64,000 nucleotides of DNA, taken from positions 1,301 to 65,300 of the forward strand of contig JADHYX010000088.1 of the NCBI GenBank assembly GCA_027604685.1. Reading direction: 5' to 3'. Source of the DNA: Lobulomyces angularis (lineage: Eukaryota > Chytridiomycota > Chytridiomycetes > Lobulomycetales > Lobulomycetaceae). The position numbers and the translations under genes are program-made. The notes under the pieces were generated by a model. The model was given only the letters and a program-made list of their open reading frames with translations, ran no database searches and had not been told where the DNA came from. Of this stretch, positions 1 through 64,000 are shown piece after piece (position 1 is the stretch's first letter; every line of letters begins with the position of its first letter).

Positions 1-8
1 TTTTTTAG

Positions 9-836
9 AAAGAAATACTTTCTTCATATGATTCATCATTACTTCCCACTGAAAAAAAAGAAAAAGAAGTAGAAAAAGTTTTAACAGCTACACTAGATCC
101 ATTACTCCAGATGTGTGTTGAAAGTTCTGCCAAATTAGCTAGTATCGAAAGTGCTACATATATGGTTAACTGTTTACATTACATTCATGTATAATCAAAT
201 ATAATAATATAAATATTAATTTTTTTTTTTTTTTTTTGATGTAGATGGCACTGGTTCTTTACCCTTATACTAAAAGACACGTTAATGTTATAGAATTACA
301 GATTGAATCACAAATAGAAGTTTTAACTGATGAAATGTACCAATTTATTTTAAGACAATCTAAATTAAGTCCCTTTATTCAAGCTATTGAAAATAATCAT
401 GATAAGGTTTAATATAAAAATAAAAAAAATTAATTATTTATTTTATTTTATTTTAAATTTTATTTTTTAATTAAGCAACCATTATCATTACTACCTGAAA
501 CTAATTATAAGGTTATATCGGAAGCCATGGCCTGGTTAGATGTATATCTTGGATCACTTGGACCTGACGATACCTCTTCCGCCGTAACAAGGCTACTTTC
601 ATCAACCAGATTAGCAAGACAGGTTTTGAGAGGCGGTTATTTAAAATTTTTAGGCGCTTATAAATTAGTTTACCAACAAGTAATGGATCCTGCAAATAAA
701 TATGAATTTCCTGCAAGTAAAAAGAAAAAAAAATTTTTTTTTTTTTTTTTATTTATTTATTTTTTTTTTCTATCTTATAGCTATATTACCTAGAACAGTT
801 CATGAAGTTGAAACTTTACTTGCTGTTGATATCTAA
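9..836 (+). CDS. COG6: COG6, conserved oligomeric Golgi complex subunit 6 (3' part)
   Basis: C-terminal part of COG6, a subunit of the COG tether that captures retrograde vesicles at the Golgi. The 5' part lies outside the window. Exons read 9-188, 245-406, 476-716 and 781-836, all with GT/AG ends. The translation carries the family blocks DPLLQMCVESSAKL and MVNCLHYI, then the ESQIEVLTDEMY and AMAWLDVYLGSL stretches, and a final LPRTVHEVETLLAVDI that lines up with the end of animal COG6 (the LHRSPQQVQTLL region). The stop TAA is at 834-836. The last intron is a near-pure T tract, which produces a false read-through frame. The gene is convergent with the NBN homologue downstream. Confidence 0.88.
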
Positions 837-1142
837 ATAATAAAATAATAAAAAAAGCTATTAAAATAAATTAAATAAAAAAATCCTTGTATTTTTTTTT
901 TTTTTAACAAAAAATATAATAAAAATTAACTAATTATAATAAAAAAAAAAAATTAATAATAAAAATAATAATAATAATGATTATAAATTATCTCTATATA
1001 TATACAATATACTTTTTTTTTTATTATTTTATATTTTTAATTTTTTTTTTTATTAAATGTAAGAAAGAGGGAGGAGGAGAATTTAAATAATATACTAAAG
1101 TAAGAAAAAATAAAATAAAAATAATATATATATAAATAGTAT
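837..1142. other. AT-rich convergent intergenic spacer
   Basis: Spacer between the 3' ends of COG6 (+) and the NBN homologue (-). It is almost only A/T, with several A and T runs and a short AG-rich patch (gagggaggaggag) near 1067-1080. No gene, tRNA or repeat unit is visible. It probably holds the 3' UTRs and poly(A) signals of both genes. Confidence 0.6.
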
Positions 1143-4100
1143 TTAAAATTCGAAATTATCTTCTTCATCATCGTCAACGAGATGATATTTTTTTAACTGG
1201 TTAGATTTATTGTTAGAAAAAATTAATTGGGAAGGATTTTCAGTAATCTTTGAAAAGTTTAATTTAGGTTTTTTTTTTAAGTTATTTTTTAAAGTTGTTG
1301 TATTCAAATCGTTTTCAAGGTTACTATTATTACTAGATTCAATTTCCATTTCGTCAAAAGAATGAATTTCGTTTTTGCTTTTTGAAAGGGAATTGTTTGA
1401 TCCCGTACTATTGCTTAATTTTGAATTAAAAAAATTTCTTAGACTTGATTGGCTTGTCATTTTAGTATCCGCTTTCGTAAAATCTTTGTTTGATTCAATA
1501 TCAACTCGAATGTTGTCTTCTTCCTCTTCATCAAGTAAAATTTTTTTTGAAAAAAAATTTTTTTTTTTTTTTTCAAGTATTTCAATTTCCTCTTCTTCAA
1601 CTTCGCTGAGGTCACTTTCTCCACTCGACAATAAAAGTTTTTCGTCTACTTCATTTGAATATGCCTGTAAATTTTTTTTTTTCCCTTTTCCAATGGTGCT
1701 GTGGTAGTCCTTGATTTGTTTTATTTTTTTGGGTTTTAACCACGGTTCTTCAATTCCTCCAACGATAAAATGTTCATTTCCTTTTTCGTGTAGAATTAAT
1801 TCAAAGTTTTGATTTTTTTTTTTTAAAGAGGAACTTTTTTTAAATTTTTTAAAGTTTACTCCTTCTTTTTTTTCCTCTTCAATATTTTCTTTTTTTTTTT
1901 GGGCAGGTATCAAGTCGACAAGGGTTATATCAGTCAATTTTTTTAGAGTACTCAAATCCAAATCTTCGTCACTTTCACTTTGGTCAACGTCAGAGGAGTA
2001 GGCTTCGTCGTAATCGTCATTTTTAAAAAACTTATACTTTAATTTGTTGAGATCGCTTGACTTTAATTTTTTTTTTTCTTTTTTTTGGTTGGTATTAATG
2101 GATTTTAATTTTTTTTCTTTTTTTTTAAAATTTTTTTCTTCCTCTAATTTTCCTTTTTCTTCAATTTCTTTTTTTTCTTTATTAAATTTTTTACTTTCTA
2201 TATAACCATTTAATTCCTCCTTAAAAATTTTATCATCCAAAAAATCTTTGCTTAAACTAGTACTTTTTTCGCTGTTAAACAAAACATCCACATTCGATGT
2301 ATTTGTTTTTTTTTCTGCTTCAAAACTTTTAAAATCATCTTTTTCAATACTTTTTTGTCTTTTGTTTTGAGAAACTATGGTAAATGGATTTATCCTTTTT
2401 TTGTTGTTGATTGTTTTGTTTTCTTCACTCGTTGTGAAATTTTCTGTTGTTGGTTTATCTTCAACTTTTTTAACTTCAGTAGAATTAAATTCCTCTTTAA
2501 TATTCTTGAAAAAAAAAATTTTAAAACAAAAAAGATTTTTAATTATTTTTTTAATACTTTATCAGTAGAACTGCAAGGAATAAAATTACTAGAAGTACCT
2601 CCGATTAAGTTATCCCAAAAGTCATCCATATTTTGTGATATAAGCTTTGTATAAAAAATTTTTTTTTAATATAAAGGAAATAAATAAAAAATCAAAAAAA
2701 TTAATTTTTTTTTTTATAATTTGAAACTTGTTTTTTACATTTGACTTCACAGGAGAAAAGTTTGAATTTCTAATAGAAGATGCAGCAAATGGAGGAGTTT
2801 CTCTTATTAGAGATTCAAGAGAAGTTTGACTGGAATTTTTTGTATCAAAATTTTTTTTTTCTTCTCCATCTTCGATAATTTGTGGACCATCAATTAACTC
2901 ATTTGACATTGAATCTTCCGAGGCAAGTTTTTCCTTCTTGTTATCAACGTAAGATATAGGTAAAGACTTGTTGTTGCTAATTTTAGATCGAACTGAATAC
3001 TGATCTACCACTTGAGAATCAGCACCTAAATGGATACCTAAGTTTTCATTTTCTGCTACCGTTGCATCAGTTGAAGAAATTAAATATCGAGGATTGGCGC
3101 TCATTATCGCTAAACCAATATCATTTTCATCTAAAGTTCTATAATTTAAACTGAAATTTGAAAATAAAACAAAAGGTTTTAATTTTTTTAAAAAAAAAAT
3201 AAAGAAAAACTAATTTATAGCCTACCTTGCAGCAACATTTGAAATCAAATATTTCAAGGCTACATTTTGGGATTGTGGCATGATAATACAAACGGATGAA
3301 ATTTCCTTTAAATACTTTTTTAAAGATGTTTCAGTTTCATTATGTTGCTTTCTCAGTAAAACTTTTCCTCCTATTAGAAAAAATAAAAAAAAAGGGAACT
3401 AAAAATTTTTTTTTTATTTTTATTTTATTTACCAGCTAATGGCACAATTTTTGAAAAATAATCCAACTGAATTTCATTAAAAACAACAAAAGTTTTTCCA
3501 GTCATCAAACTTTTTCTCTTCTCATCTGGTAGATAAGAAGGTTCAAAATTGGTTAAGAGTTTTTCATTAGATTCTGGTAAAAAACTAAATTAGAAATAAA
3601 AAATAAAAAAAAAAACAAAAATTAAAGGAAAAAAAAGATATTTTCATACTCCTTTTCTTCAGCATGAATGTAGTTTTCAGGTTTGGCATTTGCGGTTAAT
3701 TTTAACCATTTCAGATTTACAATATCCTTGCACATTAATAAACAAAACATTACTTTTAAAGTAACTTTTAGTTCCTTCATTAATAAATGCGAACAATAAG
3801 AAGTCCAAGATTTAGAGATTTTAATGACTATTTTTTATTTTTATTTATTTTTTTTTTTTAAATTTTTTTTAGAAATAAAAAAAACCTTATTTTCATTAAT
3901 TTTGTTTATTAAAATAATAAAAATATAATTAATACAAAAAAAAATAACAAACCTGCTTCGACAGCTAAATCTGCAACTTCGGATTTTTCATTAGAAGACA
4001 GGTTCGATATACAAATAACAATTGGTTTATACAATAGACAAAAAGTTAAGGAGGATTCACCAAAGTTAATGTCATCTTTTTCCTTCAAGTAAACCCACTC

Positions 4101-4455
4101 ATTTGGAGAAATTTTAACTCCATTAACAAAGGTTCCTAACGTACTCCCATGATCCATTATTTTCACTTTTGATAATTTTTCTAAATCAAACTACTCATTA
4201 AATTTATTAAATTTTTATTTTTATTTTTATCTTTTTTCAATTTTTATTTTAAATTTTAATTTTTTTTTTTTTTTTTTTTTTTACAATGTCATCTTTTTCA
4301 CTTATCACTTCAGTTGTAATGGTTGCATGAATTCTTGAAATTTGTTTTATAGCAAAAAATTGTAAATTAACAGTTTTTTTTCTTCCTACAACACCTTCCC
4401 ATCCTGGTTTTAACCATATTGTGTTGGGATGAGATTTTGCAGTTAAAAACCACAT
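1143..4455 (-). CDS. NBN: Nibrin / Nbs1 homologue (FHA-BRCT-BRCT, MRE11 complex)
   Basis: Regulatory subunit of the MRE11-RAD50-NBS1 complex, which senses double-strand breaks and recruits ATM/Tel1. Eight exons: 4455-4285, 4190-3953, 3827-3650, 3584-3433, 3370-3226, 3138-2739, 2644-2558 and 2504-1143. The start MWFL matches the MW.. start of nibrin. The FHA core has GRKKTVNLQF, SRIHAT and GSTLGTFVNG. A first BRCT (WTSYCSHLLMKELKVTLK) and a second BRCT-like region (MTGKTFVVFNEIQLDYF) follow. The long C-terminus is acidic and lysine-rich. It holds an NFKKFKK motif (about 1834-1857), equivalent to the MRE11-binding KNFKKFKK of human NBN. It ends in the acidic sequence DDDEEDNFEF, which resembles the ATM/Tel1-binding acidic-FxF/Y tail. 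The order of domains and both short motifs make the call strong. Confidence 0.9.
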
Positions 4456-4658
4456 GTTTTTTTCTTGTTTTTGTTTAATTGACTATAGAAATATTTATAA
4501 TGCCAATTTTTTTTTTTTTTTCTATTATAGTTTAACTTTTAATCTTAATTTTTTTTTAAACCCTAATTTTATTTTTTCAAACTTCCAAAAGCTAAAAAAC
4601 TACACTTTTTTTTTAGACAATAAGATCAAAGCAAAATAACTTTTTTAAATATAAAAAA

Positions 4659-5143
4659 ATGGTTTGGATGATTTCTTTTTTTTGCTTTATTAATTTTTTC
4701 TCTTTCATTTTTTTTCTATTTTTTTGGTTCAAATTAATGTTTTTATCGATTACTTTTTTATTTTTCCCTTTATTAATACACAAATACCTCTTTTTTTTTA
4801 ATTTTTTTATTACCACTTATTAAAAAAATCTTTTTATGAATTTAACACAAAAGTAATAAAAAAAATAAAAATAGACTGAGGGACCAAAAATTCGACAAAA
4901 AAATAACATTCACAAACAAAATATTCTAAAAAGAGGAAACGTAAAAACTACACTTGTATGAGAGAAAAAAAAAGATATTGAAAAGATTTTTTATATTATT
5001 ACTATATTTATTCTTTTTTTTTGTTCTTTTAGAAAGAAAAAAAGGAAAAATTTCCTGTTAGTCCAGTTATTCTTGGATTTTTAGCATTTGTTGTAATTGG
5101 ATCTGTGATTTTTCAAATTTTAAATACTAAAAAACTAGTGTAA
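4659..5143 (+). CDS. SERP1: RAMP4/SERP1/Ysy6-like ER translocon-associated protein
   Basis: Small tail-anchored ER protein that binds the Sec61 translocon and protects nascent membrane proteins under stress. The well-supported exons are 4875-4955 and 5033-5143. They give the family's basic N-terminal half (KIRQKNNIHKQNILKRGN; animal RAMP4 has QRI..KHSKNITQRGNV) and one membrane helix (VILGFLAFVVIGSVIFQIL) near the C-terminus. No in-frame ATG precedes TEGPKIRQ in exon 4875-4955. The best solution is a first coding exon of only the ATG at 4659-4661, followed by an intron from 4662 to 4874, giving 64 residues; RAMP4 is about 66. The donor there (GTTTGG) is weak, so the start is uncertain. The gene is divergent from NBN, with about 200 bp between the start codons. 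Confidence 0.8.
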
Positions 5144-5313
5144 AAAAAAAATTTTTAATTTCTTTTTTTTTCATGACCTTTTCCTTAAGGTCCTTATTTT
5201 TTTTTTTGTTACTTTTTAGTTTAATGTATAATTTAAAAAATTTTTTAGTTTTTTGACTTTAAAATAAATTAATGTCTCAACAGATTTTTCTTATTCTTTC
5301 ATTACTATTAAAT

Positions 5314-6315
5314 TTAAGCAATCTTTTGACTTTCAAAGAATTCATTCGCTTCGTTGGGCCAATTAAAAGATTCCCAAGATTCCAAACTTCTTAAAGTCCA
5401 ATTAAACTTTTTTTTGGCAATTTTCCACATCTCTTCCTGCATTCGAACAGTTGAATGAACCTGCCTTATGGCATCCCTCACCAAGGCTTCGGCTCTGGGA
5501 TTCTGATTGGTATATCTGAAGGGATTTAACCAATGTAATATTCTTTCGATGAGATATACAAATCCTTTTTTGGTGACATTACGCTTATTGCAAAAATGAT
5601 GTATACCTCTTTCCACACCTTCCTTGCCTTCGTAAAAAGCGCAAATAACATATACCAAACTTGGAGGAGGATTTCTTGTCCACTCTTTGTACGGGACATT
5701 AAATTGAATGCCATTTTCGAATAGTTTTACAGGCAAAAAGCCTTTCATAACAAGTTCCTCGATGTTTTGATCAAATTCTTCAGATGAAGTTCCAAAAGCC
5801 CCCAAATTTTGTTTTATCAAGAAGTTATTTTCTATATTATCATTATTGTTATTATTTTGAGTGGTAACATCAGTAAGGGATATATTTGTATTACTATTGT
5901 CAGGGAGTGAATTTTTTAAATTATTATTAAAATACAGTTCATTATCATTTATATTATTATTTTGATAAAATTGTGGTTTGGGTGTATTTATTGAATAATG
6001 GAAAGGGTCTTCCTCTAAAAAGTAGTCATTGTTCATATTTGCTTCATCCAAAATTTCGAGACACGTCAATATTGCATGCTTTCTTGTTAAAATTTTATTT
6101 TTTGTAGATAGAATTTCAGATCTTAATAAAATTTTTTTTTTTTTTTTATAATTGTTTAAATATGATAAACTTTCCCATTTTTTTAATTACCTTGTATTTA
6201 TTAAACTTTGAGAAACATCTCTCTCGAGCTTTTGTTTTGCAAGAATTAAAGCACTCAAGGACTGATTTGATGCCTTGATGTTTTTAATGTAGGCAACTAG
6301 CTGCTGGTGCTCCAT
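5314..6315 (-). CDS. Unrecognised protein, about 310 aa, coiled-coil start and conserved-looking C-terminal domain
   Basis: Two exons, 6315-6191 and 6121-5314, joined at an AG|A arginine codon, give 310 residues. I do not recognise the family. Residues 1-70 (MEHQQLVAYIKNIKASNQ...) are predicted-helical and coiled-coil-like, rich in L, K and Q. Residues about 75-150 are asparagine-rich and probably disordered. The C-terminal half looks like a folded domain, with many aromatic residues and few low-complexity stretches: GFLPVKLFENGIQFNVPYKE, RNPPPSLVYVICAFYEG, RILHWLNPFRYTNQNPRAEA and SLESWESFNWP. No signal peptide or membrane helix is seen. The ORF can be extended upstream of TTG 6069 only by splicing, and the splice gives a clean ATG at 6315. 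It is convergent with RAMP4. Confidence 0.7.
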
Positions 6316-7689
6316 TGTCAAGTTTGATTTTATATTGTTATTTTTAAAAAAAGATGATATTTGGGGGTTTTGCTTAAATGTAAAAGGAGCTGCGAAAATT
6401 TTACAAGTTGTTTTTTCTTTTTCCTTTTCTTTTTATTGCTGAATTTTTGAAGTCAAATTGTTAATTATTTTTTATTATTTCCAAAAACAATACAGAACAG
6501 TTATTTTGTTGACAATCAAATGTAAAAAATAAACAAAAATAAGCAACCTAAACACCACAGCATTTAATTATAATTTTACCTTGCTCTTCTTTTTCTTCTT
6601 TTTTTTTATTACTTAGAAGAATTATTATGATAAGTACGGTTCTGAATTTTATTCTTTGTTTCAACTGGAAAGTAATATATAAGTTAAAAAAAAAAGCAAA
6701 AAAAAAAGGATCCTTTGTAAAGATATAACCCGTTTTGTTTTTTTTTCTTGTTCAAATTGTTTATTATTTCTTAAACATTTAAATTTCGTTTTTACTAGAT
6801 TTATTGGCCAAGTTTTGGCTTTTATTGAATCCACCAGCACCACTTTAAAACGTTTTAAGTAGGATATCAATAACGTTGGCATGCAATTTGGAATGCTTTA
6901 TAGACCTTCGCACAAACCAGGATAGCAATAGATCAGAAAGAAAGTACACAAAATGCATAGATTATCAATTCATGAATCAAAAGTACTGGAAGAATATGAT
7001 AAAACTTTAGAGTTATGAATAAATTTGAAGTAGAATATATAAAAGTAATAATTTAAGTAAAATAAATTAGAATTCAAATATATGATAATAACTATGGAAT
7101 CACTCTATCAGAGGAAAATGAAGAAAAAGAGAAAGAGAACAACTTTTAATTTCAAAGTTTGATGGTGTAAAGATCATTTGTTGAGTAGGATCAGTATCAT
7201 AGTACACTGCGTAGAAAATATAAAGACTAAGTAAGATGTTGAGTAGAAATGCCAAGCAGAACGGGACATTGCCAATAAACTTGAGAGAGATCAAGTAGGA
7301 TAAATATTGGAAGAGATCAAGTAGGATTTATTAATTTAAAATAGCAAGGTTTTGTACGAAAATTTGTTAGTAGGATTTGTTTTCTCAAATTCTAATAGGA
7401 GTTCTTTTGTCAAAATTTATCATAAAATAAATGCGTTGAAACTTTGTTTTTTGGCGCGAGTTTCTTTGAAGGAGGCTCTGTCTGTTACACAAGTCGATGT
7501 TTGAAAAAGAAAAAATTTCCTTTGAAATTCGAAAATAAAAATTTAAAAAGAAAAAATTCGATCCTTTTTTTTTGTTTAAACTTTATACTATTATAATTTT
7601 ATTTTTTACTTTTTTTGTATAATTTTAACTTATTTTTTTTAATATCTGTTTAATCTACTCTACACAACATTACAAAAAAATAAAAAAGT
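6316..7689. other. Gene-poor stretch with a less AT-skewed core and repeated AGTAGGA words
   Basis: No gene that I can support. The first 300 bp and the last 200 bp are ordinary AT-rich promoter-like DNA. The core, about 6840-7480, is unlike the flanks, with fewer homopolymers and more G on the + strand. It repeats the word AGTAGGA near 6854, 7177, 7292, 7320 and 7370, twice as the longer direct repeat GAGATCAAGTAGGA about 27 bp apart. A possible short exon on the + strand (KNYYDKYGSEFYSLFQ, starting after TTACTTAG near 6617) has no partner exons that I can find. This may be a decayed mobile element or pseudogene. Confidence 0.4.
7284..7327. repeat. Direct repeat GAGATCAAGTAGGA
   Basis: Two copies of GAGATCAAGTAGGA about 27 bp apart, inside a gene-poor patch where the shorter word AGTAGGA recurs several times. 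Confidence 0.5.
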
Positions 7690-9382
7690 ATGATCTCTTC
7701 AACAATCGATAGAAAATCAAAGGTCGATTCTATTCAAAAACAATTTCCCAATATCGATCTTAAAAGCTCTTCAATAAAGGAAACTAAAGTAAGAAAAACT
7801 GGTCTTTTTGCGAAGATTGTAAATCAAGGTGACTTTGAAGCTGAAAAACACTTCTACCCCAGAGTCTTAAATGCTCAGGTCCATCCTCTCGTTGCTTCTT
7901 TCTTTTCTTTAGGAAACGAAAGGATTTTAGCAAGATACACTCACTTGAATCCTCAGGTAAATCAAGAAACTTTGAAGGAACTTTTAACTTATAAACCAAA
8001 ATATTTTCAATGGGCAGGTAACCTAATTTTTTTTTTTGGTGTTAAAAAATTCTAAAATTATTGTATTTTAGGAAGTGATCTTTTCAATGTTACCACCGCC
8101 AACGGTCAACGGCAAATGATAATTGTTGAAACTAACTCTTGTCCAAGCGGTCAAAAATCTATGCCTTTACTACAGGATAACGATGAACATGGAGGATATG
8201 GAGTAGTAATTGATGTGGCCTTTAAAAATTTATTAAAATCGACCAAAGTTACTGGTGATCTAGCTGTCGTTTGCGATAAAAACATGATGGAAGCTAGTGG
8301 CTATGCCGCTGTTTTATCTGAAGCTACTGGTGAAAAGGTTTGGCTAGCTGAATTTTTTGAAGAAGACCCTGAGCCTCCTGTTAAATGGATTGATAACGTC
8401 ATGTTTGTTAAAGATAAATCAAATGAGTGGCATCAAATTAGAGCATGTTTTAGATACGTGACACAAAAGCCTTGGAATAGATTTCCTGTTAACCCAAGAA
8501 CGGTTGTTTTAAATTCTATAGTTTCTTGCCTGGCTGGTGGTAGAAACAAAATGATGGCTGCAAGAGCCTATGAATTTTTAAACGCTGAAATAATAGATTC
8601 TGGTCTTCAAATTAGAATTCCTGAAACAATTCGTAATGTTTCAAAAAGCGAAATTCCTCTATGGTTCGACAGTATGGGGGGTCATGCTGTGGTTAAAGTG
8701 CCCTATTCCAATGCTGGTCAAGGAGTATATACAATAACAAATAAAAATGAACTGGCGGATTTCATGGCAAAAAACCATCACTACGATAAGTTTATTGTGC
8801 AATCTCTAGTAGGAAATGCATCTTGGTCTTCAGTAACTAGAGCTGGGAAATTTTATCATGTTGGTACAATGCCAAACAAAAAAAATCATACATTTGTTTC
8901 CGATCTAAGAATGATGGTTTCTGCCAATGAAAGTGGTTTCACTCCTGTTGCATGTTATGCAAGAAAAGCTAGAAAACCTTTATTAAGATATTTAGACGAT
9001 GATCCTTCAGGTAAAAATTTTATTATGAATTTAAAATGGTATATAAAAATTAAATTTAGTTACATCATGGGAAATGTTAGGAACAAATCTCTCCGTAAAG
9101 CATGAAGATGGTAGTTGGAGTACTGAAGCACAGAGACTTTTATTGATGGACAGGAAAGACTTTAATTTGTTAGGAATTGGAATTGACGATTTAATTGATG
9201 CCTATATTCAAACAGTACTATCAATCATAGCAATTGATAAAATGAGTAAAAGATTGATGAAAGAAAACGAAACCGGTAAAGTTTCGTTTGATCTGGAACT
9301 GTTTGAAGCGCTAAATCCAGATCCTACATTAATCGATGAATTAATGGAAAAAACGTTGATTGAGAATGGACATTTAGTTTAG
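7690..9382 (+). CDS. ATP-grasp-like protein of unknown function, 529 aa
   Basis: Exons 7690-8017, 8072-9010 and 9060-9382 give 529 residues. The middle of the protein looks like an ATP-grasp enzyme. It has an early block with acidic/asparagine residues (IIVETNSCPSGQKSMPLL), a lysine followed by a small-residue loop typical of the nucleotide-binding strand (AVVKVPYSNAGQGVYTI), and a later charged block (FVSDLRMMV) where the family usually places Arg/Asp. The Ser/Cys/Gly loop after ETN and the block RYTHLNPQVNQE are striking and look conserved. I recall similar uncharacterised proteins in bacteria and protists but cannot name a substrate. No signal peptide or membrane helix is visible, so it is probably cytosolic. 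The start ATG follows a T-rich leader. Codon use matches the neighbours. Confidence 0.78.
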
Positions 9383-9834
9383 AAAAAAAAAAAATATTTT
9401 TTAATTTTATTCTTCAATTTATATAAAAATTTTTTTTCCCTGTTTTAATTATTTTCATTTTTTTTTTTGTTTTTGTAAATTTTTTTAGCTCTTCCTTTAT
9501 ATCAATAATTTTAATTTTTTTTTTATTTTATTTTTTTAATAGTAAGTATTTACTTTATATTTTTTTTTTTTGACTGAGTTGGAAATTTTTTCAAATTTTT
9601 TTTTAAAAAAAAATAAATAGAAAATAAAAAAAAGATTTGATACAAGTTTTAGAATTTAAAAAAGAAAAAAAAACGAAAAAATAAATATATAATTTAAAAA
9701 AAATAAAACCTTAATAAAATAAAAAAGGAAGAAAGAAAAAAAACGTATCAAATTATTCTTTTTCTTTTTAACAAAATAACATTTATAACTACAGCAAAAC
9801 CATCAAAAAAAAAAAAAAATTAAATCAAATAAAT
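9383..9834. other. AT-only spacer
   Basis: Runs of A and T separated by short mixed words. It contains the 3' UTR of the ATP-grasp-like gene and the promoter and leader of the dysferlin-domain gene. I see no coding signal, RNA gene or repeat unit beyond homopolymers. Confidence 0.6.
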
Positions 9835-10943
9835 ATGAATAAAAACCGACCGCAAAAAAAAAAAGATATAGTTTACGATGTGGTATACGAAAATCAAAGA
9901 GGTACAAATTTTTTTAACAGACCAAAATTTAATAATAAATCTTTGTTTCCTACTGACTTTCCTGAATGGTAAAAAAAAAAATGAACAAGAAAACAAAATT
10001 TTTTTTTTTTTTAATTCTTTTTTTAAAGGTCTGACGAACTTGGAAAATTTAAATTACATAAAGATGTAAAAAAAAAAAAGAAAAAAAACCTAAAATATAT
10101 ATATTTATACACATAAATAGAAAAAAAATTTTTTATCCTATTTTTTTTTTAATTAATTTTTTTTTTAGTTGGTCCAATGTGTTCCGCAATATGAATGGGT
10201 AAGGTATAAAAAAATAAAAAAAATATCAATTAATACAAAAAAAAAAAAAAAAAAAATTAGCGATTGGATAATTGATAAAAATTTAGAATCAGATAGTGAT
10301 GGTTGGAGATACTCTTTCAAGTTTAAATCAAAAAATTGGCAAATACAAGCTACATCTGTAAAAAAAAAAAAAAAAAAAAAATAATAATATAATAACAAAA
10401 AAAAAAACTAAAAAAACTTTATTTAATATAAAAAATTATGTTTCTATTGTAGAATACATACGTACGACAAAGAAAATGGGTTAGGATGAGAAAACTTGTA
10501 CCAGAAAAACTAAACGAAAAGAATACCCAAAAATTAGATCAATCCAACAACAACAACAATTTTTCTGATTATAACCGCGATATTGACATTCTGACACATT
10601 TAAGCTTTTGTCTCATAGATAGAGACCGGCTACAAGTCTTGGAAAAATGGAAATCTAAAAATCTTGATAAAATTATTGAAGATGAGGTAAATTCACTTTC
10701 ATTATTTTTTTTTAAATTTTCTTTTTTTTCTTTTTTTTTTTTGGTTTTTCTATATTTAAATTAAACTTAATTTTTTTTTTTTTTTTTTTACCCTAGGTTG
10801 TAAAAAAAATCTTTGAAAATTTTGACTATGAAAAAAGTAAACTTATGTGCTTGAAATTATTAAAAATTAACTTTAACCTAAATATTTTTAATTTTTTTGT
10901 TCAAAATTTGGTATTTTATCATGATCGAAAATTATTTATTTAA
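9835..10943 (+). CDS. Soluble dysferlin-domain (DysF) protein, Spo73/peroxin-like
   Basis: Six exons: 9835-9968, 10029-10065, 10169-10203, 10261-10357, 10453-10686 and 10797-10943, giving 227 residues. The protein is essentially one dysferlin domain. DysFN is marked by VYENQRGTNFFNRPKF and PEWSDELGKFKLHKD. DysFC is marked by SDWIIDKNLESDSDGWRYSF followed by FKSKNW, and the conserved tail is TYVRQRKWVRMRKLVP. It is followed by about 95 residues without clear motifs. It lacks the transmembrane reticulon-like part of Pex30-class peroxins, so it resembles the single-domain Spo73 type. Members of the family act at ER/peroxisome or prospore membrane contact sites; the role here is inferred. The exons are small, and several junctions were set by keeping the paired tryptophans. 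Confidence 0.8.
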
Positions 10944-11143
10944 AATAAAAAAATTTATAATTTTGTTTATTAATTATTTTTTTTTTTTTTTTTTTTTTTT
11001 ACTCTTTGTATATATATATTCACTTTTTAGATTTTAAAATAAATTAAAAAAAAAAAAAAAGAAAAAATTATTTCATATTTTTGTTTACATAAGAATTTTT
11101 TTTTGTTATTGAATAGTAGGAAAAAAAAAAATTGTATAAAAAT

Positions 11144-12941
11144 TTATGGTTCCAAATCTGGTAAAATAGAAGGTAAACTCCCATCATTTAGGTAACCATT
11201 TTCCAAAAAGGTTTTTAATCTACTTCCAGAAGCGATAGCAGAACTTGGAAATAGAATGCAATAATCTTTAATAATGAAATTTATCAACTTTCTTCCTTGA
11301 GTTTGAAACACTTCTAAAAATCTGGATCCAGCGATCTAATTTTTTTNNNNNNNNNNTTTTTTTTTTTTTTTTTATATTAAAAAAATTTTAATTATATGGA
11401 TGTAAATATTAACCTCCAAAAAAGTTTGAATTAAAGAAGCAGTAATTTTTCTTGGCTTCATGTTAAGAAGCCTGGCTAACCACACCCAACTATATTCTAT
11501 ACCGTGAATATTGTTTCCTAATTTTTATAGAATAAAAAACATACAACTTACAAAATTCTTTTTTTATTTATTTACCATCAGATACAAAAATACCACAATA
11601 AAAAGCTAAGACACCATTCATTCTAACGACATACAGGTCTTCTTTTTCATTTTCACCATATCCATGTCTTTTTTTAAAGTCTTCACCACTTTCATTTGGT
11701 AGTCGTTTAAAGTATCTTGGTATAATGTAAGGGCAACTTTTCATCATTCTTCCCAATAGGATTTCTAAAAAATTTGGGTATTTTTGAAATATGCCGACAG
11801 CAACCATTCCTAAAAATTTCGCTACCGGTTTGTTTACTGCTACTTCGCTTTCTGCTTGCTTTGTTAGAGCTTTGGCAGTAAAATCCATGAGCCATTCCAG
11901 TAACTCTGGCGATTCTCTTGCTGCTGTTTGAAATGCTTGGTCAATCACTGATATCTTAAAAAAAATATTTGTTTTAATTTGTTTAAATAAGTAACATAAA
12001 TTAAGTTAATTAATTATTTTCTTTCATTTTTTATTTTTAATTTTGTTATTACAATTTCTTGAATTTTTTTTAAGGAATTTTTCACTTGACCAATTCTAGT
12101 ATTAATTTCTCTTTTTTGATCAAAAAAAACTTTTTTAAATCTAGGATTTTGTCTTAACTTTGGTTTAAAAATTTTTTTAATTTTTAATATTTTTTGTAAA
12201 TATTTAGTGGACTCTTCGTTAGCTTTGACGGAGCAATAATTTAAATCCTAATTAAATAAATGAATTAAAATAAAAAAAATAAAAAAAAAATATTTAAATT
12301 ATAATTTGCATTACTTCGTCTTTTAAAGCCAAAATTTTATCATTTTGTAATTTTTCAGCCTGTAATTTTTCAAATTGTATTTTTTTTTCGTTTTCCATTT
12401 TCTTATGTAAAATTTTTTCTTGTTCCAATTTTTCTTTATTTAATTTTTCCAGTCTATCGGCTTCCTGCTGCTGCTTTTCCTTTAAAACTTTTTTTTGCTT
12501 CTCCTCTTGCTGTATTCTTTCCTTTTCTTGAACCTTTAGCTTCTCATTATTTTCAATTTCTAGACAAAGTTTTAAGCTCTCTTCAAATTTTGAATTTACG
12601 TTATTTTGACGATCTTTTAAATTTTTTAAAAAATTTAAAGTTTTTTGTGTTTGCAATTTTAAATCTTGTTCTAGTATCTTATTTTTTTTTTCTAAAGCAC
12701 TCTTAAATTCAGGAGAATGCTGTTTTTCTGTACCGATGTCAAAAGTATTAGGTTTGATTTTGTTTTTTTTTTTTTTCTTTTCCTCATTTACAACATCAAC
12801 ATTAAACTTTTTTAATTTTTGAGGTGATTTGATTGTCAACAATTTCACATTTGAAGTGAATTCTTCAATTTCAGCAAGATTTTCTATCTGTGTCGGTGTT
12901 CTGACTTCACTTTCTGTTGTATTAAATGAATAACGACCCAT
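11144..12941 (-). CDS. GLE1: GLE1, nuclear pore mRNA export factor
   Basis: Gle1 activates the DEAD-box ATPase DBP5 at the cytoplasmic face of the nuclear pore, with InsP6, to release mRNPs. Exons: 12941-12315, 12247-12053, 11954-11576, 11517-11414 and 11335-11144. The N-terminal half is disordered, then a long charged coiled coil (EKLKVQEKERIQQEEKQKK...). The C-terminal HEAT-like domain has the family signatures KCPY-like SCPYIIPRYF, a GYGENEKEDLYVVRMNGVLA block, HGIEYSWVWLARLLNM and FLEN near the end. Basic residues needed for InsP6 binding are plausible but cannot be assigned by eye. The 10-N gap at 11347-11356 lies in the last intron and does not hit coding sequence. Divergent from FANCL with 48 bp between start codons. 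Confidence 0.88.
11347..11356. other. Assembly gap (10 N) in a poly-T tract
   Basis: Ten N bases between two T runs, inside the last intron of GLE1. The true length of the homopolymer is unknown; coding sequence on both sides joins without a problem. Confidence 0.99.
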
Positions 12942-12989
12942 TGTTAAACTTAATTAAAAAAAGTTAAAATAAAAATTTTTATTTTTTGA
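12942..12989. promoter_or_regulatory. 48-bp divergent promoter/leader shared by GLE1 and FANCL
   Basis: Only 48 bp separate the ATG of GLE1 (-) from the ATG of FANCL (+). The segment is A/T with no TATA-like element that stands out. It must hold, or lie within, the 5' ends of both transcripts, or one promoter lies inside the neighbour's coding exon. Confidence 0.6.
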
Positions 12990-14112
12990 ATGCAGATTTT
13001 TCAAAAACTTAGAGAAGAAGAACTTTCAATAAAAGAAGAAACCTTAGCAAAAAATGTAGATGTTTGTTCCATTTTAAACCTCATAAAGGAATTGGAACAA
13101 ATTGGTTATCAAAACATATTTGAATTAGAAAAAGACCTTAATTCTTTTAAGTTGAGTTACAAGGCAAATTTTTTAAAAGTAGAACCATTCAATTTTTTAA
13201 TCTCTCATAATCTTCCTTTAAAAAATAAAACTTTTGTTTATATGCAAAATAATCTTTTTAACGTCTTTATGGACTTTAAAAAAGTATACAGAAAAATGAC
13301 ATTTTGTAACAATAGAATGTTTTTTTTTTTTTTTTATTTCTAGTTGGTGGATAATTTGGAACCATTTTGGGAAACTTTTAAAAATTTTGAAAGAGAAACC
13401 TGGGTTTTAGGTTTCTCAATTTTTTAAATTTAATTTTTTTGAAGTTAACTTTAATTTTTTTTTTTTTTTTGTTAGAACCTGAGGAACCTATACCAAAAGA
13501 TATCACATTTAGAAGAATTGCATTTGGTAAGAATAAAAAGGATTAATTATATTAATTAATAAAAAAAAAAAAAAAATTCCCTTTAACATTTAATTTTTTT
13601 TTTTTTCTTTTTTATTCTCAAGCGAAAAATTTGACACTGACAATTGAAATTTTGGATCCGTTTAGACCACTCTGTTTACCAAAATTTAAAATATTTGGGG
13701 ATGAAAAATTGTCAACAGAATATAGAAGTTTGATTCAAGGAAATTTAACAAAATGGTATACTAAAAAAAGAAAAAAAAAGAAGAAGAAATGAAAAATTCA
13801 AAATTATTTTTATCCAGGAATGAACTTAAGCCTTTAAAAGAAAATATAGAATATTTGATATCGGAAAAATTACCAAAGAAACCAAATTTAAGCAGCGAAA
13901 AAGAAGTGCATAAATTTAGTTGCGGAATTTGTTATTTATTTAAATTTGAAGATAAAACACCGGAGATTAATTGCGAAAATTGTTTTAAAAGTTATCATAG
14001 TTGTTGTTTAGAAGAGTGGTTAAGAGGTTTAAATACAACTAGGTTTGTTTTTAGAACTTTAATTGGTGAATGTATTTTTTGTCATAACTCTTTATCTGTA
14101 TGCTTGGATTAA
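12990..14112 (+). CDS. FANCL: FANCL, Fanconi anaemia E3 ubiquitin ligase
   Basis: Catalytic subunit of the Fanconi core complex, which monoubiquitinates FANCD2-FANCI for interstrand crosslink repair. Exons 12990-13283, 13344-13410, 13476-13526, 13623-13755 and 13818-14112 give 279 residues (human about 375), so the N-terminal ELF part is short or missing. The URD region (residues about 95-200) is recognisable but divergent (FWETFKNFERETWVLEPEEP, LTLTIEILDPFRPLCLP). The C-terminal RING/PHD-like finger is clear: CGICYLF, then INCENC..SYHSCCLEEWLRGL, then GECIFCHN. The phrase EEWLRGL plus GEC..C matches vertebrate YEWLRGL and GECPYC. Zinc ligands C-x2-C, C-x2-C, H-x2-C and C-x2-C are all present. 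Confidence 0.92.
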
Positions 14113-14203
14113 AAATATAAAATTTTTAACTATTTACTTAAAGAAGAAACAGGAAATTTTAAATTTTATTGAAAATCTTTTTGATTTGTTTCTTTATTTT
14201 TCA

Positions 14204-14452
14204 TTACAGACGAGATTTATCTAAATATTTTTCCATACATTTTTTATATGCTTGTAACTCTTTTGAACATATATTTACAGCCTTCCTTGCAACTTCTTTG
14301 TCCCCATTAGGAATGGAGTTCTAACCAAAATAAAAGATAAATAAAAAAATTAAAAGCAACAGTACGGTATCAAAACAGGAAAAGAAAGAATCAGCAGGAT
14401 CTACGCATTTCTTAAGTTTTAGAGGAAAATATGAAGGTAAGGTTGTTTCCAT
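14204..14452 (-). CDS. Twin CX9C mitochondrial intermembrane-space protein, 67 aa
   Basis: Two exons, 14452-14366 and 14320-14204, give 67 residues, too short to be seen as one frame. The protein has two perfect CX9C motifs, CVDPADSFFSC and CSKELQAYKKC, spaced by about 20 residues that include an intron-spanning NSIPNGDKEVARKAV. This is the hallmark of proteins imported and oxidised by Mia40/CHCHD4, many of which assist cytochrome c oxidase assembly. The start METTLPSYFPLKLKK is short, as in that class. The exact member (COA4, CMC or another small assembly factor) cannot be chosen by eye. It is convergent with FANCL. Confidence 0.8.
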
Positions 14453-14599
14453 TATTTTATTTTTTATTTTTTAATTTTTTTGCCTAGTATTCAAGCATCC
14501 TCTTTCTGAACATCACAAATAATTAAAAATTATCTATAAAAAGTGAAAATAAATTGCAATAAAATTTAATGACTGAACTAAGCATTCAACAAATAAAGT

Positions 14600-15725
14600 A
14601 ATTTTAATAAATTATTTAAAGGAACTGAAACTCAACGTAAAGGTGAAAACCTTAATATTTAAAGTTAATCGATTAACCGTACATACTACCCTTTTTGTTA
14701 AATGGGACATATAATCCTTGACACCAAAATATTAATGGAAAACATTTTGAATTTAAGAAGAACAAAGGAACATACAGTAAAAACAGGTAAAGATGAAGTG
14801 TTGGGTGTTGTTTTTTTTAAACTGACACTAAAGCTTTTAGATCCAGAAATAAATTGAGATTCAATGGAATAATTCGAACTGATGGAGTTTCAATTAGTGT
14901 TGTATTGTCTTCGCCTAAACCTCAAAGAGATGAAAATAATAATGTACCAAGAGTATAAAAAAGGAAAAACTGAAAAAACTGAATACTTTCAAGACAACCT
15001 TGACATTTTAAGTTGCAATAAAGTTTTTATAGATCCAGATAAAAAATTGTCTTGGAATTAACGGAAAAAAGTTAAGGTATCCGCAAATGCAGCGCAGAAA
15101 GGAAAGTGGATTAAAACTTTATGGTATTATTCGGGAGAAAGTTTCAAGTCAAATTGTAGATCAACCCGTTGATGTTGAAAAAACTAAAAAAACCTTAAAT
15201 GGAGAAAAATGGAATTGTTTCATGAAAATTTTTTTATAAAGTTTTACAAGAATGAAAAGTTTATGGACAATCAATTTTTAGAAAATTGAAATTGAGTAGA
15301 TTTATCAATACTCAAAAATGTGAAAGTTAATTTATCAAAAATGTAAAAAAACTTTTGGTAGTGAAGAAAATGATACGATAATCATTGGGGATTGGTCAAA
15401 AACAAGCATGTTACATTAAGATCCAACAAAAGGAAAGGGTTTTTAAAGAAGCATCTTCAAAAGGCAGGTTTTGATGTTTTTTTGTGCAATGAATACTTAA
15501 CATCTTCAATTTGTCCTGATTGCAAAGAAAGATCTTTAAAAACTTTTAAATATAGAATATCAGCGAGACCTTGGGTAAGGAGATTTGAAAAAGTGCAATG
15601 GGTTCGCGCTGCAAAAGTGAAATTTATCAATTACCTTATAAAAAAGAAAGATCATGGAGCAGAGATGATGTGGCAACTTTGAATATAAATCAGTTGTTGA
15701 GGTTATGTAGCGGATGGTTTTAGAC
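14600..15725 (+). pseudogene. Decayed Fanzor/TnpB-like RNA-guided nuclease gene
   Basis: The translation in pieces, across stops and frameshifts, gives the ordered landmarks of a eukaryotic TnpB homologue (Fanzor). From about 14839: AFRSRNKLRFNGIIRTDGVS (strand block before RuvC-I). At 15023-15052: VFIDPDKKLSW, where the family has the RuvC-I sequence IDPG/N.RD. Near 15077-15120: LRYPQMQRRKESGLKLY. At 15378-15400: IIIGDWSKTSM. At 15485-15525: CNEYLTSSICPDCK, the first zinc-ribbon half, followed by ETFKYR-like KTFKYRISARPWVRRFE. At about 15650-15700, in another frame: SWSRDDVATLNINQLL, the RuvC-III aspartate block. The final landmarks need a +1 frame change, and stops break the front half, so no active protein can be made. 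No terminal repeats were found. Confidence 0.72.
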
Positions 15726-16674
15726 CAAAACATATTTGTACGTAAATTAGAATTTTTTTCAATACAGTTTTCACTATGTTAATATTTAAATATATAAATT
15801 GGTGTTTGTGGTATTATTTTTTTGAAAATTGATTTTAAGAATTGATGTTAAGAAAAATAATGCACCCAACGCTAAAATATTCTTCCCAAACAAAGTTTAT
15901 ACTTTTATATAGTTAGGCTTATATATTGCATTAGCAGCAAAATCTATGGGATTTCAACTATATGCAGATATTTATCTTCAGATGTACCCAGTTCAGCAAT
16001 ATTTTTAAGTTGCATGACCTACTTTGATGTTTAAAGAGCACTTGATGAGAAATTAATTTTTTGGTTTTTTGACAAATTTAACGCCATCGAGCTTTATTTA
16101 TGAAATTAATGCGATCTAAGGTTTTTCTAGTAACTAAATTGTTTCAATCGAAAAGTTAACTTTTAAGCTTAATTTTTAATATTGATTCAAACATTATCGG
16201 AAGCATCCAATTTTCTCAAAAATTATTACAAGATTTAGTTCATTCATATTAATGAAAACTGGGAAAACTCATCGTGTTGGTAGAAAAGCATTTTCAATTG
16301 TATAGTTAATGATTGTGAAAGCTTTGCAAATTGTTGATCAACTCAGTGACTTAAGTAGGAATTGCAGTACTTGTTACAATGGTAATTTGCGGTACTTCTT
16401 GGGTAGGTTTTGTTGCCATGATTTTTTCAACAGTTTTTGCTGCTTTTAGCAAATAAAGGCTGTGCCCATTTTAATCAAGCCAACTTTTATACTTTTTTTA
16501 CTTTTTACTTTTTTTTCTAAAACTTAAAACTTCTTCTGTTAATTTTTTCTTCCAAAAAAATTGAATAGTTTCTCTTTTTGATTTTTTTTTAAAAATAAAT
16601 CTACCTAATCTTTTTATCTCCAACTTACTTTTACCTGCAACCATCAACAATTTTATAACCCTTCGTTAAAGCCA
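15726..16674. other. Non-coding stretch: relic flank and ABCG leader
   Basis: About 750 bp after the Fanzor relic is moderately AT-rich and lacks the usual A/T runs. It carries short coding-like pieces broken by stops, which I could not assign; one near 16385-16460 is hydrophobic (WVGFVAMIFSTVFAAFS). It may be the rest of the mobile element or a dead neighbouring gene. The last 180 bp (16490-16674) is pyrimidine-rich on the + strand and is probably the promoter and leader of the ABCG gene. Confidence 0.45.
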
Positions 16675-19600
16675 ATGTCAATTGTCGATCCTGCTACTGG
16701 TCAAGCTGTACCCCTCATCACCACGTACTTTTTTGTTACTTTTTGCAAAAAATTTATTTTTTGATTATTTCTTTTTTAAATTTTTATGTAGTCCTGGTGT
16801 TAATCCTGTGCTTGCAAATAATCCTCAAATTTATTATGGCAAGTTAACTGGGCTCTACATTTGTCCAGGTGCTGAAGAATTTAAAGGTTTAACATTATTT
16901 TTTTTCTTTTTCTTATTCTCATTTTTATTTTTAATTCTAAAAGATTGCATTTATCGTAAAATTAAAAGAGATCCTGATGTTGCTGACGCCAACAGAGATT
17001 GGACTTGTCCAGCTGGAAACTTTTGCCAGGCCCAAGGTTTAGCTGTTAAATGTAAGCCCGGTTTTTTTTGCCCTCCTGATGCTGTAGAACGTAAGTATAA
17101 ATACATTTAAATTTTTAAAATTTAATTTTTTTTTTAATTTTTAGCATTACTTTGTCCTTCTAGATATTTTTGTGATAGAAACGCAACAACGATAACTAGG
17201 TGTGAAAAAAATACCTATTGTCTTAGTGGAAGTGTTGGAAAAGGTTACAATTGTTTTGGTGCATCTTGTCCTGCTGGTTCAAGTTCTGCAAATAAATTTG
17301 GACTATTGATTTTTTTTATGATTTTTGCAATTATTGTTTGGTTTTTATTCAAATGGCAAAATAAACGATTACAACTAAGATTTTTAAAACATTCTAAACA
17401 AGTTAAAGAAGCTAAAGTATTATCATCTCAAAAAGATGCTCCTTTACAAAGGTAAAAAAAAACAATTAAAATTTTTGTTTTTTTTATCATCCAAAATTTA
17501 TTTTATTTTTTTTTATAAAATAGATTATCAAAAACCTTTGATCTTGAATTTACAGATTTGGGTCTTGTACTTGGAAATGGTATTGAAATTATGTCTGGCG
17601 TGACTGGTGCTTTAAAAAGTGGTAGAACTTGCGCAATTGTAATCAAAAACTTTTTGTTTTCAAAAAAAAATTTATCTAAATATAAAAGATGGGCCCATCC
17701 GGTGCCGGAAAAACAACATTTGTCACTTTATTAACGGGTAAAACTAAGAGAACCTCTGGTGTTGTTAAAGGTGATTATTTTTTAAACTTTAATAAAAAAA
17801 AAAAACTAACTTCAATTGCGAAATTTCTTTGATTAAGTTAATGGTGTAGTGGAAGAATTATCTAAATACAAAAAGTTGATAGGATATGTTCCTCAAGAAG
17901 ATGTTATGCTTAGAGAACTCACAGTTAGGGACATTTTAATGCACTCTGCTAGAATGAGATTACCTGCAGACTGGACCTTTAAGCAAATTAGGGAAAAAGT
18001 GGATAATATAGTAAATATTCTTGGAATTGATCATATTTATGACAAAGTTATCGGGGATGCTGAAAATAGAGGTTTTTTTTTCTTTGTTACAAAAATTAAG
18101 ATAGAATTTAAATTTACAATACCGAAATTTAAATCAAGGTATATCTGGTGGTCAACGAAAACGTGTGAACATAGGAATGGAATTAGTCGCAGAGCCCTCC
18201 GTTTTATTTCTTGACGAACCTACTTCAGGACTTGATTCTTCTACCTCCTTTGAAGTTTGTGCAATGTTGAGAAATGTAGCAAGAGGTCAAGGACTAAATA
18301 TTGCTGCTGTTATTCACTCACCCTCACCTGCTACATTTAAACAATTCGATGATCTCTTATTACTAGGTAAAGGTGGACGAATTATTTACTTTGGTCCTGT
18401 AGTTGAAGCTTCCAGTTACTTTGACTCAATTGGTTTCACTTGCCCACCTGACGAAAGTCCTTCGGACTTCTTTATGGATGTGGCTTCTGGCAAAGTCGAG
18501 AGTCATCGTGATAACGCTTTTAAACCTGCCGATTTATTCAAATGTATGCTTTTTAGTTATGAGAAATACTTGATTGCTTAATTTTTTTTTTTTTTTGTTA
18601 TAGATTGGGTAAATCACAAAGAGGGTAAAGGTGGTATAGGGGCCGCAGGAGCATCCCTAACTTCCATTGATTATGATCCAACTCCATCGTATTCAGGTGG
18701 TCATGAAAACACCGGTTTAGTTGGTGGTGAAAAAATAGAAAAAATCAACACCTGGACTGATGGAGTCGCCAAAGCTTTAGGCGATATTTTAAGGGATCTT
18801 TGGTTTTGGATTTCTGATATCGCTATTGAAATCTACCACAATATTATAGGGATATATTATTTGATAAGTTGCACAAAAGATCCTGTCAGACAAACTTGTG
18901 GGTTCCCTTGGCAATTTTGGCTTTTAACTAGAAGAGCATTTACACAAGTCTTTCGCTCTGCAAAATCATTTCTTCTGGATCAATTTATGCATTGTAAAAA
19001 ATAAATAAGAAAATGGTTTATCTCACTTTCTTATTTTTTTTTGTAGTTGGAGTTGGTGTCTTTATATCAGTTGCTATTCAAAATTTTCAATATCTTGGAC
19101 CTCTTCCAGATGAAATATGCAATACTGTTCCTCTTAATTTAAGAGGAATTTGCGCAAGAGCCAGTGATCAGTTAAAGTAATAATTTTTAAGAAATTATTT
19201 GAAAAAAAGGCTGACCAATTTTTTTATAGAGAAACTGGAATGTTTATTTGTTTAGGAGTTTTATTCGCTGGAATCAGTGTTGGTTCTCAAACGTTTGGGA
19301 GAGAAAAAATTGTGTACTGGAGGGATACATCAGCAGGAATGTCTACTATACCATACTACTTAGGAAAATACATTATAGATTTATTTAGAATTTTACTTGC
19401 TGGAATTATGTTTAGTATTGCGTTAATTATATTTTGGCCATACCGACAATCCTGGTTTACAGTTTTGATTGTTGTTGAAATGCTGTATCTAAGTGCATTT
19501 CCTATGGGATATTTCATAAGGTATATTACACTTAACCATTAATTGATTATTTAAAATTAATTTTTTTTTTTTAGTTATGCATTTAATCAAAATTCAGTGG

Positions 19601-19999
19601 CACTAGTTGGGACTGGATTTTCTTTACTTTGGGCATTGGTATTATCAGGGGTTATACCAACATTAACAGATGTCTATGGAAAAAATAATATAAATGATGT
19701 AGCAAAAGACACTGCATTTACAGAAATTTCATGGTTATGGAATATTTCCGCACCAAGACATGCCATTGAAGCTTTTTATGTAAAAGAAGTTGTTGCTAGA
19801 GACTTTGAAGTTCCTGCTAATTTACCTAATTTATATCAGTTGGATAATTGTAAAAAATAAATTTTATTTAGGATTTTTTTTTTTTATTTTTTTTTTTTTA
19901 GTTGGAGGAGCTATTTATGCAATGTTTATTATTCAAATCGGTTGGAATGTTTTAGCTTGGTTAACGATCAAAGTAACGAATCGTAGAAAACAAAAATAA
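16675..19999 (+). CDS. ABCG-family half transporter, ADP1/ABCG24-28 type
   Basis: ABC half transporter with the order cysteine-rich extracytoplasmic region, TM, nucleotide-binding domain, TM domain. About 12 exons. The N-terminal part is cysteine-rich (ANNPQIYYGKL, DWTCPAGNFC, KPGFFCPPD, CPSRYFCDRN), then a TM helix (FGLLIFFMIFAIIVWFLF). The NBD shows Walker A GPSGAGKTT, Q-loop VGYVPQED-like GYVPQEDVM, signature ISGGQRKRVNIG, Walker B VLFLDEPTSGLD and H-loop VIHSPS. The C-terminal TM part includes GVLFAGISVGSQTFGREK and RDTSAGMSTIPYYLGKYI. This layout matches fungal ADP1 and plant ABCG24/28. The substrate is unknown. ATG 16675 is the only good start; a signal peptide is not evident, so an upstream exon may be missing. 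Stop at 19997-19999. Confidence 0.88.
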
Positions 20000-20232
20000 T
20001 AACATTTTTCCTTTTTTTCTTGGCATTGTTTTTATTTTTTTATTAAAAAATATTATTCTATTAATTTTTTTTTAATTATTTTTCTTTCTAAAAAAAATTT
20101 TTTATGTAATTTGAATATTTTTTTTTATTTTTTTTTTTAGAATTTTTTTTGTTAAATAAAATTTTTACTTGATGTAAAATAAAATTCAAATTTATATTTT
20201 AAAAAATTGAAAAAAAAAATAAAATAGAATAT

Positions 20233-22391
20233 ATGAAAATTAAAACTTTTAACATTAACGGAGTAAGAAGATTTCAACTTCATTACCCAGGAAAAAACTT
20301 CCAACAAATATTAGAAGGAATGGATTCGGCAATAATATGTTTACAAGAGTTAAAAATTTCAAAAACAAAGTTAGATTCCAATATAGCAATCGTCGATGGT
20401 TTTGAAAGTTATTTTAGCTTTCCTAAATTTTCAAGTAATTACAGTGGGTATACTTCTATTAAAAATCTTTTTCAACTTCCTTTTTTTTTATTTAAACAAT
20501 TAATAACTGTTCACTATAGCGTTGCTACTTATGTTAAATCTGACTATGCCCCGATTGCAGCATATGTATAAAAAAAACCAATAGTCTAATGACTTATTTT
20601 TTAAAAAAATTGTGACAAATTAGGATGGTTTTTCTAAATTGGAAAATGGTGATCGTAGAAAATGTTTTGATAATAAATTTACAATGTAAAATAAAAATTT
20701 AAAAATTAAAATTAAAAATCTAAAAAATTCAAAAATAAAAAAAAAAAAAAAATTATTTTTCTTTTTTTTGTTTTTAAAAATTTTAAAAATTTAATTTTTC
20801 TTTGTTTTTTTATTTTAACAAATACTTTAGAAAAGAATTAGATGAACTTGACAGTGAAGGTAGATGCGTTATAACGGATCATTCAATATTTGTGTTAATT
20901 AACTGTTATTTTCCAAGTTATGGAAGGGATAGAGAGACTGATCATTTTTTTAATTTTAAGGAAAATTTTAATAAAGCCATTGAAATTTTGCTGCATTCAT
21001 TCAGAGTATTTATAATTTTTTTTTTTTTTTAAAAAAGGATTTCTTTTATTCCTTTACTTTTTTTTTTTTTTTTTTTTATAGGAAGAAGGTAGAAATACAA
21101 TATTAGTTGGTGATTTGAATATCACTCATAAAGAAATAGATCACTGTGATGTACTAAAAAAGAAATTTAATTTTTTTTTCCTCTTATTCCTTACCTTTTT
21201 AAGATTTAAATAATTGAAAATTTCTTTTAGGCTGAAAAATGTATAAAAGACCATGAACTTTTAAGTTTTGGAGATACCCCTTGTAGAAAATGGTTAGATT
21301 CGCTTTTAAACAGTGGGCTTAAAGATCTTTTTCGTTATTATGAACCTAATACCCAAAAAAGTTTTACTTGTTGGAATTATTTAACGAATGCTAGGTATGT
21401 AATAAAAAAAAAAACTAACCATTTTATTTTTTTATTTTTTTTTTTTTAATAATTTTTTTAAAATTTTTTTTGCCAACTTTAGGGAATCCAATTATGGAAC
21501 GAGAATTGATTACATCATCGTCTCAGACGAACTGCTCCCTTGGTGTAAAAGTTGTAAAATTGAACCCTATGTGTATGGTAGTGACCATTGGTATGTTTTA
21601 AAAAATATAGTGAATTAAGTAAATTTAAAAAATTCTCAATTTTTAGCCCCGTTTTGGGAGAACTTCACGACACACATCCAGAGGATCCGGAAAATACCCT
21701 TTTACAACATTTTAAAAACACTGGAGATAGAAAAATCCCTTCGATTTGCTCCTCTGAATGGAAAGAGTTTCAAGGTGGAAAACAAGGAAAAATTACAAGT
21801 TTTTTGAAGAGAAAAGGGTCATGTGATTCAGAAAACATTTTGGAAAGTACAAACATTAAAATTGAAGGTGCTGAAGTCTTCAAAAACGAAACAGTTGAGA
21901 TGAAAGAAACGTCATATTTTATTGAGCGAGAAAACATTTTTAATAACAAAAAGATAAAAAAAAAACAGCAAGTTTCAATTTCAAATTTTTTTAACAAAAA
22001 TAACAACAAAAAGAGTATTGAAATTAAAGGTTCAGTAGATGTCATAGAAAATAAACCCAACTCCAGTTCAGTCTTGATTAAAAAATCTGAGGAATTATTT
22101 GAAACTTCCTATTTAGATTCCGAAAAACTAGAAAAGATAATCGAAGTTAAAAAGTTAAATGACGAAAGTGTAAAAAACGACTGGTCAAAAATATTAAAAA
22201 AACCTGCAAAACCACTCTGTTACCATGGAGAAGAAGCAAAACAGATGACTGTAAATAAAAGCGGGCCAAATAAAGGAAAAATTTTTTACATGTGTAAAAG
22301 ACCTGTTGGAAGCAACAGCAACAGCAGTAATGATAGCACAAAAGAAAAATTGGGAGAATTTAGATGCAAATTTTTTAAATGGTTTAAGTAA
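20233..22391 (+). CDS. APEX2: APEX2/APN2, class II AP endonuclease with PIP boxes and GRF zinc finger
   Basis: Mg-dependent AP endonuclease and 3'-5' nuclease for base-excision and ribonucleotide-linked repair. Exons: 20233-20447, 20520-20565, 20624-20685, 20831-21005, 21082-21150, 21231-21394, 21483-21590 and 21647-22391, giving 527 residues. The catalytic landmarks are present: FNINGVRR, LQELK, INCYFPSYG, VGDLNITH, YGTRIDYI and GSDHCPV. The tail holds two possible PCNA-binding boxes, QGKITSFL and QVSISNFF, and ends in a Zf-GRF finger (CYHGEEAKQMTV, GKIFYMC, FRCKFFKW). This three-part layout distinguishes APEX2/Apn2 from APEX1. It follows the ABCG gene in tandem with 233 bp between them. Confidence 0.93.
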
Positions 22392-22545
22392 GCATTCCTT
22401 TTTTTTATTACTTTTTTTTTTATATAAATATAATTTTTTTTGCTTAGAAAATAGTATACATGTTTTTGTATAATATTGTAACATTATTATTATTGATTTT
22501 TGTTAAATTAAATGTTTTTTTATTTTATGTACTATATTTTGGTTT

Positions 22546-24782
22546 TCACGAAAACACATAAGTTGGAACATTCAACTTGATAATTTTATAAACATCATTT
22601 ACATCAAAATTGAAATCGGCATTTACAGAAGAGCCATTAACTTTTCTAGAATTGAAACAATTTTTATAATTATTCAACTTTTCTAATTTTTGAACAGAAC
22701 TTTCTTCAAAATCATTTCTAATTATCGCCTCAAGGTTTCTGAGACATTCAAAGATCTTTTCGTCATTTTTTAGTGCTAGTTTTTTTAACGGTGGTAATAT
22801 TTTTCCCAATATTGTAATCATTTGTTTACCAACCAAATTTGTCAACTTTAGAGATATAAACATGGTTCTTTCAAGGCAAAACTAAAAAAAAAACAAAAAA
22901 TTAAAAAAAATTTTAAGTTACTAATTTTTATTTTAAATTTAAACTAAACATATTTGTAATTTTACTTTAATTTTTTTTTACCCTATGTTCACTTGAAAAT
23001 CCATTTCGTAAAGGTTTTACTAAATAAGGTAAGATATTAATAAATTTTTCTTTAGATCCTTCAGAGTCTAACAGGTCGACAATTCCTTCTTTGACTAAAT
23101 ATGTGAATGGATGTTCAGTTTCTACCAAGCCTTCAAAAAGGTAAATGGCAATTGGATTGAAACTTATCATTTCTTTTGGTTCAATATTCCAAATCAACTA
23201 CAAAATCAAAAATAAAATAAAATTTTTTAAAGAATCTGATTAATTTCCCTACCCTATCTTTCGAATTTCCGTGAGCTAATCGAAATGGAATTAAACCACT
23301 GGCATAAGTATTTCCAAAACGACCAACGGACTTCTGGACTCCAATCAATACGTTGTTGAAGCCAGCGGTGTTAGGATTATACTCTTCCAGCTTTGAATTG
23401 GAGCTCATTTTACCACTAATTTCACTGTGAATGCTACTCCTACTCTCACTCCGTCTAGAATTTAGCGATAATTTACTCGTACTAAAAAAATTGTTTTCTT
23501 CTCCACTCTAAAAAATAAATTTAACACATCAAATACATAAATTCATCTATGTTTTTTATTTTACTATTTCATCTAAACTTTTTTTTGAATTGGTTGAACA
23601 ATTAGAAAAGTTTGAATTATTTCCAGATAATGTAAAAGACTTATTTGGAGCAGCGCAAGTTTGAGATTTTATTTTTACACTTGAACCACTATGCACCCTG
23701 TCTAGACTTCTATTAAAGGATGAAGAAGAGGTATCTTTTTTTTTTTGTAAACTGGAGTTTTTTCTGTTCAATCCATTGTTTTTCACTTCTTGATTTTTTT
23801 GACTGGAGAGTTTTAATCCCAAATCGGTAGAATTTAATTTTTTTTTAATTTTTTGAGTGCCGTCTAAGTTGGACTTTGAAGATGTTCTAGAAAAGTTTCT
23901 GCTCCAGCTTTTTTCCAACTTTTCAGAACCACTGTTAGATTTTGAAAAAGGTTTTTGAACTGTGCAATATTCGGTTTTTTCGTTGCAATTGAGATATGCT
24001 CCCAAATTTATCGTTGTTGCACTTTTTTTAGTAGATTTTTCCCTACAAAACTCTAAATTTTCCTGCAGTAATTTTTTTTCTAGTTTGCTCAAGTTATTTG
24101 ATACGCAAATACTATTAGGTTTATTTTCTTTAGAAAGCAAAGGTTCATACATTGTGAAATCACATTCTATTTTTAAATTTTCCTTTCCTGTTTCACTTTC
24201 CAGAGCATCTCTTGGTTCATCAACATCCAGATGTACATCGTCAATATTTCCACCAGCATTTTTTTCATATTCATTATTTGTTTCGCTTTCCACAATAGAA
24301 ACCTTGGGAATGATCAACTCATTTTCAATGTTATCATTATCTTCATCGCATAATATTTCGTTTTCGCTTTTTAAACTTGAAGAAGAATAGGTTTTAAGAC
24401 TTATTTCCGAATCTACTGGTGAATAAAACTTTTTAAACTTTTCACTAATTTTAGCCGAGGAAGACCATATCGGGACTGGCGACCGTGAACTATTTTCAAC
24501 AAAAAACGAACCTTGGTTTCTATCAACTTGTTCAAAAATTTCTCTTTTTTTATCCTTCTTTTTTTCCACACTTTGAGCATTGTTAAAATCATCATTACTG
24601 TTATATTTTTTTGAATAGTTGGTTTTAATCACTTCAAAATTTTCATTTAAATCTATTATTGATATCTTTTCTCCCACCTCCATTCTCTCCTCTCCATCTT
24701 GAACCTCCTCCCCATCTTGAACCTCGATTTTATTTTCTTCAAATCTTTCCTCTTCTTTTGTCTTTGTAAATTCTATCCTCAT
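22546..24782 (-). CDS. PACRGL: PACRG-like protein with long disordered N-terminal extension
   Basis: The C-terminal 200 residues are a Parkin co-regulated gene (PACRG) ARM-like domain, closer to PACRGL than to PACRG. Landmarks are ASGLIPFRLAHGNSKDR, PIAIYLFEGLVETEHPFTYL, KEGIVDLLDSEGSKEK and the closing IIKLNVPTYVFS. PACRG proteins sit at the inner junction of axonemal doublet microtubules; PACRGL is less studied. The first exon, 24782-23565, encodes 406 residues of acidic and serine-rich low-complexity sequence. It continues by splicing (frame kept) into SGEENNFFSTSKLS and the PACRG domain, over about four exons. The N-terminal ATG at 24782 is the only one before the long frame. If read as one gene the product is about 620 residues, against about 250 for animal PACRGL. 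Confidence 0.83.
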
Positions 24783-25024
24783 ATTTCTTTTTATTACATT
24801 TTTTTTTTTTTTTAAAAAAATTTTTTTTTTAATATTTATATTTACACTTTACCTGAACATCAAATATATAAGTATTAACTTCTTAAAATATCTATTGTAA
24901 ATTGTCAAATTATAAGATATTAAAAACTTCATGACACCAAAAAAATATTGTTTTTTTTAAAAAAAAAAATTACTATTACTATTATTATAATTTAAATATT
25001 CTAAAAATTTTTACTTAATTTTTG

Positions 25025-26310
25025 TCATTCAACACCACTCTCAACAATGGTGACCTTTTGTTTTGGTTTACCATTCGCTGTTCCTAGTGAACCCATTTTT
25101 TTTACAATATCGAATCCTTTTTAAAAAAATTAACATCAGGGAATATTTAACTATCTATTACCTTTTATTACTTCGCCGTATACAACATGCTTTCCATCAA
25201 GCCAATCTGTCTTCTCTAAAGTTATAAAAAATTGAGAGCCATTTGTTCCAGGTCCACTATTTGCCATTGAAAGAAGCTAATAAATGATTAAATATTTTAA
25301 AAAACAGACAGTAATGGTGTAGCTTACAAATGGCTTGGAATGTTTCAGCTTAAAATTTTCGTCCTCAAACTTGTTTCCATAAATAGACTTTCCTCCAGTA
25401 CCGTTCCCTTTAGTAAAATCACCACCTTGACACATAAATTGAGGAATAATTCGATGAAAAGAGGAGTTTTTGTATCCAAATCCTTTTTCTCCTGTACACA
25501 GAGCACGAAAATTTTCTGCAGTTTCTGTTAAAAAAATAAAATGGAAATTTGATTATTTAATTTTTCAATGAAATATTATTTACTTGGAACTACATCATAA
25601 TATAGTTTAAAAACTATACGTCCAGCCGACGAGCCTCCAATGGATATTTCAAAAAAGACATTTGGCCCATGTGATAATTTTACTTTTTTTTTTGTTGCTT
25701 CTATCTCAACATCACCTAAATAATTTAATGGAAAAAAAAAGGATTTCAAATTAAACCATTTTTTACTTCTTCAGCTTCTCCATCCTGTGCCAATGCTTGC
25801 TGTTCTAGTTCTTTTTTTTTGTTTTGATTTTGTAAAAAGGTATCATCCGCCCAAACTGAAAAAAAAAGAAACGTTTTTAAAATAAAAAAATCAAAAAAAA
25901 ATCAAACCAGCTTTAGCACTTAAAGAATCCCCGAATCTAGTAGGTCTGGCTAAACTAACCTTGATAACCTAAAAAAAAAAAAATTGTTTTTTTTTAAGTG
26001 AAATTAGTTTTTAAAAGAAACTTTTTACCCTTCCATCTACTTCACTTAAATGTAAATTATCGATTGCAGCCTGAGCATCTTCTTTATTTTCATATTCTAC
26101 AAAGCAAAATCCTCTAGTTTTATTGTCCCTCTCTGGAATTTGAATCTCTACTATTTCACCAAAAGGTATAAAAATTGCGTGAATTAGTTCATTATTTAGA
26201 TCTGTTCCAAAACCATTTGCAAATATTAAAACCTTCCAAAAAAAAAACATTATTTTTAGTAATTAGAGGAAATTTGATACTTTTTTTGAAATTGCTATAT
26301 TGTTTTCCAT
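25025..26310 (-). CDS. PPIE: Cyclophilin E: RRM plus peptidyl-prolyl isomerase
   Basis: Spliceosome-associated cyclophilin (Cyp33 type). The first exon encodes [10 protein letters not shown] and is joined to an RRM ([53 protein letters not shown]). A linker with a VWADDTFLQ block, also seen in animal PPIE (VWSDDDWL), leads to a full cyclophilin domain. That domain has the catalytic arginine in [15 protein letters not shown], then [27 protein letters not shown] and the tryptophan in DWLDGKHV, ending [15 protein letters not shown]. About eight short exons; stop TGA at 25025-25027. The enzyme residues all look intact. Confidence 0.93.
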
Positions 26311-26686
26311 TTGAATTTTTTAATTTAAGATTAATATTGTTTAAACAGGCGGCACTGTTTTAGCTTGTTTGTTTGCTAGATAGTATTTAAATATTTACAG
26401 ATCTTTTTTTAAAGAAAAAACCTCAAAACCCTGTGCCGATATCAATGAAAACTATGAGAGCGAATGAAGTCGTTTTTTTGATTGCAATTATATCGGCTTT
26501 TTCAAATTAGAATTTCTTTGACAAACAGAAACAACGTTACGTTAAAAATATATATGTATTATAAAAGAAAGAAAAATATTTATATGACTATATTAAAAAA
26601 AAAAAAATTTCATCTATACAACCTTAAACAATTCATAAATTTTCGACAACCTAGAAAAATAGAATTAAAATCTTTCAATAAGATAT
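26311..26686. other. Spacer between PPIE and the Yippee-like gene
   Basis: No gene is seen. It holds the upstream region of PPIE and the 3' UTR of the Yippee gene. It contains an 8-bp inverted repeat, GCCGATAT at 26435-26442 and ATATCGGC at 26490-26497, in a patch with higher GC than its surroundings. Confidence 0.5.
26435..26497. repeat. Short inverted repeat, 8-bp arms
   Basis: GCCGATAT at 26435-26442 and its exact complement ATATCGGC at 26490-26497, with 47 bp between. The arms are more GC-rich than the surroundings. It may be chance, a promoter palindrome of PPIE or a small structured RNA. Confidence 0.4.
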
Positions 26687-27243
26687 TTAAAACGTTTCAG
26701 TAATCAAAGATTTTTCAAGTATAAATTTTCCTTCTTTATATTTTTGATCTGACTCAAAAGCCTTTTCATAAAACCATCCTACATATTCTTGACAATTCAA
26801 ACAAAAGATGTCCTTTACCTGATTGAAAAAATAAAAAAAAAATTGAAAATAAAAATTAGCAAAAAAGTTTTTTACTTATTTTTTTCAAAAAAATAAAAAA
26901 AAAAACTTATCAACAGGATGTTAAAAATGGATTAAAAGGATAAGTTTGTTTTTTTTTTTTTTAACAAAAAAAAAAAAAAAAATTAACTTTGATGTGCGTA
27001 AAATTCAAGCGACGAATTTTAAATAACAAAACTTACAATGTGCTGTCCAGTAGTCATTTTTCTTTTAACCTCATTTCCTTCCAACACATTGCAAACTTTA
27101 TCAAAAAGGTACGCTGAGCCACTCTTTCCTACAAAACTTTTTGAAACTAATTCCTCAGCACTGGTCAAGTGTGTTTTGCAGCATGCACAAACGAAAATTG
27201 AAGATAATTTATTGTCGATGTACTGACGATAGAGCCTGCCCAT
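26687..27243 (-). CDS. Yippee-like zinc-binding protein
   Basis: Two exons give about 110 residues of a single Yippee domain. The first exon ends TTGQHIV and the second starts [14 protein letters not shown]. Zinc-binding pairs are CACC and CLNC, with the family words [30 protein letters not shown] and MTTGQH. Yippee proteins are very conserved; in animals they localise to centrosome, nucleolus or spindle, and the biochemical role is unclear. The start ATG follows a pyrimidine-rich leader on the - strand. Confidence 0.92.
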
Positions 27244-27785
27244 TGAGAAGATTGTATCGAGTAGTAGGTGAGTAGCAAGATTAGAAGTGGAGGATGCGGG
27301 TTGTTTCGCTGTTGGGTTAATGAAGAGGATGATGGATTGAGAAAAGCAATTAAGTTAAAAGTTAAAGTTTGCTGAAGTAGGATGAACTGATCTCTGTGCG
27401 AAAAACGTAAGTTATTTCAATGTTTTTTCTTTTTTTTCAATGCCAAAATTTTTTCACCCACTGCAAAGTCACCCACTCAGTCCTGCGTCCTGTGTTTCTT
27501 TTTTTTATAAAAATCATTAAAAAAGTCAAGTTGAATTGAGTTTTTTTTGCCAGATTCATTGTTTTCTTTTTTCGATGAACCACTGCCTATTTTTTTTTTT
27601 ATTTTGAGCAGAGCTTTTTCGTTTTTGGTATGATGAATATCTATCAAAAATCTTGCTTTTTTTCGCATGAATTCTTCCAAGATTTCAACCTATAGCAATT
27701 TTCGTGCAATTCAAGTCCTTCTTCTCAGTGCTGCTCTTCTCTTTTATTTTCAAATCACTCTCTAGCAATCTTCTTTCAAAAACCC
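27244..27785. other. Divergent promoter and pyrimidine-rich leaders of Yippee-like gene and AK7
   Basis: The 27244-27400 part, read on the - strand, is a C/T-rich leader before the Yippee start. The 27680-27785 part, read on the + strand, is a C/T-rich leader (cttcttctcagtgctgctcttctc) before the AK7 start. The higher GC in this spacer is confined to these leaders. A 67-codon frame on the - strand (27477-27680) is lysine-rich and I do not accept it as a gene. Confidence 0.5.
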
Positions 27786-30700
27786 ATGACTCTCGTACGG
27801 AGTTTCAAAAAGGCAAAATTTATTGAAATTCACTTATCAATGAAAGTATTTATATCCAATGTTGACGCTCCTTACGGGCACCACCTATCTAGAATCTTTC
27901 ATTCATCTCCTGTAAATAACAGAAAAGAAGAAGATGAAGAAAGAGAAGAAGATGCACCTCCACCACCAGAGACCAATGCAGAAAATCAACCCCCACCTGA
28001 AAAACCAAAAGAATCATATATTGTTACAGGAACCTTAACAAAGCAAAAGGAAAACTCGGAACAAGTAATAAATTTACATGCATCAGTTCCTGGCCCAATG
28101 GTTTACACAGGGGATAAAAAAAAAGATGCTGCCAGAAAAGAAGCCATTGAAAAATTTTCAGTCTTGGGTCAAAAACCTGCTTGGGTCGATAACGCAGTAG
28201 ATGTATGGGAAACATTTAATTTTTTTTTTTATTTATTTATAAACTTAATTCATGCTCATTAATTAATTAATTTTTTAGAGTGACGACAAAGCAAAGTTAA
28301 AAGAAGAATTATTAGACTCTAACATCATTATTTACGATCTATTAAAAAATCTTGATGAGGCAGTTTGGGCAATAGAAAGTAAAATTTAATCTCTCATTTT
28401 ATTTTTAATGGACAAAAAAAAAAAAATTTAAAATTTTAGCTTTATCAGAAGCTTCTGATACATTCATCGGAAAACCAAAAGTTTTTATTTTAGTTTCAAC
28501 TGTGATGACGTGGGCTAGAACAAAGATGGAGCAGGTTAGGATTAAAAAAAAAAAAAAAAAAAATAATTTGTAATCCTTTTATCTGTTAGGATGACTCTGA
28601 AGCATTTTTAAGTGAGGATGAATATCGCAGAAGAAAACCTCATCCGAACTTTAAGGCGCATATTGCAGCTGAAAAAACAGTGATGAAAGTTGGAAAAAAG
28701 TCTGCCTTAAAAACATACGTTGTTGCTTCAGGCTTAATATATCATTCTGGAGATAGCATTTTTCATTATCTATTAAAGGTTAAAATTTTAAAAACTTTAT
28801 TTTTTAACATAAATTTTTCAAAAAAGTCTGCATGGCATAATCAAGATTCATTAGTGTGTTATGGGGATGGTAATAACATACTGCCTACCATTCATGTTGA
28901 CGATCTGGTCAACATTTTGTTTGAATTAAGTGAAACTCAGCCGGAAAATAGATACTTATTAGCTGTTGATGACAGCAAACTAACGCAATATGAAATTACC
29001 AAAGCAATCAGTGAAGCTTTAGGTACAGGAAAAGTAACAAAAGTTTCAAAAGAGGCAGCTTTACTGAATAAACAGTTAACTCAATGTGAATATGATATGT
29101 TATTGGTAAACTTAAGATTGGAACCTGGTCATGCGAAAGAAATGTCATTTGAATGGAAATACGAGTCGGGAATAATCGAAAATTTAGGAATTCTTATTCA
29201 AGAATATAAGGATGCCAGAGGATTACAACCATTGAAAATAATCATTCATGGGCCTCCAGGAGTCGGTAAAACTCCTTTATCTATAAAACTTGCCCAACAC
29301 TATGATATACATCGTGTTGATGTTGAAAAGGTGTTTACCGAAGCTATGGCGAGATTGGTATAAAAAAATAAAATTTTGATATTGGTTTTTTTAACTTGAA
29401 TTAATCTAATTTAGGAAAGACACGCAGCAATGGCAAATATTCCTCAAGCTGAAGGGGAGAATGTAGATGAAGGAGAAGGTGATATTGAAGCGGATAAGGA
29501 ACTGTTTGAAGAAATTCAAGAAGCCATTAGAGCTAACACAAACAGCAATTCTCAAAACTTAACTTTAATGCAAAAAGTTCCTCAAGACTACCTGATAAAT
29601 TTTGTAAAGGAAAAATTAAAAAGTATGCCTTCTAGAAATCAAGGCTTTGTGTTGGATGGATATCCTCTTACCTTCGAACAAGCTGTTCAACTTTTTAAAT
29701 GTAGTAATAAAAAAGAATTATTTTTCTTATTTTCAATTATATTTATTTTTTTAAATTTTAAAAATTTTAAAAATAGCAACAGAAAGTGAAGAGGATAAAA
29801 ATAATTTAAATCCGATGGATCCGTTGATAGCACCAGAATTTGTTATATCTTTAGAAATGCCAGATGAAGTTATTAAAGAACGCAATATGAATTTACCAGA
29901 GTCAGTTGTTGCGGGAACAAAATATGCTGAAGATGGTAAGAGAAAATTTATATTTTTTAATGCTTTTTTATTATTATTTTTTTTTATTTTTAGTTTTAAC
30001 AAAAAGATTGGAAGAATTCAGAAGTTTAAATCACGACGAAAATACAGTGCTAAATTATTTTGACGAACATGAAGTACATCCAATAATTGTCAATTTTGAA
30101 CAAATATTAAATGCTTGTGGGCAAAGTAACCAACCCCAACAAAATCAATCAAATCAACAAAATTTGCAACAGCAACAACAGAGTATACAGCAAGGGCAAC
30201 AAACTACACAGCAACAAACACCATCCCAAAATAACAATGCACCAAGTAATACCGGTATTGGTGAAATTTTTCATTATAGTATTTTTTTTCTTATTTAATT
30301 TACTTAAAAATAAAAATACTAGCAAATAACAACATTGAATCAGGAAATTCCAGTGTAATGGGAAATATTATGGAAGGAATTGAAAAGGTCTTGAAATTTG
30401 TTAGTGAAAAGGTAGGACCTCCAAGAAACTATGGCCCAACTGTTGAGCAACTAAAAGAAAAAAAAAGAAAAATGGAGGAAATATTGGTACCAATTATAAA
30501 AAAAAACTTTTGTTTAAAATTTTTTTTTAATTTAGATGATGGAAAATGCTTTGGCGGAAGAAGAAAGAGTTAGAAAGGAAAAAGAGGAAATGGAGAAACA
30601 TAACAAATCAGTTGCTGAATGGGTATAAAAAAATTTAAAAATTCAAAATAATATCTAAACCAAAAAAAAAAAAAAATTAAATGTAGAATCTTCGATTAGA

Positions 30701-31075
30701 AGAGGTTAGAAAACAGGAGCAGGAAGTTTTAGAGGCACAATCAGTTCCACTTCGAAACTATTTAATGAAGCATGTTATGCCTACCCTAACTTCAGGATTA
30801 ATTGATGTTTGCAAAGTTAGACCAGATGTATTTTATTTCGTTATATTTTAATTTAATTAATTGATTTTTTTTTTTAATACTATTTTTAATAGGATCCAAT
30901 TGATTATCTTTCAGAATTTTTATTTAAAGTAAGAAAAAAATAAAAGAAGACTTCCTTTTAATTTTTTTTTTTTTTATAGCAAAATCCAGCAATTTTTCAA
31001 CAACAAAGTTTTCAGCAAAAAGAACAACAGCAGCAACAGCAACAGCAGCAACAACAACCTAATACAGTAGAATAA
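27786..31075 (+). CDS. AK7: Adenylate kinase 7, axonemal, with Dpy-30 domain
   Basis: AK7 supplies nucleotide balance in cilia and flagella. The N-terminal third is an NAD-epimerase-like fold as in animal AK7 ([52 protein letters not shown]). The kinase core has the P-loop [11 protein letters not shown], then [17 protein letters not shown] and [14 protein letters not shown]. The C-terminus has a coiled coil and a Dpy-30 motif ([35 protein letters not shown]). A glutamine-rich insert (about 30125-30220) and a glutamine tail (31010-31060) are local additions. About 13 exons. Two possible starts, ATG 27786 and ATG 27840; the second gives MKVFISN, closer to the start of the animal fold. Confidence 0.93.
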
Positions 31076-31555
31076 TAAAAAAAAATAAATAAATTAAAAT
31101 TAAAAATTATATATATTTTTATATCTTCATCTTTAGTCGTTTGGCTAAATTCCTTAAATTCTTATTTTTTTTTTTTTTTTTTTGTTGTAGTTAAAAAAAA
31201 TTAAAAATAAAACAAAATAAAAAAAAATAAAGAAAAATTTGATTTTATGAAACTTTTGTACTATCAAAAGAATTGAATTTATTTTTTTTTTACTTTTTTT
31301 TCTTCTTTTTTTTTTTTCTTTTTTAGGCAAAAATAAAAAAAAAATTATTAATTGAAGAATAATCTTAATTAAAAACTGCAAAAATTTATTAAGTTTGGAT
31401 GAAAACAAAATTCAAAGCAAGAGTTCTCTTACAAAAAAAAAAAAAAAAAAAAATAAGATAAAAATAAACTCTTCTAAATGTTCTGTACATTTTGGTAAAA
31501 AAAAGTAAAATTCAAACAATCCCAAAAAAAAAACAAAAATCAAAAAACTTTTTTC
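31076..31555. other. AT-rich convergent spacer
   Basis: Between the 3' ends of AK7 and TPX2. It contains several A or T runs of 10 or more and a C/T-run near 31290-31320. I see no gene or structured RNA. Confidence 0.6.
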
Positions 31556-33800
31556 TTATTCCTTTAATTTTGATTTCCCTCTTTTAGATTTTGAGCTTTC
31601 AATTTTTCGTTTTCTTTTTGCTCCAATCTGAAATATTAGTTAAGGTTTTTGATATAATACATATTTAATACCATTGGAGACTCAGGTTCAGTTAATTTTC
31701 TTTGAGAAGGTGCCACTACGGTAGGTGCAAAGTGACGAATTGGTTGTGCAACATGAACTAAATGTTCTCTTAATTCCTTTATCTGAACCTTTTCTTCCTC
31801 CTGCAATTATTAGAAATGCTCTAACTATAACGAAAGAACTTACCTGCTGCTTTAATTTCAATAATTCCTTCAATTCGTTGTCTTCTTCTTCCCTTTTCTT
31901 TATTCCATCATCAAAAGCCTTTCTTTCTTTTCCTCTAATTTCTGTATGTAAAACTACGTTTTCAGGTTCTGTAACTGGCTTTGAAGATTTTTCAGGATAA
32001 AATGGAGCAGCCTTAGGTGCTGCATTTGCATGAAATTCAGCCTTTTTCATTCGCTCTTCCTCTTCCTTGCAAAGCTTTTCTTTGAATTTTTGTTGAATTA
32101 TTTCTCCCCTTTCATCTGTTTTAAGGAAAAAAGGTTCCGGATCTGTATAGTGAACCTCTCTTTCAGGAAATTCCTTAAAAATACACATTTTTTAATACAT
32201 GAAACCTTTCAACAACTTACATCAGGGATTACACTGCGGATAGGGTTTGCAACGAAATTTCTTGCATTTAATTCCTCCTCCTCTTTTTTTCTAAGTTCTT
32301 CTTTGAAACGTTGTAACTTTTTCTTACTGATCTTCATGCCAGGTAGTGTTTTCAAAAGCGGTTTTGTGTGTTTGTGTTCATACACTGGTTCAAATGGTTC
32401 AGTCAGTTTTACAGGATTCGCTTTAAATAAGGCTTCGAGAGCAGGTTCTGGGTTTGGTTTTGGTTTTGGTTTTTGAATGGCGGGAGAAACAGGACAAGTT
32501 AGTTCAAGTTTATTTTGCGGGGGAACGCCTAAAGGATGGTCAGCATCTAATATCTGTATTATATATGTTTTAATTAAAAGTTGTGTCATTGTATATACCT
32601 TGCGGTTCAATTTCGAAGCTTTAAAAGGTTTTATGGCTTTCATTTCTTGTAATTCAATTTCCGCGGATGAAGGCACACTATATTCAATAGAAATTTCATT
32701 TAACAATTGAAAGTACAAATAACACCATACTTTGTTTTTTTACTTCGTATTTTTGTTAATAGCATTGGAGACTTTGGAGCAGTTAACTCCTGCTGGATAA
32801 ACGTTTCAATCTTAAAAAGTAAAATGAGGAACGCTAAAAGCTTATTTAAAAAACCTTCTTCGATTTCTTTGGCTCGGTTTTAAAACGATCTGGCTTGGTT
32901 TCTTCAAATTCTTTTATTTTGAGCACCAATGGTTTGAATGGAGATTTTGGGACTAGATCTACGTTGCTTTTATAATTTTTTAATGTAGAATGAAACTGAA
33001 ATGGTTTAGGAATAGTAATTTCAGCTTCTTTTTTGGCTATAATTTTTTTCTTTTTTTATTTTTCAGGTAAATAATTTTCTTGTTTTCAATTGCAAGTAAT
33101 TTTACCTTAGCGGCATTAGCTTTAATCATTGCAGCCAGTCTTGCAGATAATCGTGGTTTTGAAGTTAACAGATTTGACTTTTTTGTAGTCTTAGTTTTTG
33201 TTTTTTCAACCTTTCCACTGGAAACTCCCGAAGCCGTTTTGTTTAAAATAGTTTTTTCTTTAGCTTTGGAAAAATTAAATTCCTTTGGTATGGTTAGTGG
33301 TTTGACTGATCTTGTTGGAAGATAGCGCAGCGTACTTCTTTTGTCCAGTTTTTCCTCTGCTTCCGTTGCCGCTTTCACAATGCTAGCACTAGCGAAAGTT
33401 TAAAAAATATAGAATAAACTATGTTGTACCTAACAGAGGCAATAGTAGATTTTAGGGAGTTGCTGTTTTTTATTGACAAAGAGCGTTTACTTTTAACTGA
33501 AGCAGGAGATTTTTTTTTATATGCTATATTACACTAAAATTTCAACATCAAAAATATAAAAAAAGAGCACTAACCAAACCAATCATCCGCAGCTTCAAAG
33601 TCATAATTTTCAGCCTCTTCTACATTAAAGTCAAAATATTTTGGGGCATCTAGCTCGTATTTTTTATCAATGGTAACTGCATCGTCAAAATTATCATTTG
33701 GATACGTTGATTTTTGAGTTTTAATTTGAAAGTTACTTTTTCTAGTTGAAGTTGAAAGCTTTTGGTTAACCTTCTCAGATATAACTCTTTGAGCAACCAT
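31556..33800 (-). CDS. TPX2: TPX2-like spindle assembly factor
   Basis: Microtubule-associated Ran target that activates and localises Aurora A. The N-terminus carries the Aurora-binding block: YELDAPKYFDFN and, after about 10 residues, an acidic stretch ending ADDWF. Animal TPX2 has YSYDAPSDFINF then DSWF. Middle exons carry short basic/proline blocks (ITIPKPFQFHS, KPFKASKLNRK, LTEPFEPVYEHKHTKPL). The C-terminus is a TPX2 repeat (RGKERKAFDDGIKKREEE, KELREHLVHVAQPIRHF, PSQRKLTEPESP), the region that binds importin-alpha and kinesin-5 in animals. About eight exons; start 33800, stop TAA at 31556-31558. The product is about 480 residues, shorter than the human 747. Confidence 0.85.
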
Positions 33801-34211
33801 TTCAAGTAAAAAATGTATTTAAATTTAATATTCCAAAATTTTACAGTTTTGGATTCTAGATCTATTTTACTGTTTTATAAATTAGATCTGTTTTCTGAAT
33901 CTTATTTTTTAGAAAATCCTAAGTAAATATCACAGGGTTTTGAAAAAGACAAGAAAAAGAAAAACAGTTGTGACAAAAATTAAAAAAAGCTTTTGTTCAT
34001 TATGTTATAAAAAAAAAACTGCTTTCTAAAATTTTTATATGAAACATTTCCATAAATTTTTTTTGGTATTTTTATTTTTCTTTCTTGTGATTGGTTAAAA
34101 GAACAAAAATTAATAAAAAAAAAATTAAAAAAAAAAAGATAAACTAACCTTTACCTTGAGAGGTACCTCTATCTACCTTCAAAATCAATTTTTTTCTATT
34201 TTTTACGTTAA
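33801..34211. other. Divergent promoter between TPX2 and RasGAP genes
   Basis: AT-rich with several A-runs in the second half. It must hold the 5' ends of both genes. A repeated word TAGATCT is present twice near 33855-33890. No gene is seen. Confidence 0.5.
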
Positions 34212-36783
34212 ATGGGAACACATAGAAGCATTCAGAGTTTGAGTGATGGAAAGGTTTTAATGACAAAAATCCAAACATTATCTAAATTTTATATAAAACT
34301 TCTAAAATAAAAGGTTCCTTCAATTGAAAAGAGAATTGGGGAAGTTTTATTAAAAAATGACGGTGATTTGTTAGCTCTGATATGCCAAACAAATTTTGTT
34401 GGAAACACAGCTGCAAATGTGTCAGTTGGTGTTTTGGCTTTACTGCGAAAACAGCAAAAAGGAACTACAGAAAGATTCTTAAAAAGGTTGTTATCCAGTA
34501 GAGTAGAAGAATATTGTAAGATTAAAAGTTAAGATGTTCTTTAACTAATATTTTTATCAGTTATTAAAGGAAGAGATCTAAGTGATATAATTCGAGATAA
34601 TAGGTAATGATAACTTTCTTTTTTTTTTTTTTTAATATAAATTTAATATAAATATTCTCTAGTATGCCAACGATGCTTCTCAATACATATGCTAACTACG
34701 AAGGTGTAACGTACCTAAGCCAGTGCATATCAAAACCATTGTATGAATCAATGTCATTAATAGAGCACTGTGAGATAGATCCTCAGAAAATGCCAGAAAA
34801 TTCTGATGAAAACTCATTAAAATTAAATATAGAAAATCTGCAAAAAGCAACTTTACTATTTGTGGATGCCATATTGCATGAAAAGGAGCAGATGCCCAAT
34901 ACTTTGAAGGGCATGTGTAAATTTCTAAATTCTGTAATGACAGATACAAATTCACTTTTGACTTCATACGATCTTCATAATGTATCAAGACAGCAACTGG
35001 CAAATGTTTTAAAACCATATGGGCTGCATTCGTCCATGTCCTCGGATTTGAATGATGATATGCATTCTCCGACTAAATCTATTTGCTCACTTGACCTCTC
35101 ACCAATGAGGACAACAGCTAGTAATGAAACTAGCCATACACCACCGCTTTCCCCAACTAAAAGTGGGCTTGGTATTGTCACCGATGATTTCGATCATACA
35201 GGTTCACCAAAATTCAGATTTTTTGGAATAAAAAAAAGAGAAAAAAGTAAACAATCTATAACTGAATCATCATCAAAGGTATTACAGCGACCGCGAAAAA
35301 ACAGCAACGCTAGTAGTAAAAGCAGAGATAGTTTTAGTGAGAGAAATATAAAAAGTCCTATTAAAGGGAGAACAATTAGTCAATCTAGCATTTCATCTGA
35401 AAATGAAAAGGAAGTACATTCTAACTTTGAATTTTTGAGAAAAAAGCAACAGACTCAATTAACCGACATATTATCAGCAGAACAAGTTGAGGAAAATGTG
35501 AAAATTACTGAGTCTTCAAATGAAAACTTAACTGTGGTACTTCCAAAACAAGTTGTTGGGGATGGATCATTATTACACTCAAATTACACTGGGACCAGCT
35601 CAAATTCTAGCCCGCATCGAAATCAGTTCAGTACGCTAACTATCTGTGATAAAGTTGTTGGGTCTTTTCTATTTTTAAGATTTTTTGTTCCAGGTAACTA
35701 ATTTAAAAATTGTCTCATTAAAATATAAATGTTAATTTTTTTAAATACTTCAGCTATTACATCACCGGAGAGCTATGGATTTTTAGAAAAACGAATAACA
35801 TCAACTGGGAGGCGAGGATTAATATTGATTGGCAAAATCTTAACAGCGTTATGCAACGATGTAGAGTTTGGAAATAAAGAGCCTTACATGATTTGCATGA
35901 ACCAATTCTTAAAAAACAATAAAGATAGGGTAAAAGAATTTCTAAAGTACGCTGCTAATTCCGAAGTAATATTCACTTTACAAGATTTTATTTTAATATC
36001 TTTTAAATCAGATTACTGTTTCGGCAAATCATTCAGTAAAATCTAGTGAGGAGGAGGTGTTTAGATCTACAACCTCTGATAATGGAGAAGATTCTGGTTT
36101 TCGACAGCATTATGAACACTTTGCAAAGAATAGATTAGGACAAAAGATTCAAGGAAAGAGCAAAAGCATATTGAGTGCATCATTACCTAGTTTGCATACT
36201 GCAAGCAGTCCCGCCTTACAACAACCAGTCTGTCGAACCAGATCTGTTGAATTCAATGAAGCAGAAAACTTTTTCAACTTTTTAGGTAAAAGCATAATAA
36301 AAATAGAAGGAGATATCTGTGAAAAGTTTAGTTGCAAGGGAAATTGCAATGAAGCCAGAAGTCCTCAAAATTGTCAAAACTTTAATCATCAGACTTCTCA
36401 ATTTTCAATTCAAAACACTCATAATCATCACCACCACCATTATCATAATGTTTCAACTACTTTGATTGAAAATTTTCTGGAATTAAAAAAGCTGATAGAA
36501 CAAAGTGTTTACGCTGAACCTGATGTTAAAAAAAAACCAGAAAGCTTGCTTTCAAAATTAGGGAAAATGAGAATTAAAACACTTTTTCATCAAAGGTATA
36601 TTTTAAAACAAAATAAAACCTAATTCGCAGTTTTTATTTTATCTTTCTTTATTTCTTAGTGGAAACCAAAAAGATAAAAAATCGCTAAATAGTTCTTCTT
36701 TAGATGATCTATCATTTAGGAACATAAAAACTGTTCCAGGAAGTATACCAAATGATAAAGGCTCTGCTAATTCGCTGGGTTAG
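34212..36783 (+). CDS. Ras GTPase-activating protein with insertion in the catalytic domain
   Basis: RasGAP accelerates GTP hydrolysis by Ras-type GTPases. The first exon (MGTHRSIQSLSDGK) is joined by GT/AG splicing to VPSIEKRIGE and further exons. The arginine-finger loop is LSDIIRDNSMPTML (family FLR.NS.AT). The second signature, GSFLFLRFFVPAITSPESYG, and the later ARRxLILIGK-like RRGLILIGK and FGNKEPYM...NQFL are all present. Between the first helices (to LTSYDLHNVS) and GSFLFLR lie about 210 residues of serine-rich sequence, where RasGAPs normally have 20-30. After the domain comes a disordered tail with a histidine-rich patch near 36425-36450. Stop at 36781-36783. The exact subfamily is unclear; no C2 or SEC14 domain is seen in this gene. 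Confidence 0.84.
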
Positions 36784-37240
36784 AAAGAGATCAACTTCAA
36801 AAAAAATCGGTTCTAAATTAGTTGATAGTAATAATAATTATAATTTATTTTTATGCATTTTAGATTTTTTGTATATTGTAGAGGTTTGAAAATACATAAA
36901 CATAAACACATTGAGAAAAAGAAAAAATTAAAGATTTACTTTATTTATGTGATAATTTAACTTAAAATTTATTAATTGATCGCATTCATTTTATATTAAA
37001 GCCATTGACTTTCTTATTTTTTGATATATAAAGTTTGGGAATAATTTTTGTTGAATCATTTTTTTTTAATTTCTTTTTTTTATCAAAAAATCTCCCAAAA
37101 TTATACTTCTAACATAAGAAGTATTTTTTGTTTTTATTAGAAAAAAGCATTTTGTTTTATAAATCAATAGAAATTTTTATTAACTTTAAATTTTTAGAAG
37201 TCAAATTTTTTCCTTATCACAACACTAACACTACTCATTA
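36784..37240. other. Tandem intergenic region
   Basis: Between RasGAP and chorismate synthase. AT-rich without long homopolymers; no gene or RNA signal seen. Confidence 0.55.
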
Positions 37241-38838
37241 ATGGTATTCAAAAATTTAAAAAAACCAAAAGAGAAAAATTGAAAATTTACAAAATTATCC
37301 CCTTATATTGTTAATATTAATGTCAATTTTTTAATTAAAATTAAAACAAAAGAGCAGTTTTGGAAAATTATTTACAATTACAACATTTGGAGAAAGTCAC
37401 TGTAAAGCAGTAGGTGTAATATTAGACGGTTGCCCTCCTGGTATCCCATTAAGTGAAGAGGACATTCAAATCAGCCTAAATAGAAGAAGACCTGGTCAAA
37501 GTGATTTAACTACTCCTGTAAAATTATAATTATTGTGGATATTAACATTATTTTAAGAGAAATGAAGCAGATACCGTCACGATAATGAGTGGGTGTGAAA
37601 AAGGATTCACTCTTGGTACTCCAATCGCCATGTTGGTGAATAATAAGGATCAAAAACCGCACGACTATGGAGAAATGTAGAATATTTTTTTTCAGTTTCT
37701 TAAAAAAATTTCACAATAAACTTTTAGGGATTATTATCCAAGACCTTCCCATGCGGATTATACCTATTTAGAAAAATATTCTATTAAGGCTAGTTCAGGA
37801 GGAGGTAGAGCATCCGCCAGGGAAACCATTGGTTTTATTTAGAAAAAATATTTTATTTAATTTTTACTTTCATTATAGGAAGAGTTTCAGCAGCTGCAGT
37901 TGCAGAGAAATATTTAAAATTAACCGAAGGGATTGAAATTGTTGCATTTGTTTGTTCAGTAGGAGAAATAAATATGGATCCAACAACTTCTTATACTTCG
38001 AAAGACTCGGAAAACTGGTTAAAGAATTGGAAATCATGGTGGCACACGTTGAATACTATCAATAGGTCTGAAGTGGATGCAAATGAGGTATAAGTTTTTG
38101 TTTTTTAAGTAAAACAATGTTCAAATTTAGCAATTTGGTAGGTAAGGTGTCCAAATCAAGAAACTGCCGCGAAGATGAGAAAGAGGATAGTTCAAGCAAA
38201 AGAAGAGCACAATTCAATAGGTGGAACAGTTTGCTGTGTCATTAGAAATGTTCCTACTGGGTTAGGAGAACCCGCTTTTGATAAAATTGAAGCTAAATTA
38301 GCTCACGCCATGCTTTCCATTCCAGCAACGAAAGGTTTTGAGATTGGAAGTGGATTTTCAGGAACATTAATACCTGGAAATATACACAACGATCCATTTT
38401 ATAAAAAAAGTTGCGGAAAACTAGGTACTAAAACAAATTTTAGTGGAGGTATACAAGGAGGGATTACCAATGGCGAAGATATCTACTTTAAGGTTTCCTT
38501 TAAATCTGTTGCAACAATTGGACAATCTCAAAATACCTCTACTTATTTTGGTGACGATGGGGTGCTGGCAGCAAAGGGTAGACATGATCCTTGTGTTTTG
38601 CCTAGGGCAGTACCTATAGTTGAAGCAATGTCAGCCTTGGTGGTTATGGAGTAATATTTAAACATCAAATTAAATCTTTTTATCAATTATTTTATCTAGT
38701 GCTTTATTAATTCAAAAATCCAGGTCATCAGCAATTGAAGCTTTACCAAAAGATATTGAAATCCCTCATATTTTACGGGGAACGTTAAAAAATTTAGACA
38801 ATAATTTAAACACGAAAAAGAGAAAAATAGAGGATTAG
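37241..38838 (+). CDS. ARO2: Chorismate synthase, monofunctional
   Basis: Last step of the shikimate pathway: EPSP to chorismate, using reduced FMN. Exons 37241-37243, 37353-37517, 37558-37676, 37728-37831, 37879-38087, 38142-38650 and 38700-38838 give 415 residues. The family motifs are intact: [62 protein letters not shown] and [18 protein letters not shown]. The start is unusual: no ATG is in frame in the exon that begins SSFGKLF. The fungal consensus is MS.FGKLF, so the initiator is best placed as the lone ATG at 37241-37243, followed by a 109-bp intron with donor GTATTC. The symbol follows the yeast gene. Confidence 0.93.
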
Positions 38839-39259
38839 TTTATTAAATTTTTTTCTGATTTTACTATTTCCACAAAAACTTACTTAGTTCTTCTAAAAAT
38901 ATTTATTAAATTTGCAATATTGAATCAAGTTATTAATGAAATGATTAAAAATTATAAAATCGGAAGTGAACATTCAATCGTAATTAGGCTGAAAAAACAA
39001 CCAATTTAAGAAAAATTCCTTTTTTGCTACTTCAATTCATTTTATTCATGAGAGTGGAAAACTTGGATTATTTTTTTGATATAAAGAATGTAAAACTTAA
39101 ATTTTGAAACTTTTACATAACTAACATTAATATCCAATCACAACAGTTACAGTGAACTTAAAAAAAAAAAAAAAAATCCTTTCAATTGGATCAATTTGTT
39201 TATTTCAATTGAAATTTAAAAACAATTTTATTAATTCTTTATTAATAAATCATATTTCC
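38839..39259. other. Tandem intergenic region
   Basis: Between chorismate synthase and the multipass membrane protein. AT-rich; holds a 15-A run near 39161-39175. A frame that starts at 39152 upstream of the accepted ATG is a low-complexity extension and I do not use it. Confidence 0.5.
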
Positions 39260-40277
39260 ATGGCGAAACCTTTATCTAAAATTAAAATTGGAACATTTAC
39301 TACAATTTTAATAATTCAATTTGCCCTCGTAATACTAATAACAAGCATTGGGATTACAAATAACTCAGCAGGGTAAATAGATATTTTAATTGTTGTCGAA
39401 CTCTTGCTTACTTTTTTTTAATTGTCACGTACTAAATTTAAATTTACTTCTTTTGAAAATAGTGTAGCATTTCACTTTATAGAATTAATTCCAATAGCAT
39501 TAGGATTTATATCTGTATGGACTTACGATTAGTAAGTAGAAATGATAAAAAGAATAAAGATTTTTCGACTGTAATTATCTTTACTTTACCTTAACAAAAA
39601 AATATAGTAAAAATTATGTAATTTTTATAGTGAAAAGCCAGGATATCCAATTTTAAGAATATGCTGCCCATATTGTAGAAAACAAAGAAAATTTTACTCG
39701 TTTTTGCCTCTGGCCTCATATCAAGTGCTTTCTGCAGTGAGTATTAGAAAAAAAACAAAAAAAAAATCTTACGCAAATTTTGATAAAAGTATCTTATGTG
39801 GTGTTTTTTGACGTTTGTTGTAAATTTATTTGGAATGTTATTGACGTTAGAATTGTTTAGTCCGGAGGTTGAAAAGAATGAGATTGTAGAGTTGTTTTAT
39901 GGCACACCTAACATCACTTACTCAATGAAAGTTATCAATAACGTGACTCAAGAGAGAGAGATTCTTGATATGAGTTATGCAAAAGATTCTTCAACTTGGT
40001 ACGCGGTACAATGGACCACAGAGGTAAGAAAGAAAAGAAGAATCAGAAATTGATGAAAAATGTCTTTTATTAAATTGAAACTTTAAATTCTTAATACTTG
40101 AGAAACTCATTTAAATAAACCCGACTCACATTTAGCAACTAAATTACAAATTCATGATATATAAAAATTAAAATTTTTTCCTTATTGCGCTTTGTTTAGG
40201 TAGTAGGATTTGTTCTTGCATTAGCTTGCCGCCGAATGATGACACCTAAAGCTGCAGAATACCAAGGTTTTGCTTAA
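39260..40277 (+). CDS. Unrecognised multipass membrane protein, about 220 aa
   Basis: About five exons, starting MAKPLSKIKIGTF at ATG 39260. Hydrophobic segments are TILIIQFALVILITSIGI, then HFIELIPIALGFISVWTY (after a splice in NNSAG|VAF), then YLMWCFLTFVVNLFGMLL, and a final GFVLALAC. The second loop holds a possible metal- or disulfide-forming CCPYC. The large loop before the last helix (TPNITYSMKVINNVT, DSSTWYAVQWTTE) has N-x-S/T sequons and is probably lumenal. The C-terminus is RRMMTPKAAEYQGFA. I do not recognise the family; four TM helices and the glycosylation pattern suggest the secretory or endosomal system. It lies in tandem between chorismate synthase and BCAT. Confidence 0.7.
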
Positions 40278-40360
40278 AGTTAAATCCCCAAAGAAGATTT
40301 TTCCGCCAATTTCTGGAAAAAAACTTTTTTAATTTATATATAATTTATTACAAATAAAAA

Positions 40361-41862
40361 ATGATTGTAACAAAAAGTCGTTTGTTAACTTCCATTTTAA
40401 AACCGCAGTCTAAAATTGCATTTCCTTCGACACTACTCAATGTTCGGTTGAAGTCATCGACTGCACTTCCTGACATTGACAGTTCAAAATTGAAGGTCAC
40501 AATGAACTCTGAACTTAAAAAGAAACCTTTAAACAAGGATTTACTCTTCGGTCATTCTTTTACCGATCACATGTTGACTGTTGAATGGACTGCTACCAAG
40601 GGTTGGGAAGCTCCAAAAATTTTACGTAATCTACACAGTTAAACCATTAATCCTTTTTCTTATATTAACAGCCTATGGAAAACTTTCTCTTGATCCATCT
40701 GCTGTTGTCTTTCATTATGCCATAGAATGTTTTGAAGGTATGAAGGCATACATTGATAAACAAGGAAAAATTAGGTTTGTAATTTTTTAAGTTGAGGTAT
40801 TAACAATTTTTTTTTCAGGCTCTTCAGACCTGATATGAATATGAATAGATTAGCATCCTCTTGCAAAAGGTTAACCTTACCAGCTTTTGATCGTAAACAA
40901 TTTTTAGAATGGTATTGTTGCCTATATCGCATGCTTTATTTTTGTAATTAAATAAAAATTTATCTTTAGCGTTAAAGAACTCTTGAAAATTGATAAAAGT
41001 TGGATCCCGAAAGAAAAGGGCTATTCACTTTATATCCGTCCAACTGCAATAGGAACTCAAAATTCATTAGGTAAGGCTTACCTCATTTTTATCTATAAAC
41101 TTTTCCTTTAAGGTGTTGGACCTTCCAATAAGGCGTTAATGTTTGTTATTTGTTCTCCTGTTGGGCCATATTATAAAACTGGTTTCTCCGCAGTTTCACT
41201 TTACGCAACGAGAGACTATGTCAGAGCTTGGCCTGGTGGTACTGGTGATGCCAAATTAGGCTCAAATTATGCATCAGGAATTAGACGTATGCTTAATTTT
41301 TTATTGCACAATTTAACATAGGGTAATACTTAAATAGCTCAAATTGAAGTCGCAAAAGATGGTTATCAGCAGATTTTATGGATGTTTGGAAAGGAAGATT
41401 ATGTGACTGAAGGTTTTTTTTTAAACTATCATTCTTTTAACTTTGTGTTATCCAGTTGGTACTATGAACTTTTTTTGTTATTGGATTAATGAACAAGGTG
41501 AAAAAGAATTATGCACACCACCTTTAGATGGTACCATTCTTCCAGGTGTTACCAGAAATTCTATTCTTTCTTTAGCAAGAGACTGGAAAGAGTTTAAAGT
41601 TGTTGAAAAAAACATTACCTTGCCCGAAATTAAAAAAGCATCTACCGAAAACAGATTGTTAGAGTTATTTGGCGCTGGTACAGCTGCTATTGTTAGCCCT
41701 ATTAAAAATATTAGATATAACGATTTTGACATTAAAGTTCCTCTAGATCCAAAGGATCCTAAGGCGCAAGCAGGTCCGCTAACTACAAGATTTGCTGAAA
41801 CTATTATGGGAATTCAGTATGGTGACATTAATCATAAAGATTGGTCTGTAGTTATAGATTAA
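40361..41862 (+). CDS. Branched-chain amino acid aminotransferase, mitochondrial type
   Basis: PLP-dependent, class IV; interconverts leucine, isoleucine and valine with their 2-oxo acids. The first 30 residues ([18 protein letters not shown]...) are basic and serine-rich without acids, a plausible mitochondrial presequence. Landmarks are [35 protein letters not shown], the PLP-lysine block [35 protein letters not shown] and [11 protein letters not shown]. About eight short exons with introns of 40-60 bp; stop TAA at 41860-41862. Fungal BCATs are called BAT1/BAT2; the sequence alone does not separate catabolic from anabolic roles. Confidence 0.93.
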
Positions 41863-42064
41863 GTAATTTTTATATAGAAAAAAATATTACTATTTGGCTT
41901 TCTTAACTTAGATTTTTTTTAATTGAAAGCTTTTTTTAAAAAAAATATTTAAGTTGGTAAATTAACAATGAAATATTTTTTTTTTTTTTAAAAATAATTT
42001 TTTAATAACTCTCACTTGGATAAATAAAACCACAACAAAAAATAATATTTCATATCAAAAATAA

Positions 42065-43513
42065 ATGAAAAGAAATAATGTATTTCAAGATTCAGATGGA
42101 GGAAGTTCCTCTGATGACAGCAGTAGTACTGCAAAAAAAAAATCAAAAAAGTTGGTAATTCCATTGATTAAAAAAAATAATTACAATATGTCAATTGAAG
42201 AAAAAGAATTAGTGGAAAAAATTGTAAAAGACTCAACAGAAGCATTCTCGGAAGAAAATACAAATTTAAAAAATATACCCTTAATACAACAAAATAAAAT
42301 TCCAAACATTGATGGAGTTGAAAATGAAAAGGATAAACTAAAGTTAGATCTTTCGCATAGACCCGAGCAAAGTACTTTAGAAGAATACGAAGACGTGTCG
42401 GTCGAAGAATTTGGTTTGGCACTAATGAGAGGAATGGGTTGGAAGGATGGTATGTCGGTTGGTAAAAATCAAAAATCTGGGTATAGATTTGTAAATTTTT
42501 TCCATCAACTTTTAATTACAAAATAGATTAGTTGCTCCGATTATTATGAAACCTCGACCATTAGGTTTAGGTCTGGGTGCAACTCCTGCACCTTTTGCAA
42601 TGAACGGAGAAAAAAACTTTAAAGGTAGTGAATTGAAAAACCAAAATACTGAAGTGGAGGAAAAAATTGAAGAAAATAAACCTAGGAAAAAAGCGGCTGC
42701 ATTAACAAAATATGAAGAAGATCAGATTGAATTGGCAAAATTCAAGTCAGGACTAAAAGTTTTCGTTAAGCAAGGAAAGTTTAAGAATATTATTGGAAAG
42801 ATAGTTGAGAGCAAACTGATAAAAAACGATGGTATTAGTGTGAAATTGAAAATTAAAAAAGACTTAAATGGAATCACTGATAAGGAAGGTGAAATTATTA
42901 AAGTTTGGTCGGATCAGTGTCAACTAGAAGATGAAAATGGCGATTTCAAAGGAAAGGATGCAACTTCAAGTTTGAAGAAAGTTAAAACCTGGGTGAAACC
43001 TTATATCAAAGTTGTATGTCTTTTGATTTTTTGTTTATAATTAAGAATTCTTTATTTTTTTGTAAGATGATAACTAATAAGCAGTTTGGGAAATATTACA
43101 AATGTAAAGGAATCGTACAAGATATATCCTCTAACGGACAATTTAGTTTAAAAATAGAAAACGGACAATTAGTTGAAAGTAATGAAATTAATCGTTTAAG
43201 TTTTTTAATTTACATTATTTTATGATAGAATTGACTGATTTTGATGTTGAGAGTTATATTCCATCTGTTGGAAAACCCGTTTTAGTTTTAAAATGTAAGT
43301 TAGATAAGCACATTATTGGACAAACTGGTAAAATATTGGAAAAAAATGTGGTTAAAGAAAAATGTGTGGTTCAGCTGGATCGTGATTTTGAAATAAAGGT
43401 AACCTTTTATCTGTTAGTAATTTTCTTTATACTTAATTTTTTTTTTATTGCAGACTTTTGATTTTGATGATATCTCAGAAATTGTTGAGGAGGAGCACTT
43501 TGATTTTTCTTGA
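42065..43513 (+). CDS. GPKOW: GPKOW/Spp2-like splicing factor (G-patch and KOW)
   Basis: Spliceosomal cofactor that activates the DEAH helicase DHX16/Prp2 through its G-patch. The N-terminus is acidic-serine (DSDGGSSSDDSSS) and basic. The G-patch region reads VEEFGLALMRGMGWKDGMSVGKN, followed after an intron by KPRPLGLGLGATPAP. Two KOW-like beta segments follow: FKSGLKVFVKQGKFKNIIGK and SVGKPVLVLKCKLDKHIIGQ. The C-terminus ends DISEIVEEEHFDFS. This order (acidic start, G-patch, KOW, KOW) fits GPKOW rather than the shorter yeast Spp2. About five exons, with the last stop TGA at 43511-43513. Confidence 0.88.
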
Positions 43514-43706
43514 AGTCGATTATTCAATAATGCACCTTTTAAACTTGGCAAAGTAATTTTTTTTTTATTTTAGAAACTTCTTTATTTTTTATTTATTTAT
43601 ATAATTTAAACATGTATATTATGTAAAAAAAAAAATAATTACTAAATGTATAATTCTATAGTTAAATTAAAAATAAACTTAATTAGGTTCTATTTCTTTG
43701 CTTAAT

Positions 43707-46700
43707 TTAAAAAATAACATTTAGAGAGGATAGATTATGTAATGCTTCATCAGAAAAATTTTTAGTTATTGCATCTTCCTCCAAATTGTTTGAAACGACA
43801 TTCAATTGGTTAAAAATTTTTTTAACATTTTTTTCACCCAACACTTTAGTAATATTTCTGTCAAAACCACGAATTATGAACAAAAGAATTCCTACAACAC
43901 CTTCAAAAAATTAAAAAAAAACACATAATTTAAATTTTTATTATCATGTTAGTTTATTTTATTTTTTTATTAAACCTCTTCTGATTTCAAAATCTTTTTC
44001 AAATATTAACGAATTCTCAACGTAGCTTAGTACCTGCTGGATTACAGGAAATAAAGAGTATGCCGAAGTTTCTGCTATACAAGACATTAAACTTAAGGAA
44101 CTCATTCTCATTTCCAATTTTTCATCTTTCAAAACCACCAAAATTGGGGTCATCAACGATTCCGCTATTTAATAATAAAAAAATAAAAAGCAAGGAAAAA
44201 AATAAATTGAATGAAAAAATATTTAAATACAATATTTGGAGAAGGCCACTCCAAGTTTTTGTATGGTTTTTAATAAGACTTCTCCCACCCTTAATCTAAA
44301 GTCCAAGTCCAACTCATTTTCCAGATATTTTTTTACAATGTAGTTTAGACTTCGTTGAGTGTATTTATCAGTTAAAGCAGACAAACCTTTTATCGCATTT
44401 AAATATAAGTAGCTACAAATTGAAAGTTAAATATCTATGCTCTCGAAATTACCTGTCATTATCATACATTAAACCCAAAAATAGCTCACATATAGAATCG
44501 AATCTTTCATCAATTATCTTGCTTTTTTTTAAAATTAGTTCAATAATTTTATTCACCCCATGGACTCTAACTGGAATTAACTGGTGGCAAATTTCCTGCA
44601 GTGCTTCAACAAAAATCATTTGAGATTCATCAATTGCCGAATTATTGGAATCTTTTTCTGATAGATTTAAATATTGCAGCATTAAATTTTTAAGCTGTAA
44701 GATTGCATTAATAATTTCTTGATCTTTTTCCTTTAATAACAAAGTCTCCAATATTATAAATAAATCGCCAGTGACTACGGTCATGCTTCCTGTAAAATTT
44801 AAGTCATCTAGAACAAAATCAAAATAAAACAGTTTTTTGTTCTTATTTAATTACTCTTGGTAAATATGGCCGACAAAAGAGAAATTGTCAATAAAATAGT
44901 TTGTTGAAGATCTGCAAGCTCATCAGAGTTCAACTCATGTGTATTTTCTTGCTTTGTCAAAATGGATTTTGCCAATTCAAATATTTTCAATGCATCCAAA
45001 CTTGAAATTAATTCATCGCCAAAATTCGCCAATAAAGTTAAGATAATTTTCGCAGTATTAAGTTTTCTTTTATAAGAGCGAAATTAAAATTAAAATTAAA
45101 ATAGGAAAAATGAGAACCTTTTTTTATGATTGATTTCAAACACTATATCCAAATTTTTTTTTAAGTCATCTGGCCCTTCTACCACTCCATCCGACTCCTC
45201 GTATTCCTCTACTTCATTTGAAGAATATAATTTAAATAATTCGACAAAAAATAATGAAACGAGTTCAATGCTATTAATTTTGACAAGCAAATTGAAAAAT
45301 ATATCAACATCAACCTCGTAAAATTGAAAATTTTTTTTCAAAAAATAGCATCCGAAGTTGTTCAAGTCCAGCTTCATACTACGCCAACTTTGTTGAGACG
45401 AGGGTATATCAATAGTGATTAGCCTTAGAATTTGTAGAGAAACATTTTTATCAAGAAGGTGAAAGCTTAAAGAAAATATCTCTGGTATTAGGTTGTCAAA
45501 GTTTTTTATGGTCGAAGACTTTAGTATAGAGGAGCACAGAGTTTGGTGAATATAATATAATGGTGGAAAGACTTTTTTTTCTTTAAAAAAATTTTTTTTT
45601 AAAAAATACCTGGCAAAAGATTGAAAACAAAATTTGGATTGGGTTCGGTATTTGACAAGAGAGTCCAAAGAACAAGTAAATCTGCATTCAATTTCTTAGA
45701 ACTCACCAATGTATTGATCTCATTCAGTTCCAAATTTTCGATATTGCTGGACAATTGATCAATGCAACTGGTTTCCATTTGAATATCATAAAAGTGTTTG
45801 AAATTACCAAGAATTCTATTTTCTATTATTTCAATTTTAGAAAATTCTTTATAATTTTCAATAATATTAGATATTATAAATGATGCCGCTTTAATTAACT
45901 TTTTCGCTTGCGAAGTTGCTGGGTTTACGTTGCGACTTAAAATTTCAAATAGTTGCTCAGTGATATTAGTGAAATAACTCTACGAAAAAAAAATTACTCA
46001 ACATATTTAAATTCACTTACGTTTATTGAAATTCGACTAGGTACTGTTAATAATAGAGTACATACTAACTGCAGTTGTTGTAATGATAACTCATCAACGG
46101 TGTCTACAACATTTTATTTCAAAAAAAAATTTATGATCAAAATTACCATCGCTACATAATATGGTAATAAAAAGAGAGGAGCACCCGTCGTTTCTAAGAA
46201 TAATTTTAGTTAAATTTTCACCGCAAGATTTCTTTGTCCAACTTTGTGAGGTTTTGGAATACTTTAACAAAAACATTAAATTTTCTAAGGAATTACGCGA
46301 TGGCAACCTTATTTTCATTAGTAATACTTTTTTAATTATCTATACCTATCAAAAACTTTTTTCATAAAATTATTGAAGTCGTTTTTAGAGGTTTTAATGC
46401 ATGGATCATTTGACAGTGTAAAAAGAGTAATAAATATGAAATTCAAATACTTAGCAGTGTAATTTGCTAGTAGGTTAACCTCATTTTCAACTTGGTAGTC
46501 AAAAATTGGTTGCAAAAAAAATTCACAAACCGTGTATGAAAAATTAACGGTGTCCTCAGATCTATTAAACACACAATCTAAAGTTTATAAGATTGAAATA
46601 CAAGAAGTTTTTTTTACCCAATTCAATTTTTAACCCTGACATCAACTCCTTTTTTATATTCTTATCCTCTATTATAGGCATTAAACTGAAAATAATTAAA

Positions 46701-46915
46701 TGCTCAATTGCTATTCTTATAAAATTTAAGTTGCTCAAACTTAGTTTTTCCAAGTTTTTGTATTTGCTTAATCGATCTTTTACCACCTCAAAACATTCTT
46801 TAGAAAAATTAAATTGATTCATTTTCAACAACTCTAGCTCAAATTCATTTGCATTATGTTTATTAGTAAATAGCTTGCATTTTTCCATTAGATTCTTTAG
46901 TATCTCAGATTCCAT
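43707..46915 (-). CDS. TANGO6: TANGO6/RTP1 homologue, HEAT-repeat protein
   Basis: Large all-helical protein of about 900 residues over roughly ten exons; start ATG 46915 (MESEILKNLMEKC). An ATG at 46948 would only add a poly-lysine run. The N-terminal two thirds are divergent HEAT-like helices. The C-terminus carries the two recognisable RTP1/TANGO6 blocks: a first one with NKIIELILKKSKIIDERFD, FLGLMYDNDRYLYLNAIKGL and DFRLRVGEVLL, and a second with MTPILVVLKDEKLEMRMSSL, then EIRRGVVGILLFIIRG-like sequence across the last intron. Yeast Rtp1 helps assemble and import RNA polymerases; the animal protein was named for a secretion phenotype. Divergent from URB2, with 49 bp between start codons. 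Confidence 0.82.
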
Positions 46916-46964
46916 TTTTTTTTTTTTTTTTTTAGCTTTCATCATCACTTGGAAGTGAACTTAA
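46916..46964. promoter_or_regulatory. 49-bp divergent promoter/leader of TANGO6 and URB2
   Basis: The two start codons are 49 bp apart on opposite strands. The interval is a T(17) run followed by AGCTTTCATCATCACTTGG. A poly(dA:dT) tract in a narrow divergent promoter is a common nucleosome-excluding element; that role here is inference. Confidence 0.55.
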
Positions 46965-49900
46965 ATGAGTGCATATAATTGTAATTCTAAGGCTGTTACT
47001 TTAACTCTACACGGTGGTCAATTAAATCCTGTGGAAAAAATTGCATTTGCTAATGAAGTTTATTTTGACCAAAAACATTTTGTTCCTAATAAAGAGCAGT
47101 TGTTTTTTGACTGGATCTTAAAAACACTAATAAATACTAAGTCAAAACAGCATTGGAAATTTTTAAAAGATGTTTTAAATGATCGAAGTTCTGTTTATTC
47201 CACGAAAACACCACTCGCCCTAATTTTTACATCACTAAACTCAACCGAAAATTTAGATATTGTATTTGAATGTTTTAAGTTAATCGATAAGCAAATTCAT
47301 TTCAGTACAGATCAACTTTTTTCATTGGTAAAGCTACTTCTTCAGTTCACAAAACAAAGTCAACCTGGTAACATTTTGCTCGATTTCATGTTAGATGCAT
47401 TAAACAGTCTACGAATTTCAATTTTACATAATAGAAACCAAAAAAATGTAATTTTTTTTATTAATGCTTTATTTCACATTAATTATTTATGTTTAGATGT
47501 TTTCTTCCTTTATATCTAATATTTTTTTAGATTTAGCCATCTTTTACTCATTTCTACAAAGGTGTTTATTTTAAATATATCTTTTTAACATTTTTGTTTA
47601 AGCTTGGACAATACAGAGTTAAAAGAAAACTTGTTCAAACAAATAGAGGAGATAATTAAGGCTGCTCTCTTCAACCATACCCATTTAACTGAATATTCAG
47701 TTTTTCTGCAAACAGATTACAAGAATCTGAAAAACGTTGATATCAACAAAGCACAAAAGATATATCTAAGTTTCTTTTTCGAAAAGTTAGTAACCATTGT
47801 AAAAACACAAAGCAAAGAGTGCATTGTTTCATGTATATGCTTTTAAATTTGGGCGTAAATTAATAATTCAAATGCATTTTTAGGTTTAAATTTTTTTCCA
47901 TGCCTTCTGTATCAATTTATCATTGCACAAAAAAATCAATTTTTTTTAACCAATAACAAAAAGTCTACTACATTAATGCCACCAGAATTTTTATTTTACT
48001 TACAACTTCAAAATCTTTTGCTGTTGACTTACAAGAGTGATGACGATAATTTTAAATATATAGCGATATTAGGTGATTTATTGGGTCTTTTATTAGAAAA
48101 TGAAATATACAAAGGGACTAACGATGAGACTTCAAAATTGGTGGTTGGTAGTCTGATGCAAACATTTGCGGAGTTAAAGCCGTTTGCAGAACTGTCATTT
48201 GAGACGAATGGTGACAATTTATTGATTAAATATTATCTTTTAATGTTAAATTTAGACTTTAATAAAATATCTGCAATCCTTAAATGTTGGGAAAAATTAT
48301 TACTGCTTGATTTTGATATAATAAATAATAATTTAAATCACATTGTTTCACTAATTTTAATGGTATGCAATTTTGATATATTTTTTATCAAACCACTTAT
48401 ATAATTTTAATTTAAATAGAACATTGAAGTTAAACCAGCATGCAACGAACAAAGATTCAATTCTTTTTTTTTCAATATGTTTACAATGTATAGAAAAAGC
48501 AGAATGTTGGATATTTTGGTAAAGGAAATTTTGGCAGTTTGGAATACATTATCAAATCGCACCTCTTCGAAATATTGTTCACTGTTTCAGCTCGGAGTTG
48601 GGTTTTCTGAGTATGTAACTGAATCCATGTGTTTTTATGAAATTAAATTCCCTTTATTCAATTTAGATACGCTGCTGCTATTTCCTTTAGCCTTTCATCT
48701 CAAGTAATACCAATTTATGAAATATTGATAAATGAAATAATAGGTTATGTGCCTTTATTTTCCAAATTACAAAATTCAACTACTTTAAAAAAAAAAAAAA
48801 AAGTGCTTTGTAACAATGATACTGATATAGAATTCCGGAATCCAACATTTATTATTCAGCTGTTTCTTTCAACTGCAAAATCACATCAGAATTTATCTAC
48901 TTTACAGATAACGAAGCTACATATACAATTTGAAAGGTTATATGCTGAGTACATACTTCCCATCGTTACTTACTGCGCAAATACCCCATTTTTTGAATCA
49001 ACTGTTACAAAGGCGCTTTCCCCTGCGCTGCAGCTGCATTTGATATTGGCAGAGGTTGATGTTGTTTACTGGGAAACTAAGAACACTAAGGAATTTCTGG
49101 ACTTTGTTGTAGCTCTTGATGGCTCTTTGTCAATGGTTTTTTCACTTAAGGTATCTTTATAAGTCTTTTGCAATTTAATATTTTTTTATTTTAGCTTCGT
49201 GTATTATTATCACATGTAGAACATTGTTTTTGCATAAATAACTTAAGTAGTTCTTCTTCAGACTTAAAAGATATTATGGAAAATGTAGCCGCGCTGCTAT
49301 TTCCGAATGAAACAGAAGTTGCTACACCAGGACAAAAAAGAAGTACTGTGCAGTTTTATAACGAATTTCCTTTCAGCCCTGAAAGTTGGGAGATTATTGT
49401 TCAGTACATTCCAATTCTATGGTATATCTTGTAAAAACTATTTTTGTTTTAATGCATCTTTAGTCACTTCTTATCACAAAATGAACAGAAACGAGTACTA
49501 GTAACTATTTTAAAGTGTTTTTGTGAAGCAAATTCTGAAATGTGGACATCATTGAAGTTTCCAAGTTTTCAACTCTTACAATCTGCAGCATTTTTTGAAA
49601 TTCAATCTTTAAGAGGTTAGTTTAAATCTATTAATTTTTTCAACTAAAATAATGCTCTACATAAGATTTATTTGAAGATGTTTTTAGTTCACTTGTTTCC
49701 AAAAATTTGGTAAAATTTTTTCACTTTTTCAAATCTTTGGATGGTACATATTTAGAAATATCACAAAATATTATATTGCTTATTCAATGTAAAGAGAAAA
49801 ATAACACTTCCTTAGAAAAAATTTTTCAACTTTTAAAAGAGGAAAAACCGCCTTTAGTCAAATTAAAGTCGAGTCAAATTGAAATTTTAGATATCCTCGC

Positions 49901-52428
49901 ATCGTTAGTTTCAACTTTGCATTTGTTTCCATTAGCTAGCTATTTCTCCTCAAAAGAAATTTACCGATTATCCAGATGTCTGTTCCTACTGGAAGTCGTT
50001 GTTTACTATTTTGCTAATATAAGTGAAGCAGTTTGCAGTCCTGTGAAGCACATTAAAAAATATAGTATAATTATTAAATTGGTTTCATTTTTAAGAAAAG
50101 TAAATTGTACCTTAAGTGGTCTTAGTGGAGACAATTTGATTTTGGTAAATTTTTTTTTTTTTTTTTTATTTTTTATTTTCTGCAGCTAAGCGACCCAGTA
50201 ATACCCCAATGGTTTTTAAAAACGCTGGATACCTATCAGTTGAATAGGAACACAAAGGAGATCCACAGAAATAGCTTAAAAATTAGTACTATCCAGACCA
50301 TTAATGTAGCAATAAGGTAAATTGTTTACACATTCTTTTTAATGAGGTTTCTTAGAGTAATTCTAAAAAAGCTTTCTCTATCAAAAACTGTAACATCTTC
50401 AGATTTGTTGTACAAATGTTTAAAATCGACAGTAAATTTCATCATAAAAGATTTAGAATCTTCCGAAAAAACTGTGTATACTTCGAAGATTGATGAAATT
50501 GCCTATAAAACGGAAATATCGCTAACTGCTTTCACTCCTTTTGTTGAACTACACGATAAGTAAAAATTTTTAAAAAAAAAATATATGAATTTCTGTTGCT
50601 TTAGGTGGATTGATAAAAAAAAAATTAAAAAGGTAGCAGTAAAATTAAGTACCATTATACAGACTGTTGCATTGCAAAGTTTGAAGGAGTTTTCAAATAC
50701 AACTTTTAAAGTGGATACTAACGAAGTAAAAAAGTTCCAGTATTACTTTAACTTGATGGAAGAGTTACTCCTTTTCTATAAAGCGAATTTAGAAATCGGT
50801 ATGAGAAAAAAAAAAAATAACCAATAATTATATTTGTAGATTTTGATTCTTTTGAATCGACGCTTACATTATTTGCGACGTCCCTAAAACGAATTCCACA
50901 TTATTGTTCTCTTTTAGAAAATAACCATAAAGTGAACAATTATTTTTCGATTTTAATGTCAAATATTTTGTCAACGTTTTGTAAATTTTCAGTTTTTGCA
51001 AAGCCTTTGTCATCTGAAATAATACTGGATTTGGTTAAACTTTTTTGGATGTTAATTGAGGTGGATCAAAAAAATGGTAATATTTTGCTTCTTTTTAATT
51101 GAGCTCAGTCGTATTTTAGAGTTTCGCGAAGTCGTTTTAGAAAATGTATTTGAAGGAATTACCATTTTAATTCAGTACGCTACTTTAGATCAGTATTTAA
51201 AAATTATAACTTTTTTTGACCAAGTCTACGAAACTAGTAAAATTTCGGAACAGCATGAAAGTATTTATTTCGCAATATTAAAGTTTGCAAGTGCAATTAT
51301 AAACACTAATACTGTTAATGGTTAGTGATTTTCATATTCTTAAATTCTGATATTGATATTTTTATTTTTTTAAAGTTGAAAAGAAGATTTGTAAAAAACC
51401 AATTTCTTCTGTTTTAACCAAAATATCCCAAATAGTTAACTTTACTGGCTCATTAGATGTAGTGAATGGAGTAATAGATCTTTTTACTAAACTCTTTATT
51501 AATGATGTAATATTACACAAAACTTTTTTATTTGTTAATCTTTCTTTTTTAGGGCTTTAAAATAAATTCGGAAGAAATTTCTTTAATTTTGCAATCGATT
51601 TTAATTTTCGCAGCACCAAGTTTTTATCAGTTACGAATAAAAAGTGGACTGCAACAACCAAACAGAGAACAGTGTGAGCAGATTTTTTCCTCAATAACAA
51701 GACTTCTGGTAATCATTATTAAGCAAGGAAAGGATGGTCTTTTAAAAGTCATTCCCTCTTTTGTCTCTGTTGCCAAAAGTTTGATGCATTGCTTTCGGTC
51801 CCCATCAGGAGCTTATACAGTGGCATCAACTAAACAAAAGCTTGAGAATCAAAAACACCTCATTGTTCCAAATGGAATACCAAAAACTGAAGAGAAAAAC
51901 TTAATGCAGGACCCCTTTGCAATCCTGTCATGCCAGGCACCATTATCTCCAGCATGCGCCGATAGCCTTGCTAGAGTTTTTGATTCTTTATTGTATAAGC
52001 ACCACTCAGTGAAAAAGTCGCAAAAAGGTGAGTTTTCTGATGACGCTGGGTTGGCAATGATGGAAACTTCAATTAAACCACTTACCAAACATGTATTGTA
52101 TTTGGTAGCGGAATACATTGCAATTCAAATATCCGATCGAGCCATTTTAAGTTACAGCAACATCTTTGAATCAAATATTCACACAATTATTGTTGAAGGG
52201 ATCTACAGTTTATTGGATCTTCTGGGACAAAATGAAACAAATTACTTGCTATCAGCATTATCACAAGGTAACGGCAAAGGTGGCATTTCTGGGACACTTG
52301 GTACTATAGGTAGCAATCTCCAAGAATCTTTAGGAAGCATTGGAGTTGGGAAAGATGCGGCAAGAAGTTTATTTAAGCAGTTAGTTTCTGACTACAATAC
52401 GTTTCATAAATTTGGTGGTGATAATTGA
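46965..52428 (+). CDS. URB2: URB2/Npa2 homologue, 60S ribosome biogenesis
   Basis: Very large helical protein, about 1500 residues over about 16 exons, the same size as human URB2 (1524). Most of it is weakly conserved leucine-rich helices. The last exon, from about 51552, holds the Urb2 C-terminal domain. It has an array of helices with ACADSLARVFDSLLYKH, IKPLTKHVLYLVAEYIA and VEGIYSLLDLLG, and it ends with a block typical of the family (RSLFKQLVSDYNTFHKFGGD, like the YEDY.K.GKWK end of other members). Yeast Urb2 works with Urb1, Rsa3 and Dbp6 in early pre-60S particles. The glycine-serine linker before it (about 52270-52350) is an unusual local stretch. Exons upstream are assigned by frame and composition only. 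Confidence 0.78.
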
Positions 52429-52555
52429 AACTTTTTTGTCAAATATAAATAAAAAATACCTTTATTTTTTTTCTTTTTATTAATTCAAATATTAATAATT
52501 TAATTTTTTTTTCTTCATTATAAAATACATCTTTAAAATTAAAAGTAGAATAGAG

Positions 52556-54029
52556 TCAGTCAGAGTCTAAATCCAGATCTTTTTTCAAATATAATATTAT
52601 TAATAAAAAATAAATACATAATTACCTAGCGCATTCGCCAAGAACGATAAAAAGTTGACAGCCAACAATCCCAAAACGCGCGATCGAAATCCACGATATA
52701 ATCCACTATACCTAAGTAGAATGAAATTAAAATAATGCAATTTTTTAAAAAAACCATCTTCGTTTTTCTTTCACTTTTCCATTTTTTCCTATTATATCAC
52801 CTCCTTCCTCAATTACAATTCTTGAAAAACAATTAAAGAATCCTGCATATGGAATAGGATTAATTAAAACACATGTTTCCATTTGATTTGCGCCTATATC
52901 ATTTTTCCAGTTAGATGTAAAACAAATATTTTAACAATACCCTTATAAATATCAAAATACTGGGCATACAATCTCTTTCTGACAGTATCAAGGGGAAATG
53001 TCACAACGAGATTAAGGATATCAAACGTAAACTGACTCAAGGCCAATAGGATTGGCGATGTAGTAAGAGGTAAAATCTTGGATATAACCAAATATTTGCT
53101 GTGATACATTAAATTTGCAACTGAATGATATAATATAGTTGGAAAAATTGTTCGCGTTGTATCTTCGCTAAAAAATACTTTGCTAAAACAATCTAGTGTT
53201 GATTTATAAGTTTTATGTATTGGATGAGAAGTTTGTACAATTAATCTAAAAAGATATAAAAAAATAAATTTTAAAATTAAAAAATCTTTTACCTTGTTTT
53301 CACAATATCTAAAGGAGAGAGCAAAAGCCCTGTTATTATCGAACCGGTAACTCTTGCAGTCAAATTAATTAAAGCTCTTTTGTATGAATTGCATAAAAAA
53401 GGAGGTAATTAGGGATAATAAATAACAACACAATTACCTATCAGTATCTAGATCAGCTAACGGAATAACATCGTCATTAATATCTAAAAGCTCTGCAATA
53501 GATGCTTCTACGGTAGGATTCACCAAGTAGTTAGACATATCTAAAAACCATTCTACAAATTGACCTTATAAAATTCAATAAAAAATATTTCATATTAAAA
53601 ACATACATTTCCAAAGTGCAGTAAACCCTTCAACCTTATTTTTGCTGATGGTGACCATAACTTCAGTTACAGAGTTTGGTAACGGAGGAAGTTGAAACGG
53701 TTGATTTTGTTTCAGAGAATTAGACAGTAGATATCCTGACAAATCCTGAACCATTTCAAAATCACTTTCACTCTCACTAACTGTATCGGTATCGTTTGAA
53801 TCGTTTACATTACTATAATCTGTAGTTTCACTAATTTTTCTAAACTTATTCAAATATTGTGTAGATGGAGAAAATTGAACTTGTAACAGCGTACTAGCTA
53901 CGATGTAAGGCGACGCAAAATAACTTGTTCCTAGCTAAAAAAAAAAGTTAACCAAAAGATATTCATTGCTATTACTCGGGATATCGATGTGTTTATCAGT
54001 GGATGATTCATAAGTTCGTCATAAATCAT
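52556..54029 (-). CDS. Ugo1/SLC25A46-like mitochondrial outer-membrane carrier-fold protein
   Basis: Member of the mitochondrial-carrier superfamily that acts in mitochondrial fusion and not in transport. The start is MIYDELMNHPLINTSISR, spliced to LGTSYFASPYIVASTLLQVQ, as in fungal Ugo1 (ASPFEV.KTLLQVQ). A central acidic, serine-rich stretch (NDTDTVSESESDFEMVQD) and a GFTALWKG-like block follow. Two carrier signatures, LSPLDIVKTR and FPLDTVRKRLYAQY, and the end GLYRGFRSRVLGLLAVNFLSF are present. About seven exons; the last codes only for DLDLDSD and stops at 52556-52558. The acidic insert and missing third signature fit Ugo1-type proteins rather than metabolite carriers. Confidence 0.82.
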
Positions 54030-54398
54030 ATTTTAAATGGTATATTAATTCTTTTGATTTTACAGTAAAAAAAAAAAAAGAAACTTATTAGAAAAAAAAA
54101 ACTTGTATCAAATGTAGTTGGCTAATATTTGTTTTATGTTAATCTGTTATCAGTTGTACTTAAGACTTGTCATTTGGATTAAAAGTAAAGTTGTAAATAG
54201 TGGATAGCTTTGGATGTAGTTTAGGAAAAAAAATGATCACCAAAAATTCTACTGTTAGAATATTTAAATTCAGAGGTATATGCATCCATTAAAACAAATT
54301 ATGGCCAATATTAATTTTTAGAAACTTTTGGTTAGTAATGGAAATAAACTTTTTTTTTAATTATGTTACTTTATTTACAAAAATTTTAATTCGCAACA
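54030..54398. other. Spacer upstream of Ugo1-like gene
   Basis: Promoter side of the Ugo1-like gene and 3' UTR of the next gene, both on the - strand. AT-rich, no coding signal or repeat seen. Confidence 0.5.
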
Positions 54399-55043
54399 CT
54401 AACCTACAATTAAAGTTTTCTTTATAGTAAAAAAATTTAAAAAAGAAATTAAAAAGTCAGTTAAAAAAATAAATTTCATTTCTGAAGTAAAGATAAACGG
54501 ATTGGTATTTCCATATCCCATCAGGTTATTATAAAAACTTTCTATGTTTAACAAAAATTGTGTTGAATGAGCTAAACCTGAGGAAAATATTATTTCAGCG
54601 TCACTACTTGAAATTGCGTGTTCTTCAGTGTTATTCTTTAACGTATCTTCCAATTTATTAGTAATTCTTTTATATAGCCTAATAAAATTTAGACAACAAA
54701 ATGCAAAATTCATTCCACCAAGAAATTTTGTAGCATATACAACTGGTGGATAATGTCCTTTGTCAACTAAATGATTTTTTTTTTAATTATTTCTTAATTC
54801 AATAAATTACCATTTTTTAAATGCCTTTTAACAAAGGGATAAGTATTTTTACCAAAAACTTTAGCAGCCATTCCGAACCCTACATGAGATTTACAATTTA
54901 GTAAATGTTATCTACAAAACCTCATAATTGCTATGTTGAAAAAAAAAAAAAATTATTTACTTACAAATTATATTAGCCAGATAAGTTAAGTCAAGTAATC
55001 TATTTCTTAAGTTTGAGTGATCTTTTTTACCTTCAACTACCAT
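54399..55043 (-). CDS. Unrecognised small membrane protein, about 170 aa
   Basis: Three exons. The first encodes MVVEGKKDHSNLRNRLLDLT and starts at 55043. The second encodes WFGMAAKVFGKNTYPFVKRH. The third encodes VDKGHYPPVVYATKFLGGMN and runs to the stop at 54399. Hydrophobic segments are NFAFCCLNFIRLY-like, SGLAHSTQFLLNI and FIFLTDFLISFLNFF, so three to four membrane helices are likely. The family is not known to me. An alternative start inside exon 3 would lose the conserved-looking exons 1 and 2. It is divergent from TBC1D5, with about 90 bp between start codons. Confidence 0.62.
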
Positions 55044-55130
55044 TTAATTAAAATTTTGAAAATTTTTTTGAAAAAAAAATTTTGAAATAATTACTAGTTT
55101 ATTTTTGCGTAATTTTTTCTAAACAATTAA

Positions 55131-57226
55131 ATGGATGAAAAATTGGTTTCTTTTAATAGCCTTTTTGAAAATGCACATCACTCCGTGGATTTTTTCAAAC
55201 AGATTGGATTGAAAGGTGAAATAAAAACGCTTCGATCCCTTTTTTGGATGGTATCTTTTTGCAAGAAATTTTTATAGACAAAAATTAGATTTTTTTAGAT
55301 TACATTCCCAGTTTGCATCAAGACACTTTTTCGACCATTTTGATAAAAGAAAGGTCCGGCTATCAACAATTGCGGGAAAAATTTATATTTGATCCAAATG
55401 ACAAAAATAAAGGAAATTTGAATTTAAATAATCCGTTAAGTTTGGAAGTTCAGGTGTTTATAAAAATTTTTTTTTTCATAATTAACCTTAATATTTTTGA
55501 AACAGAGCCCTTGGACAAAGTATTTTGCTGATACAGAACTAAAAAAAGTTATTCAACAGGATGTTGAAAGAACGTATTATTTATTTTAAATGAAACTAAA
55601 TTATTTCAGTTTTCCAGATATAGGTTTTTTTAGGGCAAATTCTATTCAAAGGATAATGCTGGATATATTGTTTATTTGGTGCAAAGTTAATCCAGATCTG
55701 AATTACAGACAAGGTATGCATGAGCTATTAGGCACAATTTTATACGTGGTTCATGAGGATAGAATCCTTTTATCCAGTGAAAAGAAAGAAGAGTAATTTT
55801 TTATGTGTATTATATCTTACATTTTATTTGCTCCAGAAATCATCTCATATACCAATTATTTGATATAAACTACTTAGAACATGACACAAGTGTTCTTTTT
55901 TTTAAATTAATGAGGAATGTTAAAGTTTGGTATGAAACTAATCCAATATCAACCAGCTTCCATCGTAAATTGGACTTAAGAAATACAACACAGGTAATAC
56001 TTTTGAAATATAAATATTTGATACTTTTTTCTGATATTTATATTCTTCATTATCGACAGAATTTTAAAGTGATACCGATAATTAGTATTTGTCAGAGGAT
56101 ACAATACGACCTACTACAGGTGTTAGACTATGACCTCTACAGATATCTTGAGCAATTAAATATTGAACCACAATTATATGGAATGTATACCACAATATAA
56201 TGTTTTCTGCTAACGTTTTGTCTGTAGTCGTTGGATTCGCCTCTTATTTTGTAGAGAATTTGAATTTGAAAGCCTATTACTGATTTGGGACGGTTTATTC
56301 GCAGATGATCCTAATTTAAGTATGCAATACAAAATTTCTTCTGTAATTAAACTGTAACAGACTTGGTGGAATGGCTGTGCGTTTCAATGCTAATATACTT
56401 AAGGGAAGAAAGTATGTATTTAGAATTAAATTTGCTAAATTTGCTATTAATGAATTAGTAATTGGAATGGATTATAACCATGTGCTTCAAAAGCTGATGA
56501 AATTTCCTTCAAAATTAGTAATACCTAGCTGGCAATTTATTCAAATGGCAATAGAAAATAAAAATTTGTATGCAGAAAAAAGTTTTTCTCAGCTGAATAG
56601 TCCAGTCATTGAGGGCAATCTTCTACCGTCACCACAAAATCCTCAACCACAGCCTGTTACAAAAACCTTCTCCTTTCCATCCGTTTCTCCTTCATACCCT
56701 TCTTCAAAAGAAGAAACTAAATATCAGCCTGAAAATTCTCAATTACATCAGGAGCAGATCTCTTTTTTACATGATAAATTAGAAGGCATTGAAAAACGAG
56801 ATAAAATACTAATTAACACTATAAATAGTGTCACTGAAGAGCTTGGTCAGCTTGATAATGAAGATAGTGAAACAGTTGAAGTTTCCAAATCCAAGATAAA
56901 CTTAATGCTAAAAAAATTGGAAAATTGTGTTCAGATAATCACTAAATATGAAGAAAAGGAGTCAAAAGGTTCTGCACAAGTAAGGAAAAATTAAAAAAAT
57001 TTTAATCACAACTTTTTAGAACTTCGAAGAAAAATCATGGTTTGGCAAAGTGGCTAGTGTTGATGAAATAAGAAGTGGAGTGGACCCAGAATTGGCCAAA
57101 GATTTTAGTAAATTCACTTCAAGCTCAACAACTGAAATAAATGATACCTCTACTAAACTAGTAGCTTCAGTTGCTTCAGTGGCTACCTCAGTTACTGCTG
57201 GGTTAAAGAAATGGGGTGTGTTTTGA
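55131..57226 (+). CDS. TBC1D5: TBC1D5-like Rab7 GTPase-activating protein
   Basis: TBC-domain RabGAP that partners with retromer at late endosomes. The start is MDEKLVSFNSLFENAHHSVD. TBC motifs are present: SPWTKYF, the arginine finger in IQQDVERTFPDIGFF (IxxDxxR), the glutamine finger in LNYRQGMHELLGTI, LEHDTSVLFFKLM, DLLQVLDYDLYRYLEQL, WIRLLFCREFEFE and LVEWLCVSMLIYLRE. The family's GDYNSCLQLLMRYP tail is represented by MDYNHVLQKLMKFP. A proline-serine linker and a coiled coil follow, ending LKKWGVF. About 12 exons; the 48-bp intron at 56411-56458 is short but keeps the frame. Both catalytic residues are present. Confidence 0.88.
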
Positions 57227-57428
57227 AGGATTAAATTCACATTTGTAAATATAAAAATTATACCTTGGTAGCTGTAGAAAAATTATTAAATATGTTGCTT
57301 TTATATATTTGATTTGATGTTTTAGAAAAATAACACGCTTCAAAGCATTTACTTTTGTATGATTCATTAATTAAAAAGTAGGGTTTTCACAAGATTATTC
57401 TGGAAATTAAATCACAAAAAACAAAATC

Positions 57429-59861
57429 ATGTTAAATCAACTTAGTAACATGACAATTGGACTTCCAATTGGAAATAACTCCAACTCGATGACGGCAGAT
57501 CACTTAGTCGACCAGGTAGATAATATCGTTTTAGTTAATTCTTAGATTTACTTTTTAATTTTTTTTGTACAAAAAAAGGCCTGTGACCCTAACTTATTTG
57601 AACCAAATTTATCCTTAAATTTAGAAATTTGTGATTTGATTAATCAAAAGCAAAAAAATTATCCTAGAGAGGTTGCATTTGCCATTACAAGGAACATTAA
57701 CAGTTCTAGAGGTGGAAGAAGTGGACTGCTTGCTTGCTCTCTTTTAGATTGTTGTATGAAAAATTGCTCATATCCATTCCACCTGATTGTATCTACCAAA
57801 GAATTTTTAAACGATTTAGTAAAAAGATTTCCTGAAAGGCCACTGGTTAATCAAGAGTTCTTATATTTTAATATTTTTTTTTTTTTACATTTTATAGAAT
57901 ATAGGACCTGTTCAGTACCAAATTTTATCTTTGATTAGCCAGTGGAACCACACCTTATGTGTTACATCTAGGCATAAAAATGACTTTAAGCATATAAATG
58001 ACATGTACAGATTACTGCAATACAAAGGATACAGATTTCCTGAACTTAATGACCAAAATTTGGCCATTGCAGACAATGTAAGTGGATCAAATTCGAAAAA
58101 TTTAACTTTTGATAGGCTTTAAAAAGTGAGCAAGAGCTAGAAGACGAAGATAAAGTAGCGCAGAGTGCCAAACTTCAAGAACTGTTAAGAATTGGAACGT
58201 CAGCGGCGTTTGAAGAAGCAAATGATTTAATTAAAATAATGGCTGGTTATGTAAATAAATTAATTAGCTGCAAAATTTTTAATATAAGGTTTAAAAAGGA
58301 TCAAACTAAAGTACCTGATTATAAAAAAATGGTTGAAGATGAACTGGATAAAATTCAAAATAAATGTTTTATACTAAACGGCATTTTGGAAAGTAAAACT
58401 CCAAAAGATCGATGGGAAAGTGACTCTAAACTTGAAGTATCCTAAAATCGTTAAATTTACTTTACTTAATTTTTTCTTTATGCAGGAATTGCATGGCCAG
58501 GTCAAAACGGCTCAGACTAGAATTCAGAACATGATTACAAATAGTGAAAATGAAGAGCGAATGGGTATGAAATATGCAAACTCTTAAAATATTGAATTTT
58601 TTAATTTTAAAAACTATAGAACGATTGTTGGAGTTAAACGACGTCATCAACACTGTTTTGTCTAATTACGAACATTTCAAAAATGGCACCGATGGTAAAA
58701 AGGAAGTGACGATTTCAGCGTATATTTTTGTATTTTGTTTAATAAGAAGTTTATTTTTTGTGGTAGTCCTGGAAAAATGAACACCTCCCCATTGAGTAAA
58801 GAACCTAACGGAGCTATTTGTTTAATAGATTTTGATGATGATGTTACTCCTGGTGGATCTTCCAATGCACCATGGATGCAATCTAATTCAACAACACTGG
58901 CATCTGGAAAAGCAGAAATTGGCGGTATTGATTTTTTTTTCAAGAAATTTAATTTTTATTATTTTTAGATTTGTTAAGTGATTTATCGTCTTTAAATTTT
59001 TCGGTTTGAATTCTAAAGCAATTTTAATTTTTTTTTTAATATCTTGTTAGTCAAACCCACCTGCTCATAATAACAATACTCTTTCACAATTTAATTTTAA
59101 TAACGCACCAAATAGAAGCCCAACTCAGGTTGGGAGTATTTCACCAATTAGCGGCGGTCATAGGAGTACATCTCCAGGAAGAATATCACCAGTGCACAAT
59201 GATGCAAATAATATTCTTTCAACTAATTTGCTAGATTCAGTTAAACCTGCCAATCAGTATAACCCAAGTGCGATGGGTCAATTTGTTTCCGCCCAAAGTA
59301 AAAAAAATTACTCATCCAATTGTTTATTAAAATTTTTCTTTGATAGATTCACAACAAATCCATAATAAGCCACAACAAAATGGTAAGAAAAATTTCCTTA
59401 AACTTTAAAAATTTAAATTTTATAACAATACTATAGCTCTTTTTAAGGAAGGTAATCGATTTTAATAAAAATTTCAGGAAACTAATGTTTTTATTTAGTA
59501 ACCATATTTAACAAAAATGGTCTGCAATTAAAATTTAAATACAAGGACGACGCTGCTGGAAACGTGAATGGGGTTTTTACTTCAATTAATACCACCACCG
59601 TAGTATTTAGTGGGCTTCTTCTACAGTTTGCTGTTCCAAAAGTAAGTAATAAATAGGATATAATATTTTATATTTGTAAAGGCGATGACTTTAAAATTAG
59701 ATCCACTTTCCAATACAGTTCTTGCTCCATTAAATACCTCACCAGCAACGCAAAGCGCACAGATATCAAACCCAAAATTGGAACCACTCAGAATGAGATT
59801 CAAAGTTCATTATGAAGTAAATGGTGCTTCGGTAGATGAAACGGGAGACTTTTCTTTATAA
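57429..59861 (+). CDS. GGA adaptor: VHS, GAT and GAE domains
   Basis: Monomeric, ARF-dependent clathrin adaptor that sorts cargo at the trans-Golgi and endosomes. The N-terminal VHS domain has ACDPNLFEPNLSLNLEICDL and GLLACSLLDCCMKNC. The GAT domain has SKLEELHGQVKTAQTRIQNM and LLELNDVINTVLSNYEHF. A linker carries a clathrin-box-like LIDFDDD at about 58831-58851 and a second DLLSDLSSLNF. The C-terminal GAE ear has VTIFNKNGLQLKFKYK, ending LRMRFKVHYEVNG. About 13 exons; start ATG 57429, stop TAA 59859-59861. The full VHS-GAT-GAE set is intact, as in fungal Gga1/2. Confidence 0.92.
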
Positions 59862-60080
59862 AATAGATTTTAATATATGGATTGATTTTTGGCATTTTGT
59901 ATATTAAAATTTTCTCATCATTTTATTGCCCTTTGATACAAAAAAATTTTTTGTGAAGAATTCTAGTATTATTACAAAGTTTACAATGTATTACTCAAAA
60001 GACAATTTATTACTTTAGTATGATCAAAATCTTATGATTATCAGCAACTACAACTCATAATCAATCAAACTTAAGTTTCT

Positions 60081-60436
60081 CTATTTTTCTTGTTGGCCCA
60101 TTTTATCAAGTTCTATCTGAACAAGTCTTCTTTGATATCTACAATATTCCCATGAAAGTATTGAAACTCCAGCAAAAGTAAACACTGCAAAATGGCCAGC
60201 AGATCTTAACCTTTCTACAAAATTTCGCAAAAAAAAAAAATTTATAAATATAATACATGTTGTGACTTACGAGATACATAAAATCGAATTAAGCCAATAG
60301 AACTACCCGCTGCAACTCCGTACAACAATGCTTTTTTGGAGCATGGCATACTCAAAAAATTACTTGGTTTAAAGTCAGCCGCATGAATATCTTTTATAAC
60401 ATCTTTCGGATCCGATGATAATTTTTTATCGCTCAT
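60081..60436 (-). CDS. COX20: COX20, cytochrome c oxidase assembly chaperone
   Basis: Inner-membrane chaperone for COX2. Two exons give about 103 residues, starting MSDKKLSSDPKDV. The family block is CSKKALLYGVAAGSSIGLIR (animal COX20 has C.R.S.LYG), then a second hydrophobic segment FAVFTFAGVSILSWEYCRY. The CRY and the preceding W match the CRYNYA region of the family. The C-terminus is QIELDKMGQQEK. An upstream in-frame ATG near 60467 (MNNTDII...) is rejected because the family starts close to MSDKK. Confidence 0.85.
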
Positions 60437-60782
60437 ATGCAAAAAATAAATAATATCAGTGTTATTCAACTTCTAATTTGAATTTTTAAAACTGATTCAA
60501 TTTTCTTTCTGTTGATCCTTGTAAATAAAAAATTACACATAAAAAAATATATGAATTATTAAATGTATAATTAGTGGAAAAATCACAAGAGTATGTTTTT
60601 TTTGAGAAAATAAAAATGAGAACTTACAAATTAAAAAAAAAAATTTTTTTATTACTTTTTTTAGTTCTAATTTTCGATTTCAAAATAACTTCAAAAATAA
60701 ACATATAGTATACACATCAAAAAACTTAAGTGCTGCTACTAAGGATTTTTTATTTTTTTATTTTTTTTTTTATCTTCAAGGA
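60437..60782. other. Divergent promoter between COX20 and PIGC
   Basis: AT-rich with poly-T runs; no coding signal. Holds the 5' ends of both genes. Confidence 0.5.
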
Positions 60783-62004
60783 ATGGAAAGAACTCCAAAA
60801 AAATGGAAGAAAATTCTATACTTAAATCAAGGAGTGCCTGATAATTATGTTGATAAATCGTTTCTAGATGAATTGGAAAAAAATGGTTAGCAATAGGCAC
60901 CTTTTAATTTTTTTTCTTGTATAACTTCTGATCGATTTATTTTAAAAGTTCAAAAAAAAATGTGTTTTTTTTAGTGAATGTTTCAAAATTTGAATATTTT
61001 GACATAGTTTTGAAGACCAGTGGCATTACTCAACATTTAAATTCAATTTTAATTTTTCTTTCAATATTTTTCAAGATTTTTTTAAAAATATACTCAAGTT
61101 TGGAAATTTTTAAGTTTTTTTTTGGTTTTACTATTGTTATCTTGATTTTTTGGAACCTAAAATTTAATAAAAAAAAAATTAAACTTCAAAAAAGTAACCA
61201 ATTTGGAAATATTAATATTTTTATGATTTTTTTTTTAAAACTAGTTTTTCATACTTTCAGCAGTGGTTTGATTTTATGCACAATTTTATTAGGATTATCT
61301 CCCATACTCAAAACACTTACTTCAGATATCAGTGAAGATACTATCTGGTCGATGACATTTGGCATGTTTCTTGCTAATATGGCATTTCACAATTACAGTT
61401 CAGAACAAAAAAATTACATCGAGTATTTTATATTACTCTTTAATCAATAGTTTTTTTAATTGTTACCTCAACTTTAATTTTTTTTTAAGATTTCCAAATT
61501 CACTATCAGTGAATGCTTCAGTATTCGCCTCAGTTCTTCTTGCTTCAAGATTAAATTCAGACTTTTCTGTGTTTACGTTAATTTTTTTGGCTATGATAAT
61601 ATTTGGTTTATTTCCAATTTTGAGAAGAGACATTAAGGTAATTGCAAAAAAATTGAGAAATAAATGAAAAAAGCATTTTTCAAAAACAAATTTTATTTTG
61701 GAATTAAGTAATCCTTTTTAAATCGTATTTATTTTCGCAGAAAAATTCTGCAACTTTGGACGGCGCCATTACAATTTTGTTAATGTTAACCACAATTTTT
61801 CTCTATCTGGATATTTCTACGACTTTTATTGTAATTTATGTAATGTTTATGATATTTATCACCTTCATTGGTCCCTATTGGTTAATACACGCATCTCAGT
61901 ATAAAACGTAAAAATAAAAAATTATAAAAAAAAAAAACTATTATCGAAAAATTGTTTTTAGTGGTATTTCTGGACCGTGGGATGAAGTAACACTTTCAAC
62001 ATAG
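60783..62004 (+). CDS. PIGC: PIG-C/GPI2, GPI-GlcNAc transferase subunit
   Basis: Multipass ER protein of the complex that starts GPI anchor synthesis. The start MERTPKKWKKILYLNQG runs into PDNYVDKSFLDELEKN, nearly identical in pattern to human PIGC (PDNYVDRRFLEEL). Other shared blocks are YFDIVLKTSGITQHLNSILI, LLGLSPILKTLTSDISEDTI, SLSVNASVFASVLLASRLNS, FGLFPILRRDIK and the C-terminal SGISGPWDEV. About seven hydrophobic helices are present, with a longer first loop than the human protein. About five exons; stop TAG at 62002-62004. Confidence 0.94.
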
Positions 62005-62087
62005 CCTTATAATCTCCTATTTAATTATTAAATCGTTTTATTATATATCTTTTTAAATGTTGATAATATATTTATAATATAGTGTAA

Positions 62088-64000
62088 TTATAGTTTAGAG
62101 TCTATTGTTTCCATTCTTTCATATGCATTAGAAAATCCATATCCTTTAGGAGCTACGCCTATATGACTATTCAGATTATTAGCTAGAACATACTCAGGTC
62201 CAATATCTTTTATATTCGTAACTCCACACATCCTCATAGTCATGGTTAATTCCTCTGCCAGTATATCAATCACCTAAAGAAAAATAATTATTAAAAAATT
62301 AGTATCCTTTATAGTACCTTTTCTACGCCTTGCTGTCCATAAGATGCCATACCATAAAGAAAGGGTCTTCCTAATCCGACTGCATCAGCACCTAATGCCA
62401 ATGCTTTGAATATATCACCACCTCTGTAATTAAAAAAGTGAGCATTTTAAATTTAATAAAGAGGAATAAAACACCTTCTAACACCTCCATCCATGAAAAC
62501 CTGCAATTTATCTCGCAAACCAGCCTCCTTCAAAGCTGCTATGCATTCTGGTAAAACTTCAATACCAGATCTACAGGTATCCAATTGCCTTCCTCCATGA
62601 TTAGATACCACTATCCCATCACAGCCATGTTGCGCGGCAAGAACCTATTTTTACATTAAACAAATTTTTCCAAAGGAATTGCTTACTGCGTCTTCGCCAC
62701 ACTGTATGCCTTTTAAAACAATTTTCATTTTAGTGTTGGCTTTAAACCAGGAGACATCGTCCCAGCACAAGGATGGATCAATGAAGGTGCTTATTGCCCT
62801 AAAGTTTGTGAGAATAAATAAAACATTAAAAATTATATCTCACCGAGCAGCACCTTGTGTTCGATTTAATTCCGTGTGTTTACTTTCGTCTGGAGCATCA
62901 TCAACAAATTTAACTCTCATATCCTTTTCTCGTTTACCCAAACTAGGGGCATCCACTGTAACAAACAAAACTCTAACACCTATAAGGCAGCCAAATTATA
63001 GTTTTTAAACAATGGATTTTTACCTCGCGATTCAACTTTTTCCAATAATTTTTTAACTGCAACCCTATCTTGATTTACATACAATTGAAACCATTGTTCT
63101 TGTCCCGGTAAAGCATTATCCATCATTTCAGCAACTGAGCAACTTGCTAATGTTGGCATCATTTGAATAATATTTTTCTAAAAGACTTTGATAAAAGGTA
63201 TCTTAAAAATTTTATTAGGATACCGTTCCTGCGGCTTTAGTCAAAACTACTTCTCCTTCCGGATGACCTAATTTTCCTAATGCAGTAGCTGTTTTTAATT
63301 AATTTTTAGTTTTCTATGTGAATGATTATTTTACCAGTGATGTAAATTGGTAAATTTACTAATTTTCCAAACATTCTATGAGTCAAGTCAATTACCTTAA
63401 CATTTCTCATAACTCTAGGCTTAAACATTATTCTATGAAAGGCTAAATGATTTTCGCGCATCGTCAATTCATCTTCTGCACCAGAAGAATAATATGCCCT
63501 TGATTTACAAAATTTTTAAGCACAGGTTAGAAGTATATTATACCACGCTTCCTTAGTCAACACCTTTTTAGCAATTAACTCCATATCAAATAAATTTAAA
63601 ACAGAGTCTATAGGTGGCCGCTTAGTTATAACTACTTCCTTTTTGATTACAGCTGGAAGTGTGGTGCTGTCAATGGGTCCAAGATTAAAGTTAGAGGGTA
63701 AATGATTTTCTATTATATCCAATGGATGGATCATATCAAAAGCTGCGGTGGCATCCTTAAAAAAAGAATGGAAATTAAAAGACATTAGAAATTGGAATTA
63801 GCAGTTTCCGCAGAATAAAAATACAATTCACTTTAATTTACCTTACCAGACTCCTTTAGGATGACTTTAGCTCCTCCTTATAACATGCACAAAAAGTTCA
63901 ACGTTAAAAGACATAAAAATGTATGAACTTTTAACAAACCAGGATGCTCGTTCAAAAATTTTGTAACATTATACACATTTCCATGAATTAAAACCCAACA
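62088..64000 (-). CDS. CYB2: Flavocytochrome b2-like (S)-2-hydroxy-acid dehydrogenase, 5' end cut by window
   Basis: Cytochrome b5 domain fused to an FMN-dependent alpha-hydroxy-acid dehydrogenase, as in yeast L-lactate:cytochrome c oxidoreductase of the intermembrane space. The visible part starts in the heme domain with [20 protein letters not shown] (first heme histidine in NEHPG). The second heme histidine is in FDMIHP. The flavin domain has [33 protein letters not shown], the KIVLKGIQ lysine, the catalytic base in [29 protein letters not shown] and GRPFLYG. About nine exons in view. The presequence is upstream of the window. Lactate is the likely substrate, but related enzymes use other 2-hydroxy acids. 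Confidence 0.92.

Follow-up and report, generated by a model that had tools for sequence, protein, structure and literature searches.

Fanzors are RNA-guided enzymes that cut DNA and are related to the CRISPR nucleases. The window, as the term is used here, is a 64,000-nucleotide stretch of DNA from the chytrid Lobulomyces angularis (G000:C88:1301-65300 in the 20.76-Mb, 533-contig assembly that was searched; C-numbers below denote contigs and the copies on them). A FANCL-like gene (Fanconi anaemia E3 ligase; FANCL_C, E 1e-15) is found at 12990-14112. Directly downstream, beginning about 375 bp beyond the last open frame of that gene, lies a dead Fanzor1 element that occupies positions 14487-15872 and has a TA on each side (Table 1). 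An earlier sequence-only reading had placed the relic of a Fanzor/TnpB-type nuclease at 14600..15725, which is too narrow for the element, and had quoted six peptides from it. Checking of their coordinates places all six on the + strand in the order claimed, with changes of frame along the way: FNGIIRTDGVS (14860-14892), the RuvC-I motif, RYPQMQRRKE (15075-15104), IIGDWS (15381-15398), the segment with the first half of the zinc ribbon, and the RuvC-III motif. The contig itself ends inside another Fanzor-type left end (G000:C88:65380-65500, with its terminal inverted repeat, or TIR, at 65380 and AT as the outward dinucleotide).

Table 1. Features of the Fanzor1 element, in window coordinates
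Feature	Position	Strand	Basis or remark
Left TA flank	14485..14486		CC-TA here; CA-TA in several close copies
Left terminal inverted repeat, decayed	14487..14513	+	Recognised from relatives
Fanzor N-terminus remnant, VNRLTVHTTLFVKW	14664..14705	+	Related N-terminal frames in C40 and C250
Fanzor1 pseudogene, C-terminal half (WED/RuvC/zinc-ribbon)	14706..15750	+	Genome copies; PDB matches
ILNLRRTKE	14744..14770	+	Second R at the SpuFz1 TAM-reading R291 position; placed by eye from relatives
RuvC-I motif, VFIDPDKK	15023..15046	+	D383 equivalent kept; N385 equivalent changed to D
CNEYLTSSICPDCK	15485..15526	+	E541 equivalent and first half of zinc ribbon kept; frame change after
RuvC-III motif, WSRDDVATLNI	15655..15687	+	D606 equivalent kept
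Putative omega-RNA scaffold locus, partly damaged	15758..15874	+	Covariance model, 79.4 bits
Right terminal inverted repeat, decayed	15846..15872	+	Read with relatives
Right TA	15873..15874		Alignment of copies
Flank, would-be guide	15875..15889	+	Inferred by analogy with SpuFz1 (14-15 nt past the scaffold) as described in PMC10432273

Among five pieces of the window scanned with Pfam, the sole Fanzor/TnpB-type match was that of 15374-15679 to PF07282 (E 6.5e-4), its 20.3 bits falling below the cut-off of 26.3 bits for that family. The same piece taken alone matches SpuFz1 (E 1.2e-6) and Parasitella Fz1 (7.7e-5) among the PDB proteins, while the piece at 14873-15058 alone gave no PDB match. 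The decisive identification comes from a relative, C216, whose 332-aa open frame aligns to the Fanzor1 structures: SpuFz1 at E 5.8e-53, Parasitella Fz1 at 2.3e-36 and Guillardia Fz1 at 1.6e-6. By these matches the RuvC/zinc-ribbon half is homologous to Fanzor1 proteins of known structure. An unrelated zinc-ribbon or RuvC gene is ruled out by those of C216. The earlier identification as a Fanzor relic can thus be upheld and made specific, to Fanzor1 of the SpuFz1/SPu-1 type; the profile match stayed under the cut-off in Pfam, and the support comes from the PDB sequence matches to Fanzor1 proteins. The residues equivalent to SpuFz1 D383, N385, E541 and D606 (the catalytic list given for SpuFz1 in PMC10432273, placed by allowing for a difference of 394 between the numbering of the chain and that of the protein) are all aligned in C216, and the two aspartates and the glutamate are kept in the window copy. 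Between the E and RD motifs C216 has the four cysteines of the zinc ribbon; the window copy has lost the frame there along with the last cysteine, which reads Y (RCKSEIY, 15607-15627). Relatives are present in chytrids.

That the gene is dead, as had been claimed, is clear from its alignment to the open frame of C216, in which 977 sites include 6 in-register stops and are interrupted by 11 frameshifting indels. About 600 bp are also absent between 14705 and 14706, where C181, C137 and C61 have 591-607 bp extra. Differences among five dead close copies (10 pairs) are as flat over codon positions 1, 2 and 3 as expected of neutral decay, at 0.108, 0.115 and 0.093, while the open frames of C216 and C196b differ at 0.133, 0.090 and 0.332, the pattern of a constrained protein. 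Taken together, the flat dead pairs and the third-position excess in the open pair imply that Fanzor was selected as a protein during the divergence of the families, and that the window copy decayed afterwards.

The element has sharp ends, common to nine close copies that were aligned and found again in the copies of group B. Complete copies measure about 2.0 kb between these ends (C1, 1988 bp; C18, 1982 bp; C258, 2006 bp) and agree with the SPu-1 type in size (~2.1 kb), single gene and ~30-bp TIRs. The two ends of the window copy match each other at 7 of 27 bases without gaps, so its terminal repeat has been read from relatives. Compared with its own genome, the DNA of the relic gave 51 matching stretches, a count that includes the relic itself and in which some copies are represented by more than one piece; apart from the relic, the best copy has 87% identity over ~1 kb. 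Protein searches of the genome gave 139 matches to the C-terminal half and 116 to the N-terminal half, which were condensed by hand to about 114 Fanzor loci on 100 contigs; this is a rough figure, as the search scores the best candidates alone and an element with its halves on two contigs may have been counted twice. With as many as 3 mismatches allowed, the TIR pattern has 139 matches in the genome and its reversed control 0; the analyses of TIR ends below cover 100 of these 139, as listed, and distances to contig edges are available for 98.

Of those 98 listed ends, 56 have a contig edge no more than 1 kb away on the element side, and 2 have one as near on the flank side. Eleven of the 56 lie 73-77 bp from the edge, a distance that resembles the word length of the assembler, and 94-99% identity is shared among the left ends found at several of the contig edges. 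The clustering on the element side points to young Fanzor copies that probably exist and have gone unassembled. No full-length open copy was found by the C- and N-terminal protein searches with frames read in 16 + 8 loci, in which the best candidates alone were scored and the assembly breaks inside elements. The longest verified Fanzor frame, the 332 aa of C216, is without the N-terminal half, and the open partial frames of C25 and C196 run into contig edges; intact copies in this genome are possible. The sequence-only reading had predicted related copies, perhaps intact, and their guide RNAs: many copies and a conserved structured RNA that ends at the right terminal repeat were found, and a full-length open copy was not. 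In the region C216:15500-25400 a second Fanzor copy, in the opposite orientation, truncates the longest open frame on the N-terminal side.

A conserved structured RNA lies at the 3' end of the element and covers the right TIR and TSD. As to the features that had been suggested for a check, the ends are sharp, TA flanks them, and the RNA locus finishes at the right repeat. The sequence that follows the stop codon folds into a stem-loop 1, then a linker, then a stem 2 closing at the right terminal repeat plus TA (z -3.79, equalled by none of 200 shuffles). The SpuFz1 RNA has been described with the same arrangement, in which stem 2 comes last and finishes at the right end of the element (PMC10432273), and the guide RNAs of Fanzor1 in general are described as having a scaffold that takes in the TIR/TSD (PMC10711439). 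In an alignment of 56 sequences, 11 pairs have changes on both sides, compared with 4.7 in shuffles, and include all 7 of stem-loop 1; 91.2% of pair cells are standard, compared with 44-51% when the pairing is slid. That support leans toward the structure, the alignment having been fitted to the model. In a first alignment, of 21 sequences, 2 pairs of the named structure were changed on both sides, which is not above shuffles, and the prediction RNAalifold makes by itself is a weak consensus (-0.38 kcal/mol, with a covariation term of +0.29) with zero pairs changed on both sides. No match at the gathering threshold was found in Rfam for three loci. The window scaffold is the better of two window matches of the covariance model, whose training set includes the window copy; the only other, on the opposite strand at the same place, has 20.3 bits (E 0.28). 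Two low-scoring RNAs outside the training set accompany divergent Fanzors (C255, E 0.005; C176, 0.059). Short copies that keep the RNA without the full gene occur at C19 (538 bp) and C212; the latter, G000:C212:34880-35028, is a ghost of 149 bp without a gene, in which the left repeat is followed by the guide-RNA scaffold and the right repeat. The right flank of this ghost, beginning GGAAATTC, is found again at C114:42629.

The terminal repeat of the Fanzor elements is shared with Tc1/mariner-type transposase elements in the same genome. A 2.5-kb element at C280:11219-13731 has at both ends the same 27 bp as the C216 Fanzor has at its right end, and the cargo of this element is a broken transposase with an HTH and a DDE_3 domain in two pieces; a 1.45-kb transposase element in C70 has TIRs of the same type on both sides, with 3 substitutions at one end. 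Firm ends on both sides were found in these two alone of the nine transposase loci examined. As for the other seven, there is one recognisable end each in C276 and C96, weak ones in C189, C109 and C288 and none in C31, and the repeat at the C137 locus belongs to a neighbour. The genome has several transposase subfamilies, every copy examined is broken, and Fanzor and transposase were never seen together in one complete Lobulomyces element. At C109:54900-57282 a truncated Fanzor C-terminus abuts a truncated transposase, the pair being bounded by the right end of a Fanzor and by a weak repeat; this is possibly a recombinant element. A second element of the same TIR family, with unrelated cargo, lies at C280:301-1342. 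Another with the same TIR and unrelated cargo, 0.85 kb long, lies at C115:54920-55890 within a dispersed repeat that has about a dozen uninterrupted relatives. When the flanks of this element are brought together with a single TA, they match the repeats at C390, C114 and C59 across the junction with no gap, which demonstrates TA duplication for this terminal repeat. The Fanzor element copies likewise have TA at both ends; among the 16 joined flanks that were searched, uninterrupted sites turned up for the non-Fanzor C115 element and for none of the Fanzor-bearing copies. A Tc1/mariner transposase with the same repeats is a plausible driver of the Fanzor elements in trans. An association of Fanzor1 with mariner is known in kind from the other Fanzor1 elements that Bao and Jurka describe in Mariner (PMC3627910).

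In the left flanks the dinucleotide before the TA tends to be specific to the subfamily, CA in some and AT in others, and in the right flanks it does not. It has been read outward after the TA, so that TG corresponds on the element strand to CA-TA and AT to AT-TA, and ends found solely by the CATA pattern are left out of the count. The 51 right ends among the 100 listed are diffuse (TG 2, AT 5). Left ends clustered by their inner sequence have TG 5 and TA 4 in cluster 1, TG in 5/5 of cluster 2 and in C18, AT 3, TT 2 and TA 1 in cluster 3, AT in 6/6, 4/5 and 3/3 of clusters 4, 5 and 8, and TA 1 and GT 1 in cluster 7. Pooled among the listed ends, TG is found at 11/15 left ends versus 2/51 right ends (Fisher p 9e-8) and AT at 16/20 versus 5/51 (p 2e-8); the clusters were made from inner sequence only, and the pooling into CA and AT groups followed once the flanks had been seen. 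Left ends outside both groups are those of C19 (AT), C64 (TA) and C32 (GT). In the close family of the window element, defined by DNA similarity, four of eight readable left flanks are CATA, two have CA with an altered TA (C40 and C96), and two do not fit, C137 and the window copy with its CCTA. CATA is the reported TAM of SpuFz1, and CA upstream of the left repeat is described as conserved in Spizellomyces (both PMC10432273).

The residues at the positions with which SpuFz1 reads its TAM have also been compared. At Q129-Q130, QQ is found by alignment in C40 and C250 and by eye in C38, C129 and C157, which have CA-TA left flanks, and NQ in C481, which has an AT-TA flank. R291 is matched by R in C40 and C1; C107, a second C185 copy and Clydaea P0011, whose left flanks could not be read, have S or G there. 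C64 has D and S at the reader positions (by eye) with a TATA flank; C1 keeps R291, yet its flank is TATA. Left-end clusters have been linked to Fanzor genes through neighbouring N-terminal matches, and residue and flank are linked directly, in the same copy, for C38, C40, C129 and C157 on the CA side and for C481 alone on the AT side. With so few direct links, the variation of TAM-reader residues along with left-flank type is suggestive. Different Fanzor1 proteins are reported to read different TAMs with non-conserved residues (PMC11423790).

It is very probable that the window holds the remains of an SPu-1/SpuFz1-type element of ~2 kb, which lost ~600 bp and decayed. Its identity, ends, RNA structure and decay, and the repeat it shares with a transposase, are observed; movement in trans, use of the guide and retention are inferred. 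Such an element would have been a non-autonomous transposon with one Fanzor1 gene followed by an omega-RNA ending at the right repeat and TA, for which the adjoining chromosome would have served as guide. A Tc1/mariner (DDE_3) transposase with the same repeats probably moved it in trans, duplicating TA. At the empty site left by excision the Fanzor would have recognised its TAM, CATA in this lineage, together with the guide and then cut, favouring repair templated by a copy in which the element was still present; the window copy would afterwards have suffered its deletion and decayed without constraint. The mutual unlikeness of the two ends of the window copy (7/27), its CCTA left flank, the broken state of every transposase copy examined and the failure of the 16 joined flanks to reveal an empty site for a Fanzor-bearing element count against this explanation. 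That the relic instead derives from a bacterial TnpB or a contaminant would accord with the weak PF07282 match, but the specific match to fungal and algal Fanzor1 structures, the relatives in chytrids, the many genomic copies and the chytrid-type flanking gene FANCL make this exceedingly improbable. It is also quite unlikely that, with its protein dead, the locus still makes a usable ghost guide for Fanzor produced elsewhere in the genome: the scaffold does still reach 79.4 bits, and ghost guides are reported to have functioned with SpuFz1 in Spizellomyces (PMC10432273), but the scaffold has several broken pairs and an altered right terminal repeat, the copy has CCTA on its left, and the score is that of a copy in the training set of the model.

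Within the explanation by trans mobilisation and TAM-dependent retention, the insertion-site pattern may be a footprint of Fanzor function. Elements would persist where the left flank is the TAM of their own Fanzor, since only at such places could the nuclease, led by the omega-RNA, find the empty site that Tc1/mariner excision leaves, with repair then restoring the element, and subfamilies would have switched from CATA to ATTA with matching changes of residue. We propose this tentatively. The left dinucleotide may conceivably be unrelated to Fanzor, arising from a target preference of the transposase or as subfamily bases carried by the element, which is a doubtful reading as well. There are several transposase subfamilies, the CA/AT contrast is essentially one between two lineages, and none of the 16 joined flanks yielded an empty site for a Fanzor-bearing copy. 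Against it, the constraint is confined to the left, the same-TIR element with other cargo in C115 sits at a plain duplicated TA, the seven listed ends of elements with transposase or other cargo (four in C280, one in C70, two in C115; a small number) have neither TG nor AT, and CA-TA is the TAM reported for SpuFz1. The relic itself joins a known kind of element, and the insertion-site footprint is the more interesting part. With many copies, a candidate driver with the same repeats and subfamilies of differing left flank in one genome, mobilisation in trans and TAM-dependent survival become testable, and the CA/AT contrast, combined with the differences in TAM readers, could lead the way to Fanzors that recognise new target motifs.

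No publication on both Fanzor and Lobulomyces was found in the literature collection searched. Like SPu-1/SpuFz1 of Spizellomyces punctatus, as described in PMC3627910 and PMC10432273, the Lobulomyces elements are ~2 kb long, with one Fanzor1 gene and ~30-bp TIRs, have TA on both sides and tend, in some subfamilies, to have CA before the left TA, possess an omega-RNA with stem-loop 1, linker and stem 2 at the right end, and occur also as ghost copies. Unlike SPu-1, all readable Lobulomyces copies are broken or truncated, and the genome has at least two left-flank types, CA-TA and AT-TA. Lobulomyces also has a transposase with the same TIR, whereas Saito et al. (PMC10432273) report none flanked by Spu-1 repeats in Spizellomyces. 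The mariner-associated Fanzor1 elements PGv-1, PUl-1 and PUl-4, likened here by their description in PMC3627910 rather than by sequence, similarly have Fanzor1 within mariner-type TIRs with TA duplication, some of them being without a transposase of their own; unlike that group, no complete Lobulomyces element was seen to hold both genes. Clydaea vesicula, also in the Lobulomycetaceae, has a Fanzor-like protein that is 41% identical (HK099_005892) and a Tc1-like transposase (HK099_006063) with 86% identity over 95% of a three-piece query, annotated as one protein of 345 aa where the Lobulomyces transposase copies examined are broken.
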